DNA of 51,225 nucleotides from Agathobacter sp. (GTDB lineage Bacteria > Bacillota > Clostridia > Lachnospirales > Lachnospiraceae): NCBI GenBank assembly GCA_017623935.1, contig JAGAOC010000017.1:1-51225 (forward strand), read 5' to 3'. Positions 1 to 51,225 of the stretch are shown here, one piece after another. The position numbers were made by a program, and so were the translations under genes. Position 1 is the first letter of the stretch, and each line of letters starts with the position of its first letter. A model generated the notes under the pieces. The model worked only from the letters and a program-made list of their open reading frames with translations. It did no database searches and was not told the origin of the DNA.

Positions 1-18
1 CACTTGCCATCTTGCTAA

Positions 19-47
19 TTGTGAAAAAACACCCCACCTGTTACAAT
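19..47 (+). promoter_or_regulatory. Sigma-A-type promoter for LytTR operon
   Basis: A -35 box TTGTGA (19-24) and a -10 box TACAAT (42-47) are separated by exactly 17 bp, and the LytTR start codon lies about 30 bp downstream. It would drive the LytTR-DUF3021-ABC operon. Assigned by consensus match only. Confidence 0.5.
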
Positions 48-77
48 ATGCCTATCTTAACAAAAGGAAGGTTTCCA

Positions 78-527
78 ATGAAATATACGATACAAAAAAT
101 CCTACAAGGAGAAGATGAGGTCATATTAAGGTATCAGACCATGACTCCGGAAGTCGAGCGGGTCTATTACTTTTTAAATGGAATGCAGCAAAAACTCATA
201 GGCTGGAATGAAAAAACGCAGGTTGTTTTGGAATTGTCCCAGATCTTATATATCGAGAGTGTGGATGGAAAAACTTTTGCGTATACCGAAAAGGAAGTGT
301 TGCGCATGGATCATTCTCTGAATCGGTTAGAGACGATCTTAAGTGATATTAATTTCTTTCGCTGCAGCAAATCCATGATCATTAATATCGATAAAGTAGA
401 ACGTTTAAAGAGTCTTCCGTCTAATCGGATTGATGCAGTTATGCGTAATGGAGAACATATTTTAATATCCAGAACCTATGCGTCAGATTTTAGAAAAAGA
501 TTAAGAGGAGGTAGAGAGAATGAGTAA
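78..527 (+). CDS. LytTR-domain DNA-binding transcriptional regulator
   Basis: A 149-residue protein made almost entirely of a LytTR DNA-binding domain. The C-terminal two thirds carries the expected pattern: an ILYIESVDGK strand, then FFRCSKSMIINIDKVERL and a final LISRTYASDFRKRL strand-helix. There is no receiver domain, so it is a stand-alone LytTR regulator rather than an AgrA-type response regulator. I start it at ATG 78, behind the ribosome-binding site AAAGGAAGG, instead of an in-frame upstream codon without one. It overlaps the next gene by 8 bp. Stand-alone LytTR proteins paired with a DUF3021 membrane protein usually regulate their own locus, often an ABC exporter; here such an exporter follows directly. 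The role is inferred from this context. Confidence 0.85.
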   Translation: MKYTIQKILQGEDEVILRYQTMTPEVERVYYFLNGMQQKLIGWNEKTQVVLELSQILYIESVDGKTFAYTEKEVLRMDHSLNRLETILSDINFFRCSKSMIINIDKVERLKSLPSNRIDAVMRNGEHILISRTYASDFRKRLRGGRENE

Positions 528-1002
528 GCGGCGAAAGAGAATATCCGCACTGGAAAAATATTTAACCATAGAGATCGGAATTGAATTTAAAGCCTGCCTC
601 TATTTCTTTTGCATTTTGTTTTTCTATTCTATGTACCGGCTGATCGGAGGTAATTTGGAAGCCAGCATTATCCATATGGCAGAGATGATATTTCTTACCT
701 ATGGAATAGGTTATTTACAGGTTTTAGTTTTGGATAATTTTGACGAGGGAGAGCGCTTAGGGGGAAAAGAAATCTGCTATATCCTGCTTTGCACTTTGAT
801 CTATGTGGGAATTTCCTTTTGGGGAAAATGGTTTGACAGGAATCTGGCTGTTACTGTGGGCTATTTTTGTTACATGGTGTTCGCTTATATCTGCGCCTTT
901 TTGGTGTACAAGTTAAAACGTGAAATTGATGGCAAAATATTAAATGAAGATTTAAAAGCGTTTCAGGAGAGAGATAAATATGAAAAATGTGATAGAGATT
1001 GA
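520..1002 (+). CDS. DUF3021-type membrane protein, LytTR partner
   Basis: A 160-residue integral membrane protein with about four hydrophobic segments (roughly residues 27-42, 53-72, 85-102 and 110-132) and a charged cytoplasmic tail. Size, topology and position right after a LytTR gene match the DUF3021 family. In several Firmicutes these proteins act with the LytTR regulator, probably as an inhibitor or sensor that holds it at the membrane. A strong GGAGG lies about 8 nt before ATG 520. The gene overlaps both the LytTR gene (8 bp) and the ABC ATPase gene (23 bp), so the three are probably translationally coupled. I see no catalytic motif. The regulatory role is inference. Confidence 0.7.
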   Translation: MSKRRKRISALEKYLTIEIGIEFKACLYFFCILFFYSMYRLIGGNLEASIIHMAEMIFLTYGIGYLQVLVLDNFDEGERLGGKEICYILLCTLIYVGISFWGKWFDRNLAVTVGYFCYMVFAYICAFLVYKLKREIDGKILNEDLKAFQERDKYEKCDRD

Positions 1003-1810
1003 TCATCTAACAAAGAATTATGGGAAAAATCGTGGAGTTTCTGATGTGAGTTTTCAAGTACGAGAGGGCGAGATCTTCGGTTTTTTAGGACAAAATGGAG
1101 CAGGAAAATCCACTACAATCCGTTCCATGCTGGGCTTGATCCAGTTTGAAAAAGGACAGATTCAGATCTTAGGGAAAGATATTCAGAAAAACCAGCAGGA
1201 AATCTTAAGTGAAATTGGATATATGCCTTCGGAAGCCATGTTTTATCCTTCGATGAAAGTCAAAGATGTGATCAAGATGGCTGCAGATGTCCGGAAAAAG
1301 GATTGCAGCAGCGAGGCAGCAAAATTATGTGAAAGGCTTCAAGTTGATACAGATAAAAAGATCAGTGAATTATCTTTGGGAAACCGTAAGAAAGTCAGTA
1401 TCGTATGTGCTATGCAGCATAGACCGGGATTATTTGTGTTTGATGAGCCTACCAGCGGATTAGATCCTTTGATGCAGACCGAATTCTTTCAACTGATCCG
1501 GGAGTATGTAAAGGAGGGAGCAACCTGTATGCTCTCTACCCATGTCCTTTCTGAGATCAAAAGCCATTGTGACCGGGTGGCAATCATGAAAGAAGGAAGA
1601 TTACAATGTGTAGATGAGGTGGCAAATTTAACGAAGTCCAATGCCAAAAGGATCCGTATGGTCAAAGATGGAAAACAGGAAGAGTTTATCTTTGATGGAA
1701 ATATGAATCAACTGCTTAGGGAATTAGCAGAGCATGATATCTCTGACATTTTGATCGAAGAGCCATCTTTAGAGGAGATCTTTATGCATTTTTACACTAC
1801 AGAAAAATAA
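980..1810 (+). CDS. ABC transporter ATP-binding protein
   Basis: A 276-residue ATPase subunit. Walker A reads GQNGAGKST (about residues 37-45), the signature motif is LSLGNRKKV, Walker B is LFVFDEPTSGLDP, and the switch histidine lies in STHVLSE. The signature is LSLGN rather than the canonical LSGGQ, which is common in the multidrug/bacitracin/Nod-type (DrrA/NatA-like) subfamily. The gene overlaps the DUF3021 gene and is followed by its permease. Together they form a half-exporter ABC-2 system whose substrate cannot be read from sequence. LytTR-linked systems often respond to peptides or cell-envelope stress, but that is context only. Confidence 0.88.
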   Translation: MKNVIEIDHLTKNYGKNRGVSDVSFQVREGEIFGFLGQNGAGKSTTIRSMLGLIQFEKGQIQILGKDIQKNQQEILSEIGYMPSEAMFYPSMKVKDVIKMAADVRKKDCSSEAAKLCERLQVDTDKKISELSLGNRKKVSIVCAMQHRPGLFVFDEPTSGLDPLMQTEFFQLIREYVKEGATCMLSTHVLSEIKSHCDRVAIMKEGRLQCVDEVANLTKSNAKRIRMVKDGKQEEFIFDGNMNQLLRELAEHDISDILIEEPSLEEIFMHFYTTEK

Positions 1811-1841
1811 ATTGGATTCTATCAAAAGAGGGAGAGTTATT

Positions 1842-2633
1842 ATGTATACCATCTATAAACATGAAGTAAAAAGTTATATAAAAAGTTTACTGATCTGGGC
1901 GGTTTGCGTGGGAGGAATGGGCTTTGCCTGTGTTCTGCTGTATTCCACCATGGCAGATAGCATGGGAGATATGGCAGAGAGTTTTTCTAATATGGGAGCT
2001 TTTTCTGATGCGTTCGGAATGAGTCAGTTGAGTATTGCTACTTTGGCAGGATTTTATGCAACAGAAGTGGGAACGATCCACAGTCTCGGAGGAGCAATGT
2101 TTGCGGCGGTGATCGCGACTTGTATGTTGTCGAAAGAGGAGGATGGGCATACAAGTGAATTTTTATTTACTTTGCCCATTACCAGAGAAAAGGTAGTAAC
2201 AGCAAAAGGCTGTGCGGTCATTACCCATATTTTTCTGTTTAATCTTTTGTGTGTTGGATTTTATCTGCTGGGAGTGATGATCTTAGGAGAAGAAATGCCT
2301 TTACAGGAATTCTTTTTGTATCATATCATGCAGTTTTTTATGCATTTGGAAGTGGCAGCAATCTGTTATGCCATATCTGCTTTTATGAAAAAGAATAAAT
2401 TAGGAGTAGGACTAGGGATTGTATTATTGTTATACGCTTATGATCTAATAGCAAGAGTGATTCCGGATCTGTCTGATTCAAAAGTGATCAGTCCTTTTTC
2501 AGTGGCGAATGCTTCAGAGATCTTTAGCACCGGGGAAATAGAAAAAACAGCGGCAATCATTGCTGCCGCTGTTCTTATAGTCAGTATCTGCATTGCGTAT
2601 ATGGGATATACCAAACGAGATCTGGCGTCTTAG
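1842..2633 (+). CDS. ABC-2 type transporter permease
   Basis: A 263-residue membrane protein with about six hydrophobic segments: an N-terminal one around residues 16-38, a gap holding the Met/Ser/Gly-rich loop, then segments near 80-100, 120-150, 165-190, 195-215 and 238-258. This is the ABC-2 permease layout (one TM, long loop, five TM). I choose ATG 1842 over a TTG 30 bp upstream because GAGGGAGAG precedes it at a normal distance. It forms the transport complex with the ATPase encoded just before it. Its last codons contain the terminator hairpin of the opposing gene (2546-2573). Substrate unknown. Confidence 0.8.
   Translation: MYTIYKHEVKSYIKSLLIWAVCVGGMGFACVLLYSTMADSMGDMAESFSNMGAFSDAFGMSQLSIATLAGFYATEVGTIHSLGGAMFAAVIATCMLSKEEDGHTSEFLFTLPITREKVVTAKGCAVITHIFLFNLLCVGFYLLGVMILGEEMPLQEFFLYHIMQFFMHLEVAAICYAISAFMKKNKLGVGLGIVLLLYAYDLIARVIPDLSDSKVISPFSVANASEIFSTGEIEKTAAIIAAAVLIVSICIAYMGYTKRDLAS
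2546..2573 (-). terminator. Terminator of the convergent gene, inside a coding region
   Basis: A perfect 10-bp inverted repeat (AACAGCGGCA / TGCCGCTGTT, 8-nt loop) lies in the last codons of the ABC permease. Read on the minus strand it is followed by TTTTTTC, a good Rho-independent terminator for the gene at 2637-3716. On the plus strand the T-run is missing. Confidence 0.65.
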
Positions 2634-2636
2634 TTT

Positions 2637-3716
2637 TTATTTTTCAAAGCTAAAAGTATTTGGCTGGTTCTGATTATAACGCAGATTTAAGAAGCCGTAT
2701 AAGTTATTGCGGAACAGACTGCTCAGATCATCAGAGTAACCGAAAATTGTCTGTGGACACAACTGCTCAAGATTGTATAAGTGTTCACGGGCAATGTTTT
2801 CATTTTTTACGGAAACAGACTGAACGCTGCCGTCTGTAAAGCATAACATCAGAGCGTAGGATCTGCTTACAGTAATAAAATACTGTTTATGGTTTGTGGT
2901 CTGTAAGTATGCCCAGCAAAGTTTTGGTGTTTCTCCAAAAATAGTGGTGGAGCCCATGCTTCCACAGATGAAATCCTGATTGTAACGAAGTCCGTCTTTT
3001 TCTGGTGTATTTGCAAGGAAATCTTCAACTTTCTGGAGTGCTAATTCAGGAGAAGCACTGCGGGCAACATATTGCTTAATGGACTTCTGATAGTGTCCAG
3101 TCAGAGCCATGATAAGCGGGATCAGTCCACACAGGAAGAAGAATAAGAAAAGGAGGATCATAATAACAAGATCCATAGTATCATAAGAACCGTAGGTTCC
3201 GATCTCTAAATAATATGGGAGATACATTTCCTGTTCTTCATCTGTCAAGCTGTACCAGCCGATCGCTTCATGATAGTATCTCAGAGAATCAGAAGGCATA
3301 GCTTTGATCGTTCCTTTTACCTCATACTGATAAGCTTCTAATTTGCTATAATCTGCATCTTCATCTTCCAGATAATCCCAGCTGGCTTCTTCCAAAGCGT
3401 CAGCAGCATCCATATCATCATATTCTGCACGAAGTCCTAAGAAATAGTAGTCATCTGCGTCGATCACATATTCTCTTGCAACAACACTGCTGCCGGAAGT
3501 CTCTTCGCAGTAGCAACCATAGATACCGTAAATAGTACCGCTAACATACAGGCCTTCTACGTCTTTCGTAAAATCTACATCTTCAATCGGAGTAGGTTTC
3601 TGAAATGCGGTGATCAGGGATTTAAGTCCTACACCCAGGATTCCAGCTGCTACGATCCAGACAATAATGATCACCACAATATTGGTCTTCAAACTCTTCA
3701 TCTTTAATTGTTTCAT
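2637..3716 (-). CDS. Hypothetical two-TM membrane protein
   Basis: A 359-residue protein I do not recognise with confidence. An N-terminal TM helix (about residues 13-32) is followed by an acidic, Tyr/Asp-rich extracytoplasmic domain of about 150 residues, a second very hydrophobic helix (about 185-208) and a C-terminal cytoplasmic domain of about 150 residues. The outer domain contains YGCYCEETSG and a stretch of Asp/Glu around residues 95-125. The C-terminal domain has a LCWAYLQTTNHKQYF segment like a PH- or YcxB-like beta-rich fold, but that is a guess. It stands alone, convergent with the ABC permease (3-bp gap) and divergent from the alpha-galactosidase. The stop codon is read from the reverse complement of the TTA at 2637. 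Confidence 0.6.
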   Translation of the reverse strand: MKQLKMKSLKTNIVVIIIVWIVAAGILGVGLKSLITAFQKPTPIEDVDFTKDVEGLYVSGTIYGIYGCYCEETSGSSVVAREYVIDADDYYFLGLRAEYDDMDAADALEEASWDYLEDEDADYSKLEAYQYEVKGTIKAMPSDSLRYYHEAIGWYSLTDEEQEMYLPYYLEIGTYGSYDTMDLVIMILLFLFFFLCGLIPLIMALTGHYQKSIKQYVARSASPELALQKVEDFLANTPEKDGLRYNQDFICGSMGSTTIFGETPKLCWAYLQTTNHKQYFITVSRSYALMLCFTDGSVQSVSVKNENIAREHLYNLEQLCPQTIFGYSDDLSSLFRNNLYGFLNLRYNQNQPNTFSFEK

Positions 3717-3885
3717 TGTATTTTCCCTTTCTACGTAACATAAAAAAATATTTTGAAAATCAAAGGAATCATACTATACCGAATAATCCGGGTCAATGCC
3801 GTTGATTAAAAAAGGCGAAAAAAAGCGAAAATTTGGTAAAAATGACAAGAAAACAAACAAATAAGATCATTTAGACTTGAAAACC

Positions 3886-3936
3886 ATAGAAGTAACAGAA
3901 ACATGAAAGTGACAAAAATATGGAAGTAACAATTGA
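3886..3936 (+). promoter_or_regulatory. Three contiguous 17-bp direct repeats (putative activator sites)
   Basis: Three units of exactly 17 bp follow each other at 3886-3902, 3903-3919 and 3920-3936. All fit the pattern ATrrAAGTrACA plus five less conserved bases. The third unit overlaps the -35 box of the alpha-galactosidase promoter. A weaker related sequence (AATGACAAGAAAAC) lies near 3841. Spacing and position next to the -35 resemble the direct-repeat operators of AraC-family sugar activators. No AraC-type gene is in the window. Confidence 0.55.
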
Positions 3937-3961
3937 TTATAAAACAGTAAAATAGTACAAT
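3933..3961 (+). promoter_or_regulatory. Promoter of the alpha-galactosidase gene
   Basis: TTGATT (3933-3938) and TACAAT (3956-3961) are spaced by 17 bp, about 37 bp before the start codon. The -35 box is embedded in the last of the 17-bp direct repeats, consistent with activator-dependent expression. The rest of the 280-bp gap from 3717 is AT-rich with no other gene. Confidence 0.55.
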
Positions 3962-3997
3962 GAAAATAGTTGTGATTTGGGAAAAGGAGATCGAGGT

Positions 3998-6187
3998 ATG
4001 AGTATTTACTTTGATGAGGAGAAGAAACTGTTTAAATTAGATACAGACCATACCAGCTACGTGATCGGTCTGTCAGAAGAAGGGTATTTAGGACACGCTT
4101 ATTATGGAAAGCGCTTAAAGGATCTTGGGGGAAAATATCTTCTTCGTATGGAAGAGACTCCATATACTCCAATGACAAATAAAAGAGAAAAATCCGGATT
4201 TTTAGATTGTTTTCCTATGGAATATTCCACTGGTGGGATCGGGGACTATAGAGAAAGCTGTTTAAATGTCAGGAATGAACAAGGCTGTGTGGGAGCTGAA
4301 TTTTTCTATTCCAGTCATGAGATTAGGAAGGGCAAACCAAAGTTAGAGGGGCTTCCGGCTTCTTTTGGAACAGAAGAGGAGGTAGAGACTTTACGGATCA
4401 TCTGTAAGGATGCTATTTTAGGATTAGAAGTGGAGCTGATGTATTCTGTTTTTGCAGAAACGGATGTTATAACAAGAAGTGTCAGACTGCAAAATACCGG
4501 AACAGAGACTTTATATCTGGACAAAGTATACAGTGCCTGTCTGGATATGGATAATCGGGATTTTGAGATGGTAAGCCTTTTTGGATCCTGGGGAAGAGAA
4601 CGGCATATGCAAAGAGGAAGTGTCCGCTATGGTAAGCAGATGGTTTCTTCTATATGTGGAAAATCCAGTCACCAGGAACATCCATTTATGGCATTGGTAA
4701 CGCCGGATGCGAACCAGGAACATGGGGAAGTGTATGCCATGAATTTTGTATATTCCGGCAATTTTATCGCTCAGGCGGAGTTAAGCCAGTTCGATCAGGT
4801 TCGTATGGTAATGGGAATCCATTCGGAGCAATTCTGCTGGAAATTGATCCCAGGGGCGTCTTTTCAAGCACCGGAAGCAGTCTTAGTGTATTCGGCAGAA
4901 GGACTTGGAAAAATGACCAGATCCTTCCATGATTTTTACAGAAAACATCTGATCCGAAGCCCTTACAAATATAAAAAGCGTCCGGTTCTCATTAATAACT
5001 GGGAAGCTACATATTTTGATTTTAACACAGAAAAATTACTGGATATCGCAAGAGAAGCAAAACGCTGTGGAATCGAAATGCTAGTCATGGATGATGGCTG
5101 GTTTGGAAAAAGAAACGGGGATGACAGTTCTCTTGGAGATTGGACAGTAAACGAAGAGAAGATTACCGGAGGATTGCCGGAATTAGTACGAAAAGTCAAT
5201 GAGATAGGCTTGGAATTTGGAATCTGGTTTGAGCCGGAAATGATCTCACCGGATTCCCAGTTATACCGGGAGCATCCGGACTGGGCTCTTCAGATCCAAG
5301 GCAGAGAAGCGACTCAGATCCGGACACAGTATGTATTGGACATTACCCGAAAAGAAGTAAGAGATTATGCTTATGAATGTGTAGCAAAGATCTTAAGGAG
5401 TGCGCCTATTTCCTATGTAAAATGGGATATGAACCGGCAGCTTACAGATATGGGAAGTTATTCTTTGGCATCAGACCAGCAGCAGGAATTATTCCACCGT
5501 TATGTGCTGGCTCTCTATGAGATGCAGGAGAGATTGACCCAGGAATTCCCGAATCTGCTTTTAGAAAATTGTTCCGGTGGTGGCGCCAGATTTGATCCGG
5601 GAATGCTTTATTACAGTCCTCAGATCTGGTGTACCGATGATACGGATGCCATCGAACGTCTGAGAATTCAGGAAGGAACAGCTTTGGTTTATCCTTTATC
5701 GGTTATGGGGGCTCATGTCAGCGACTGCCCAAATCATGCAGTAGGAAGAACAACACCTTTTATGACAAGAGGCCATGTGGCGTTGGCTGGAACTTTCGGT
5801 TATGAATTAGATATTACAAAGATCTCGGAGGAAGAAAGAGAGCAGATTCCGGAGCAGGTAGAACTTTATCGTAAATATCACCATCTGATCCAGACGGGAG
5901 ATTACTATCGGATCGCCTCCTGGTCAGACCGAAAACCTTATGATTGCTGGGAAGTGGCGGCAAAAGATGCTTCCGAGATCCTAGTCACTTATGTACAGGT
6001 GTTAGGAAGGACTAACACCCATAGCAGAAATATTCGATTAAAAGGATTAGATCCTTTGGCACAGTATCGATTAGAAGACACAGATGAGATCTATATCGGC
6101 GAAGAATTATTAAACTGTGGTTTTTTGGTGCGGGATGTATTTGGCGATTTCCAGAGCAGACTGTTCCATTTTATAAAATGCAATTAA
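3998..6187 (+). CDS. Alpha-galactosidase, GH36 family
   Basis: A 729-residue cytoplasmic glycoside hydrolase of family GH36, which releases terminal alpha-1,6-galactose from raffinose, stachyose and melibiose. Its length fits the tetrameric AgaA-type enzymes (about 730 residues). Visible regions are an N-terminal beta-sandwich domain, the (beta/alpha)8 barrel beginning near NNWEATYFDF, the MDDGWFGKR loop, and a C-terminal beta domain. The nucleophile is Asp477 in YVKWDMNR and the acid/base is Asp547 in WCTDDTDAIER; the 70-residue spacing equals that of Geobacillus AgaA. There is no signal peptide, so the sugar must be imported. ATG 3998 has AAGGAG 8 nt upstream, so I prefer it to an upstream TTG. 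The DUF624 gene follows by 46 bp. Confidence 0.95.
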   Translation: MSIYFDEEKKLFKLDTDHTSYVIGLSEEGYLGHAYYGKRLKDLGGKYLLRMEETPYTPMTNKREKSGFLDCFPMEYSTGGIGDYRESCLNVRNEQGCVGAEFFYSSHEIRKGKPKLEGLPASFGTEEEVETLRIICKDAILGLEVELMYSVFAETDVITRSVRLQNTGTETLYLDKVYSACLDMDNRDFEMVSLFGSWGRERHMQRGSVRYGKQMVSSICGKSSHQEHPFMALVTPDANQEHGEVYAMNFVYSGNFIAQAELSQFDQVRMVMGIHSEQFCWKLIPGASFQAPEAVLVYSAEGLGKMTRSFHDFYRKHLIRSPYKYKKRPVLINNWEATYFDFNTEKLLDIAREAKRCGIEMLVMDDGWFGKRNGDDSSLGDWTVNEEKITGGLPELVRKVNEIGLEFGIWFEPEMISPDSQLYREHPDWALQIQGREATQIRTQYVLDITRKEVRDYAYECVAKILRSAPISYVKWDMNRQLTDMGSYSLASDQQQELFHRYVLALYEMQERLTQEFPNLLLENCSGGGARFDPGMLYYSPQIWCTDDTDAIERLRIQEGTALVYPLSVMGAHVSDCPNHAVGRTTPFMTRGHVALAGTFGYELDITKISEEEREQIPEQVELYRKYHHLIQTGDYYRIASWSDRKPYDCWEVAAKDASEILVTYVQVLGRTNTHSRNIRLKGLDPLAQYRLEDTDEIYIGEELLNCGFLVRDVFGDFQSRLFHFIKCN

Positions 6188-6233
6188 AAAATAAGATCAG
6201 AAAAACTATTTTGATGAAAGGAGATATTAAATA

Positions 6234-6878
6234 GTGAGTAGTATGTTTAAAGGAGATACTCCTTTTTATCAGGTCCTTACAAAACTTTTTGATGTAATAC
6301 TGTTGAATGCACTTTTTGTTATTTGTTGTATTCCTGTTGTTACGATAGGATCCTCCATGACCGCACTATATTATATGACAATGAAAATGATCAAAGATGA
6401 GGAACCGGGGATCATAAAAGGATTTTTTAGAGCTTTTAAAGAGAATTTTAAGCAATCCTTCCCGATGACCCTTTTACTCCTTCTGATGGCAGTGATCCTA
6501 GGAGGGGATCTGTATATTTTGGGCAATTCTGAAAGTTCCTATAATACGATCCTGTTCGGCGGAGGTGTAGTACTCCTTATGATCGTTGCAGCCATTGCCA
6601 GTTACGCATTTCCAATGCTGGCCAGATTTGAAAATACCGTGAAAAATACCCTTACTAATGCTGCAAAATTAGCATTGGCGTATTTACCATATACGGCGAT
6701 CTTCTTGCTGGTAAATGTTGGACCGATCGTGTGGTTTATCCTATCACCGGAGACTTTTTCACATGTATTCAAGATCTGGATCTGTATTGGAATCGGAGGC
6801 GGAGCCTATTTGAATTCCATTTTCCTGCTTCGTATTTTTGAGAAACTTACACCAGATGAGGAGCAGACGGTAGAATAA
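6234..6878 (+). CDS. DUF624 / YesL-like membrane protein
   Basis: A 214-residue membrane protein of the DUF624 (YesL) family, with about five TM helices. The N-terminal signature LFDVILLNALFVICCIPVVTIGSS is typical, as is the conserved FFRAFKENFKQSF loop. These proteins sit next to carbohydrate-uptake or glycoside-hydrolase genes in many Firmicutes, and their molecular role is unclear. The start is GTG 6234 (AAAGGAG about 10 nt upstream) or the ATG three codons later; the spacing slightly favours GTG. It follows the alpha-galactosidase and is closed by the terminator at 6892, so the two genes form a small galactoside operon. Confidence 0.85.
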   Translation: MSSMFKGDTPFYQVLTKLFDVILLNALFVICCIPVVTIGSSMTALYYMTMKMIKDEEPGIIKGFFRAFKENFKQSFPMTLLLLLMAVILGGDLYILGNSESSYNTILFGGGVVLLMIVAAIASYAFPMLARFENTVKNTLTNAAKLALAYLPYTAIFLLVNVGPIVWFILSPETFSHVFKIWICIGIGGGAYLNSIFLLRIFEKLTPDEEQTVE

Positions 6879-6891
6879 CTACATATCCTAA

Positions 6892-6934
6892 AAAACTGCG
6901 CAGCATGAAGATACGTGCTGCGCAGTTTTGTTTA
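6892..6934. terminator. Bidirectional Rho-independent terminator
   Basis: A 14-bp perfect inverted repeat (AAAACTGCGCAGCA / TGCTGCGCAGTTTT) with a 10-nt loop. It has T-runs on both strands and lies between two convergent genes, so it can end both. Just after it, the motif CATACAGTCTTAT occurs twice (about 6937 and 6967) with a degenerate third copy between. Confidence 0.85.
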
Positions 6935-6981
6935 TCATACAGTCTTATGATTGTACAGTCTCATTAATCATACAGTCTTAT

Positions 6982-8469
6982 TTATTCTGCAGGTGCATAA
7001 GTATTGCAAAAGATATCCTTTGAGATAATATAAACATCATGTAGGTCATCGGCTCTAACGGCTAGATAATCGCCCGGATTTCCGGACATATAGGTTTCTT
7101 CATACCAGGCAGTAAAGACATGGGCTCTGTGGTCTATTGGACGGGCATATATGGAAGTTCCACCGGTGGAGACACAGGATCGGGCATAAGGAATCAGAGA
7201 GATAGAAGTTCCTTCGATGGACTCCCGGACGGAAGGTTCATATTCACCGCTAAACCTATAAGGTTCATCTTTGTACACATAACTTTTTTCGAATTTCTCT
7301 TTATGGATCGGATAGACTTCGCCGCAGATCCCGATCATGATGTACATATCATTTTCCACTTCAACATCTAAGTCACCCTCTAAGGTACGCAGATGAATGT
7401 TGGTTCCAACCGAAAATAGATCGGTTATCTTTACATAGCCTAGGCTTAATGGGAGTTTGTGATATTTTTTCATGAGAGAAAGATCTGCAAGATATTCTTT
7501 TGCGTAAATGATCTCCATAGTTGAAAAATATTGTTCTAATCGTGCGTTCATAAAGCTGCTGATGTCATTGTCTTTGCAAGGCAGGTTCCCCTTGGAGATA
7601 AATCCGCCGGCTTTGATCAGATGACCACCACCGGAACCGATTCCTTCTGTAACGGTCTGAACCATTTCACAGGCCTTCACTTCTTTGATACAGCTTCGGA
7701 CAGAAAGTTTCACGCCCGGATCTAGAACACTGTAAACAAGACAGGTATCTACCACATCCACTTCTAAGATAAGATCACTGATCATACCTAAAATATTCGG
7801 GTCGCAAGGCTCTGCCTGAACCACTGCAAAGCGGTAGGTTTCATTATAGCGATAATCGATCAGTGCTTTTCCGGCAATGACCAGCTCCGATAAAGAGAGA
7901 TTGGTATTGCGGAAACGGGTAATGAGGCTTCGATCAAAGAGGCTGTCATCTCTCAGATCCTTGTCTAAAGGATGAGAGACTTCTGTAAAATTGTTGGTAT
8001 CTGTAAGCAGACCGTAATACAGTGCAGTTGACAGTTCTTTTTTGCTATTGATGTCTATGTTTTCGGCTCTTAACATATCCCAGACGATGGTGGAACAGGA
8101 ACCAAGGTTACTTCTTAGTTCACAAAGAGCTGGCAGAGTGGTAGAAGGCTGGTGATGGTCGATCACAGCGATGTTTTCTGCTTCAAAGGTCTCCACATTT
8201 CCCTCACCGTACTGGCAGTCCACAGTGACTAGAAGGGAAGGTGGATCCAGAGTTTCCACGTATTCAATAGGAATCTCTAAAGTCTCCACCATCAGGCACA
8301 GATTGGCTTTGTGAATCTGGTTTGAACCGGAATAGATCAGGCGGACATTTTTGTTGTGATCTTTTAGATAAGTATAGACCCCATATCCGCTGGCAAGAGC
8401 ATCTGCGTCCGGATTGTTATGACATTGTATTACAATATCCTGATAATTTAATAAATCTCTTAATCTCAT
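6982..8469 (-). CDS. DHH-family phosphoesterase with C-terminal extension
   Basis: A 495-residue protein. Residues 1 to about 160 form a DHH domain: CHNNPDADA near residue 16, VTVDCQYG near 81 and the family triad D104-H105-H106 (IDHHQPS). A DHHA1 domain follows, with its GGGH motif at 280-283. These motifs are those of the NrnA/RecJ-like group, which degrades short oligonucleotides, pAp or cyclic dinucleotides using Mn2+. Unlike NrnA (about 310-340 residues), it continues for about 165 residues with no motif I know. It is a single gene, convergent with the DUF624 gene. The substrate (nanoRNA, pAp or c-di-AMP/pApA) cannot be decided from sequence. Confidence 0.82.
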   Translation of the reverse strand: MRLRDLLNYQDIVIQCHNNPDADALASGYGVYTYLKDHNKNVRLIYSGSNQIHKANLCLMVETLEIPIEYVETLDPPSLLVTVDCQYGEGNVETFEAENIAVIDHHQPSTTLPALCELRSNLGSCSTIVWDMLRAENIDINSKKELSTALYYGLLTDTNNFTEVSHPLDKDLRDDSLFDRSLITRFRNTNLSLSELVIAGKALIDYRYNETYRFAVVQAEPCDPNILGMISDLILEVDVVDTCLVYSVLDPGVKLSVRSCIKEVKACEMVQTVTEGIGSGGGHLIKAGGFISKGNLPCKDNDISSFMNARLEQYFSTMEIIYAKEYLADLSLMKKYHKLPLSLGYVKITDLFSVGTNIHLRTLEGDLDVEVENDMYIMIGICGEVYPIHKEKFEKSYVYKDEPYRFSGEYEPSVRESIEGTSISLIPYARSCVSTGGTSIYARPIDHRAHVFTAWYEETYMSGNPGDYLAVRADDLHDVYIISKDIFCNTYAPAE

Positions 8470-8628
8470 ATTTGTTCTCTTTCTTACTAGATATTACGAC
8501 AGAAAGCATGGCTTTCTGGGCATTTTCAAAAAGTACTCTTAACTTTTATCATATCACATTTTTGAACAGGACACCACGAGATTAGGAATAGAAAATGTGA
8601 ATTCTTTTCGAACTTTATCTGACGCAAA

Positions 8629-8657
8629 TTTACTTTTCTATGGAAATCTGTTATATT
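8629..8657 (+). promoter_or_regulatory. Promoter of the TIR-protein gene
   Basis: TTTACT (8629-8634) and TATATT (8652-8657) are 17 bp apart, ending 36 bp before the start codon at 8693. The preceding gap (8470-8628) separates divergent genes and shows no further gene. Confidence 0.5.
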
Positions 8658-8692
8658 AGGCGAAAAAGAACTTGGGAAAGGCATGGTGTATT

Positions 8693-10099
8693 ATGTATAT
8701 TTTTATATCCCATTCATCAACAGATGCAAAAACAGCACAGGATCTGTGCGCATATATAGAAGAAAATGGAAACGATTGTTTTTTGGCACCGCGAGATATC
8801 AGACCGGGGTGCGAGTATGCGGCAGAGATCATAGAAGGAGTGGATCGTTCTGACGCGGTTTTTTTGGTTTTGTCCAATGCGTCTAACCAGTCCCCTCATG
8901 TCCTGCGTGAAGTGGAAAGAGCAGTGACTAGATCGATTCCGATTCTGGTCTATAAGATAGAAGATGTAGAATTGACAAAATCTATGGAATATTTCCTGAT
9001 GACCCATCAGTGGATGAATTCCAAGAAGAATAGTTATGCAGATATTTTAGAAAATATCGAGAAGTTGAGATCTACTAAGAGCGATCAGGTGGTAAATTCC
9101 ATAGGAAGCCAGGCTGCAGAACAGGCTGACCAGGGAGCAAAAGAGGGCAAAGTGAAAAAGACTGCTCCTAACAAGAAAATGCTCATTGCGCTTGCGTCTG
9201 TGGCATTACTTGTAGTCGTTGCAGCAACAGCTATGGCGGTAATGTTTAGTAAAAATCCTGCAGGTGGAAATTCCCAGGTGGGAAGCGATGCAGTGGTGGC
9301 GGATGTTCAGTTAGGGGATACGGTAGTCATGGGAACCTATAATGATGCGGATATTTCCTGGAGAGTGTTAAGTATCTCTGAGGATCAGACTGAGGCGGTA
9401 CTTGTTTCAGAAAAGGTACTCACCGTGAAAGCCTATGACACCGCAGAAAGTGGAAAATTTAATTATGATGGTGATATAAGCTACTATTCACAAGAATCTG
9501 AGGCTGATACAGATCTAGAACTTCAGGCCTATGTCAGAGGCAATAGTAGTTGGGAAAATTCCAACATTAGAACCTGGCTTAATTCTACGGAAGAAAATGT
9601 AAAATACGAAGGTCAGGCTCCTGAAACTTCTGCCATGGCAGACTTGTGCAATGGTTACAATTCCGAAGCGGGATTTTTGTGCGGTTTTACAGAAGAGGAG
9701 CTGGAAGCGATCAAAGTTACTACAGTGGAGACCACAGGAAATGCGTTATCTGATTCTGAGACTTTAGTAACCGAAGATAAAGTATTTCTGTTATCTATGG
9801 AGGAATTGGATTGGTTTGAAGAGGCTAACGTGTCCATTTTGGCAGAACCGACAGAGGAAGCCATTGCCAAGGATCAGTCTTATTTTTACCAGGATTATTG
9901 TATTGGTTTTGGAACAGAAAATACGATGTGGTGGCTGAGAGAACCGGTAGAAGGGTCTTCTTCCCAGTGTTATCTGATAGGAAACGGTTATCGTGAGGAG
10001 AATATCTACACCTGGGAAGTGGGAGTGGAAAGTTTTGGAATACGGCCGGCCATCACGGTAGATCTAACAAAGAATTGTTTGAAAACAGAGACACCGTAA
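8693..10099 (+). CDS. TIR-domain transmembrane protein with DUF6273-like outer domain
   Basis: A 468-residue protein in three parts. Residues 1 to about 110 are a TIR domain (TIR_2 type): it opens with YIFISHSSTD, has APRDIRPG at the BB-loop position, and Glu73 in LREVERA sits where TIR NADases carry the catalytic glutamate. A charged linker follows, then one TM helix (about 162-186). The outer 280 residues start with a Gly/Ser stretch and resemble DUF6273: ISWRVLSI, NIRTWLN, MWWLREP and the closing FGIRPAITV. There is no signal peptide, so the TIR domain is cytoplasmic. The kinase gene starts 19 bp after it. I start at ATG 8693 (GGGAAAGG upstream) rather than TTG 8672. NADase activity is possible but unproven; it could be only a scaffold. 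Confidence 0.78.
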   Translation: MYIFISHSSTDAKTAQDLCAYIEENGNDCFLAPRDIRPGCEYAAEIIEGVDRSDAVFLVLSNASNQSPHVLREVERAVTRSIPILVYKIEDVELTKSMEYFLMTHQWMNSKKNSYADILENIEKLRSTKSDQVVNSIGSQAAEQADQGAKEGKVKKTAPNKKMLIALASVALLVVVAATAMAVMFSKNPAGGNSQVGSDAVVADVQLGDTVVMGTYNDADISWRVLSISEDQTEAVLVSEKVLTVKAYDTAESGKFNYDGDISYYSQESEADTDLELQAYVRGNSSWENSNIRTWLNSTEENVKYEGQAPETSAMADLCNGYNSEAGFLCGFTEEELEAIKVTTVETTGNALSDSETLVTEDKVFLLSMEELDWFEEANVSILAEPTEEAIAKDQSYFYQDYCIGFGTENTMWWLREPVEGSSSQCYLIGNGYREENIYTWEVGVESFGIRPAITVDLTKNCLKTETP

Positions 10100-10118
10100 C
10101 TTTTGAGAGGTTATAACA

Positions 10119-11600
10119 ATGAAAAAAAGAATGTCACTTTCCTTACAATTGATATTGGTCATGGTTCTCTTAGTAGCAGGAACCATAGGGCTTTGTCTGT
10201 TTTTGAATAATACATTCTTGGAAAAGTATTATGTATACAATAAGCAGACCGAGTTGAGGGAAGGTTTTCAGATGATCAATAAAGCCAGTGAGGATGGAAC
10301 TTTGTTGACGGAAGATTTTGATATTACCTTTGAGAAGATCTGTACCAATGGCAATATCAATATTATCGTTACGGCACCAAACCGACAGGTTATACGTTCT
10401 TTTTCTGTGAATCAGCAGCTTCTTATGATGAAACTGAATGAATTTATTACCGGTGGAAGAAAAGAAGAACCTCAGGTCATTGTAAGCACGGAACAGTATA
10501 TCGTAGAAAAACAGCGAGACAGCAGGATGCAGGCAGAATATCTGATCTTATATGGATGGCTTCCGGACGGAAATTATGTCTATATGCAGACAGCATTAGA
10601 GGGAGTTCGGGAGAGTGCGGATATTACCAACCGCTTCTTTTTAGTGATCGGAATCTGTGCGTTGATCATTTGTGTGATCGTTATCATCATTGTTTCTAAG
10701 GGGATTTCACGGCCGATCCGTCGGCTTTCCGGGATCAGTGAGAAAATGTCCAATCTGGAGTTTGAAGCAAAATATGAATCCGGAGCCCACACCAGCCGAG
10801 AAGTTGATGAGTTGGGACAGCATATGAATGAAATGTCTGCCAGTCTGGAAAAGACTATTTCAGAATTAAAGAGTGCAAATAACGAATTATTGCAGGATCT
10901 TGAGAAAAAAGAACAGATCGATGAAATGCGTAAGGAATTCTTATCTAATGTTTCTCATGAATTAAAGACCCCTCTGGCGTTGATCCAAGGATATGCGGAG
11001 GGGCTAAAAGAGTGTGTCAATGAAGAAGAAGGAAGCAGGGATTTTTACTGTGAAGTCATTGTAGATGAAGCAGATAAAATGAACCAGATGGTAAGAAAAC
11101 TCTTAACTCTCAATCAATTGGAATTTGGAAATGATGTGGTAGAACTGGAACGTTTTGATATGACAGAACTGGTTCGGGGCGTGGTATCGGCATCTTCTCT
11201 TATGGCAGCTTCGGAAGGAATTCAAATGGAATTCTTACAGGAAGATGCGGTCTATGTCTGGGGAGATGAATTTAAGATCGAGCAGGTGATCTCTAATTAT
11301 CTGAGCAATGCCATTCATTACGCCAGGGGAGAAAAGAAGATTCAGATCTTTTTCAGAAGAGAAGAACAGTTGCTTCGAGTTTCGGTATTCAATACGGGAG
11401 ATCAGATACCAGAAGAAGAGCTGGATAAAGTCTGGATCAAATTCTACAAAGTGGATAAGGCAAGGACCAGAGAATATGGTGGAAGTGGAATTGGACTTTC
11501 CATTGTAAAAGCCATTATGGATTCTCATCATCAGAACTGTGGTGTTGTGAATCATGAGAACGGGGTGGAATTCTGGATGGAACTGGAATGTTGTAATTAG
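10119..11600 (+). CDS. Membrane sensor histidine kinase without adjacent response regulator
   Basis: A 493-residue kinase. TM1 is at about residues 10-29 and TM2 at about 172-192, enclosing an outer sensor domain of about 140 residues. HAMP follows (ISRPIRRLSGISEKM), then a coiled-coil linker (about 235-268). In the HisKA domain His280 lies in FLSNVSHELKTPLA. The HATPase domain has an N-box (ISNYLSNAIHYA), a degenerate G1 (VFNTGDQIPEE instead of DxGxG), an F-box (IKFYKVDKAR) and G2 (GGSGIGLSI). Such kinases normally follow an OmpR-type response regulator. None is adjacent: upstream is the TIR protein and downstream a lipoprotein. The partner regulator must be elsewhere or the kinase has another job. 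Confidence 0.9.
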   Translation: MKKRMSLSLQLILVMVLLVAGTIGLCLFLNNTFLEKYYVYNKQTELREGFQMINKASEDGTLLTEDFDITFEKICTNGNINIIVTAPNRQVIRSFSVNQQLLMMKLNEFITGGRKEEPQVIVSTEQYIVEKQRDSRMQAEYLILYGWLPDGNYVYMQTALEGVRESADITNRFFLVIGICALIICVIVIIIVSKGISRPIRRLSGISEKMSNLEFEAKYESGAHTSREVDELGQHMNEMSASLEKTISELKSANNELLQDLEKKEQIDEMRKEFLSNVSHELKTPLALIQGYAEGLKECVNEEEGSRDFYCEVIVDEADKMNQMVRKLLTLNQLEFGNDVVELERFDMTELVRGVVSASSLMAASEGIQMEFLQEDAVYVWGDEFKIEQVISNYLSNAIHYARGEKKIQIFFRREEQLLRVSVFNTGDQIPEEELDKVWIKFYKVDKARTREYGGSGIGLSIVKAIMDSHHQNCGVVNHENGVEFWMELECCN

Positions 11601-11698
11601 TCCAACTGCATAAAATAATCCTTTATTTTTAGTTGCTATATGACAAAAAATGTGATACCATTATTATATTTATAGGAGAAAAGTCACAAGGAGTTGAC

Positions 11699-12415
11699 AT
11701 GAAAAAGAGAATTTATAGTTTTTTTGCACTGACGCTGGTCTGTACGGGGCTGTTAAGCGGGTGCGGAGCGCAGTTGTACGAGCTGACTGAGAAGGAAGAA
11801 GAAGTCATTATTCAGTATGCAGCTTATGTTCTGGGGAAGCATAACATCTACCAGAAAGACGGAATGGTGAAGCTAGAACCGGAAGAATACAGAGAGACGG
11901 AAGAGGTGGACACCCAGTCTGATGTACCGGAGACTGAGACTCCGGGAGGAGAGAACGGAGATGGCGGTGAAGGTTCAGGTGCTGAGACAACCGTACCTGA
12001 GAGTGTTTCTCTTTCAGTTATTGCTGGTCATGAAGGAAAGATTTCTTTCCAGTATCTGGGATACGAGACCGTAACGAACTATTCAGAAGGTGAATATTTC
12101 TCATTGGATGCGGGAGAAGGTAATGCTTTCGTTGTTATGCATTTTAACATGAAGAATGAGACGGAACAGGATGCAGATGTGAATCTGATGAAGATCAGCC
12201 CGACTTTTTATTGTCAGGTGAATGGAGATCAGACATATAAGTGTGAGAAGTCTTTGGCGAATCAGGATTTATGTACTTATCTTGCAACCGTTAAGGCAGG
12301 AGAAGAGCAGGAAGTAGTACTTTTATTTAAAGTTCCGGAAGGGGTAGCCGGCAATATTACAAATCTGGAACTGCTTTTTGATCAGGGAGATGCAAAAGCA
12401 ACGGTAATTTTGTAG
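11699..12415 (+). CDS. Secreted lipoprotein, DUF4352-like domain
   Basis: A 238-residue lipoprotein. The N-terminus is a signal peptide with lipobox LLSGC (cysteine near residue 22). A low-complexity linker rich in Glu, Thr, Gly and Pro (about residues 60-105) leads to a C-terminal beta-sandwich of about 130 residues. The latter resembles DUF4352-type immunoglobulin-like domains: it has the NAFVVMHFNMKNET strand and ends EEQEVVLLFKVPEG. ATG 11699 is preceded by AAGGAG at 6 nt, so the upstream in-frame codon at 11633 is not used. It lies about 100 bp after the histidine kinase in the same direction and could be an outer partner or target. Function unknown. Confidence 0.72.
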   Translation: MKKRIYSFFALTLVCTGLLSGCGAQLYELTEKEEEVIIQYAAYVLGKHNIYQKDGMVKLEPEEYRETEEVDTQSDVPETETPGGENGDGGEGSGAETTVPESVSLSVIAGHEGKISFQYLGYETVTNYSEGEYFSLDAGEGNAFVVMHFNMKNETEQDADVNLMKISPTFYCQVNGDQTYKCEKSLANQDLCTYLATVKAGEEQEVVLLFKVPEGVAGNITNLELLFDQGDAKATVIL

Positions 12416-12461
12416 AAAATGTAAAAAATATTAAAAAAAATCACCACTTTATAGAACAATA

Positions 12462-12470
12462 TGTTATACT
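12462..12470 (+). promoter_or_regulatory. Extended -10 promoter for cheV
   Basis: The sequence TGTTATACT gives a TGn extension plus TATACT (12465-12470), 30 bp before cheV. No good -35 box is visible, as is usual for extended -10 promoters. I see no sigma-D-like GCCGATAA box. Confidence 0.4.
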
Positions 12471-12500
12471 AGATTATATAAGAACTTTGGGAGGACAGAT

Positions 12501-13409
12501 ATGGATACAAATATACTTTTGGAATCAGGAACCAATGAGTTAGAAATATTGGAATTTACTTTGGGGAACAATCATTATGGAATCAACGTAGCTAAGATTC
12601 GTGAGATTCTTACATATCAGCCGGTTACACCGGTGCCGAACTCACATCCAAGCGTAGAAGGTATTTTTATGCCGCGTGATACCATGATCACTGTTATCAA
12701 TCTGAAGAGTTGTTTAGGACAGCCTCAGTCACAAGATGAAGGTCTTTTCATTATTACTAATTTTAATAAATTAAACATTGCGTTTCATGTTGATCAGGTT
12801 ATTGGAATCCATCGTGTGTCTTGGGAAGAGATCATTAAGCCTGACTCTACTTTGAATACAAGTGATGTCAGCGTTTCTACCGGTGTTATTAAGATTCAGG
12901 AGAAGCTGGTAGTGATCTTAGACTTTGAGTCAATCGTTTCAGGAATCAGTCCGGAGACAGGACTTCGTACGAATGACGTGGATCAGATGGAGAAGAGAGA
13001 GAGAAGTGATTCTCCAATCCTTATTGCGGAAGATTCTCCATTGTTAAGCAAGCTGATCACAGATTGCTTAAGAAAAGCAGGATATGTCAAACTTATCGTT
13101 ACGAACAACGGACAGGAAGCATGGGATAAGCTCAGCGAATTCAAACAGCAGGGTAATGTATTAGATAAAGTTCATTGTATCATTACTGATATTGAGATGC
13201 CTCAGATGGACGGACATCGCCTTACAAAACTTGCGAAAACAGATGATGTAATAAAGACCATTCCGCTTATCATTTTCTCATCCCTTGTTAATGAGGAAAT
13301 GAAACGTAAAGGCGAGCAGCTCGGTGCAGATGCACAGTTGACGAAACCGGAGATTGGGCAGTTAGTTGCAGCGATTGATGATTTGATTGAGAAAACACAG
13401 GGAAAATAA
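12501..13409 (+). CDS. cheV: Chemotaxis coupling protein CheV
   Basis: A 302-residue two-domain protein. Residues 1 to about 160 are a CheW-like coupling domain, with ILEFTLGNNHYGINVAKIREIL at its start and GIFMPRDTMITVINL in the middle. Residues about 175-300 are a receiver domain with the acidic pocket LIAEDS, phosphoacceptor Asp230 in IITDIEMPQMDG, the Ser of IIFSS and the Lys of LTKPE. CheV couples chemoreceptors to CheA and tunes adaptation by its own phosphorylation. No CheA, receptor or CheR/CheB gene is in the window. GGGAGG lies before ATG 12501. A strong hairpin follows the stop codon. Confidence 0.95.
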   Translation: MDTNILLESGTNELEILEFTLGNNHYGINVAKIREILTYQPVTPVPNSHPSVEGIFMPRDTMITVINLKSCLGQPQSQDEGLFIITNFNKLNIAFHVDQVIGIHRVSWEEIIKPDSTLNTSDVSVSTGVIKIQEKLVVILDFESIVSGISPETGLRTNDVDQMEKRERSDSPILIAEDSPLLSKLITDCLRKAGYVKLIVTNNGQEAWDKLSEFKQQGNVLDKVHCIITDIEMPQMDGHRLTKLAKTDDVIKTIPLIIFSSLVNEEMKRKGEQLGADAQLTKPEIGQLVAAIDDLIEKTQGK

Positions 13410-13422
13410 GAGTTAAGAACGC

Positions 13423-13453
13423 TAAGGGGTGTGGTGATTCATCACATCCCTTA
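13423..13453 (+). terminator. Hairpin after cheV (terminator or attenuator)
   Basis: A 13-bp stem with two G-U pairs (TAAGGGGTGTGGT at 13423-13435, ATCACATCCCTTA at 13441-13453) and a 5-nt loop. No T-run follows, so it may slow or partly end cheV transcription, or stabilise its 3' end, before the next gene 25 bp on. Confidence 0.5.
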
Positions 13454-13478
13454 ATGTGTTCCATTACAGGAGCGTTTT

Positions 13479-15077
13479 ATGAAAAATATTTCACAGGAAA
13501 ATTATCTTGACCAGTTATTAAATTCAATTGATGGAAAAAGTTCTGGCGGGAAGAAAGAAACAGACATTTTAGAAGATGAATTAGTTCAGGCACATCAGAA
13601 ACAGACCAGTGCAGATGAAGTTTCATCAGAAGATGACTTTATCCGGGAGTTTGAGAGAGAATTAGCAGAAGAAGGATATGGCCAGTATATTTCTGAATTC
13701 GAGAAGGAATTGAGTGAAGAACGTCAGATTAAGGAACAACCTTTAAGAGAGCAGGTCAATTTCTCTGATTTAGGAGAGGGGGGATTGGACTCCGTCTCTG
13801 AGGACATTGATTCTGTTATTCAGAAGATCACCGGTGACGATTTCGGCGGAAGCGGACTGGGAGATCTTTCCTTATCAGGTGACATTGATCTAAGTGATGA
13901 TACTTTTATTGATAATCTGGGGGATGGAAATGGAGGAGCCCAGGGGGATACGCTTGATCTGTCTGCATTAGATTCTATGCAGGGAGATACTCTTGATCTG
14001 TCTCAGTTGGAAGAGAGTTTTGCCCGTACAGAAGATGGGGAAGTGGATCTTTCCGGAAAAGGAACAAAGACCTTAGATGATATCCTGGCAGAAGAGGACG
14101 AATTAAACGATATTGGAGCATTATTTGCCGGAAGTGATGAAGGTGTTTCAGAAGGCGCTAGCGAGATAGATCTTTTTGGACAGCAACAGATGGAGGCCGC
14201 AGAAGCAGGGATCTCTGAGGAGGAATCCGGTAAAGGCAAGAAAAAGAAGAAAGCCGGCAAAGGAGCGGGCGGATTTTTCCAGAAGCTGGGTAAACTCTTC
14301 TTCTCAGAAGCGGAAGAGGAATCTAATACTGTGGATCTAAATGACACCAATGATGTGAGTGTTCAGGAGCTTTCCGCAGAGAATCAGCAGATCCTTATGG
14401 AACTGGGATCGCTGGATGACAAGCCAGAAGCAGGCGGAAAAAAGAAAAAAGATAAGAAACAGAAGAAGGCAAAGAAGGAAGCAAAACCGAAAGCTAAGAA
14501 AGCAAAAGCACCGAAGCCGAAGAAAGCTCCAAAGCCAAAGAAAAAGAAACCGGTAGATAATACACCACCGCTTCCAAAGAAACCAGTGTTTATGATCTTT
14601 TTACTGGTGGCATCTATGGCCGCTTTTGTGTTATTAGGAACATATTTGATCGGATATGCCAATAGCTTTAACCCTGCAAAGGAGTTATTTGAAGAGGGAG
14701 AATATGCAGAGGCGTTTGAATTGATCGGAGGCTCAACACCAAGAGAAGAAGATGAAGAGATGCATAATCAGCTCAAAGTTCTTTCTGCAGTTCAGAGTGA
14801 GTATCATGCCTATGAGGTATTTTTCTCTATGGATATGCAGCAGGAAGCATTAGATTCCTTGATCTGCGCAGCAGGAAGATATGAAGTAAATTATGAAGGT
14901 GCTGTAGAGTACGGATGTGAAGATCTGATGGATGAATTAAAGCAGAAGATTGAGACTCCACTGAAAGTACATTATCAGACCAGTTTTGAAGAAGCATTAG
15001 AGATCTACAGTATTCGGGATAGAAAAGAGTATTCCAAGAAAATTATGGAAAAGCTGCAGCAGTTAGGCTTGGATTAG
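13479..15077 (+). CDS. Large acidic/lysine-rich single-pass membrane protein
   Basis: A 532-residue protein I cannot name. Its N-terminal 270 residues are strongly acidic and Gly/Ser-rich, and the unit GDTLDLSxLxx occurs twice at about 157-180. Two very basic tracts follow: a GKGKKKKKAGKG-like tract near 252-262 and a Lys/Ala/Pro-rich tract of about 45 residues near 320-365. One TM helix spans about 371-395. The last 135 residues, outside the membrane if the N-terminus is in the cytoplasm, are helical with FEEGEYAEAFELIGG, a TPR-like pattern. It lies between cheV and hisH, 9 bp before the latter. It may be a membrane-anchored scaffold. Composition is unlike any neighbour. Confidence 0.75.
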   Translation: MKNISQENYLDQLLNSIDGKSSGGKKETDILEDELVQAHQKQTSADEVSSEDDFIREFERELAEEGYGQYISEFEKELSEERQIKEQPLREQVNFSDLGEGGLDSVSEDIDSVIQKITGDDFGGSGLGDLSLSGDIDLSDDTFIDNLGDGNGGAQGDTLDLSALDSMQGDTLDLSQLEESFARTEDGEVDLSGKGTKTLDDILAEEDELNDIGALFAGSDEGVSEGASEIDLFGQQQMEAAEAGISEEESGKGKKKKKAGKGAGGFFQKLGKLFFSEAEEESNTVDLNDTNDVSVQELSAENQQILMELGSLDDKPEAGGKKKKDKKQKKAKKEAKPKAKKAKAPKPKKAPKPKKKKPVDNTPPLPKKPVFMIFLLVASMAAFVLLGTYLIGYANSFNPAKELFEEGEYAEAFELIGGSTPREEDEEMHNQLKVLSAVQSEYHAYEVFFSMDMQQEALDSLICAAGRYEVNYEGAVEYGCEDLMDELKQKIETPLKVHYQTSFEEALEIYSIRDRKEYSKKIMEKLQQLGLD

Positions 15078-15085
15078 GAGACAAC

Positions 15086-15691
15086 ATGATCGCAATTATT
15101 GATTATAATGCAGGAAATTTAAAGAGCGTAGAGAAGGCTTTAAATTCTATGGGACAGGAATGTGTGATCACCAGAGATTTTAAAGAGATCGAGCAAGCTG
15201 ATAAGGTGATCCTTCCGGGAGTTGGAGCCTTTGGAGATGCTATGGATCAGCTCAAGAAATATGAGCTGGATAAGGTGATTCGGGAAGTGACAGCAGAAAA
15301 CAAACCATTTCTTGGAATCTGTTTAGGTTTACAGCTTCTTTTTGAGGGAAGTGAAGAGAGCCAAGGTGTAGAAGGACTTCACATTCTGGATGGACAGATT
15401 TTGCGGATCCCGGATCAGGAAGGGTTAAAGATCCCTCATATTGGATGGAATTCTTTAAAACTCTCTAACGACGGAAGATTATTCAAAGGAATTTCACAGG
15501 ATGCATATGTATATTTTGTTCATTCCTATTATCTGAAAGCAAAAGAGCAGGATATTGTAAAGGCAACAACAGAATACAGTACCTGTATTCATGCTTCTGT
15601 TGAGAAGGGCAATGTGTTTGCCTGCCAGTTCCACCCGGAGAAGAGTAGTACGGTAGGACTGGAGATCTTAAAGAATTTTACAGAGATTTAG
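15086..15691 (+). CDS. hisH: Imidazole glycerol phosphate synthase glutaminase subunit HisH
   Basis: A 201-residue class I glutamine amidotransferase that supplies ammonia to HisF in step five of histidine synthesis. The nucleophile is Cys79 in [12 protein letters not shown], and the catalytic His-Glu pair is in QFHPEKSS near the C-terminus. The oxyanion strand (PGVGAFG) and PHIGWN motif are intact. The gene is 9 bp after the membrane-protein gene and 10 bp before hisF, so they are co-transcribed. The other his genes are not in the window, so the histidine pathway is split. Confidence 0.97.
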
Positions 15692-15701
15692 GAGACAAGA
15701 T

Positions 15702-16463
15702 ATGTTTACAAAAAGGATTATCCCATGTCTGGATGTGAATAATGGCAGAGTAGTAAAAGGCGTTAATTTTGTGAATCTGCAGGATGCAGGCGATCCTGTA
15801 GAGATTGCAGCAGCTTATGATAAAGCCGGTGCAGATGAAGTAGTATTTTTGGACATTACAGCTTCTTCTGACAATAGAGGGACTGTTGTGGATATGGTTC
15901 GAAAAGTAGCAGAGAAAGTATTTATTCCATTTACGGTAGGTGGTGGAATCCGTACGGTAGAGGATTTTAAAGTGTTGCTTCGGGAAGGTGCAGATAAGAT
16001 CTCTATCAATTCTTCTGCTATCAATACTCCAAAGCTCATTAGTGATGCCGCTGATAAATTCGGCAGTCAGTGTGTTGTAGTAGCCATCGATGCCAGAAGA
16101 AGAGAAGATGGCAGCGGTTGGAACGTATATAAGAATGGCGGACGGATCGATACCGGATTAGATGCCATTGAGTGGGCAATGAAAGCCAACAGCTTAGGAG
16201 CAGGAGAGATACTCCTTACCAGTATGGACTGTGATGGAACCAAGGCTGGATATGATATCGAGTTGACCAGATTGATCGCAGAGAATGTTTCCATTCCGGT
16301 AATTGCTTCCGGTGGAGCAGGAACCAAAGATCATTTCTATGATGCTTTAGTAGATGGAAAAGCAGATGCAGCACTTGCGGCTTCTTTGTTCCATTACAAA
16401 GAATTGGAGATCATGGATCTTAAGAACTATCTGGCAGACAGAGGTGTTTCTGTTAGAAGATAG
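15702..16463 (+). CDS. hisF: Imidazole glycerol phosphate synthase cyclase subunit HisF
   Basis: A 253-residue (beta/alpha)8 barrel that pairs with HisH and turns PRFAR plus ammonia into imidazole glycerol phosphate and AICAR. The two catalytic aspartates are at the canonical positions: Asp11 (IIPCLDV) and Asp130 (VVAIDARR). Phosphate-binding glycines are seen in TVGGGIRT and ASGGAG. Length matches the family. The start ATG 15702 follows AGGAGAC at normal distance. It is followed 13 bp later by ung. Confidence 0.97.
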
Positions 16464-16476
16464 ATGGGAGAAGATT

Positions 16477-17154
16477 ATGGCAATGATAGAGAATGACTGG
16501 CTGGATTCTATTTCAGAGGAATTTTCCAAACCTTATTATCGGAATCTATATCAGTTCGTAAAAGAAGAATATAGCCAGAGAGTCATTTATCCTCCGGCAG
16601 ATGATATTTTTAACGCCCTTCATTTTACACCTTTGAGTAAAGTAAAGGTCTTGATCCTGGGGCAGGATCCGTATCATAATGAACATCAGGCTCATGGACT
16701 GAGTTTTTCCGTATTGCCGGATCAGAAGGATATTCCGCCATCTTTGCAGAATATTTATAAAGAATTACAGGAAGATCTGGGATGCAAGATCCCGAACAAC
16801 GGATATTTGAAGAAATGGGCAGATCAGGGAGTATTGCTTTTGAATACAGTACTTACCGTGCGGGCTCATCAGGCAAATTCCCATCAGGGAAGAGGATGGG
16901 AACAGTTTACAGACGCGATCATCCGAGCAGTCAATGAACAGGATAGAGCAGTGGTCTATATGCTTTGGGGGAGACCGGCACAATCTAAGATTCCGATGTT
17001 GGATAATCCAAAACATTTGATCTTAAAGGCACCACACCCAAGTCCGTTATCCGCATATAGAGGATTTTTTGGATGCAAGCATTTCAGCCAGGCGAATGAA
17101 TTTCTTGTACAGAATGGAATGGAGCCGATCGATTGGCAGATTGAAGATCTGTAA
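16477..17154 (+). CDS. ung: Uracil-DNA glycosylase, family 1
   Basis: A 225-residue enzyme that removes uracil from DNA. The water-activating loop GQDPYH puts the catalytic Asp at residue 64, and the second motif HPSPLSAYRGF puts the catalytic His at residue 187; both match the E. coli numbering. The Leu intercalation loop and LLNTVLTVR segment are present. I start at ATG 16477, because GGGAGAAG precedes it and this gives the family length. It is the last gene of the 13.5-17.2 kb operon. Confidence 0.97.
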   Translation: MAMIENDWLDSISEEFSKPYYRNLYQFVKEEYSQRVIYPPADDIFNALHFTPLSKVKVLILGQDPYHNEHQAHGLSFSVLPDQKDIPPSLQNIYKELQEDLGCKIPNNGYLKKWADQGVLLLNTVLTVRAHQANSHQGRGWEQFTDAIIRAVNEQDRAVVYMLWGRPAQSKIPMLDNPKHLILKAPHPSPLSAYRGFFGCKHFSQANEFLVQNGMEPIDWQIEDL

Positions 17155-17432
17155 AAGATGCCTCTGCGGAATGATCGCAGGGCTTTACAATGGAATTTCT
17201 CCTAAAAAAGAGGAGTGCCCCACCGCTCAATGAGCAGTGAGGCTATTATGAAAAAAATAAACAAATTGTAATTGGCTCTTTTGTATGGTTCTATATTAGC
17301 AATAATATATGAATAAATTATGAACGAAACGGAAAAAATTTATTATTTTTCACATTTTTCTGGAAATTTCAAGAAAAAAGTTGTCAAAACTGCAAAATAG
17401 AAGTATATTTAAATTATAAAGGAGTGATGAAT
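17155..17432. other. Intergenic region with small hairpins
   Basis: No gene is visible in these 278 bp. A small hairpin (GCC-TCTGCG / CGCAG-GGC, about 17162-17185) and a second weak one (CTCCT / AGGAG, about 17201-17217) lie after ung. Neither has a T-run, so an end of the his-ung transcript is likely but not proven here. The distal part is AT-rich and contains the promoter of the next gene. Confidence 0.5.
17381..17409 (+). promoter_or_regulatory. Sigma-A-type promoter of the FliD-like gene
   Basis: TTGTCA (17381-17386) and TATATT (17404-17409) with a 17-bp spacer. It is a vegetative, not a flagellar sigma-D, promoter pattern. The start codon is 23 bp downstream. Confidence 0.6.
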
Positions 17433-18206
17433 ATGGCAACAATTTCAGGTTATGATTCTAATTCAATCAGTACATTATTTTCCAGTTTGAATACATCCTC
17501 ATCATCTTCAACTGGAAACAGTATTTATAATATTGACTTTTCCGAGTATGCTTCCATTAAGAGTGGATCTTATTTCAAATTACTGAAGTCATATTATAGT
17601 GAGGTTGATACATCAAGTAAGACATCTTCTAAGACGAATGAAAGCACTTCTACTTCAGAGGATTCTACCAAGACTCTGGCTAACGTGAAGAGTACTGCAT
17701 CTGAACTTGCTGAGTCAGCGAAAGAATTATATACGAAGAGTAGTAAGTCTGTATTTAATGAGGTGACTACTACTGATTCCGAAGGAAATAAAGTTAAGGG
17801 TTATGACGTAGATGCTATCTATGAGAAAGTCAGTGCTTTTGTATCTGATTATAATTCATTAATTGCAGCAGCCGGCAAGTCTAACACAGATAGTATTGCC
17901 AATGGAGCCGCTTCTTTGGTGAATATCACTAAGAATAATGAGGATACATTGAAACAGATCGGAATCACCATGGACGAAGATGATTATACCTTGTCCATTG
18001 ATGAAGATTCTTTCAAAGATTCTGATATGGAGATCGTGAAGAAGCTCTTCTACGGAACCAGTTCCTATGCATATTCTGCCGGCGTGAAAGCATCTATGCT
18101 GGAGAGCTATGCTACAAGCGAGAGTGCGAAAGCGAATACATATACCAGTTCTGGAAGTTATAGCAATAACTATAATACTGGTAATATTTTCAGTGACTAT
18201 TTCTAG
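17433..18206 (+). CDS. FliD C-terminal-like protein (flagellar cap-related, function uncertain)
   Basis: A 257-residue protein. The N-terminal 90 residues are Ser/Thr-rich low complexity. Residues about 115-220 resemble the C-terminal domain of FliD, the flagellar filament cap: VSAFVSDYNSLIAAAG, then DTLKQIGITMDEDDYTLSI and VKKLFYGTSSYAY. A full FliD has 450 or more residues, and the N-terminal half is absent. The tail is Ser/Tyr/Asn-rich. No signal peptide is seen, as is normal for flagellar type III substrates. ATG 17433 is 8 nt after AAAGGAG. It is monocistronic, with its own promoter and terminator and no flagellar genes around. Similar short proteins occur in Lachnospiraceae, including non-flagellated ones. 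Confidence 0.65.
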   Translation: MATISGYDSNSISTLFSSLNTSSSSSTGNSIYNIDFSEYASIKSGSYFKLLKSYYSEVDTSSKTSSKTNESTSTSEDSTKTLANVKSTASELAESAKELYTKSSKSVFNEVTTTDSEGNKVKGYDVDAIYEKVSAFVSDYNSLIAAAGKSNTDSIANGAASLVNITKNNEDTLKQIGITMDEDDYTLSIDEDSFKDSDMEIVKKLFYGTSSYAYSAGVKASMLESYATSESAKANTYTSSGSYSNNYNTGNIFSDYF

Positions 18207-18237
18207 AAATGAAATGATGTCCATATGGACTTATAGC

Positions 18238-18270
18238 AAAACCCCTAGATCATCAGATCTAGGGGTTTTT
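18238..18270. terminator. Rho-independent terminator
   Basis: A perfect 14-bp stem (AAAACCCCTAGATC / GATCTAGGGGTTTT) with an ATCA loop and a T-run. It ends the FliD-like gene; on the minus strand it also has a T-run and can end the ABC-F gene. Confidence 0.88.
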
Positions 18271-18274
18271 GTAT

Positions 18275-18296
18275 ACGTGCGCCTGGCGGCGCACGT
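18275..18296. terminator. Second GC-rich hairpin between convergent genes
   Basis: A 9-bp stem (ACGTGCGCC / GGCGCACGT) with a TGGC loop, followed by TTTTA on the plus strand. It probably backs up the neighbouring terminator. Confidence 0.6.
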
Positions 18297-18311
18297 TTTA
18301 TGTTTTATATT

Positions 18312-19952
18312 TTAGTTGTCGTCTTCGTCATTTGCAGACATATTGTATACCTGACGTTTTCTAGCCATAACATCGCTTTCTAAGTACTCGTCGTAAGTAG
18401 AAACCTTATCGATCATAGAACCGTCTGGTAAGAACTCGATAATACGGTTAGCTGTTGTCTGTACAACCTGGTGGTCACGGCAGGCAAACAGGATAACACC
18501 GGAGAATTTCATCATACCGTTATTTAAAGCAGTAATGGATTCCATATCTAAGTGGTCAGTTGGCTCGTCGAAGATCAGGACGTTGCTTGCCATGATCATC
18601 ATACGGGAGAGCAGTACACGTACTTTCTCACCACCAGACAGAACGCGCATTTTCTTTACACCATCTTCTCCGGCAAATAACATTCTTCCAAGGAAACCAC
18701 GGACATAAGTAGCATCTTTGATCTCGGAGTACTGGGTCAGCCAGTCAACGATCAGATCATCTGTATCAAAGATGGTGGTGTTGTCCTTAGGGAAGTAAGC
18801 CTGGCTTGTGGTAACGCCCCATTTGTAGGATCCGCTGTCTGGCTCCATTTCTCCGGTAAGGATCTTGAAGAGAGTAGTCTTTGCTAATTCGTTTCCACCA
18901 ACAAAAGCAATCTTATCATCGTGACCTACGATAAAGGACACATTGTCTAATACTTTTACACCGTCGATAGTCTTGGAGATTCCCTCTACAGTCAGAACTT
19001 CGTTACCGATCTCACGGCTTGGACGGAAGTCAATGTATGGATATTTACGGCTGGAAGGTTTGATCTCATCTAACTGGATCTTTTCTAAGGCACGCTTACG
19101 GGAAGTAGCCTGTTTGGATTTGGAAGCGTTAGCTGAGAAACGGGAGATAAATTCCTGTAACTCTTTGATCTTTTCTTCCTTTTTCTTGTTGGCTTCCTTC
19201 ATCTGGCGAACGATCAACTGGCTGGATTCATACCAGAAGTCGTAGTTACCAGCATAGAGCTGAATCTTACCATAGTCCATATCAGCGATATTGGTACATA
19301 CTTTGTTTAAGAAATAACGGTCGTGGGAAACCACGATAACGGTATTTTCAAAGTTAATTAAGAATTCTTCTAACCAAGAGATCGCATCCAGATCTAAGTG
19401 GTTGGTAGGCTCGTCGAGGAGCAGGATGTCAGGGTTTCCAAAAAGTGCCTGAGCAAGAAGGACTTTGACTTTTAAAGCACCAGGAAGATCTGCCATCATA
19501 GTGTAGTGATCTTCGGTAGGGATTCCAAGTCCGTTTAAGAGGGTAGCAGCGTCAGATTCTGCATTCCATCCGTCCATATCTGCAAATTCTGCTTCCAGTT
19601 CGCTGGCACGGATTCCATCTTCGTCAGTGAAATCCTCTTTCATGTAGATAGCGTCTTTTTCTTTCATGATGTCGTAAAGACGTTTATTTCCCATGATAAC
19701 TGTATCTAAAACATTGAATTCATCATATTTAAAGTGATCCTGCTGTAAGAAAGAAAGACGCTGACCAGGCGTGATAACTACTTCACCGCTGGTAGGCTCT
19801 AACTGACCAGATAAGATCTTCAGGAATGTGGATTTTCCAGCACCGTTGGCACCGATCAGTCCGTAACAGTTTCCCTCTGTAAATTTGATGTTTACTTCTT
19901 CAAAAAGAGCTTTTTTTCCAAGTCTTAATGTAATATTATTTGCACTAATCAT
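18312..19952 (-). CDS. ABC-F family ATPase (YbiT/YkpA-like)
   Basis: A 546-residue cytosolic protein with two ABC ATPase domains and no TM helix, the layout of ABC-F translation factors. Domain 1 has Walker A GANGAGKST and Walker B LLLDEPTNHLD. The linker between the domains carries the charged Lys/Glu-rich helix pair. Domain 2 has signature LSGGEKVRV and Walker B LIFDEPTDHLD, but its Walker A reads GGNELAKTT: Ala stands where the last Gly is normal. That pattern fits the YkpA/YbiT branch rather than a defect. ABC-F proteins bind the ribosomal E site; this branch has no settled role. I use the Met at 19952 (MISANNITL), 12 codons inside the longest frame. Confidence 0.88.
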   Translation of the reverse strand: MISANNITLRLGKKALFEEVNIKFTEGNCYGLIGANGAGKSTFLKILSGQLEPTSGEVVITPGQRLSFLQQDHFKYDEFNVLDTVIMGNKRLYDIMKEKDAIYMKEDFTDEDGIRASELEAEFADMDGWNAESDAATLLNGLGIPTEDHYTMMADLPGALKVKVLLAQALFGNPDILLLDEPTNHLDLDAISWLEEFLINFENTVIVVSHDRYFLNKVCTNIADMDYGKIQLYAGNYDFWYESSQLIVRQMKEANKKKEEKIKELQEFISRFSANASKSKQATSRKRALEKIQLDEIKPSSRKYPYIDFRPSREIGNEVLTVEGISKTIDGVKVLDNVSFIVGHDDKIAFVGGNELAKTTLFKILTGEMEPDSGSYKWGVTTSQAYFPKDNTTIFDTDDLIVDWLTQYSEIKDATYVRGFLGRMLFAGEDGVKKMRVLSGGEKVRVLLSRMMIMASNVLIFDEPTDHLDMESITALNNGMMKFSGVILFACRDHQVVQTTANRIIEFLPDGSMIDKVSTYDEYLESDVMARKRQVYNMSANDEDDN

Positions 19953-20141
19953 AGTTTTACCTTTCTTATTTGAATGTCTAAATAGCAATCGTTTTCTATT
20001 TTATCGTATAATTCGCATTTTGCAAGCCTTTTTATAGGTTTGTTGAGAAAAAATTTTCGGTAAGTGTTTATTTTTGAAGTGAAGTTGAAAAAAATTTTCA
20101 TTATGCACTTTTAAAAATACAATCTTTCGACGGGGAAAGTC

Positions 20142-20170
20142 TTGCTTTTTCTCTGCATTCATCCTATATT
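20142..20170 (+). promoter_or_regulatory. Promoter of the PFOR gene
   Basis: TTGCTT (20142-20147) and TATATT (20165-20170) lie 17 bp apart. The transcript would have a leader of about 55 nt with AGGAGG just before the start codon. The 280-bp gap to the ABC-F gene is AT-rich and must also hold that gene's divergent promoter. Confidence 0.55.
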
Positions 20171-20233
20171 ATATTATTAGAGACATTATGTTTGTCTAAT
20201 TTGAACATTTATTAATAAATAGGAGGAACAAAC

Positions 20234-23200
20234 ATGAAACGTTCAATGAAAACCATGGATGGAAACCATGCAGCAGCTCATGCTTCTTATGCATTTACAG
20301 ATGTTGCAGCAATCTATCCTATCACTCCTTCATCTGTTATGGCTGAAGCTACAGATGAGTGGGCAACTGCCGGAAGAAAGAACATTTTCGGACAGACAGT
20401 TCAGGTTACAGAAATGCAGTCTGAAGCTGGTGCAGCTGGTACCGTACACGGTTCTTTAACAGCTGGTGCATTAACAACAACTTATACAGCATCTCAGGGT
20501 CTTTTACTGATGATCCCTAACCTGTACAAAGTTGCTGGTGAGAGACTTCCAGGTGTATTCAACGTATCTGCTCGTTGTGTAGCTTCTCACGCATTAAACA
20601 TCTTCGGTGATCACTCTGACGTATATGCTTGCCGTCAGACTGGTGTAGCTATGCTCTGTGAATCATCTGTACAGGAAGTTATGGACTTAACTCCAGTTGC
20701 TCACTGCGCAGCAATCAAAGGAAGACTTCCTTTCATTAACTTCTTCGATGGTTTCCGTACATCTCACGAGATCCAGAAGATCGAAACATGGGATTACGAA
20801 GATTTAAAAGATATGGTAGATATGGATGCAGTTGATGCTTTCCGTAAGAACGCATTAAATCCAAATCATCCAGTAGAAATGGGATCTGCTCAGAACCCAG
20901 ATATCTTCTTCCAGTCAAGAGAAGCTTGCAATACTACATATGATGAGCTTCCAGCTATCGTTCAGGAATACATGGACAAGGTTAACGAGAAGATCGGAAC
21001 AAACTACAAATTATTCAACTACTATGGTGCAGAGGACGCTGAGAAAGTTATCATCGCTATGGGATCTGTATGTGAGACTATCGATGAGACAGTTGACTTC
21101 TTAATGGCAAGAGGCGAGAAAGTCGGCGTTGTTAAAGTTCGTCTTTACAGACCATTCGTAAAAGAAGCTTTAATCGAAGCTATTCCAGATACAGTTAAAC
21201 GTATCGCAGTATTAGATAGAACAAAAGAGCCAGGATCTCTTGGCGAGCCATTATACCTTGACGTAGTTGCTGCATTAAAGGGAAGCAAATTCGATCAGGT
21301 TACTATCACTAGCGGACGTTACGGATTAGGATCTAAAGATACTACTCCAGGACAGATCATCTCTGTATTCAACAACACAGAGAAAGAAAGATTTACAATC
21401 GGTATTATCGATGACGTTACAAATCTTTCCCTTGATATCAAAGAGAACCCTGTTACAACTCCAGAAGGAACTACTAACTGTAAGTTCTGGGGACTTGGAG
21501 CAGATGGTACTGTAGGTGCTAACAAGAACTCTATCAAGATCATTGGTGATAACACAGATATGTATGCACAGGCATACTTTGATTATGACTCTAAGAAATC
21601 CGGTGGTGTTACAATTTCCCACTTACGTTTCGGTCATACACCAATCCGTTCTACCTACTTAATCTCTCAGGCTAACTTCGTAGCTTGTCATTGTACAGCT
21701 TACATCTACAAATACAACATGGTTCAGGACTTAGTACCAGGCGGAACATTCCTGTTCAATACACAGTGGACTGTAGATGAATTAGATGAGAAATTACCAG
21801 GACAGGTTAAGAGATACATCGCTGAGAATAACATCAACTTCTACATCATTGATGGTGTTAAGATCGGTAAAGAGATCGGACTTGGAAACCGTATCAATAC
21901 AGTTCTCCAGTCTGCATTCTTCTCATTAACAAAACTGATTCCAGAAGAAGAAGTTATCAAATTAATGAAAGATGCTGCTACCAAGTCTTACGCTAAGAAG
22001 GGTGATGACATCGTTAAGATGAACCATGACGCTATCGACGCTGGTGCAACAGCTTACGTTAAAGTTGAAGTTCCAGAAAGCTGGAAGAACTGCGCTGATG
22101 AAGACTTCTCTAAAGAGATCAAAGGTGACAGACCAGAAGTTGTTGATTTCGTTAAAGAGATCCAGTCCAAAGTTAATGGACAGACAGGTAACACAATTCC
22201 TGTATCTACAACAATGAAATATCAGACTGGTTGGACTCCATCCGGTACAGCTGCATACGAGAAACGTGGTGTTGCTACAGACGTTCCAGTATGGGATGCA
22301 ACAAAATGTATCGAATGTAACCAGTGTTCATATGTATGTCCTCATGCAGCAATTCGTCCAGTAGCTATGACTGAAGCAGAAGCTGCAGCAGCTCCAGAAG
22401 GAATGCAGATGAAAGACCTGAATCAGGTTCCAGGATACAAATTTGCTATCGTTGTTTCTGCATACGACTGTACAGGATGTGGTTCTTGTGTAAACGTATG
22501 TCCTGATAAAGTACAGGCTATCACAATGGCTGGCTTTGAAGCTAACGCAGGAGAGCAGGAATACTTCGATTACGCTGTAACTCTTCCAGACAAAGAAGAT
22601 GTTATTGAGAAATTCAAGATCAATTCCGTTAAAGGATCTCAGTTCCGTCAGCCATTACTTGAGTTCTCCGGAGCTTGTGGTGGATGTGGTGAGACACCTT
22701 ACGCTAAATTAATTACCCAGTTATTCGGTGACAGAATGTACATTGCTAACGCAACTGGATGTTCTTCAATCTGGGCTAACTCTTCACCTTCTACACCTTA
22801 CACAGTTAACAAGAAGGGACAGGGTCCTGCATGGTCTAACTCCTTATTCGAGGATGCAGCTGAATTTGGTTATGGTATGTTACTCGCTCAGAGAGCAATC
22901 CGTGACAGATTAAAGAATCAGTTAGATGATATCGACGCTAACACAGACAATGCAGAAGTAAAAGAAGCTATCAAAGAGTGGAATGATACATTTGCTTGTG
23001 GTGTTACAAACGGACCTGCAACAGAGAAGTTAGTAGCAGCATTAGAGAAATGTGGATGTGATGCTTCTCAGAACATTCTGAAAGAGAAAGATTACCTTGC
23101 TAAGAAGTCCCAGTGGATCTTCGGTGGTGACGGATGGGCATACGACATCGGATTCGGTGGTGTTGACCATGTATTAGCATCTGGTAAAGATATCAACATC

Positions 23201-23764
23201 ATGGTATTCGATACAGAAGTTTACTCCAACACAGGTGGACAGTCTTCTAAATCTACTCCAACAGGTGCAATCGCTCAGTTCGCAGCTGGTGGTAAAGAGA
23301 CTAAGAAGAAAGACCTTGCTGGTATCGCAATGAGCTATGGTTATGTATATGTTGCACACATCTCTATGGGTGCTGACATGAACCAGTGTGTAAAAGCTAT
23401 TGCAGAAGCAGAAGCTTATCCAGGACCATCACTGATCATCGCTTACGCTCCATGTATCAACCATGGTATCAAGAAAGGTATGAGCAAAGCTCAGACAGAA
23501 GAGAAACTTGCTGTTGAATCCGGATACTGGTTCAACTTCCGTTACAACCCAGTTGCAGCTGCTGAAGGTAAAGATGCATTTACATTAGACAGCAAAGCTC
23601 CTACTGGAGATTATCAGGAATTCTTAAAGGGCGAGAACCGTTATGCTTCCTTAGCTAAGTTCAACCCTGCAAGAGCAGCAGAACTGTTCGCACAGTCTGA
23701 AGCAAATGCTAAACAGCGTTACGAGCACTTAAAGAAATTAGTAACTCTTTACGCTGGAGAATAA
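20234..23764 (+). CDS. nifJ: Pyruvate:ferredoxin (flavodoxin) oxidoreductase
   Basis: A 1176-residue single-chain PFOR that oxidises pyruvate plus CoA to acetyl-CoA, CO2 and reduced ferredoxin; it is the central anaerobic pyruvate enzyme. The chain begins with the pyruvate-binding domain (YPITPSSVM, EMQSEAGA). A ferredoxin domain follows with two 4Fe-4S motifs (Cys692/695/698/702 and Cys746/749/752/756). The proximal-cluster cysteines (GACGGCGETPYAK) and TPP site (GDGWAYDIGFGGVDH) end the chain. Length is exactly that of the family. Codon choice is much more biased than in neighbours, as expected for a very abundant protein. It is monocistronic with its own promoter and terminator. It feeds acetyl-CoA to Pta, encoded at 40.6 kb. 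Confidence 0.97.
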   Translation: MKRSMKTMDGNHAAAHASYAFTDVAAIYPITPSSVMAEATDEWATAGRKNIFGQTVQVTEMQSEAGAAGTVHGSLTAGALTTTYTASQGLLLMIPNLYKVAGERLPGVFNVSARCVASHALNIFGDHSDVYACRQTGVAMLCESSVQEVMDLTPVAHCAAIKGRLPFINFFDGFRTSHEIQKIETWDYEDLKDMVDMDAVDAFRKNALNPNHPVEMGSAQNPDIFFQSREACNTTYDELPAIVQEYMDKVNEKIGTNYKLFNYYGAEDAEKVIIAMGSVCETIDETVDFLMARGEKVGVVKVRLYRPFVKEALIEAIPDTVKRIAVLDRTKEPGSLGEPLYLDVVAALKGSKFDQVTITSGRYGLGSKDTTPGQIISVFNNTEKERFTIGIIDDVTNLSLDIKENPVTTPEGTTNCKFWGLGADGTVGANKNSIKIIGDNTDMYAQAYFDYDSKKSGGVTISHLRFGHTPIRSTYLISQANFVACHCTAYIYKYNMVQDLVPGGTFLFNTQWTVDELDEKLPGQVKRYIAENNINFYIIDGVKIGKEIGLGNRINTVLQSAFFSLTKLIPEEEVIKLMKDAATKSYAKKGDDIVKMNHDAIDAGATAYVKVEVPESWKNCADEDFSKEIKGDRPEVVDFVKEIQSKVNGQTGNTIPVSTTMKYQTGWTPSGTAAYEKRGVATDVPVWDATKCIECNQCSYVCPHAAIRPVAMTEAEAAAAPEGMQMKDLNQVPGYKFAIVVSAYDCTGCGSCVNVCPDKVQAITMAGFEANAGEQEYFDYAVTLPDKEDVIEKFKINSVKGSQFRQPLLEFSGACGGCGETPYAKLITQLFGDRMYIANATGCSSIWANSSPSTPYTVNKKGQGPAWSNSLFEDAAEFGYGMLLAQRAIRDRLKNQLDDIDANTDNAEVKEAIKEWNDTFACGVTNGPATEKLVAALEKCGCDASQNILKEKDYLAKKSQWIFGGDGWAYDIGFGGVDHVLASGKDINIMVFDTEVYSNTGGQSSKSTPTGAIAQFAAGGKETKKKDLAGIAMSYGYVYVAHISMGADMNQCVKAIAEAEAYPGPSLIIAYAPCINHGIKKGMSKAQTEEKLAVESGYWFNFRYNPVAAAEGKDAFTLDSKAPTGDYQEFLKGENRYASLAKFNPARAAELFAQSEANAKQRYEHLKKLVTLYAGE

Positions 23765-23787
23765 TTTCTGAATAGAGATTGAATTAG

Positions 23788-23817
23788 ACGGGCACTACTT
23801 CGGTAGTGTCCGTTTTT
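23788..23817 (+). terminator. Rho-independent terminator of the PFOR gene
   Basis: An 11-bp stem (ACGGGCACTAC / GTAGTGTCCGT, one G-U pair) closed by a stable C(TTCG)G tetraloop and followed by five T. Confidence 0.92.
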
Positions 23818-23843
23818 ATGTCCAAGGATGCGCAAACTTTTTC

Positions 23844-23880
23844 ATTTACTAGGAAATTCCTCTGGAATCTCCTAGTAAAT
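23844..23880. repeat. Long inverted repeat between PFOR and aldo/keto reductase genes
   Basis: ATTTACTAGGA-a-ATTCC is mirrored by GGAAT-c-TCCTAGTAAAT around a 3-nt centre: 16 pairs with one internal mismatch. No T-run follows on either strand, so it is not a standard terminator. It could be an operator for a dimeric regulator or an RNA-stabilising hairpin. Confidence 0.7.
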
Positions 23881-23962
23881 AAATGAGTTTCCGCAGAATA
23901 TAGTATCTTTCTTTAAAATGTGATAAAATAAAATATAATGGTTTTAAGAGAGGGCGGATATT

Positions 23963-24994
23963 ATGGTAAATGTAACTTTAGGAAGTACCGGTATTACAGT
24001 CAATAAGAATGGTTTTGGGGCACTGCCGATCCAGAGGATCTCTACAGAGAATGCAGTGGCTCTGGCAAGAAAAGCCTATGAAGCTGGCATTACATTTTTT
24101 GATACTGCTAGAATGTATTCTGACAGCGAAGAGAAATTAGGGGAAGCGTTAGAAGGTGTTCGGGAGAAGGTCTATATTGCAACCAAAACTGGGGCAACAA
24201 CAGCAGAAGGTTTCTGGAAAGATTTAGAGACCTCTTTAAAGAATTTAAGAACCGATTATATAGATATCTATCAATTTCACAATCCGGGATTCTGCCCGAA
24301 ACCGGGAGATGGAACTGGATTATATGAGGCAATGTTAGAGGCGAAAGCCCAGGGAAAAGTACGTCATATTGGTATCACCAATCATCGGCTGGCAGTGGCA
24401 AAGGAAGCCATTGAGTCCGGTTTATATGAGACATTACAGTTCCCATTTTGCTATCTGGCAACAGAAAAAGACATTGAATTAGTGGAACTGTGCAAAAAAG
24501 CCAATATGGGCTTTATTGCCATGAAAGCCCTTTCTGGTGGACTGATCACCAATGCAAAAGCTGCCTATGCTTATCTGGGGCAGTATGACAACGTGCTTCC
24601 AATCTGGGGTGTGCAGAAAGAGGTAGAATTAGACGAGTTTATTTCTTACATCAGTGAACCGCCGGCAATGACTCCGGAGATAGAAGAGATCATCAATCAT
24701 GACAGAGAAGAATTAAGCGGAGAATTCTGCAGAGGTTGTGGTTACTGTGTTCCGACTTGCCCCGCAGGAATCGAGATCAATAACTGTGCAAGAATGACCC
24801 TGATGCTTCGCCGTTCTCCGTCTGCCTTTCAGCTTTCTGAGGAAGGCCAAGAGAAAATGAAGAAGATCGAAGACTGCATTAACTGTGGTGTCTGCAAGAC
24901 AAAATGTCCATATGGACTAGATACTCCGACTCTTTTGAAAAAGAATTACGAAGATTACAAACGGGTACTTGCAGGAGAGGTAAGTGTGGAGTAA
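23963..24994 (+). CDS. Aldo/keto reductase with C-terminal ferredoxin domain
   Basis: A 343-residue protein. Residues 1 to about 245 are an aldo/keto reductase barrel: TLGSTGITVNKNGFGALP, the active-site region FFDTARMYSDSEEKLGEAL (Asp and Tyr visible) and ATKTGATT. The C-terminal 90 residues are a bacterial ferredoxin-like domain, with CRGCGYCVPTCPAGI and CINCGVCKTKCPYG, giving eight cysteines for two 4Fe-4S clusters. Such fusions are common in clostridia and probably take electrons from ferredoxin instead of, or as well as, NADPH. The substrate is unknown. A weak promoter (CTTTAA, 17 bp, TATAAT at 23934-23939) precedes it. Confidence 0.88.
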   Translation: MVNVTLGSTGITVNKNGFGALPIQRISTENAVALARKAYEAGITFFDTARMYSDSEEKLGEALEGVREKVYIATKTGATTAEGFWKDLETSLKNLRTDYIDIYQFHNPGFCPKPGDGTGLYEAMLEAKAQGKVRHIGITNHRLAVAKEAIESGLYETLQFPFCYLATEKDIELVELCKKANMGFIAMKALSGGLITNAKAAYAYLGQYDNVLPIWGVQKEVELDEFISYISEPPAMTPEIEEIINHDREELSGEFCRGCGYCVPTCPAGIEINNCARMTLMLRRSPSAFQLSEEGQEKMKKIEDCINCGVCKTKCPYGLDTPTLLKKNYEDYKRVLAGEVSVE

Positions 24995-25091
24995 AATAGG
25001 ACAGGATGAAATAATTGAAAAATTGTTCTGTTATATGTGCTGCGTGTAGAAGACGGAGTACAATCTGATTTATCATGAAGGAGATATAAGA

Positions 25092-26369
25092 ATGAGAAGA
25101 GAGACTATGTGTATCCAGGCTGGATATGAACCAAAAAACGGTGAATCCCGTATGATCCCAATTGTACAGAGTACAACTTTTAAATATGATACAAGCGAAG
25201 ATATGGGAAAACTTTTTGATCTGGAGGCAGAAGGATATTTCTATACCAGACTGCAGAATCCTACCAATGATTATGTGGCTAAGAAGATCTGTGCATTAGA
25301 AGGTGGAAGCGCAGCAATGTTAACTTCTTCTGGACAGGCAGCTAATTTTTATTCTGTTTTCAATATCTGTAGTGCAGGAGATCATGTTGTATCTTCTTCT
25401 ACAATTTATGGTGGTACATATAATCTTTTTGCAGTTACCATGAAACGTATGGGAATTGAATTTACTTTCGTAGAGCCTGACTGCAGTGATGAAGAATTAG
25501 AAGCAGCATTTAGACCAAATACTAAGGCTGTATTTGGAGAGACGATCGCTAACCCAGCTCTTATTGTCTTTGACATTGAGCGTTTTGCAAATGCAGCTCA
25601 TGCTCATGGAGTACCACTGATCGTTGACAATACTTTTGCAACTCCGATCAACTGCCGTCCATTTGAATGGGGAGCTGATATCGTAACTCATTCCACCACA
25701 AAATACATGGATGGACATGATGCTGGCGTAGGCGGATGTATCGTTGATTCCGGTAAGTTTGACTGGTTAGCTCACGCAGATAAATTCCCTGGACTTACTA
25801 CTCCAGATGATTCTTACCATGGAGTTACTTACGCTGAGAAATTCGGTTTAGGCGGCGCATTTATTACAAAAGCTACAGCTCAGTTAATGAGAGACTTTGG
25901 TTCTATTCAGGCGCCAATGAACGCTTACCTTTTGAATCTGGGACTGGAATCTCTGCACGTTCGTATGCCAAGACACTGTGAAAATGCTCAGAAAGTGGCT
26001 GAATTCTTAGAGGCACATGAGAGCGTTGAATGGGTAAATTATCCAGGACTTCCAGGCAACAAATACTATGAACTCGCAAAGAAATATATGCCAAACGGAA
26101 CTTGTGGTGTTGTTTCCTTCGGTGTAAAAGGCGGTAGAGCAGCAGCAGAGAAGTTCATGAAAGAATTGAAAGTAGCTATGATCGCAACTCACGTAGCTGA
26201 CGCGCATACCTGCGTACTTCATCCAGCTTCTGCAACTCACAGACAGATGAATGATGAAGAATTGATCGCAGCAGGAGTAGGTCCAGATCTGATCCGTCTT
26301 TCTGTTGGTATCGAAAACGTAGAGGATATTATCGAGGATCTGACACAGGCATTAGCAGTTTGTAAATAA
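25092..26369 (+). CDS. O-acetylhomoserine sulfhydrylase (MetY-like), PLP enzyme
   Basis: A 425-residue member of the Cys/Met-metabolism PLP family. The PLP lysine is Lys204 in THSTTKYMDGHD, and TSSGQAANF, FYTRLQNPT and GGCIVDSGKFDW are conserved. The length of about 425, as opposed to about 390 for MetB/MetC, and the wording of the C-terminal end (HVADAHTCVLHPAS) point to the O-acetyl-L-homoserine sulfhydrylase type, which makes homocysteine from sulfide. MetH at 36.5 kb can then methylate homocysteine. GAAGGAG precedes ATG 25092. Cystathionine gamma-synthase or methionine gamma-lyase activity cannot be ruled out by eye. I see no SAM or T-box leader upstream. Confidence 0.88.
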   Translation: MRRETMCIQAGYEPKNGESRMIPIVQSTTFKYDTSEDMGKLFDLEAEGYFYTRLQNPTNDYVAKKICALEGGSAAMLTSSGQAANFYSVFNICSAGDHVVSSSTIYGGTYNLFAVTMKRMGIEFTFVEPDCSDEELEAAFRPNTKAVFGETIANPALIVFDIERFANAAHAHGVPLIVDNTFATPINCRPFEWGADIVTHSTTKYMDGHDAGVGGCIVDSGKFDWLAHADKFPGLTTPDDSYHGVTYAEKFGLGGAFITKATAQLMRDFGSIQAPMNAYLLNLGLESLHVRMPRHCENAQKVAEFLEAHESVEWVNYPGLPGNKYYELAKKYMPNGTCGVVSFGVKGGRAAAEKFMKELKVAMIATHVADAHTCVLHPASATHRQMNDEELIAAGVGPDLIRLSVGIENVEDIIEDLTQALAVCK

Positions 26370-26377
26370 ATTTCACA

Positions 26378-26803
26378 ATGAAATCTATGAAGAAGAAAAA
26401 AGATTTAAAAGAACTCTTTCGATATATGGTGTTTGGAATACTGACTTTTTTTGTCAGTATGACAACTTATGGGCTGTTTAACCAAGTCTTGAAAATTGAT
26501 GAATTAACAGCAAATGCGATCTCCTGGATCTTTGTGGTGCTGTTTGCTTATATCACCAATAGACTTTGGGTATTTAGTTCCACCGCTAAGGGGATCAAGC
26601 AGGTCTTTCGAGAACTCTGCACCTTTTTCGGCGGAAGAGCAGTCACTCTGATAATAGAAGAAGTAATTCTTTTGGTATTTATCACCTGGCTCAAATTTGA
26701 CAGCATGACTGTAAAATTGGCAGCTCAGGTAATCGTAATCCTTTTAAATTATATAATTAGCAAATTATATGTTTTTTCGAATAAGAAGCAAAAGAAGAAA
26801 TGA
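26378..26803 (+). CDS. GtrA-family membrane protein
   Basis: A 141-residue protein with four TM helices and the GtrA pattern: a basic N-terminus, FRYMVFGILTFFVSMTTYGLFN, then a conserved NAISWIFVVLFAYITNRLWVFSS and a C-terminal NYIISKLYVFSN. GtrA proteins help move lipid-linked sugars across the membrane during surface polysaccharide or teichoic-acid modification. It starts 8 bp after the previous stop with only a weak ribosome-binding site, so translation may be coupled to the MetY-like gene. A 9-bp hairpin lies after it. Confidence 0.88.
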   Translation: MKSMKKKKDLKELFRYMVFGILTFFVSMTTYGLFNQVLKIDELTANAISWIFVVLFAYITNRLWVFSSTAKGIKQVFRELCTFFGGRAVTLIIEEVILLVFITWLKFDSMTVKLAAQVIVILLNYIISKLYVFSNKKQKKK

Positions 26804-26811
26804 CAAAATTA

Positions 26812-26842
26812 GCCGCACTTTGATCCATGGAATGAAGTGCGG
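26812..26842 (+). terminator. Hairpin after gtrA-like gene
   Basis: A perfect 9-bp inverted repeat (GCCGCACTT / AAGTGCGGC) with a 13-nt loop between the GtrA gene and the next gene. No clear T-run follows, so it is more likely a weak terminator or a spacer hairpin than a full stop. Confidence 0.45.
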
Positions 26843-26872
26843 CGGATTTATATTTGCTGGAAAGGAATCAAT

Positions 26873-27940
26873 ATGGGAAAAGTAAATGGCAGCCAGATCG
26901 CTATTCCAACCCTTCTTAAGGTGGAAAGTGGCGCCCTAGGCAAAATCGGTAGTTATTTAAGCGATAATAAATTAAATAATGTGGTGATCTTTTTTGGAAA
27001 TGGCCTCATCGATATGTTCGGAGAGTTGGTCATGAACTCTTTAAAAGAAGCAGAGGTGACCGCACTAGAGTATCAGGAATTAGATACAGTAGCCATTGAG
27101 GATCTGATCGAACTGGCATTTTCCATGCCAACAGCCACTCAGGCAGTCATCGGAATCGGAGGCGGAAAAGTAATCGATGCTGCAAAATACGCAGGTTTTT
27201 TACGGAAGATCCCGTTTATCAGTGTTCCAACATCAGCTTCCAGTGACGGATTTTCTTCTGCCAGTGCATCTTTATTAGTGGATGGCCGGAGAAATTCTGT
27301 GCCTGCTCACATGGCTTACGGGATCATCGTGGATACCCAGGTCATTAAGACTGCACCAGAAAGGTTCTTGTATTCTGGAATCGGGGATATGGTATCAAAG
27401 ATCACAGCCCTTTACGACTGGCAGTATGAAGAGGACTGCGGACATACAGAAGTGAATGATTTTGCTATGATGGTGGCGAAGAAAGCCGTGAACAGCTTTG
27501 TGCGCACACCTTTTGAGAGCATCAAAGATGATCTATTCTTAAAAGAACTGGTAGATTCTCTGGCAATGAGTGGAATCGCTAACGAGATCGCAGGCAGCAG
27601 TGCGCCTACCAGCGGCAGCGAGCATTTGATCTCCCATGCCCTGGATAAGATGTCAGACGCTCCTCAGCTCCACGGAGTACAAGTGGGAATCGCAACCTAC
27701 CTGATGAGCAAAGTACAGGATCACCGTTATAAGCGAATTGACACTGTTTTTACTAAGACAGGATTCTGGGATTATGTATGTACCCTGAACCTGGATAAAG
27801 AGGAGTACAAAAAGGCAATAGATCTGGCTCCGTCCATCAAGCCTTTCCGCCACACCTATCTTCACGAAGAAAAATATCGGGAGCTGGCAAAACAGCTTTT
27901 GGATACAGATGAGAGAATGAAGATGGTGTTTGGGGGATGA
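26873..27940 (+). CDS. egsA: sn-Glycerol-1-phosphate dehydrogenase (EgsA/AraM-like)
   Basis: A 355-residue dehydrogenase of the iron/zinc-containing alcohol dehydrogenase superfamily, G1PDH branch. NAD(P) binding is shown by GIGGGKVIDAAKYA. The branch signature FISVPTSASSDGFSSASASL and VPAHMAYGIIVDT matches G1PDH, and metal ligands are expected in HTEVNDF and in the His of SEHLISHAL and LHGVQVG. G1PDH makes sn-glycerol-1-phosphate, an archaeal lipid precursor; in Bacillus the enzyme AraM feeds heptaprenylglyceryl phosphate synthesis. No PcrB partner is present here. ATG 26873 follows AAAGGAA. In clostridia some relatives have other substrates, so the exact substrate is less sure than the family. 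Confidence 0.8.
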   Translation: MGKVNGSQIAIPTLLKVESGALGKIGSYLSDNKLNNVVIFFGNGLIDMFGELVMNSLKEAEVTALEYQELDTVAIEDLIELAFSMPTATQAVIGIGGGKVIDAAKYAGFLRKIPFISVPTSASSDGFSSASASLLVDGRRNSVPAHMAYGIIVDTQVIKTAPERFLYSGIGDMVSKITALYDWQYEEDCGHTEVNDFAMMVAKKAVNSFVRTPFESIKDDLFLKELVDSLAMSGIANEIAGSSAPTSGSEHLISHALDKMSDAPQLHGVQVGIATYLMSKVQDHRYKRIDTVFTKTGFWDYVCTLNLDKEEYKKAIDLAPSIKPFRHTYLHEEKYRELAKQLLDTDERMKMVFGG

Positions 27941-28023
27941 GAGGGGTGTAACTCACCAAACAAAACTGCATATAATACTTTGGAAAATAAAATTTATTAA
28001 AAAATGGAAATCAGACATTTCGG

Positions 28024-28051
28024 TTGATTTTTCTGACAGATTGAGTATAAT
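28024..28051 (+). promoter_or_regulatory. Promoter of the structured RNA / PBECR4 module
   Basis: TTGATT (28024-28029), a 16-bp spacer and a perfect TATAAT (28046-28051). Transcription would start near 28057-28059, just before the first RNA hairpin. Confidence 0.6.
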
Positions 28052-28056
28052 AAAAG

Positions 28057-28285
28057 TAGAAACAGAGATGTTTCCGATGTAAGAGCATCGTTAAAAGTTG
28101 GGCTGCAGATGGAGCAGGATAAAATTTCCATCTCGTTAGATGTCTTAACTGGGCATCGAGCCTGGCAGCTTGGATAAAGTTGTAGTCCACGTGGGGGACT
28201 TAATGATTTCCACGTCGTTAGGGGTATCATAACTGGGTACCGAGGCTGACAACCAGCAGAAAACTCTTTTTATAAGAAATTCTTT
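28057..28285 (+). ncRNA. Tandem three-stem structured RNA, unknown family
   Basis: Two copies of the same fold follow each other. Module A: outer stem GCTGC 28102-28106 / GCAGC 28165-28169; P1 AGATGGA 28107-28113 / TCCATCT 28127-28133 with 13-nt loop; joint CGTTA; P2 GATG 28139-28142 / CATC 28154-28157. Module B: outer stem GTTGT 28179-28183 / ACAAC 28249-28253; P1 ACGTGGG 28189-28195 / TCCACGT 28209-28215 with 13-nt loop; joint CGTTA; P2 GGTA 28223-28226 / TACC 28238-28241. Helix sequences differ completely, yet pairing is kept; the P2 loops (TCTTAACTGGG and TCATAACTGGG), the CGTTA joint and the 7-nt GAGCCTG/GAGGCTG joint stay almost the same. A degenerate third unit precedes (CGATG/CATCG then TTA, 28075-28093). 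I do not recognise a known riboswitch. The 3' end is uncertain. Confidence 0.7.
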
Positions 28286-28314
28286 GAGGAGTGTGCATCG
28301 TCACACTCCTCTTT
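28286..28314 (+). terminator. Attenuator-like hairpin between RNA and PBECR4 gene
   Basis: A perfect 10-bp stem (GAGGAGTGTG 28286-28295, CACACTCCTC 28302-28311) with only three T afterwards. The 3' arm CTCCTC can also pair with the GAGGTG ribosome-binding site at 28321-28326. The hairpin may therefore act as a leaky terminator or as a switch on translation of the following gene. Confidence 0.65.
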
Positions 28315-28329
28315 ACGTATGAGGTGTAT

Positions 28330-28959
28330 GTGGCAACTAAGACAGATAAGAAAAATGCAATACGACAGGATATTATAATTTCGGCAGGAGTATATAGTCA
28401 GAATTTGGCAGGTAAAGCATTCCTTTATGTATATGGCAATGAGTTTTTTGAAGTATCCTTTCCGGTTGATAATTTTTTGCACTTAACAGGTGTAGAAACA
28501 AAATTATCGGCGAAGGATTTTTATAAAAATGCTAAGAAGGGAAAACTTTCAAATAACCAGTTTTATTTTGATGCAAGGCATCCATATGCAAATGCCAAAA
28601 AGAAATTGCCATGCTTGAAAAGATTACCAGAACTTACGAATGATATGGTATGTATTCTTAAGGATATGCAGACTGTGACAATTATATACAAATTAAGCGT
28701 AACGAATCTAGAGTTTACATTAGGATTGACTGAAAATGTAGATAATCAAGGAAAAAAGATTAACGACTTTTTCCTTCCGATGTCTTTGAGAGTAGAAGAT
28801 ACCTCTATTGACAAAAGTAATGATGGTGAAATAGTTGATTTTATATTTGCAAAAGACGCGAGCAAAGCTAAGTATGATACTTTGCTAGTGGAGGATAAGC
28901 GTAAAACCATTCCGGAATGTGTAAAATATCTGTTAAGCGATAAATTTAGTGAAAAATAA
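28330..28959 (+). CDS. PBECR4-like (BECR-fold nuclease-type) protein
   Basis: A 209-residue protein, AT-rich with codon use unlike its neighbours. It resembles the PBECR4 family (phage-Barnase-EndoU-ColicinE5/D-RelE-like nuclease 4). Conserved-looking parts are the FEVSFPVDNFLHLTGVETKLSAKDFY block (about residues 36-61), the FDARHPYANAKKKL block (about 78-91), FTLGLTENVDNQG and the LRVED / VDFIFAKD end. I start at GTG 28330 because GAGGTG lies just before it; a longer frame would begin inside the upstream hairpin. No TM helix or signal is present. It is alone between egsA and ychF. If it is a nuclease, the structured RNA upstream is a candidate regulator or antitoxin. Family assignment is from memory of the pattern and needs a profile search. 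Confidence 0.6.
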   Translation: MATKTDKKNAIRQDIIISAGVYSQNLAGKAFLYVYGNEFFEVSFPVDNFLHLTGVETKLSAKDFYKNAKKGKLSNNQFYFDARHPYANAKKKLPCLKRLPELTNDMVCILKDMQTVTIIYKLSVTNLEFTLGLTENVDNQGKKINDFFLPMSLRVEDTSIDKSNDGEIVDFIFAKDASKAKYDTLLVEDKRKTIPECVKYLLSDKFSEK

Positions 28960-29046
28960 ATGAGATATGTGTATAAATGGTAAAGTGGTATTTTCCATTA
29001 ATGAAGTCTAACACACAAAACAAAAAAATAGAGATAAAGAATTAAT

Positions 29047-29075
29047 TTTACTTTTTATCCTCTTCGTGGTATAGT
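29047..29075 (+). promoter_or_regulatory. Promoter of ychF
   Basis: TTTACT (29047-29052) and TATAGT (29070-29075) with 17-bp spacing, leaving a leader of about 87 nt that ends in GAGGAGG before the start codon. Confidence 0.55.
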
Positions 29076-29169
29076 AAATATCGATTGTGAAATCAATAAA
29101 ACTGGTACATAACCAAATTTAAAATAACAAAAAACGTAATTATAGATTTCAGAGGAGGAAATATAGAAA

Positions 29170-30270
29170 ATGAAACTCGGTATCGTCGGTTTACCAAATG
29201 TAGGTAAAAGTACATTATTTAATTCATTAACCAAAGCAGGAGCAGAATCTGCCAACTATCCATTCTGTACCATCGACCCAAACGTGGGAATCGTTGCAGT
29301 ACCAGATGAGAGGATCAAGAAGCTGGGAGATATGTATAAGTCCAAGAAAGTGACTCCAGCAGTAATTGAGTTCGTAGATATTGCAGGACTTGTAAAAGGT
29401 GCCAGCAAGGGAGAGGGACTTGGAAACCAGTTCCTAGCAAATATTCGTGAAGTAGACGCGATCGTACATGTAGTACGTTGCTTTGAAGATACCAATATCG
29501 TGCACGTAGATGGAAGTATAGATCCTGCAAGAGATATTGAGACCATCAATCTGGAGCTGATCTTTTCCGATATTGAGATCTTGGAGAGAAGAATCTCAAA
29601 AGTTGCAAAACAGGCAAGAATGGACAAGACTCTGGCAAAAGAATTAGAGTTATTAGAGTCCTTAAAGAAATATTTAGAAGATGGCAAAATGGCAAGAACC
29701 TTTGAGGTGCCGGAAGATGAAGATATGCAGGCATGGTTTGCGTCTTATAATCTTTTAACTGCAAAATCCACCATTTATGCAGCAAACGTAGCTGAGGATG
29801 ATCTGGCAGATGATGGAGCAAATAATCAGTATGTACAGTCTGTACGCGCTTTGGCGGCAGAAGAAAACAGCGAAGTATTTGTGATCTGCGCTCAGATCGA
29901 GCAGGAGATCGCAGAGCTGGATGATGATGAAAAAGCCATGTTCTTAGAAGACTTAGGATTACAGGAGTCTGGATTAGAGAAACTGATCAAAGCAAGCTAC
30001 AGCCTTTTAGGATTGATCAGCTACCTGACAGCAGGAGAAGACGAGACAAGAGCTTGGACTATTAAGAAGGGCACAAAAGCACCTCAGGCAGCTGGCAAGA
30101 TCCACAGTGATTTTGAAAGAGGATTCATTCGTGCAGAGGTTGTAAATTATCAGGATCTCTTAGACTGCGGAAGCCTTTCTGCTGCAAAAGAAAAAGGAAT
30201 CGTAGGTCTGGAAGGAAAAGAATATGTAGTAAAAGACGGAGATGTGATCTTATTCCGTTTCAACGTGTAA
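29170..30270 (+). CDS. ychF: Redox-regulated ATPase/GTPase YchF
   Basis: A 366-residue Obg-family P-loop NTPase. G1 is GLPNVGKST at residues 6-14, G3 is DIAGLVKGAS, the coiled-coil arm lies near 125-175, and the C-terminal TGS domain ends with VKDGDVILFRFNV. Family members bind ATP in place of GTP because the NKxD motif is changed; here the NVAEDD region stands in its place. YchF associates with ribosomes and is linked to oxidative-stress response. Length matches the family (363-367). GAGGAGG precedes the start. Confidence 0.97.
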   Translation: MKLGIVGLPNVGKSTLFNSLTKAGAESANYPFCTIDPNVGIVAVPDERIKKLGDMYKSKKVTPAVIEFVDIAGLVKGASKGEGLGNQFLANIREVDAIVHVVRCFEDTNIVHVDGSIDPARDIETINLELIFSDIEILERRISKVAKQARMDKTLAKELELLESLKKYLEDGKMARTFEVPEDEDMQAWFASYNLLTAKSTIYAANVAEDDLADDGANNQYVQSVRALAAEENSEVFVICAQIEQEIAELDDDEKAMFLEDLGLQESGLEKLIKASYSLLGLISYLTAGEDETRAWTIKKGTKAPQAAGKIHSDFERGFIRAEVVNYQDLLDCGSLSAAKEKGIVGLEGKEYVVKDGDVILFRFNV

Positions 30271-30316
30271 CATTTTAAGGGAAAACGCATAGAATAAACC
30301 AGTAGGAGGGGATTCT

Positions 30317-30571
30317 ATGCGTTTTTCAGATTTTTGTGAAAAAGAAGTTGTCAATGTAAATGACTGTAAATGTCTTGGGAATGTCAGGGACATCGAGATC
30401 GATACGGAATGTGGGGAAGTGACCGCTCTGATCGTGCCGGGACCCGGAAAATACTGGGGATTATTCTGTAAAGATTTTGAATTTTGTATTCCTTGGTGTA
30501 ATGTAGTAAAGATTGGCCCGGACATTATTCTGGTGAATCTGGACGAAAAGGAAATGAAGCATAAAATTTAA
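30317..30571 (+). CDS. YlmC/YmxH family PRC-barrel protein
   Basis: An 84-residue PRC-barrel protein of the YlmC/YmxH type, widespread in spore-forming Firmicutes. It begins RFSDFCEKEVVNVNDCKCLGNV, contains the VTALIVPGPGKYWG turn and ends with a short Lys-rich tail. Members are tied to sporulation by phylogenetic distribution, with no known biochemical activity. It has GGAGGGG before its ATG, 46 bp after ychF, so it can be read through from ychF. Confidence 0.85.
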   Translation: MRFSDFCEKEVVNVNDCKCLGNVRDIEIDTECGEVTALIVPGPGKYWGLFCKDFEFCIPWCNVVKIGPDIILVNLDEKEMKHKI

Positions 30572-30614
30572 CAAATTTTTTATAAAAATGTAATCTGACA
30601 TTTGTGGAATTTGT

Positions 30615-30643
30615 TTGACTTTTTCTGCCAAAATATGTATAAT
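30615..30643 (+). promoter_or_regulatory. Promoter of nrdR
   Basis: TTGACT (30615-30620) and a perfect TATAAT (30638-30643), 17 bp apart and 44 bp before the nrdR start codon. Confidence 0.75.
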
Positions 30644-30687
30644 TTCTATAAATATTGAGTTTTACTATGCATTTTTGGAGGTATGTT

Positions 30688-31137
30688 ATGAAGTGTCCAT
30701 TTTGTAGCAGTGAGAATACCAGAGTTATTGACTCAAGACCGGCAGATGATAATAATTCCATCCGTCGCCGTAGATTATGTGATGATTGTGGGAAGCGTTT
30801 TACCACTTATGAGAAGGTAGAGACTATTCCACTGATCGTAATAAAGAAAGACAACAACAGAGAGCAGTATGACCGTGCGAAGATCGAAGCCGGTGTACTT
30901 CGTGCTTGTCATAAGCGTCCGATCTCAGCAGAGCAGATCACCAAGCTTATCGACGAAGTAGAAGTGGAAGTGTTCAATCGAGAAGAGAAGGAGATCGCCA
31001 GCTCCGTTATTGGAGAGATCCTTATGGATAAGATCAAGGACTTAGATCCGGTTGCTTATGTAAGATTTGCCTCTGTTTACCGAGAGTTCAAGGATGTAAA
31101 CACCTTTATGAACGAACTGAAGAAGATTCTGGTATAA
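30688..31137 (+). CDS. nrdR: Transcriptional repressor NrdR
   Basis: A 149-residue regulator of ribonucleotide reductase genes. Its zinc ribbon has Cys3, Cys6, Cys31 and Cys34, and the ATP-cone domain follows from about residue 47 (PLIVIKKDNNREQYDRAKI), where ATP/dATP binding controls DNA affinity. Length and cysteine spacing match the family exactly. I use ATG 30688 with GGAGG before it; the zinc ribbon starts right there. No ribonucleotide reductase gene is in the window. It heads a likely operon with yqeG, rpiB and possibly efp. Confidence 0.97.
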   Translation: MKCPFCSSENTRVIDSRPADDNNSIRRRRLCDDCGKRFTTYEKVETIPLIVIKKDNNREQYDRAKIEAGVLRACHKRPISAEQITKLIDEVEVEVFNREEKEIASSVIGEILMDKIKDLDPVAYVRFASVYREFKDVNTFMNELKKILV

Positions 31138-31153
31138 GGGTAAGAGGATAACT

Positions 31154-31702
31154 ATGGGCAGTTTTTTGTATCCGGGAGAATATGTAGATTCTACCTATGT
31201 GATTGATTTTGATAAATTATATAATGAGGGATACAGGGGAATTATCTTTGATATTGATAATACCTTGGTTCCTCACGGAGCGCCTGCCGACCAGCGGGCG
31301 ATTTCTTTGTTTGCTCACCTAAAAGAACTTGGATTTTCCTGTATGCTCCTGTCTAATAACAAGGAGCCTCGGGTTAAGATGTTCAATGATTCTGTGCAGG
31401 TGAACTATATTTATAAGGCGGGAAAGCCGAAGATCGCGAATTATTTGAAGGCAATGGAAATAATGGGAACGGATGTGACAAATACTATTTTTATCGGTGA
31501 CCAGATCTTTACCGATGTCTGCGGTGCCAACCGGGCGGGAATCCGTACCGTATTAGTGAAGCCGATCCATCCAAAAGAAGAAATACAGATCGTATTGAAA
31601 CGGTATTTGGAGAAAGTGATCTTATTATTTTACCGCCATCATGTAAAGAAGAAGGGAACGAAATATCCTTCCGTTGTGAAAGCGAAAGAAAAAGGAGACT
31701 GA
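31154..31702 (+). CDS. yqeG: YqeG-family HAD phosphatase
   Basis: A 182-residue HAD class III phosphatase. The nucleophile motif is FDIDNTLV (about residues 35-42), motif II lies in LLSNN, the Lys in KAGKP, and motif III is FIGDQIFTDVCGANRAG. This is the YqeG subfamily, found near ribosome/sporulation genes in Firmicutes. It may dephosphorylate a small phosphate ester; phosphatidylglycerophosphate has been suggested for relatives. The gene is 16 bp after nrdR and 2 bp before rpiB. It ends with a basic tail (KKKGTKYPSVVKAKEK). Confidence 0.9.
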   Translation: MGSFLYPGEYVDSTYVIDFDKLYNEGYRGIIFDIDNTLVPHGAPADQRAISLFAHLKELGFSCMLLSNNKEPRVKMFNDSVQVNYIYKAGKPKIANYLKAMEIMGTDVTNTIFIGDQIFTDVCGANRAGIRTVLVKPIHPKEEIQIVLKRYLEKVILLFYRHHVKKKGTKYPSVVKAKEKGD

Positions 31703-31704
31703 AT

Positions 31705-32148
31705 ATGAAGATCGGAATTGGAAATGACCATGCAGCAGTAGAAATGAAGAAAGAGATCATGGCTTATTTAGAGAGCATGGGATATGAAGTTGTAAATTAT
31801 GGAACAGATGAGAATGCTAGTTGCAATTATCCGGAGTATGGTGAGAAAGTTGGACGAGCAGTAGTTGATGGAGACGTAGATTGTGCAGTGTTGATCTGCG
31901 GAACCGGTGTAGGTATCTCTATTGCGGCCAATAAAGTAAAAGGGGTTCGTGCAGCAGTTTGTTCAGATACAGCAACCGCACGCCTGGTAAAACAACACAA
32001 CAATGCAAATATCATTGCATTTGGTCAGAGGATCGTTGGAATCGAGTTGGCGAAAGACATTGTAAAAGCATATCTTGAGGCAGAATTTGAGGGTGGAAGA
32101 CACCAGACACGAGTGGATATGATCCACGAAATTGAAAACAGAGCCTAG
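31705..32148 (+). CDS. rpiB: Ribose 5-phosphate isomerase B
   Basis: A 147-residue RpiB/LacAB-type isomerase that interconverts ribose-5-phosphate and ribulose-5-phosphate in the pentose phosphate pathway. The phosphate- and base-binding start KIGIGNDHAAVEMK is intact. The catalytic cysteine is Cys65 in LICGTGVGISIAANK. The CSDTATARLVKQHNNANI block confirms RpiB rather than an unrelated fold. A 2-bp gap after yqeG suggests coupling. Confidence 0.96.
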   Translation: MKIGIGNDHAAVEMKKEIMAYLESMGYEVVNYGTDENASCNYPEYGEKVGRAVVDGDVDCAVLICGTGVGISIAANKVKGVRAAVCSDTATARLVKQHNNANIIAFGQRIVGIELAKDIVKAYLEAEFEGGRHQTRVDMIHEIENRA

Positions 32149-32237
32149 GAATCGTATTTTAGGCTTGAAATGTGTCTTATTATAGTGTAAAATATGGCAA
32201 TGAGAGTGTTGACTCGTAAATTAAGGAGGAAGATCGA

Positions 32238-32795
32238 ATGATTTCAGCAGGAGATTTTAGAAATGGTGTTACAATTGAATTTGAAGGTAACATTTATCAG
32301 ATCATTGAATTTCAGCATGTAAAACCAGGTAAAGGTGCTGCATTTGTTAGAACAAAGTTAAAAAATATCATCAATGGTGGTGTAGTTGAGAAAACTTTCC
32401 GTCCAACAGAGAAGTGCCCAACCGCACGTATTGACAGAAAAGATATGCAGTTCTTATATTCAGATGAGGACTTCTATCATTTCATGGATGTAGAGACCTA
32501 TGATCAGATCGATTTAACAAGAGATTCTGTAGGTGAAGCATTAAAATTCGTAAAAGAGAACGAAATGGTTAAAGTTTGCTCTCATGCAGGCAACGTATTT
32601 GCAGTAGAACCACCTCTGTTCGTAGAACTTACAATTACAGAGACAGAGCCAGGATTCAAAGGCGATACAGCTACAGGTGCTACAAAGCCAGCTACTGTTG
32701 AGACTGGTGCAGTTGTTTACGTTCCATTATTCGTAGAACAGGGAGACGTAATCAAGATCGATACCAGAACAGGTGAGTACTTATCTCGTGTATAA
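32238..32795 (+). CDS. efp: Translation elongation factor P
   Basis: A 185-residue EF-P, which helps the ribosome pass polyproline stretches. The three-domain length is typical. The modifiable loop carries Lys32 in [10 protein letters not shown]; no earP or epmAB gene is in view, so the modification type is not known. C-terminal domain III ends [13 protein letters not shown] as usual. TAAGGAGG precedes the ATG. It lies about 90 bp after rpiB and is closed by the terminator at 32815. Confidence 0.97.
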
Positions 32796-32814
32796 TTGAT
32801 ATTACAGCAGAATG

Positions 32815-32846
32815 AGCCAGGAACATGAAGTCCCTGGCTTTTTTGT
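32815..32846 (+). terminator. Rho-independent terminator of efp
   Basis: A 7-bp stem (AGCCAGG 32815-32821, CCTGGCT 32833-32839) followed by a run of T (TTTTTTGTTTT). Confidence 0.85.
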
Positions 32847-32863
32847 TTTCTAAGATTCGGGCA

Positions 32864-34216
32864 TCAATTCCCTGCAGTTTTCCGCGGTAGCACGATCATG
32901 GAAGCAATCGCAGAAAATACCCAGCTAATGAGCAGTGCCCACAGGTAGGCGTCCATGCCATAATATGGCACTAAATAGAACACCATCCCAATTCGGATGA
33001 GGCAGGATAACAGGTTAATGAACAGCACCGTTTTGGCTTTTCCCAGGCCGTGAAGGATACTGCCTAGAAGGCTGGATACGAACATAAAAGGGCAGATCCA
33101 GCTAAGGCGTCGGATAAAATATCCTGCGAGAGGATTGGAAAAAAGGATCTCTCCTATGTAGTCTCCGGTGATCAAAAAAACAACCGTAAAGAAAAAGCCC
33201 AGAAGCAGTCCATATCGGACTGCTTTTTCTGTTGCGTAGGAAACTTTGGAGCTTTCTCCTTTGGAGGTAGCTTCGGAGACTGCAGGCAACAACAGTACGG
33301 AAAGGGAGCCGGTGATCACACTGGGAAAAAAGATGACAGCCAAGGACATTCCGGAAAGTACTCCATATATAGATAAGGCGTCGGCCTGAGAAAGCCCATA
33401 AAGTCGCAGTTTTTGCGGGATCATAGAGTTTTCAATACTACTTCCGATATTGGTCAGCACGCGGTTTACGGTAAGTGGAACCGCCATGGAACAAAGGGAA
33501 CTGCAATAAAAGGAAAAGGAAGCATAGCGGGAGTGAAGGTTTTTCTGGGAAAGAAAAGGTACTAACCTTTTTAGGAGGGAACATATCATGGCAATTCCAC
33601 TGACCAACATTCCACAGACCTCTCCAAGGATCAGACCCCACATGGCATGGCTGGCGTTTAGTGGAAGATCATTTTGGCTTAGATAACCGTAGAACAGATA
33701 GACACCGATCACCCTTGCCACCTGTTCTGCAATCTGACTGATAGAAGGAATAAATGATTTTTTCTTACCATAGTAATAACCATTAATACAGGCATGGACA
33801 CAGGCTGGGATCAGGCAGAAAGTCATGATCTTTAGAAGAGAAGTACAACGGCTGTCCTGGAGCCACACTTGGGCGATCCAGTCTGCATTGAAATAGATCA
33901 AAATGCCCACAACAAGAGAGAGCAGACTGCTGACAAATAGTCCTGCCGCCAGATAACCACAACATTTTTTCTCATTGTCCAGGGAGGATGCAACGAAACG
34001 AGATACCGCCGTTTGGATTCCGGAACTGGTGAGAGAAAGGCAAAGTGCCAGCACTGGAAAAACCATTTGGTACAATCCTAAGCTTTCTGCACCAATGACT
34101 CTAGAAAGGAATATCTTATAGAAAAAGCCGATAATTCTGGACGCAACGCCGGCTAAGGTCAAGAGCAGCGTACCGAAGATCAGCGGATTTTTCAAAAGTT
34201 TATTTGAAACAGGCAT
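32864..34216 (-). CDS. SpoVB-like MATE/MVF-type flippase
   Basis: A 450-residue protein with about 12-14 TM helices, of the oligosaccharide/polysaccharide flippase (MVF, SpoVB/Wzx-like) superfamily. The N-terminus NPLIFGTLLLTLAGVASRIIGFFYKIFLSRVIG and SLTSSGIQTAVSRFVA are typical of SpoVB-like proteins of clostridia. SpoVB is needed for spore cortex synthesis and the group probably flips lipid-linked peptidoglycan or polysaccharide intermediates. It stands alone, divergent from the cysteine desulfurase with only 57 bp between start codons. Distinction from a vegetative MurJ-like flippase cannot be made by eye. Confidence 0.85.
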   Translation of the reverse strand: MPVSNKLLKNPLIFGTLLLTLAGVASRIIGFFYKIFLSRVIGAESLGLYQMVFPVLALCLSLTSSGIQTAVSRFVASSLDNEKKCCGYLAAGLFVSSLLSLVVGILIYFNADWIAQVWLQDSRCTSLLKIMTFCLIPACVHACINGYYYGKKKSFIPSISQIAEQVARVIGVYLFYGYLSQNDLPLNASHAMWGLILGEVCGMLVSGIAMICSLLKRLVPFLSQKNLHSRYASFSFYCSSLCSMAVPLTVNRVLTNIGSSIENSMIPQKLRLYGLSQADALSIYGVLSGMSLAVIFFPSVITGSLSVLLLPAVSEATSKGESSKVSYATEKAVRYGLLLGFFFTVVFLITGDYIGEILFSNPLAGYFIRRLSWICPFMFVSSLLGSILHGLGKAKTVLFINLLSCLIRIGMVFYLVPYYGMDAYLWALLISWVFSAIASMIVLPRKTAGN

Positions 34217-34273
34217 AATACTTCACCTTTCAGGGGAGATGTCTTTTTAATATATGCAAAAAAGGAGCAGGGT

Positions 34274-35419
34274 ATGAAAAAAATCATCTATATGGATCAT
34301 GCAGCCACTACTCAGCTTTGTCCGGAAGCGAAAGCTGCTATGGAGCCATATCTCGACAGGGAATACGGAAATGCCTCTAGTCCATACTCTCTTGGCACAG
34401 AGGCAAGAGAAGCCATAGAAAAAGCGAGAAATACGATTGCGGGGATCATTGACGCATATCCGGAGGAAATCTATTTTACTTCTGGGGGAAGTGAATCGGA
34501 TAACTGGGCCATCAAAGGGTTTGCCGGGGAGAAAAAATATATCGGCGGACACATTATCACATCAAAGATCGAACATCATGCAGTACTGAATTCTTGTGCT
34601 TATATGGAGGGGCTGGGCTATGATGTGACTTATCTGGATGTGGATGATCAGGGAATCGTAGATCTTAAACAGTTAAAGGATTCTATTGGAAAATACACCA
34701 CGCTTATTACAGTTATGACGGGAAATAATGAGATCGGAACCATTGAACCTATTACAGAGATCGGAAATATTGCCCGAGAAAAAGAGATCCTTTTTCATAC
34801 GGATGCAGTGCAGGCTATTGGTCAGATCCCTATGCAGGTACACAAAATGCCGGTAGATGCTTTAAGTGCCAGCAGTCACAAGTTTCATGGACCGAAGGGT
34901 ACAGGTTTTCTGTACGTGAGAAAAGGGATCGAAGTGCCTAGTTTTATTCACGGAGGCAGCCAGGAAAAGGGAAAAAGAGCGGGTACAGAAAATGTGGCCG
35001 GGATCGTGGGAATGGCAGAAGCTTTGCGGGTGGCACACAGCCATATGAGTCAAAATTACAGAAGAGTTCTTAGAATGAGAGATACTTTTATCAAAAGGGT
35101 TATGGCGGAGATCCCAGAGGTAAGATTAAATGGCCATAAAAGATCACGACTTCCCGGAAATGTAAACATGAGTATCGCCGGGGTTGAGGCAACTGCACTT
35201 CTGGTGTTGTTAGAAGAGGACGGAATCTTGGCTTCTGCCGGTTCAGCCTGCACCACTGGTCAGACTAGGATCTCTCATGTTATTGAGGCGATTGGAGTGC
35301 CGGAAGATTATGCCACAGGAACGATCCGTTTCACCTTGGGCAGTGAAAATACCATGGAAGAAGTAAATAGGGCGGTGGAAGTCTTAAAACAGGATGTGAA
35401 ATTACTTCGACAGATCTAA
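34274..35419 (+). CDS. Cysteine desulfurase (NifS/IscS family)
   Basis: A 381-residue class V aminotransferase-fold enzyme that takes sulfur from cysteine for Fe-S clusters or tRNA thiolation. It begins IYMDHAATTQLCPEA. The PLP lysine is Lys203 (ASSHKFHGPKG), and the sulfur-carrying cysteine is Cys326 (SAGSACTTG), with a loop typical of IscS-like group I enzymes. The 381-residue length fits. There is no iscU or thiI next to it, so the pathway it serves is unclear. GGAGCAG precedes its start. The gene ends at a bidirectional terminator. Confidence 0.94.
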   Translation: MKKIIYMDHAATTQLCPEAKAAMEPYLDREYGNASSPYSLGTEAREAIEKARNTIAGIIDAYPEEIYFTSGGSESDNWAIKGFAGEKKYIGGHIITSKIEHHAVLNSCAYMEGLGYDVTYLDVDDQGIVDLKQLKDSIGKYTTLITVMTGNNEIGTIEPITEIGNIAREKEILFHTDAVQAIGQIPMQVHKMPVDALSASSHKFHGPKGTGFLYVRKGIEVPSFIHGGSQEKGKRAGTENVAGIVGMAEALRVAHSHMSQNYRRVLRMRDTFIKRVMAEIPEVRLNGHKRSRLPGNVNMSIAGVEATALLVLLEEDGILASAGSACTTGQTRISHVIEAIGVPEDYATGTIRFTLGSENTMEEVNRAVEVLKQDVKLLRQI

Positions 35420-35490
35420 AAAAGACTGCGCTAGAAGATATGCAGCCTGTCAAGAAGACGGGGGCATATCAGAAGCGCAATCTTTTTTTG
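35418..35490. terminator. Bidirectional terminator with nested stems
   Basis: TGCGCT/AGCGCA (35427-35432, 35474-35479) encloses GATATGC/GCATATC (35437-35443, 35464-35470). A T-run follows on the plus strand (35483-35489) and a mirrored A-run (35418-35423) serves the minus strand. It ends the cysteine desulfurase and HAD genes, which face each other. Confidence 0.85.
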
Positions 35491-35516
35491 AAAATATTTG
35501 ACCGGGTAAAGTGTTA

Positions 35517-36365
35517 TTAGTTAAATAACTCTGGCAGAAAATGTTGGATGGCAGCAGCCACGCCATCTTCTTCATTAGAAAGGGTAACATAGTCTGCCGC
35601 TTTTTTGATCTCTTCTGTGGCATTTCCCATGGCAACTCCAAGGGCAGCAGTATTGATGATCTGCAAGTCATTTTCTGTGTCTCCAATTGCCATGGTATCT
35701 TTCATGTCAATGTGAAGGTGCTCTGCAAGTTTCATTAGCCCGATTCCTTTGTGAACACCGGCTTTTGTAAATTCCAGATTATGATAACCGCCACATACGC
35801 TAGAAACCTCGGAATGAGAAAGCAGGAAGTTTTTTACATCCTCCCGATCTTTATAAGTTCCATCAGAAAGAGGATAGAAATTTAAAGTCATTTTCTGGAC
35901 GGACAGGTGGTTTTCCTGGATAAAAGCAGGAAGATCTGGCACACGCACCCGGGTGTTTAAGATATAATGCTTTAGTGATTCCGGTACATCTAGTCGGTGG
36001 GCGTTTGCTCGGCACTGTTCAGGAGAAAAGGCTTTTCCCTCGATGAAAGCGTCCATATGAATGTCTTTTGACAGAAGATAGGATAAGATCGGCAGGATCA
36101 TTTCTGTTGGCATACTGTCTTCATAAATGCATTTTCCGGTGGCAATCTCATAGACACCGCTGCCGTTGGTGGTAATAGCGTATTGGATCCCGGTTCCCTC
36201 AAATTGTGTAAGAGGAATCCCGATCAAAGGGCGTCCTGTGGAAATGACCACATGGATTCCAGCGACGTTTGTCATTTTAATGATCTTTTTATTTTCTTCG
36301 GAAATCTGTCCTTGTTCATTGAACAAAGTACCATCTAGATCTAAAGCAATCAGTTTTATGCTCAT
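35517..36365 (-). CDS. Cof-type HAD-superfamily sugar/nucleotide phosphatase
   Basis: A 282-residue HAD class IIB phosphatase. Motif I is LIALDLDGTLF, motif II is VVISTGRP, the cap domain covers about residues 85-190, motif III has the Lys of FTKAGVHKGIG, and motif IV is MAIGDTENDLQII. These enzymes hydrolyse sugar phosphates or flavin/pyridoxal phosphates with loose specificity. I use the Met at 36365, which starts just before motif I and has GAGG before it, rather than a start 24 codons upstream. It is a single gene. Confidence 0.92.
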   Translation of the reverse strand: MSIKLIALDLDGTLFNEQGQISEENKKIIKMTNVAGIHVVISTGRPLIGIPLTQFEGTGIQYAITTNGSGVYEIATGKCIYEDSMPTEMILPILSYLLSKDIHMDAFIEGKAFSPEQCRANAHRLDVPESLKHYILNTRVRVPDLPAFIQENHLSVQKMTLNFYPLSDGTYKDREDVKNFLLSHSEVSSVCGGYHNLEFTKAGVHKGIGLMKLAEHLHIDMKDTMAIGDTENDLQIINTAALGVAMGNATEEIKKAADYVTLSNEEDGVAAAIQHFLPELFN

Positions 36366-36533
36366 AATGAACCTCATTTCTATATAAAAAAAGTATCTTT
36401 TTTTCTTAACATGAGTTATTATATAGGAAATGCCCAAATCTGCAAGTGGTTTTTACTGGATGGAAAATAAGGATTCTGGCGAAAGAACAGATTTGCAGGT
36501 GGGGGACAGAAACGAAAAAGGTGGAAAACTTTC

Positions 36534-39080
36534 ATGACAAAGCAGGAATTTTTAACATACATAAAAGAAAATGCGCCGGTAATCTTAGATGGTGCTACAG
36601 GTAGTAACCTTATGGTAGCAGGTATGCCGGTGGGAGTGTGCCCGGAGGAATGGATCTTAAAGAATCCAAAGGCGTTGGTAGAATTGCAGAAGGCTTATGT
36701 AGCTGCTGGAACGAATATTTTATATGCTCCAACTTTTACAGCGAACCGGATAAAACTGGCAGAATATGGATTAGAAAAAGATATTATCTCCATGAATCAG
36801 GAACTGGTAGCCTTATCTAAGGAAGCTGCAGGGGGACAGGCTCTTGTGGCAGGAGATATGACCATGACCGGAAAACAGCTCTATCCATTGGGAGACTTGA
36901 TGTTTGAGGAATTGGTGGAAGTCTATGAGGAACCGGCAAAGATCTTAGCAGAAGCAGGAGTGGATCTGTTTGTAGTAGAGACTATGATGAGTTTACAGGA
37001 ATGTCGTGCGGCAGTCCTTGCGATTCAGCATGTCTGTGATCTGCCAATTATGGTCACATTGACTTATAATCCAGATGGAAGGACTTTATATGGAACACCG
37101 CCGGAAGCCGCAGTTGTAACCTTACAGGCATTAGGCGTAGATGTTATTGGAATCAATTGTTCTACAGGTCCATGGGAAATGGTAGCTCAGGTTGAGAAAA
37201 TGGCGCAGTATGCTACTATTCCAATCCTGGCAAAACCAAATGCCGGATTGCCGGAATTGGTAGAGGGCAAGACCATTTATCCAATGGAGCCAGAAGAATT
37301 TGCAAAAGCAGGGGAAGCCTTGGTAAAGGCAGGGGCAGCAGTATTAGGCGGCTGTTGTGGTACGACACCAGAGCATATTAGGGCCTTAACTCAGACAGTT
37401 TCCGGTATGGAAGTAAAGGCACCTTTAGAAAAACACCGCAGGATTTTAGCTTCCGAAAGAAAGATCGAAGAAATCTCATTAGACGGTAATTTTATGGTGG
37501 TAGGCGAGCGGATCAATCCTACCGGTAAGAAAAAATTGCAGGCAGAACTTCGGGAAGGCAAGCTGGAAATGGTACGCCAGATGGCATTAGATCAGGAAGA
37601 GAACGGTGCAAAGATCTTAGATGTCAACATGGGAATGAACGGTATTGATGAGCTGGAAATGATGAAACAGGCAATTTATGAAGTAACTTCTACAGTAGAT
37701 TGTCCACTTTGCATTGATACCAGCAATCCAGAGGTTATGGAAGAAGCCTTAAAGATTTATCCGGGACGTGCACTGATCAACTCCATTTCTCTGGAAAAAG
37801 AAAAGATTGAGAAAATGCTTCCAATCGCAAAACGTTACGGAGCAATGTTCATTCTTCTTCCATTATCCGATGAGGGTCTTCCAGAGAACTTAGAAAAGAA
37901 ACGGGAGATCTTAAATACCGTTTATGATATTGCTATGTCTATGGGAATCGCTCATGAAGACATCGTAGTAGACGGACTGGTAGCCACCATTGGAGCGAAT
38001 CCAGAGGCTGCCAAAGAGTGTTTTGACACTATTTCCTATTGTAAAGAGGAAAAGAAACTTCCGACTATTTGTGGTCTTTCCAATATTTCCTTCGGTCTTC
38101 CAGAGCGAGGATATGTGAATACCGCCTTTTTGACCATGGCGATCGGAAAAGGCCTTACTATGGCAATTGCAAATCCTTCCCAGGAACTTCTCATGAATGC
38201 AGCATTTGCTTCTGATATGCTCCTTCACAGACCAGACAGTGATATTCGTTATATTGAACATATGAACCGCATGACCGAGAAAAAAGAGAAGCAGGCGGCG
38301 ATGGCGTTAGAAATTGCAAAGACACGGGTGAACGCGTCTACAGGTAATCAGGCAGCGTCTTCAGCTACCACCTCAGGCAGCCAGGCATCCTCAGGCAGCC
38401 CGGCATCCTCAGGCAGTCCGGCATCCTCAGGCAATCCGGCATCCGTAGGCAGCCGCAGTACCATCTTTGAGGCAGTCTTAAAGGCGCGAAAGGGCACCAT
38501 TATTGATGAGGTCAAAGCAGCTTTGGCAACAGGTCAAAAACCGGAAAGCATTATTAATGAAGATCTGATACCAGCCATTACCGAAGTGGGAGATCTTTTT
38601 GATAAGAAGAAATATTTCTTGCCTCAGCTCATTGGCAGTGCCAATACCATGAAAATGGCGATTGACTATTTAGAGCCAATGCTGGAAAAGAAAGATGGCG
38701 GGGAACAGATGCCAACGATCGTGATCGCCACCGTAGAAGGAGACATCCACGATATCGGCAAGAACCTGGTGGCACTTATGTTAAAGAATCATGGTTACCA
38801 GGTTATCGATCTTGGAAAAGATGTACCGGCAGAGACTATCGTTGATACTGCTATTGCAGAAAATGCAGCCCTCATTGGATTGTCAGCACTGATGACTACC
38901 ACCATGATGAAAATGAAGGAAGTGGTGGCTCTTTGCAAGGAAAAACAGTGCAATAGTAAGATCATGATCGGTGGTGCTTGCATTACCGAAAGCTTTGCAG
39001 AAGAGATTGGAGCAGACGTTTATGCAAAGGACGCAGCGGAGAGTGTAGTGCTCGTAAAAAATATTTTGAAAAAAATTTAA
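36534..39080 (+). CDS. metH: Cobalamin-dependent methionine synthase (short MetH)
   Basis: An 848-residue enzyme that methylates homocysteine using 5-methyltetrahydrofolate and B12. Residues 1 to about 290 are the homocysteine-binding zinc domain (LDGATGSNL, GINCSTG, LGGCCGTTPEH). Residues about 310-580 are the pterin-binding barrel (GERINPTGKK, VDGLVATIGANP). A B12-binding cap and domain follow with Asp737-x-His739-x-x-Gly742, the His being the cobalt ligand. The E. coli-type AdoMet reactivation domain is missing, as in other clostridia. A Ser/Ala/Gly-rich linker of about 45 residues (about 600-645) comes from an 18-bp minisatellite. No cobalamin or SAM riboswitch was recognised upstream. 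Confidence 0.95.
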   Translation: MTKQEFLTYIKENAPVILDGATGSNLMVAGMPVGVCPEEWILKNPKALVELQKAYVAAGTNILYAPTFTANRIKLAEYGLEKDIISMNQELVALSKEAAGGQALVAGDMTMTGKQLYPLGDLMFEELVEVYEEPAKILAEAGVDLFVVETMMSLQECRAAVLAIQHVCDLPIMVTLTYNPDGRTLYGTPPEAAVVTLQALGVDVIGINCSTGPWEMVAQVEKMAQYATIPILAKPNAGLPELVEGKTIYPMEPEEFAKAGEALVKAGAAVLGGCCGTTPEHIRALTQTVSGMEVKAPLEKHRRILASERKIEEISLDGNFMVVGERINPTGKKKLQAELREGKLEMVRQMALDQEENGAKILDVNMGMNGIDELEMMKQAIYEVTSTVDCPLCIDTSNPEVMEEALKIYPGRALINSISLEKEKIEKMLPIAKRYGAMFILLPLSDEGLPENLEKKREILNTVYDIAMSMGIAHEDIVVDGLVATIGANPEAAKECFDTISYCKEEKKLPTICGLSNISFGLPERGYVNTAFLTMAIGKGLTMAIANPSQELLMNAAFASDMLLHRPDSDIRYIEHMNRMTEKKEKQAAMALEIAKTRVNASTGNQAASSATTSGSQASSGSPASSGSPASSGNPASVGSRSTIFEAVLKARKGTIIDEVKAALATGQKPESIINEDLIPAITEVGDLFDKKKYFLPQLIGSANTMKMAIDYLEPMLEKKDGGEQMPTIVIATVEGDIHDIGKNLVALMLKNHGYQVIDLGKDVPAETIVDTAIAENAALIGLSALMTTTMMKMKEVVALCKEKQCNSKIMIGGACITESFAEEIGADVYAKDAAESVVLVKNILKKI
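38373..38444 (+). repeat. 18-bp minisatellite within metH
   Basis: Four contiguous 18-bp units (starting 38373, 38391, 38409, 38427) with consensus TCAGGCAGYCCGGCATCC. They differ at one or two bases each and a partial fifth unit follows. Being a multiple of three, each unit adds six residues of the SGSPAS type to the linker between the pterin and B12 parts of MetH, without breaking the frame. Confidence 0.92.
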
Positions 39081-39088
39081 AAAAGTTG

Positions 39089-39117
39089 TTGACTTTTGTT
39101 GGAGAACAGTATATACT
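39089..39117 (+). promoter_or_regulatory. Promoter of the tRNA pair
   Basis: TTGACT (39089-39094) and TATACT (39112-39117) spaced by 17 bp, about 38 bp before tRNA-Val. A 9-bp leader hairpin (39124-39148) with one G-U pair follows and may guide 5' processing. Confidence 0.75.
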
Positions 39118-39154
39118 AATCAAGTCGGTTGGTGATGAGCCAGCCGACGAACAT

Positions 39155-39227
39155 GGGATCTTAGCTCAGCTGGGAGAGCATCTGCCTTACAAGCAGAGGG
39201 TCACAGGTTCGAGCCCTGTAGGTCCCA
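39155..39227 (+). tRNA. tRNA-Val (anticodon TAC)
   Basis: A 73-nt tRNA. The acceptor stem GGGATCT pairs with AGGTCCC, discriminator base A at 39227. The D arm is AGCTCAGCTGGGAGAGC, the anticodon loop CTTACAA gives TAC (Val), and the T arm contains GGTTCGAGCC. CCA is not encoded. It is followed by tRNA-Met 36 bp on. Confidence 0.96.
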
Positions 39228-39263
39228 TTCACGAAAATCTTTCGTGAGTGAACAATATAATAT

Positions 39264-39337
39264 GGCGAGATAGCTCAGTTGGCTAGAGCACACGGTTCAT
39301 ACCCGTGGTGTCGAGGGTTCGAATCCCCCTCTCGCTA
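39264..39337 (+). tRNA. tRNA-Met (anticodon CAT, elongator type)
   Basis: A 74-nt tRNA. Acceptor GGCGAGA pairs with TCTCGCT (first pair G-U), discriminator A at 39337. Anticodon loop TTCATAC gives CAT. The T arm has GGTTCGAATCC. It lacks the mismatched first pair (C-A) and the three G-C pairs at the foot of the anticodon stem expected for initiator tRNA, so I call it elongator Met; a tRNA-Ile2 with lysidine cannot be fully excluded. CCA is not encoded. Confidence 0.93.
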
Positions 39338-39344
39338 CTAAAAC

Positions 39345-39380
39345 AAATGCTTGAAAGTACTAGTTTTCAAGCATTTTTTC
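39345..39380 (+). terminator. Rho-independent terminator of the tRNA operon
   Basis: A perfect 12-bp stem (AAATGCTTGAAA / TTTCAAGCATTT) with an 8-nt loop and a T-run. Confidence 0.92.
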
Positions 39381-39439
39381 TTGTTTAAAATTAAAAAAAA
39401 ATAGGGAAAAACGGAAGAAACACCACAGCGAGGAAAACT

Positions 39440-40504
39440 ATGCTAAAACCAAAGATCGGGCTGGACTGGGATGACGTAACAGCCCCATTTAACAGTATTG
39501 CCATAAAAATGGCCAATGAAAAATATGATTTTTGCCCTCCACTGACTTTAGAGGAGATCGACTCCTGGGAGAACACAGGAAGAGCTGGCGTGATCAAGGA
39601 ATTTTATCGGGGAGAAGAACTCTACGAAAAGCAGATCGTGCCAGAGAAGACCAGAAAAGAGATCCGGAAATTAATGGAAATTGCAGATGTGTATTTTATT
39701 ACGGCGGTCTATCCGGAATTTATGGGAGTAAGAGCGAAGCAGATACTGGAAGCGTTTCCAGAACTTCCGCCGGAGAATATCATTCTGGGAAATGCCAAGA
39801 ATCTGGTGCAGTTTGACATTATCTTAGATGATGCCATCCATAATGTCTTAGAATCTCCAGCGACTTATCCGGTACTTATGAGAAAACCCTGGAATTGGAA
39901 AATGACAGGTCTTTTATCAGTCAATAATATGGCGGAATTCGTCCTTCTGGTAAAGCAGATCATGAAAGCTTCTCAGTCTAGAAGTTCCGTGATCAAAGTG
40001 CCATCTGTACTGGCACTGGTAGGGCCTTCGGGATCAGGAAAAAGCCAGATTGCAAAAGAACTCTGTAGACATGAGGGATTTGTCAGCCCTAAGACTTATT
40101 GTACCAAGCCGGGAGACAAACACCACTATCTGACAGAAGAAGAATTTGCAAAACAGCATTTCTTTGAAAAGACTAGGTATGCTGGAATCCAATACGGAAC
40201 CAAGAAAGAAGAGATTCAGGAAGTGTTAGATCAGGGGCAGTTTGCAGTCATGGCACTAGATATGTGCGGAGCCATAGCTATGAAGCGCCATTTTCCAACG
40301 GAGATCATTTATGTTCATAAGAATAAAGAAACGCTGATCTCAAGTATTATCGAGGAAAATTTTTCGGTGGAGGAGAAGACTCTTCGTATCTTATCCATTG
40401 ATGCAGAGAAGCGAAATCGGCACATTTGTGATATGGAGATCGAGAATCAAAAAGACTTAGGAGCAGAGATCATTTTGGAGAAGATCGGTCTGTTAAATAA
40501 TTGA
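39440..40504 (+). CDS. Fusion: NT5C-type nucleotidase and guanylate-kinase-like domain
   Basis: A 354-residue protein. Residues 1 to about 170 resemble the 5'(3')-deoxyribonucleotidase (NT5C) HAD subfamily: IGLDWDDVTAPFNS with Asp9 and Asp11 as nucleophile and acid, VYFITAVYP for motif II and DIILDDAIHNV for motif IV. Residues about 190-350 have a P-loop (GPSGSGKS, residues 195-202) and guanylate-kinase-like layout: PKTYCTKPGDKHHYLTEEEF resembles the GMP-binding arm, followed by GIQYGTKKEEI. Together it could couple dephosphorylation and phosphorylation of nucleotides, but activity of either half is unproven. It has GAGG before its ATG and stands alone. A promoter-like TTGACA follows it at 40501. 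Confidence 0.78.
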   Translation: MLKPKIGLDWDDVTAPFNSIAIKMANEKYDFCPPLTLEEIDSWENTGRAGVIKEFYRGEELYEKQIVPEKTRKEIRKLMEIADVYFITAVYPEFMGVRAKQILEAFPELPPENIILGNAKNLVQFDIILDDAIHNVLESPATYPVLMRKPWNWKMTGLLSVNNMAEFVLLVKQIMKASQSRSSVIKVPSVLALVGPSGSGKSQIAKELCRHEGFVSPKTYCTKPGDKHHYLTEEEFAKQHFFEKTRYAGIQYGTKKEEIQEVLDQGQFAVMALDMCGAIAMKRHFPTEIIYVHKNKETLISSIIEENFSVEEKTLRILSIDAEKRNRHICDMEIENQKDLGAEIILEKIGLLNN

Positions 40505-40613
40505 CAAAATGTTCTCAATTTAAAACATTTGAATGAATTGTTTTTTGAGAAAAAGAGGTATACAATGACACATAGAGAGTAAATAAATTTTATATATAAA
40601 GGAGATGTGTCAA

Positions 40614-41600
40614 ATGTATGGTTTTGGCCAGATGATTGAAATCTTAAAGAAAAATCCAAAGAAGATTGTTTTTACAGAGGGAAGTGATCCTCGTATCTTA
40701 GAGGCTGCTTCACGTCTTTTAGCAAGCAATTTCCTTCAGCCTATCTTAGTTGGTGATGAAGAGGAAATCGTTAGTTCTGCAGAGAATAACGGATATAATA
40801 TCCGTGGTGCAAGAATTGTTGACCCTAAGAAATATGATAAAATGGATGAGATGGTGGAGATGTTCTGTGAACTCCGTAAAGGAAAAGGAATCACTCCAGA
40901 GATGGCAAGGGGCGTTTTAACCGCTGCGAACTATTTTGGAACCATGTTAGTAAAGATGGGAGAAGCAGACGCATTATTAGGCGGTGCTACATATTCCACA
41001 GCTGATACCGTTCGTCCTGCATTACAGTTGATCAAGACCAAACCAGGACATTCTATCGTATCTTCCTGCTTTATCTTAGTTCGTCCTGCAGCAACAGGTG
41101 ATAATGAAGTTTTAGCAATGGCTGACTGTGCTATCAATATTCACCCAACAGAGGATGAATTAGTTGAGATCGCAGGGGAAACCGCAGCTTGTGCGAAGAT
41201 CTTCGGAGTAGATCCTAAGGTTGCTTTCTTAAGCTACTCTACCTTTGGTTCTGGAAAGGGCGAAGACGTAGATAAGATGCGTAATGCAGCTGCAAAAGCA
41301 AAAGAAAGATACCCAGAGCTTCCAATCGAAGGAGAGCTTCAGTTTGATGCAGCAGTTTCTCCACGAGTTGCTCGTACAAAATGCCCTGCTTCTACCGTTG
41401 CAGGTCATGCCAATACCTTTATTTTCCCAGATATCAATGCTGGAAATATCGGTTACAAGATTGCACAGCGTCTTGGTAACTTTGAAGCTTATGGTCCAAT
41501 TTTATTAGGACTGAATGCACCGATCAACGATCTGTCCCGTGGATGTAATGCTTCTGAAGTATATTCTATGGCGATCATTACAGCTGCGCTTGCTGATTAA
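40614..41600 (+). CDS. pta: Phosphate acetyltransferase
   Basis: A 328-residue enzyme that converts acetyl-CoA and phosphate to acetyl-phosphate and CoA, the step after PFOR in acetate formation. Visible are the start VFTEGSDPRILEAA, the middle GGATYSTADTVRPALQLIKT, SSCFILVRP and the C-terminal NTFIFPDINAGNIGYKIAQRLG. There is no N-terminal BioD-like domain, so it is the short Firmicute form. ATG 40614 lies 9 nt after AAAGGAG; an upstream ATG at 40605 is too close to it. It is not followed by ackA, which must lie elsewhere. Confidence 0.96.
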   Translation: MYGFGQMIEILKKNPKKIVFTEGSDPRILEAASRLLASNFLQPILVGDEEEIVSSAENNGYNIRGARIVDPKKYDKMDEMVEMFCELRKGKGITPEMARGVLTAANYFGTMLVKMGEADALLGGATYSTADTVRPALQLIKTKPGHSIVSSCFILVRPAATGDNEVLAMADCAINIHPTEDELVEIAGETAACAKIFGVDPKVAFLSYSTFGSGKGEDVDKMRNAAAKAKERYPELPIEGELQFDAAVSPRVARTKCPASTVAGHANTFIFPDINAGNIGYKIAQRLGNFEAYGPILLGLNAPINDLSRGCNASEVYSMAIITAALAD

Positions 41601-41623
41601 TGAAATAAAATATCAATAATAGG

Positions 41624-41660
41624 AAAGAGGAGGCTTTATCATTGAAGTTTCCTCTTTTTT
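41624..41660 (+). terminator. Rho-independent terminator of pta
   Basis: An 8-bp stem (AAAGAGGA 41624-41631, TCCTCTTT 41650-41657) with an 18-nt loop and a T-run. Confidence 0.82.
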
Positions 41661-41735
41661 AGTGTAATATTATAAGATAAATGATGAGATGATAATATGG
41701 TGAAACAGAAGCACCATGATAAAGGAGGAAGTAAA

Positions 41736-42266
41736 ATGCGCATAGGTTCAGGATATGATGTTCACAAATTAGTTGAGGATCGCAAATTGATCTTAGGAGG
41801 AGTTGAGATTCCTCATACATTAGGCCTCTTAGGTCATTCAGACGCAGATGTACTGCTTCACGCTATTATGGATGCTTTATTAGGGGCTGCGGCTTTAGGA
41901 GACATTGGAAAACATTTCCCAGATACGGATCCAGCGTATAAAGGCGCTTCCAGCTTGAAATTATTAGAACACGTAGGTGGACTTCTGCAGGAAAATGGTT
42001 ACATTATCTCAAATATCGATGCGACTATCATTGCCCAGAAGCCAAAGCTTCGTCCTTTTATTGAACAGATGGAGATAAATATTGCAAATACCCTGGGCAT
42101 TGCAAAAGACCAGGTTAATGTGAAGGCAACCACAGAGGAACGTTTGGGATTTACTGGAAGAGAAGAAGGAATTTCCAGTCAGGCAGTGTGTCTTCTCATG
42201 GATCGCTATGATGCTAGTATGCCAGTAGGCTGTGCAGGCGGTTGCGGCGGCTGTCAGGGAGAATAG
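41736..42266 (+). CDS. ispF: 2-C-methyl-D-erythritol 2,4-cyclodiphosphate synthase
   Basis: A 176-residue MEP-pathway enzyme that cyclises CDP-ME 2-phosphate for isoprenoid synthesis. The zinc ligands are in the start GSGYDVHKL (Asp8, His10) and [19 protein letters not shown] (His). The substrate loop [14 protein letters not shown] and the [12 protein letters not shown] end are intact. The core normally ends near residue 158; here a Cys/Gly tail ([13 protein letters not shown]) follows, produced by the first copy of the 38-bp repeat. ATG 41736 is preceded by AAAGGAGG. No ispD neighbour is present. Confidence 0.95.
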
Positions 42267-42384
42267 AACGATCAAGAGGCTGCGGCAGTTGTCAGGGAGA
42301 GTAGAACTGTCGGGCGGTTGTGGTAGCTGTCAGGGAGAATAGAACTGTCAGGAGGCTGCGGAGGTTGTCAGGGAGAATAGAACT
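42236..42384 (+). repeat. 38-bp minisatellite at the 3' end of ispF
   Basis: The motif GTCAGGGAGA begins at 42253, 42291, 42329 and 42367, exactly 38 bp apart each time. Units are about 85-90 percent alike, giving roughly 3.9 copies. The first copy encodes the last residues and stop codon of ispF (TAG in GGAGAATAG); the others lie after the gene. As 38 is not a multiple of three, copy-number change leaves the protein end untouched only if it occurs after the stop. Confidence 0.92.
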
Positions 42385-42396
42385 ACGCAAATTATC

Positions 42397-42425
42397 TTGA
42401 CAAAATTTCGGTTTGTGCATAAACT
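42397..42425 (+). promoter_or_regulatory. Promoter of the cysE-cysS operon
   Basis: TTGACA (42397-42402), a perfect -35, and TAAACT (42420-42425) spaced by 17 bp, just upstream of the T-box leader. Confidence 0.75.
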
Positions 42426-42439
42426 AGAATAAGACTTAT

Positions 42440-42682
42440 ATTGAATAAAGGCTTTGAATGGAAAGAGTAGAAGAATAGAAGGATGGTAGAGAGAGACTGT
42501 CACTGGCTGAAAGCAGTTTTCATCCCGGTTCTTTGAAGTGCGTCCAGGAGCTGATCTGGTGAACTCTAGTAGCCAGGTACGTTTCGCACACGTTACGTGT
42601 ATGAGAAGAAGCATTGTGCTTGAATTAGAGTGGAACCACGGATTATTTCGTCTCTATGGAGATGAAATAGTCCTTTTTTGTT
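42440..42682 (+). promoter_or_regulatory. T-box leader, cysteine-specific (TGC specifier)
   Basis: The leader carries a stem I region with GGATGGTAGAGAG, then a specifier loop GAAGTGCGTCC whose codon TGC (42539-42541) is Cys. The T-box sequence AGAGTGGAACCACG lies at 42627-42640. A terminator stem (GGATTATTTCGTCTC 42640-42654, GAGATGAAATAGTCC 42659-42673) and T-run follow. Uncharged tRNA-Cys should favour the antiterminator and turn on cysE-cysS. Stem I edges are approximate. Confidence 0.93.
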
Positions 42683-42700
42683 TACCAGGAAGGAATTAAC

Positions 42701-43399
42701 ATGGGATTTTTTTCTATTATCAAAGAAGAAATCAAGATCATAAGAGAACGTGACCCGGCGATCCATTCCAATTGGGAAGTATTTTTGTATCCGAGTTTTA
42801 AGGTCATGCTAAGTTACCGCAGAGCTCACAAAATGTATCAGAAAGGCCATTATTTCTGGGCAAGGTGGATCTCCCAGAGAGCCGCTAGAAAGACGGGAAT
42901 CGAGATCCATCCGGGAGCCGAGATCGGCAAAGGATTTTTTATCGATCATGGAACCGGAGTGATCATAGGAGAGACTACCATAATTGGAGAGAACTGTACC
43001 TTATATCAGGGCGTAACCTTAGGGGGTACGGGAAAAGAGCAGGGCAAGCGACATCCTACCCTGGGGAACAATGTTATGGTCAGTGCCGGAGCAAAAGTCT
43101 TAGGTTCTTTTACCATAGGAGACAACAGTAAGATCGGTGCCGGAAGTGTGGTGCTAGAAGAAGTACCGCCGAACTCTACGGTGGTTGGGGTGCCGGGCAG
43201 AGTGGTTAAGAGAAATAATATCAGTTTGCCACAGGATGATCTGGATCAGACCCATCTGCCAGATCCAATCCATGAAGAACTTGGCAGTTTGGAAATGGAA
43301 GAAGAAAAATTAAAGAACCGCATCGAAGAATTAGAATATGAGATGGCGGAATTAAAACAAATGTTACAGGATGAGAAAGGAGAAAAAAATGGAAAATAA
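42701..43399 (+). CDS. cysE: Serine O-acetyltransferase
   Basis: A 232-residue hexapeptide-repeat acetyltransferase that makes O-acetylserine for cysteine synthesis. The N-terminal helical domain is short, as in the Firmicute/EpsC form. The hexapeptide region runs from about residue 65 (GIEIHPGAEIGKGFFIDHGTGVIIGE) to about 165, including GGTGKEQGKRHPTLG. The last 45 residues are Glu/Lys/Leu-rich and probably coiled-coil (MEEEKLKNRIEELEYEMAEL). It is the first gene under the Cys T-box. It overlaps cysS by 11 bp. Confidence 0.96.
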   Translation: MGFFSIIKEEIKIIRERDPAIHSNWEVFLYPSFKVMLSYRRAHKMYQKGHYFWARWISQRAARKTGIEIHPGAEIGKGFFIDHGTGVIIGETTIIGENCTLYQGVTLGGTGKEQGKRHPTLGNNVMVSAGAKVLGSFTIGDNSKIGAGSVVLEEVPPNSTVVGVPGRVVKRNNISLPQDDLDQTHLPDPIHEELGSLEMEEEKLKNRIEELEYEMAELKQMLQDEKGEKNGK

Positions 43400-44816
43400 A
43401 TTTCGTTTTTATAATACTTTAACAAGAAATGTGGAGACTATCGTGCCTCATGAGGATGGCAAGATCGCTATGTATACTTGTGGACCGACTGTATATCACT
43501 TTGCCCACATTGGAAACCTCCGCAGCTACATTATGGAAGATATTTTGGAAAAAGCCCTTCGTTATGTGGGATATGACGTAAAACGTGTTATGAACATTAC
43601 AGATGTTGGACACTTGTCAAGTGACGCGGATACTGGCGAAGATAAGATGTTAAAAGGTGCAAAAAGAGAGCATAAGACCGTTATGGAGATCGCGCAGTTT
43701 TACACAGACGCTTTCTTTAGCGACTGCCAGAAATTAAACATCAAGCGTCCAGATGTAGTAGAACCAGCCACCAACTGTATTCAGGAATTTATCCATATGA
43801 TCGAAGTACTTTTGGAAAAAGGTTATGCTTATGAAGCTGGTGGAAATATTTATTTTGACGCAGGAAAATTAGATGATTACTATGTATTTTCTTCCGCAGT
43901 AGAAAAAGAACAGCTTCAGATCGGAGTTCGTGACGATGTAGAGGAAGATACCAATAAGAGAAACAAAAATGACTTCGTACTTTGGTTCACTAAGTCCAAA
44001 TTTGAAGATCAGGCATTAAAATGGGATAGTCCATGGGGCGTTGGATATCCAGGATGGCATATTGAATGTTCCTGCATTGGAATCAAGCATTTAGGAGAAT
44101 ATATGGATATTCACTGTGGTGGTGTAGATAATATTTTCCCACACCATACCAATGAGATTGCCCAGTCTGAGAGCTTTTTAGGCCATAAATGGTGTAATTA
44201 CTGGTTCCATGTACATCATTTAAATGATAAATCCGGTAAAATGAGTAAATCCAAAGGCGATTTCCTTACGGTATCTCTTTTAGAGAGTAAAGGATATAAT
44301 CCTCTGGTATATCGTCTCTTCTGCTTACAGTCTCACTACAGAAAACCATTAGAGTTCTCTTATGAGGTACTAGATAACATGACCGCAGCATACAACAAGC
44401 TGGTGAAGAGAATTTCCGAACTGAAAATGGAAGGTGGAGTAGACGCAGCAGCTTTTGCTGATTATAAGAAACAGTTTGAAGATGCATTATGTAATGATCT
44501 TAACTCATCTATGGCTTTGACTGTAATCTATGACCTTTTAAAAGCCGATATAAGTGATGAGACTAAATTAGCACTGGTCAAAGATTTTGATTATGTGTTA
44601 TGCTTAGATTTAATAGAAGCTGCTGAAAACTTAAAGAATGAGAGCAGCAATGTAGATGCAGAACTGGAAAGTTTTATCTTAGAGAAGATCGAAGAACGCG
44701 CTCAGGCGAAAAAAGCAAAGGATTTTGCAAAGGCTGATGCCATCCGTGATGAACTTCTGGCAAAAGGAGTAGCCATTAAGGATACAAGAGAAGGAGTAAA
44801 ATGGGAACTGGTATAG
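43389..44816 (+). CDS. cysS: Cysteinyl-tRNA synthetase
   Basis: A 475-residue class I synthetase. The HIGH-type motif is HFAHIGN, the KMSKS motif is KMSKSKGDF, and the zinc site uses Cys near CGPTV and the WHIECSCIGIKHLG / HCGGVDNIFPHH blocks. Length is normal. I use ATG 43389, giving an 11-bp overlap with cysE. It also ends overlapping mrnC, so this part of the operon is translationally coupled. Confidence 0.97.
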   Translation: MENKFRFYNTLTRNVETIVPHEDGKIAMYTCGPTVYHFAHIGNLRSYIMEDILEKALRYVGYDVKRVMNITDVGHLSSDADTGEDKMLKGAKREHKTVMEIAQFYTDAFFSDCQKLNIKRPDVVEPATNCIQEFIHMIEVLLEKGYAYEAGGNIYFDAGKLDDYYVFSSAVEKEQLQIGVRDDVEEDTNKRNKNDFVLWFTKSKFEDQALKWDSPWGVGYPGWHIECSCIGIKHLGEYMDIHCGGVDNIFPHHTNEIAQSESFLGHKWCNYWFHVHHLNDKSGKMSKSKGDFLTVSLLESKGYNPLVYRLFCLQSHYRKPLEFSYEVLDNMTAAYNKLVKRISELKMEGGVDAAAFADYKKQFEDALCNDLNSSMALTVIYDLLKADISDETKLALVKDFDYVLCLDLIEAAENLKNESSNVDAELESFILEKIEERAQAKKAKDFAKADAIRDELLAKGVAIKDTREGVKWELV

Positions 44817-45277
44817 AAGAACTGGGAATTGATTCCTATATCAAAGAACAATTTGAGATTCCACCGGTGGATATCCGTACCTATTCGCCTTTAACACTGG
44901 CGTATATCGGTGATGGAGTATTTGATCTGGTAATCCGCAGTATTATCGTTGGAAAAGGTAATACAAAGGCAAGTCAGCTCCATCATCATACCAGCCATAT
45001 AGTAAAAGCACACACCCAGGCGGTGATCATCGAACTGCTTCTTCCATTTCTTACAGAGGAAGAAGAGGATATCTACCGCAGGGGAAGAAACGCCAAATCC
45101 CCAACCATGGCGAAGAATGCTACCATGCAGGATTACCGAAAAGCCACGGGATTTGAAGCACTGCTGGGGTATTTATATCTGACAGATGATTTTAAGAGAG
45201 TAGTGGAATTAACAAAAAAAGGTCTGGAACTTTTAAATGAAAAGGAGCCTTTATGGGATACGAAGAAAGCAAAGTAG
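44801..45277 (+). CDS. mrnC: Mini-ribonuclease 3
   Basis: A 158-residue protein with an RNase III catalytic domain but no double-stranded RNA-binding domain, as in Mini-III, which matures 23S rRNA in Bacillus. The LTLAYIGDGVFDLVIRS block contains the catalytic acidic residues, and RRGRNAKSPTMAKNATMQDYRKATGFEALLGYLYL holds the second set. It overlaps cysS by 16 bp and rlmB by 25 bp. Confidence 0.93.
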   Translation: MGTGIEELGIDSYIKEQFEIPPVDIRTYSPLTLAYIGDGVFDLVIRSIIVGKGNTKASQLHHHTSHIVKAHTQAVIIELLLPFLTEEEEDIYRRGRNAKSPTMAKNATMQDYRKATGFEALLGYLYLTDDFKRVVELTKKGLELLNEKEPLWDTKKAK

Positions 45278-45993
45278 AAGGACGTAATGCGGTCTTAGAA
45301 GCATTTCGTTCTGGTAAGACAATTGATAAACTGTTTGTATTAGATGGCTGTCAGGATGGACCGATCAAGTCCATTACCAGAGAAGCCAGAAAAAAAGATA
45401 CTATCATCAACTATGTTTCAAAGGAGAGATTAGATCAGCTTTCTGAGACGGGAAAACATCAGGGAGTGATCGCAATCTGTGCGGCTTATGAATATGCTAC
45501 AGTAGAGGATATCTTAAAAAATGCCGAAGAGAAGCAGGAGCCGCCATTTATTATTATTTTAGATGGAATCGAAGATCCTCATAATCTGGGGGCGATCATT
45601 CGAACTGCTAACCAGGCAGGCGCTCATGGTGTCATTATTGCAAAACATCGGGCAGTTGGACTGACTCCAACAGTAGCAAGAACCTCTGCAGGAGCTATCA
45701 ATTACACTCCTGTAGCAAAAGTAACTAATATTTCTAATACCATCGAAGAGTTGAAGGAAAAAGGCTTGTGGTTCGTCTGTGCAGATATGGGCGGAACCAC
45801 TATGTATGACCTGAATCTTACAGGTTCTATCGGTCTTGTGATTGGAAATGAGGGAGACGGTGTAAGTCCTCTGGTCAAGAAACATTGTGACATGGTGGCA
45901 TCTATTCCAATGAAAGGTGACATCGATTCTTTAAATGCTTCTGTGGCTACAGGAGTTCTGGCCTATGAGATTGTAAGACAAAGGTTAAAATAG
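45253..45993 (+). CDS. rlmB: 23S rRNA (guanosine-2'-O-)-methyltransferase RlmB
   Basis: A 246-residue SPOUT (TrmH-family) methyltransferase. It starts with the L30e-like substrate-binding domain (EGRNAVLEAFRSGKTIDKLF). The SPOUT knot motifs follow: ILDGIEDPHNLGAIIRTANQAG, IGNEGDGVSPLVKK and SIPMKGDIDSLNASVATGVLAYE. It methylates G2251 in E. coli numbering. AAAGGAG precedes ATG 45253 and the gene overlaps mrnC. sigH follows 22 bp later; the yacP gene that lies between them in Bacillus is absent. Confidence 0.95.
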   Translation: MGYEESKVEGRNAVLEAFRSGKTIDKLFVLDGCQDGPIKSITREARKKDTIINYVSKERLDQLSETGKHQGVIAICAAYEYATVEDILKNAEEKQEPPFIIILDGIEDPHNLGAIIRTANQAGAHGVIIAKHRAVGLTPTVARTSAGAINYTPVAKVTNISNTIEELKEKGLWFVCADMGGTTMYDLNLTGSIGLVIGNEGDGVSPLVKKHCDMVASIPMKGDIDSLNASVATGVLAYEIVRQRLK

Positions 45994-46015
45994 GTTAAAA
46001 TAAGAGGAAGTTTCA

Positions 46016-46621
46016 ATGGAATATAAGGAATATTCTGATGAAGAATTGATTGTTTTGCTGCGAAAAGGAGAAGATTCTATTATGGATTTTCTCATGAATA
46101 AATATAAGCCTCTGGTGAGGAAGAAGACCAATGCCCTCTATTTGATCGGAGGGGAAAATGATGATCTGATCCAGGAAGGCATGATCGGATTGTTTAAGGC
46201 AATTCGGGATTTTCAGGTGGAAAAGGAGACCAGTTTTTATCATTTTGCAGAAATCTGTATAACAAGACAGCTCTATTCTGCGGTAGAGGCGTCTAACCGA
46301 AAAAAACACATTCCTCTAAACACCTATGTATCATTGTTTGGTGACGGGGCAGATCAGGAAATCGAATTGGAAGATCAGTTGGGTAGTCATCAGGAAAATC
46401 CGGAAAAACTGGTCATTGAGCAGGAAATATGGAGAGATTTTTATAAAAAGCTATTTGCTGGCTTAAGCTCTATGGAGCAGAAAGTGTTAGGACTTTATCT
46501 GGAGGGCAGTAATTATGTTCAGATTGCTGAGATCATGGGAAAAGAACCAAAGTCCATCGACAATGCTCTGCAGAGGATCCGGCAGAAGATAAAGACACTA
46601 CAGTTAAAGGAAAGAGGGTGA
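46016..46621 (+). CDS. sigH: Sigma-H-type RNA polymerase sigma factor
   Basis: A 201-residue sigma-70-family factor of the SigH group. Region 2 has DDLIQEGMIGLFKAIRDF and FAEICITRQLYSAVEAS. Region 4 has LSSMEQKVLGLYLEGSNYVQIAEIMGKEPKSIDNALQRIRQKI. Position after rlmB is the conserved Firmicute site of sigH, which directs early sporulation and competence genes. The next gene begins in its stop codon (GTGA overlap). Confidence 0.92.
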   Translation: MEYKEYSDEELIVLLRKGEDSIMDFLMNKYKPLVRKKTNALYLIGGENDDLIQEGMIGLFKAIRDFQVEKETSFYHFAEICITRQLYSAVEASNRKKHIPLNTYVSLFGDGADQEIELEDQLGSHQENPEKLVIEQEIWRDFYKKLFAGLSSMEQKVLGLYLEGSNYVQIAEIMGKEPKSIDNALQRIRQKIKTLQLKERG

Positions 46622-47292
46622 GGACTATCGAATTTTCAAGAGAAGGAGAACACAGCATACGCTGTATTATCACAGAAGAAGAGATTGAGGAGTTAGGTTA
46701 CACCGTAGATGAGATCTTGACCAACAGTGAACGAACCCAGGAATTCATGAATGAGATCTTTGACCTGGCTGAGCAGGAGTTCGACACCAAGTTCGATCTT
46801 GGCGTCAAGACTGTTCGGGCGGATTTCCTTCCAGATCACACATTAGCCCTTACTTTTTCGGAGCATCCGTCATCGGGAGGCATGATGGAACACTTAAAAG
46901 ACATTGTAAATGGTCTTTTGAATTCGATCCCCCAGGATAAATGGAATGAGATCAAGAAGAATGTGGCAGAAAACACGAAAGAAGACTCAGAAGAGTATGA
47001 GCCAAATATTATTGTGCAATTTGCCTTTTCTGATATGGATATTTTGTGTAAATTTGCTAAAAGGGTGACGTTAGATCCTGTTCCTGAAAATGTATTGTAT
47101 CGTTATGGAGATCAGTTATATTTGATCATGGATGTGTCCTATTGCAGTGAGCAGGAAGTGTTCCGGTTATCTACCTTAACGGATGAATATGCCGCAAAGG
47201 TTCAGGTAGGGCCGGAGAGAAGAGCATTTTTAAAAGAACACGGTAAGGTGATCTTGAAAGAGTGTGCTGTTGAACAGCTGCGGGAATTATAA
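46618..47292 (+). CDS. mecA: MecA-family adaptor protein
   Basis: A 224-residue MecA-like adaptor (negative regulator of genetic competence family), which delivers substrates to ClpCP. The N-terminal domain begins TIEFSREGEHSIRCIITEEEIEELGY and the second domain holds FAFSDMDILCKFAKRV, LYRYGDQLYLIMDV and LTDEYAAKVQVGPERRAFLKEHG. Start is GTG 46618, overlapping sigH by 4 bp; the pair is probably coupled. Classical MecA has an acidic spacer of about 35 residues; one is seen near residues 95-130 (NVAENTKEDSEEYEP). Targets here are unknown. Confidence 0.86.
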   Translation: MRTIEFSREGEHSIRCIITEEEIEELGYTVDEILTNSERTQEFMNEIFDLAEQEFDTKFDLGVKTVRADFLPDHTLALTFSEHPSSGGMMEHLKDIVNGLLNSIPQDKWNEIKKNVAENTKEDSEEYEPNIIVQFAFSDMDILCKFAKRVTLDPVPENVLYRYGDQLYLIMDVSYCSEQEVFRLSTLTDEYAAKVQVGPERRAFLKEHGKVILKECAVEQLREL

Positions 47293-47298
47293 CAAGCC

Positions 47299-47331
47299 AA
47301 AAAAGGAGTTCGCATTGCGAACTCCTTTTTA
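47299..47331. terminator. Bidirectional terminator between mecA and cheY
   Basis: A stem AAAAAGGAGTTCGC / GCGAACTCCTTTTT with a short loop. T-runs on both strands let it end the two convergent units. Confidence 0.9.
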
Positions 47332-47350
47332 AATCCCTTTATGATATGTA

Positions 47351-47710
47351 CTAACCGACTACTTTCTTAACAGCTTCTAATACACGATCGGCCTGGAATG
47401 GCTTTACAATGAAGTCTTTTGCACCAGACTGGATTGCATCAATAACCATAGACTGCTGACCCATAGCAGAGCACATGAGACAGTTTGCATTAGGATCTAA
47501 TGCTTTGATCTCTTTTAATGCCTGGATACCATCTTTGTTAGGCATGGTAATATCGAGTGTAACGAGATCTGGCTTCTCTTCTTTGTACTTAGCAACAGCT
47601 TCGTTACCGTCAGCAGCTTCACCTGCGATCTCATAACCACCCTTTGTAAGGATATCCTTTAACATCATTCTCATAAATGCGGCGTCATCAACGATTAATA
47701 TACGTGCCAT
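47351..47710 (-). CDS. cheY: Chemotaxis response regulator CheY
   Basis: A 119-residue single-domain receiver. Asp8 and Asp9 form the acidic pocket (LIVDDAAFMR), Asp53 is the phosphoacceptor (LVTLDITMPNKDG), and the Thr/Ser-Lys pair sits in CSAMGQ and VKPF. It is one base after cheC in the same direction, a coupled CheC-CheY pair. CheY normally binds the flagellar switch; no flagellar gene is in the window. It can be any single-domain regulator, but the cheC link makes CheY the best name. Confidence 0.93.
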   Translation of the reverse strand: MARILIVDDAAFMRMMLKDILTKGGYEIAGEAADGNEAVAKYKEEKPDLVTLDITMPNKDGIQALKEIKALDPNANCLMCSAMGQQSMVIDAIQSGAKDFIVKPFQADRVLEAVKKVVG

Positions 47711-48292
47711 TTATACTTCCTCCTGTTTTAAAATCTGTTTCACTATACTGATTGGATATAGTTGTAAAAGTTCACTGTCGATTAAATCATCTACAGTTAA
47801 GCGGAATGTTACTTTTACAATGTCAGAACCATTGCAAAGCTCATCCGGTATTTCAAATGTTGTCTGATATTTGGAATTAATCAGTGGAAAACCAATATCA
47901 GTTCTTTTGTGCAGCAATGAAGCCATCGAAGTGGCAATTGTACCGCACATCTGGTTCATGGCCTCTGAGATAGCAGATATCGTGATCTCATCAAATGCCA
48001 TGCTTGAAATATTCCGACCGTCACCACCCATCATGAGATTAGCAATGACTAAAGCATCATGCTCTTGAAGAACCATAAGATTTGTCCCATCCAGTCCCTC
48101 AGTATAAGGAACCTTAATGAGAATACGATCATCCCTGACAAGAGATTCTTCATTGGCGAGAACCTCTACCACTGGAGTCGTAATGTTTGTAGCACGATTT
48201 AGAATCATACTAAGTGTGGTAGCAGCATTACCAGTGCAGATATTGGCAATCTCCCCGATAACATCTGCTTGTTCTTTCGTAATAAACTCCAT
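47711..48292 (-). CDS. cheC: CheC-type CheY-P phosphatase
   Basis: A 193-residue CheC-family protein, which dephosphorylates CheY-P. Two copies of the ExxN active-site motif are visible: Glu14-x-x-Asn17 (GEIANICTGNAAT) and Glu110-x-x-Asn113 (SEAMNQMCGTIAT), as in CheC rather than CheX. Other typical parts are the VIANLMMGGDG strand-helix. FliY is related but longer with an extra domain, which is missing here. The gene has its own promoter and is followed by cheY on the same strand. Confidence 0.87.
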   Translation of the reverse strand: MEFITKEQADVIGEIANICTGNAATTLSMILNRATNITTPVVEVLANEESLVRDDRILIKVPYTEGLDGTNLMVLQEHDALVIANLMMGGDGRNISSMAFDEITISAISEAMNQMCGTIATSMASLLHKRTDIGFPLINSKYQTTFEIPDELCNGSDIVKVTFRLTVDDLIDSELLQLYPISIVKQILKQEEV

Positions 48293-48326
48293 TTGTTATC
48301 CTCCATAATACCTATTCCTATAGATT

Positions 48327-48355
48327 ATTATAGCAGACATGGGCGAAATAGCAAA
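48327..48355 (-). promoter_or_regulatory. Promoter of cheC-cheY (minus strand)
   Basis: On the minus strand TTTGCT (48355-48350) and a perfect TATAAT (48332-48327) are 17 bp apart, and cheC starts 35 bp downstream. Confidence 0.6.
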
Positions 48356-48381
48356 GGAAATATTTCATTTTTTTATTTTTA

Positions 48382-48451
48382 TTGGTATGATAGCATATTT
48401 GTGGTAGAATGTCATTAGAAATTTCAAAAAATGCTATATATTGTATATAAT
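48382..48451 (+). promoter_or_regulatory. Two candidate promoters for the ParB/BMP fusion
   Basis: TTGGTA (48382-48387) with TAGAAT (48405-48410), and TTCAAA (48423-48428) with TATAAT (48446-48451), both with 17-bp spacers. I cannot tell which is used. The leader to 48536 shows no strong structure. Confidence 0.45.
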
Positions 48452-48535
48452 ATATCGGATGAGATTGCATTTTTCTGAATCTTTCTAATTAGGTAAATAT
48501 CAAATTTTTGGCTTTAAAGGAAGGAGACCTGATAT

Positions 48536-50446
48536 ATGGGTGAAATGGAATATACAGAGGCACTAAAACTTGGAAAGAAGGAATATAAATCCAGTGTTAT
48601 GAGGGGCCGTTATCCGTATCTTCCGGTATTAGACGAAATATTGTCGCATGTAGATATTAAGACTGAGCAGCCTCTTGGGCAGATACAGATTCCGTTAGAT
48701 TTTGTAGTAGGAACCAGTACTGCGGGAAGAACTGTATCTTTTGCATCCAATTTTATGCCGATCCTGGATGTAGGAACAGAATTTGCTTTGAAATGGGCGA
48801 ATCTTTCAGAGGCGCAGATCAATGAGGGAATCCGTGATCCTATCGTAGCGTATGAATATATGAACCGCTACTATGTTGTAGAAGGAAATAAAAGGGTCAG
48901 TGTTTTGAAATATTTCAAGGCGGATTCTGTTTCTGCCATCGTTACCAGAAAAATTCCTGCGTTTTCGGAGGATGACGAGGAAATTAAGATCTACTATGAA
49001 TTTATGAAATTCAATGAGATCACAGGACTGAATTCCATTGAATTTACGAAGGCAGGAAGAGCAGAGACGCTGTTGAAGCTCATGAACAAGACAGAAAAAT
49101 GGGATGATGATACCAGATTAGATTTTAATAAGGTACTGTTTAATTTTTCCAGAGCTTACAAGTTTCATGGAGGAAACAAACTGCCGATTACGATAGGCGA
49201 CGCGTTAACAGCATTCATGACTGTATATGGTTATGAAGCAATGTTAGAGATGTCAGAGAATGACTATAACAAAAATGTGGTCAAATCCTGGAATGAATTT
49301 GTCATGCTGAAAGAGAAGCAGAGTATCGGTCTTGTGATGAATCCAGCCATCGAAGAGAAGAAGCCTCGAAATCTGCTCAGTTATTTTATTCCAAGCTCTG
49401 CCAAGAAATTTACTGTGGCGTTCTTATATCCAAAGTCACCGGAAGTTTCTGACTGGATCTACGGTCATGAGCTGGGACGAAATTACCTGGAAGAGACTTT
49501 TTCTGATCAGATGAAGACCATCTGCGTCAGCGATGTAAAAGAAGATAACATTGAACAGGTTTTAAATGATGTGATCCGACAGGGAGCTAACATTATTTTT
49601 GGAATCGCTCCTCAGATGATGCAGCCTAGTTTAAAAGTAGCGATCGAGCATCCGGATGTAAAGATCTTAAATTGTTCATTAAATACACCGCACAAATACA
49701 TACGAACCTATTATGCGCGTATGTACGAGGCAAAATATATTTCTGGTATGATCGCTGGTGCTATGGCAGAGAATGACAAGATTGCATATGTGGCAGACTA
49801 TCCAATCTACGGCATGATCGCCAATATCAATGCTTTTGCATTAGGAGCAGCCAGCGTGAATCCAAGGGCTAAGATCCATCTGGTGTGGTCTACACAAAAA
49901 GGCTACGATCTGAATAAATTCCTTCAGGAAAATGATATCCATTATGTTTCTGACCAGGACATGATCACGCCAAAGGACGCTTCCAGACAGTTTGGTTTTT
50001 ACAAATATGAAGATGGGCAGGCGCAGAATCTGGCAATGCCTTTATGGAACTGGGGAATTTTCTATGAGAAGATGATCCAGAGTATTTTGGCAGGTTCTTA
50101 TCAGAGTGAGGATTCTGAAAAAGGAAAAGCCTTAAACTACTGGTGGGGAATGTCCGCAGGGGTAATTGACCTGATCTGTTCTAAGAATGTTCCAGTGGGG
50201 GTAAGAACACTGATCGAGCACATGAAAGATGATATCTGTTCGGGAGAGATCGTTCCATTTTATGGAGAGATCTATGCGCAGGATGGTACTTTGAAGAATG
50301 AAGAACATCAGGAGATGCCACCGGAAGATATCATGGAGATGGATTATCTTGTAGAAAATGTGGTGGGAACCATTCCACCAGTAGAGGAATTTATTGATGC
50401 AGCGCAATCAATTGTTTACTTAAAGGGTGTAGAGGAAAAGAATTAG
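48536..50446 (+). CDS. ParB-like domain fused to BMP/PnrA-type ligand-binding domain, cytoplasmic
   Basis: A 636-residue protein. The N-terminal part (about residues 25-140) resembles a ParB/Srx-like domain, with the hallmark YVVEGNKRVSVLKYF (Glu116 to Arg120). A helical middle follows. Residues about 290-600 resemble the BMP family of ABC substrate-binding proteins (PnrA/Med type): FTVAFLYPKSPEVSDWIYGHELGR, GANIIFGIAPQMM, ARMYEAKYISGMIAGAMAENDKIAYVADYPIYG. Classic BMP proteins are secreted lipoproteins, yet here there is no signal peptide or TM helix. It may therefore be an intracellular nucleoside-type ligand sensor. No transporter follows; the phosphoesterase gene starts one base after it. 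Family homology is sure for the BMP part, less so for the ParB-like part. Confidence 0.8.
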   Translation: MGEMEYTEALKLGKKEYKSSVMRGRYPYLPVLDEILSHVDIKTEQPLGQIQIPLDFVVGTSTAGRTVSFASNFMPILDVGTEFALKWANLSEAQINEGIRDPIVAYEYMNRYYVVEGNKRVSVLKYFKADSVSAIVTRKIPAFSEDDEEIKIYYEFMKFNEITGLNSIEFTKAGRAETLLKLMNKTEKWDDDTRLDFNKVLFNFSRAYKFHGGNKLPITIGDALTAFMTVYGYEAMLEMSENDYNKNVVKSWNEFVMLKEKQSIGLVMNPAIEEKKPRNLLSYFIPSSAKKFTVAFLYPKSPEVSDWIYGHELGRNYLEETFSDQMKTICVSDVKEDNIEQVLNDVIRQGANIIFGIAPQMMQPSLKVAIEHPDVKILNCSLNTPHKYIRTYYARMYEAKYISGMIAGAMAENDKIAYVADYPIYGMIANINAFALGAASVNPRAKIHLVWSTQKGYDLNKFLQENDIHYVSDQDMITPKDASRQFGFYKYEDGQAQNLAMPLWNWGIFYEKMIQSILAGSYQSEDSEKGKALNYWWGMSAGVIDLICSKNVPVGVRTLIEHMKDDICSGEIVPFYGEIYAQDGTLKNEEHQEMPPEDIMEMDYLVENVVGTIPPVEEFIDAAQSIVYLKGVEEKN

Positions 50447-50447
50447 G

Positions 50448-51038
50448 ATGAAGATACTATTTTTAGCTGATGAGGAATCAAAATTATATTGGGATTTTTT
50501 CAAAAAAGAGGATTTCGAGGATATTGATCTGATCATTTCCTGTGGGGATCTGAGTGCTTCTTATTTGTCATTTTTGGCAACCATGACCAGTAAGACTGTT
50601 TTATATATAAGGGGAAATCATGATGATGGTTATGAGCAGAATCCTCCAGAGGGCTGTATCTGCATAGAAGATAAGCTTTATGAATATGAAGGTGTGAGAA
50701 TTCTCGGTCTTGGAGGCTGTTATCGCTACAGACAGGGAATCAACCAGTACACAGAACGCCAGATGCAAAAGAGGTTCAATCACCTGAAATTCAAACTCTT
50801 CTGTAAAAAAGGGATAGACATTTTAGTGACCCATGCCCCTGCCAGCGGTTTTCATGATGATGATGACCTCTGCCATAAGGGGTTTGCGGCCTTCAACAAG
50901 ATCATTGAACAATACAAACCAAAATATTTTGTTCATGGTCACGTTCATATGAGTTATGGCAGAAAGTTTCCACGAGAGGACAAGCTTGGCGAAACCACAG
51001 TCATTAATGCTCACGAGAAATATGTGGTGGAGATCTAG
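50448..51038 (+). CDS. Calcineurin-like metallophosphoesterase
   Basis: A 196-residue metallophosphoesterase. Motifs II-V are clear: ISCGDLS, YIRGNHDD, LVTHAP and FVHGHVH. The first motif is FLADEES in place of DxH, so one metal ligand differs, as in some small clostridial members of the family. The substrate is unknown. Its ATG overlaps the region just after the stop of the fusion gene (one-base gap), so the two are co-translated and probably functionally linked. Confidence 0.88.
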   Translation: MKILFLADEESKLYWDFFKKEDFEDIDLIISCGDLSASYLSFLATMTSKTVLYIRGNHDDGYEQNPPEGCICIEDKLYEYEGVRILGLGGCYRYRQGINQYTERQMQKRFNHLKFKLFCKKGIDILVTHAPASGFHDDDDLCHKGFAAFNKIIEQYKPKYFVHGHVHMSYGRKFPREDKLGETTVINAHEKYVVEI

Positions 51039-51159
51039 GGCGTATAGCGCGTGAAAGTTTCGCTTGCGGGAAACGTTACTGGCAGGAGTCTGCGCTTGCT
51101 GGGAGACTTGATTCATGAGAATTTGAGACACAGCTTTCGGGGCTGGGAAAGAGGTTGGT
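51039..51159. other. Short intergenic region
   Basis: No gene seen. Weak inverted repeats such as GTTTC/GAAAC (51057-51074) and AGTCT/AGACT (51087-51108) occur, without T-runs. GAGG lies just before the next start codon. Confidence 0.4.
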
Positions 51160-51225
51160 ATGGGAAAAGTTTTAATTGTGGTAGATATGCAGAATGATTT
51201 TGTGACAGGAAGTCTGGGCAGCGCA
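51160..51225 (+). CDS. Isochorismatase-family hydrolase, 5' part only
   Basis: The first 22 codons of a gene cut by the window end, opening with MGKVLIVVDMQNDFVTGSLG. That is the catalytic-Asp strand (VVDMQNDF) of cysteine hydrolases such as nicotinamidase and isochorismatase. AAAGAGG precedes the ATG. The G-S-L-G ending fits nicotinamidase PncA slightly better, but the visible part is too short to choose. Confidence 0.8.
   Translation, partial: MGKVLIVVDMQNDFVTGSLGSA

Follow-up and report, generated by a model that had tools for sequence, protein, structure and literature searches.

The window, by which we mean the whole stretch of 51,225 nucleotides of DNA of the gut bacterium Agathobacter sp. 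that was analysed (contig JAGAOC010000017.1), carries on its forward strand, at 28024-28959, a promoter-like site, an RNA of ~195 nt with two units, a predicted hairpin terminator and the gene for a predicted PBECR4 (BECR-type) nuclease, in this order. The locus is flanked on one side by an Fe-ADH_2-type (iron-containing-alcohol-dehydrogenase-type) gene and on the other by a gene that we take to be ychF. A first-pass annotation had placed a promoter, an RNA, a hairpin and a gene here, and this layout holds: site 28024-28051, RNA units 28103-28241, hairpin 28286-28311 and ORF 28330-28959. The site itself is sigma-70-like (TTGATT-16 nt-TATAAT, 10/12 consensus); because the promoter scan was near chance (8 sites versus 6.0 in shuffles), its support comes from relatives, in which, by eye, the promoter-like sequence recurs. 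The module is small and apparently mobile.

The window also contains two tRNAs (39155-39227 and 39264-39337) and a T-box leader RNA (121.5 bits, 42445-42658), and its source genome (G000) has three Abi_2 genes, on contigs C57, C85 and C16. In a congener (L159, genome G564) a RelB/ParE-type pair is found upstream of ychF at 2301-2895, which suggests that this spot may favour insertions of toxin-antitoxin (TA) genes.

The PBECR4 protein

The gene at 28330-28959 (+ strand) encodes 209 amino acids from a GTG start. The earlier description of the product as PBECR4-like is borne out by a match to Pfam PBECR4 (PF18813) of 107.5 bits (cut-off 27, E 1.4e-30); the protein also matches phrog_18856. PF18813 matches all 30 aligned PBECR4 relatives, from which L014 was excluded, as from all protein work, since its frame is broken. 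The histidine at position 51 is kept in 30/30 of these proteins, and the column of Ser152 holds Ser or Thr in 27/30, the exceptions being L020, L114 and L027. The presence of His51 and Ser152 fits the active-site pattern of a His plus a Ser/Thr given for PBECR domains in the accessible text of Iyer et al. 2017 (PMC5512222). PBECR4 was the sole match of the window protein in Pfam, NCBIfam and PADLOC, a PDB sequence search returned one match at chance level, and PADLOC gave nothing useful on the 30 proteins of the set. The BECR fold of the window protein is thus a prediction that derives from Pfam.

A pseudoknotted RNA of two units

The RNA, which we call kind I, has a 5' hairpin with a GNRA-type tetraloop (H0, 28059-28074, read by eye from the 17-sequence alignment described below) and a second hairpin H1 (28075-28090, CGATG/CATCG; 100% paired, 3 pairs changed on both sides), whose loop AAGAG (28081-28085) pairs with tail T3 (CTCTT, 28264-28268; from the 17-sequence alignment and the comparison of loops and tails). 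Tail T1 (GTTG, 28097-28100) has as its partner the loop CAAC (28250-28253) of hairpin H3 (28245-28257, GCTG-ACAAC-CAGC, a helix of the 22-sequence alignment), and this pairing is 100% kept. Between these elements lie the two units. In unit 1, a pseudoknot at 28103-28133 (stem 1 CTGC/GCAG, 96.6% paired; stem 2 AGATGGA/TCCATCT, 93.3% with 6 both-sided pairs) is followed by hairpin P2a at 28139-28157 (6 bp, 7-nt loop; 96.2%, 5 both-sided pairs). A junction hairpin CAGCT/AGTTG (28166-28182; 95.5%, 4 both-sided pairs) leads to unit 2, with a pseudoknot at 28184-28215 (stem 1 AGTCC/GGACT, 96.3%; stem 2 ACGTGG/CCACGT, 89.7% with 5 both-sided pairs) and hairpin P2b at 28223-28241 (99.2%, 4 both-sided pairs). 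In the predicted fold each unit combines a pseudoknot of the H type with a hairpin, and long-range pairs between loops and tails close the structure; both pseudoknot stems are kept in both units across 22 sequences.

The first-pass annotation had seen two copies of a three-stem RNA. Two related units are indeed present, and part of the secondary structure proposed for them was wrong. The supposed outer stems are paired in only 76.6% of cells with 0 both-sided changes (22 sequences), and 28166-28170 pairs with 28178-28182 instead; what was described as P1, with its loop of 13 nt, corresponds to stem 2 of the H-type pseudoknot, and P2 has a 6-bp stem and a 7-nt loop rather than a loop of 11 nt. 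The RNA also includes hairpin 28075-28090, hairpin 28245-28257 and the tail at 28264-28268. The CGTTA joint taken to be common to the copies is not conserved in the 17-sequence alignment, and a pseudoknot between CGTTA and TAAC, also not kept there, was rejected. Tandem Repeats Finder detected no sequence-level repeat in the window RNA: the resemblance between the kind I units lies more in their structure than in their sequence. Rfam gave no match here at gathering, to a known riboswitch, a mobile RNA or any other family; with E up to 10 there were five matches, all below their cut-offs, the best with E 1.2.

Covariation

The earlier claim that paired changes point to selection on structure is strongly supported by the relatives. 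When 17 sequences were aligned with MAFFT without structural guidance, the 67 pairs of the fold were paired in 99.4% of cells and 13 of them had changed on both sides, against a shuffle mean of 3.2 (0/500 shuffles as high); structures slid along the alignment are 35-52% paired. In a model-fitted alignment of 22 sequences, 52 pairs are 96.3% paired, with a both-sided change in 33 (shuffle mean 20.9, 0/500 as high; slid structures 28-48% paired); here the model imposes the nested helices, whereas stem 1 of the pseudoknots and the T1-L3 pairing are left free. Of 22 loci where close kind I relatives occur, the 17-sequence alignments (A1/A2) include 17 and omit L046-L049 and L052 as incomplete; the other alignment (A8) consists of 22 chosen sequences from which close near-copies were omitted. 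H1, T1-L3, stem 1 of both pseudoknots and H3 are invariant in the 17-sequence set and hence uninformative there. In the 22-sequence set every helix shows a both-sided change in one pair or more. T1-L3 reads GCUG/CAGC in place of GUUG/CAAC in 4/22 sequences, one pair having changed on both sides. The H1 loop and the last tail co-vary, as AAGAG/CTCTT, TAAGAG/CTCTTA, AGCGG/CCGCT (L116) and GGCG/CGCC (L080); in five diverged sequences they match over only 3 bp, a length that chance can give, and L078, which is without PBECR4, has no Watson-Crick pairing between them.

A hairpin between RNA and gene

The hairpin at 28286-28311 (+ strand) has 10 bp and a short U run, and in the 17-sequence alignment it is 100% paired with 4 both-sided pairs. 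A terminator consensus scan gave it no score. We compared the best 36-nt hairpin within -108 to -8 of the start codon between PBECR4 genes and control ORFs of one genome (G269) called by a simple script. A hairpin of -10 kcal/mol or lower precedes 56/57 PBECR4 starts (44/44 of a first set and 12/13 added ones) versus 97/272 control ORFs, and one of -14 kcal/mol or lower precedes 50/57 (39/44 and 11/13) versus 30/272. The two weak hairpins both belong to added starts, one in L025 (-10.6), where no RNA lies upstream, and the other in phage phi1605 (L126, -9.3). The terminator-like element at 28286-28311 is thus a predicted intrinsic terminator between the RNA and the toxin gene.

An RNA in a 5' leader with a terminator-like hairpin could also be a riboswitch or attenuator that acts in cis only, sensing a ligand or a protein and switching the terminator without ever acting on the nuclease. 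By eye, an antiterminator could form between ACTCTTT (28262-28268) and the GAGGAGT stretch of the hairpin. However, in L041 the hairpin has changed and ACTCTT has not, and antitermination was therefore rejected as the reason for the invariance of ACTCTT.

RNA and gene state among close relatives

Searching genome contigs with the window protein yielded 21 loci. Within 420 nt upstream of the gene, 16/21 have the two-unit RNA, three (L046-L048) a single hybrid unit, one (L049) a fragment and one (L052) none. The single hybrid units resemble deletions by recombination between like loops of the two units, and the genes behind them are all broken. The full two-unit RNA is present at 13/13 loci with a near-full gene (a set that includes L043, with 197 aa) and at 3/8 with a broken gene (L044, L050, L051), a difference (Fisher p 0.0028) that is only indicative because the loci are related and many were assembled from metagenomes, so that some breaks may be assembly errors. 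In the nine loci compared, the RNA is more conserved (identity 0.79-0.96) than the coding DNA (0.67-0.80), in 9/9 cases. The upstream flanks look unrelated: loosely aligned end to end over 550 nt, with no baseline for comparison, they have an identity of 0.60-0.66.

Genes without the RNA, which would weaken the link, do not occur among these near-full genes; among more distant PBECR4 genes other RNA kinds take its place, and one (G249, 1/41) has none upstream. Broken genes with a complete RNA occur, and never, in the 21 loci, a near-full gene with an incomplete kind I RNA, which is the pattern of an antitoxin. The same observation argues against an RNA-guided or RNA-activated nuclease, for which the RNA would be a cofactor that directs PBECR4 to its targets and not an inhibitor. 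RNA and protein do co-diversify, as set out below, and AbiF has been described as kin of Cas13 in the available portions of PMC12165695 and PMC12373285, both of which would suit a guided enzyme; but no variable spacer-like stretch was seen in the 17-sequence alignment, and we regard this explanation as very improbable.

The kind I RNA model R1 was found in 15/397 genomes of the family. A wider model (R3) matched six places in 295 genomes of the order, five of them real by inspection; the sixth (L157) lies inside a gene, was rejected and is excluded from the kind I counts. An antisense match in L039 was likewise left aside. A viral contig (L121) also has a kind I RNA with PBECR4. Just before that module, and before PBECR4 in L027, lies a like stretch (CTCTGCTGCGGAGAG...ATGAGCAGAATAAATT), possibly another RNA family. 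Kind I RNA without PBECR4 behind it is found in L071, L073, L077, L078 and L155. Complete RNAs without a gene (L071, L073, L077, L155) speak against regulation in cis only, as do the genes behind the kind I places that we read, which are PBECR4 or its remains, one Abi_2 or none that is consistent, and not a metabolic set.

Three kinds of RNA precede PBECR4 genes

In the 295 genomes of the order PF18813 has 41 matches, in 32 genomes. A model-supported RNA lies 52-169 nt upstream on the same strand in 31/41 (kind I 3, a second kind, kind II, 18, and drum RNA 10), a count that includes fragments and one gene with two stops. Structured RNAs thus recur before PBECR4 genes, and the link of the covarying RNA to such a gene in an order like that of type III TA systems, as first proposed, is supported. 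Two of the ten matches without a model-supported RNA are at contig edges (L018, L026), and at seven a hairpin and a stretch resembling RNA were recognised only by eye (L022, L024, L027, L028, L029, L030, L031), L029 scoring no more than 12.2 bits with the kind II model R2. In L025 (G249) nothing was recognised upstream of the PBECR4 gene, and a kind II RNA (L150) lies ~290 nt downstream instead. In L024 and L031 repeats with GGTCGG..GAGACC stand before PBECR4, possibly a fourth RNA kind.

In kind II RNA all 33 pairs can form in each of 7 sequences, and 13 show both-sided changes (shuffles 7.4, 0/500 as high); the number of further pair types was not above shuffles (456/500). These figures concern 7/10 collected sequences, as L008 and L111 were misaligned and L012 is without a clear first hairpin. 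The kind II model found 27 places, 18 of them upstream of a PBECR4 match. At others PBECR4 is broken or absent (L130, L137, L142, L143, L146), one is at a contig end (L145) and one is a second copy upstream of another (L153). In L127 (G266:C1:2370782) a complete kind II RNA has behind it a short ORF and then, in place of PBECR4, a gene that matches PBECR2 (27.3 bits, cut-off 27.1). On the - strand of L005 the kind II RNA at 2173-2299 has a Clostridiales-1 RNA (RF01699, 133 bits, 2453-2620) a short way upstream of it. Kinds I and II both consist of two structural units, and both are unmatched by Rfam in this analysis. A search for sequence kinship between them was negative: R1 matched none of 11 kind II loci, and in four kind I sources (window, L121, L080, L078) R2 had no match at the RNA.

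Drum RNA (RF02958) passes gathering in 6/20 PBECR4 loci scanned. In the 295 genomes it has 13 places, two of them below gathering, and 10/13 lie within 450 nt upstream of a PBECR4 match; it is not a tandem array. The drum RNA of G083 precedes a 53-aa broken PBECR4 start, that of L061 (G277:C1:313100) stands alone with no PBECR4 behind, and the third place without a match (G214) is below gathering.

Outside the order, drum RNA at gathering precedes PBECR4 on two Enterococcus plasmids (L122, typed conjugative, and L123) and a Streptococcus suis plasmid (L124), and Erysipelothrix phage phi1605 has kind II RNA with PBECR4. This recurring gene order in other bacteria suggests a role for drum RNA. 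Two more genes on plasmids (L120, L125) are preceded, as judged by eye, by RNA-like sequence with a hairpin; neither has an R1 or R2 match and L125 has no Rfam match. A viral-contig scan with L016 and phage searches with the window protein and a drum-linked protein were unproductive.

One could assume that the RNA is a mobile RNA or a leader with no relation to the nuclease, carried along beside its gene, given that the flanks differ between relatives and that 14/45 RNA places have no PBECR4 match within 450 nt downstream (drum 3/13, kind II 9/27, kind I 2/5). However, the 31/41 matches, the three RNA kinds, the constant order and the spacing of 52-169 nt make mere co-travelling scarcely plausible. 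On the tree of 30 PBECR4 proteins the RNA labels require 8 changes (minimum 7, shuffled mean 17.8, 0/200 as low); drum needs two changes because two rows labelled drum-like by eye fall among drum rows. Kind II forms one group (support 96/87), and kind I one group with weak support (72/41). The RNA kind follows the nuclease clade, that is, RNA and nuclease have co-diversified, which also tells against regulation in cis only.

A kind I RNA before an AbiF gene

In L080 an Abi_2 gene is preceded, at a distance of 131 nt, by a diverged kind I RNA, and by eye there is a hairpin in the interval; the RNA scores 40.3 bits with R1 and 112 with R3, a model that includes L080 itself. It is the sole Abi_2 case among the kind I places read, and since R1 applied to 30 further Abi_2 loci gave one chance-level match and no such RNA, it remains one case. 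In the accessible text of PMC12373285, the Clostridioides difficile RNA RCd22, upstream of AbiF, represses it by termination and neutralises AbiF by binding, in cis and in trans. This AbiF RNA acts partly in cis, which is in keeping with a cis-acting leader. Nevertheless, given the agreement between RNA kind and nuclease clade, the loci that have the RNA alone and the single occurrence of the fold in front of an AbiF gene, a riboswitch-like regulator, initially ranked as an equal alternative, is now less likely, and we consider a purely cis-acting RNA unlikely.

A toxin-antitoxin interpretation

We consider it likely that the module is a type III-like toxin-antitoxin system with a BECR-type nuclease as the toxin, in which the upstream RNA probably holds the predicted nuclease in check as an RNA antitoxin. 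A single promoter would drive the pseudoknotted RNA, and most transcripts would end at the hairpin before the gene, so that, as we propose, the RNA would be made in excess; the PBECR4 mRNA would arise from leaky read-through. The folded RNA, or units processed from it, would bind the nuclease and keep it off. A disturbance of the RNA or its transcription, of which a phage could be the cause, would set the nuclease free to cleave RNA of the cell, and growth would stop. The excess of RNA, the nuclease activity and toxicity of the protein, its binding and inhibition by the RNA, and phage defence are what we infer from the conserved RNA fold, the gene order, the hairpin, the linkage and co-diversification of RNA and nuclease, and the complete RNA found with near-full genes.

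In a wider interpretation, for and against which we see the balance as about even, PBECR4 would be a whole class of RNA-neutralised toxins with at least three covarying RNA families (kind I, kind II and drum). Kinds I and II would share a closed topology, in which the first hairpin has its loop paired to the last tail, and the last hairpin its loop to the first tail, and scaffolds would be swapped among unrelated nucleases (BECR, HEPN/AbiF, perhaps PBECR2), so that RNA antitoxins would form a modular platform. If true, RNA-antitoxin systems would be extended by a toxin fold new to them and by two RNA families that are also new, drum RNA RF02958 would have a proposed function, and BECR nucleases would be linked to the AbiF line, itself tied to Cas13.

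Comparison with known systems

Type III TA systems have the order RNA-terminator-toxin and pseudoknotted RNA units. In the descriptions of ToxIN, CptIN and TenpIN available to us this architecture is that of the window, where, as in those systems, a structured RNA lies directly upstream of the gene, here that of a putative toxin, on the same strand. The libraries of Pfam, NCBIfam and PADLOC hold ToxN-type models, and at the sequence level of these three the window protein shows no homology to ToxN, CptN or TenpN. The units of the window RNA, moreover, are structural and not sequence repeats. Drum RNA resembles the window RNA in its position before PBECR4 genes, but those belong to another clade, and the window RNA has no drum match in Rfam at gathering or with E up to 10.

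The window protein shares its domain group and the His plus Ser/Thr pattern with the PBECR domains of polyvalent proteins, which the accessible text of PMC5512222 treats as effectors of phages and conjugative elements, with no mention there of an upstream RNA. In a literature text search, outside which most subscription papers and preprints lie, neither PBECR4 nor drum was tied to toxin-antitoxin systems in the searchable text (including PMC5512222, PMC9403866, PMC12373285 and PMC12165695).

The abiF RNA family (RF03085) had no match in the window or the loci scanned, an absence that says little because its model passes in merely 1/20 Abi_2 loci. In its layout the window is nevertheless like AbiF with RCd22, which in the available part of PMC12373285 comprises a promoter, a structured RNA of two motifs, a terminator and a toxin gene, with two-step control of AbiF; the window has the same arrangement with PBECR4, another protein family, in place of Abi_2.
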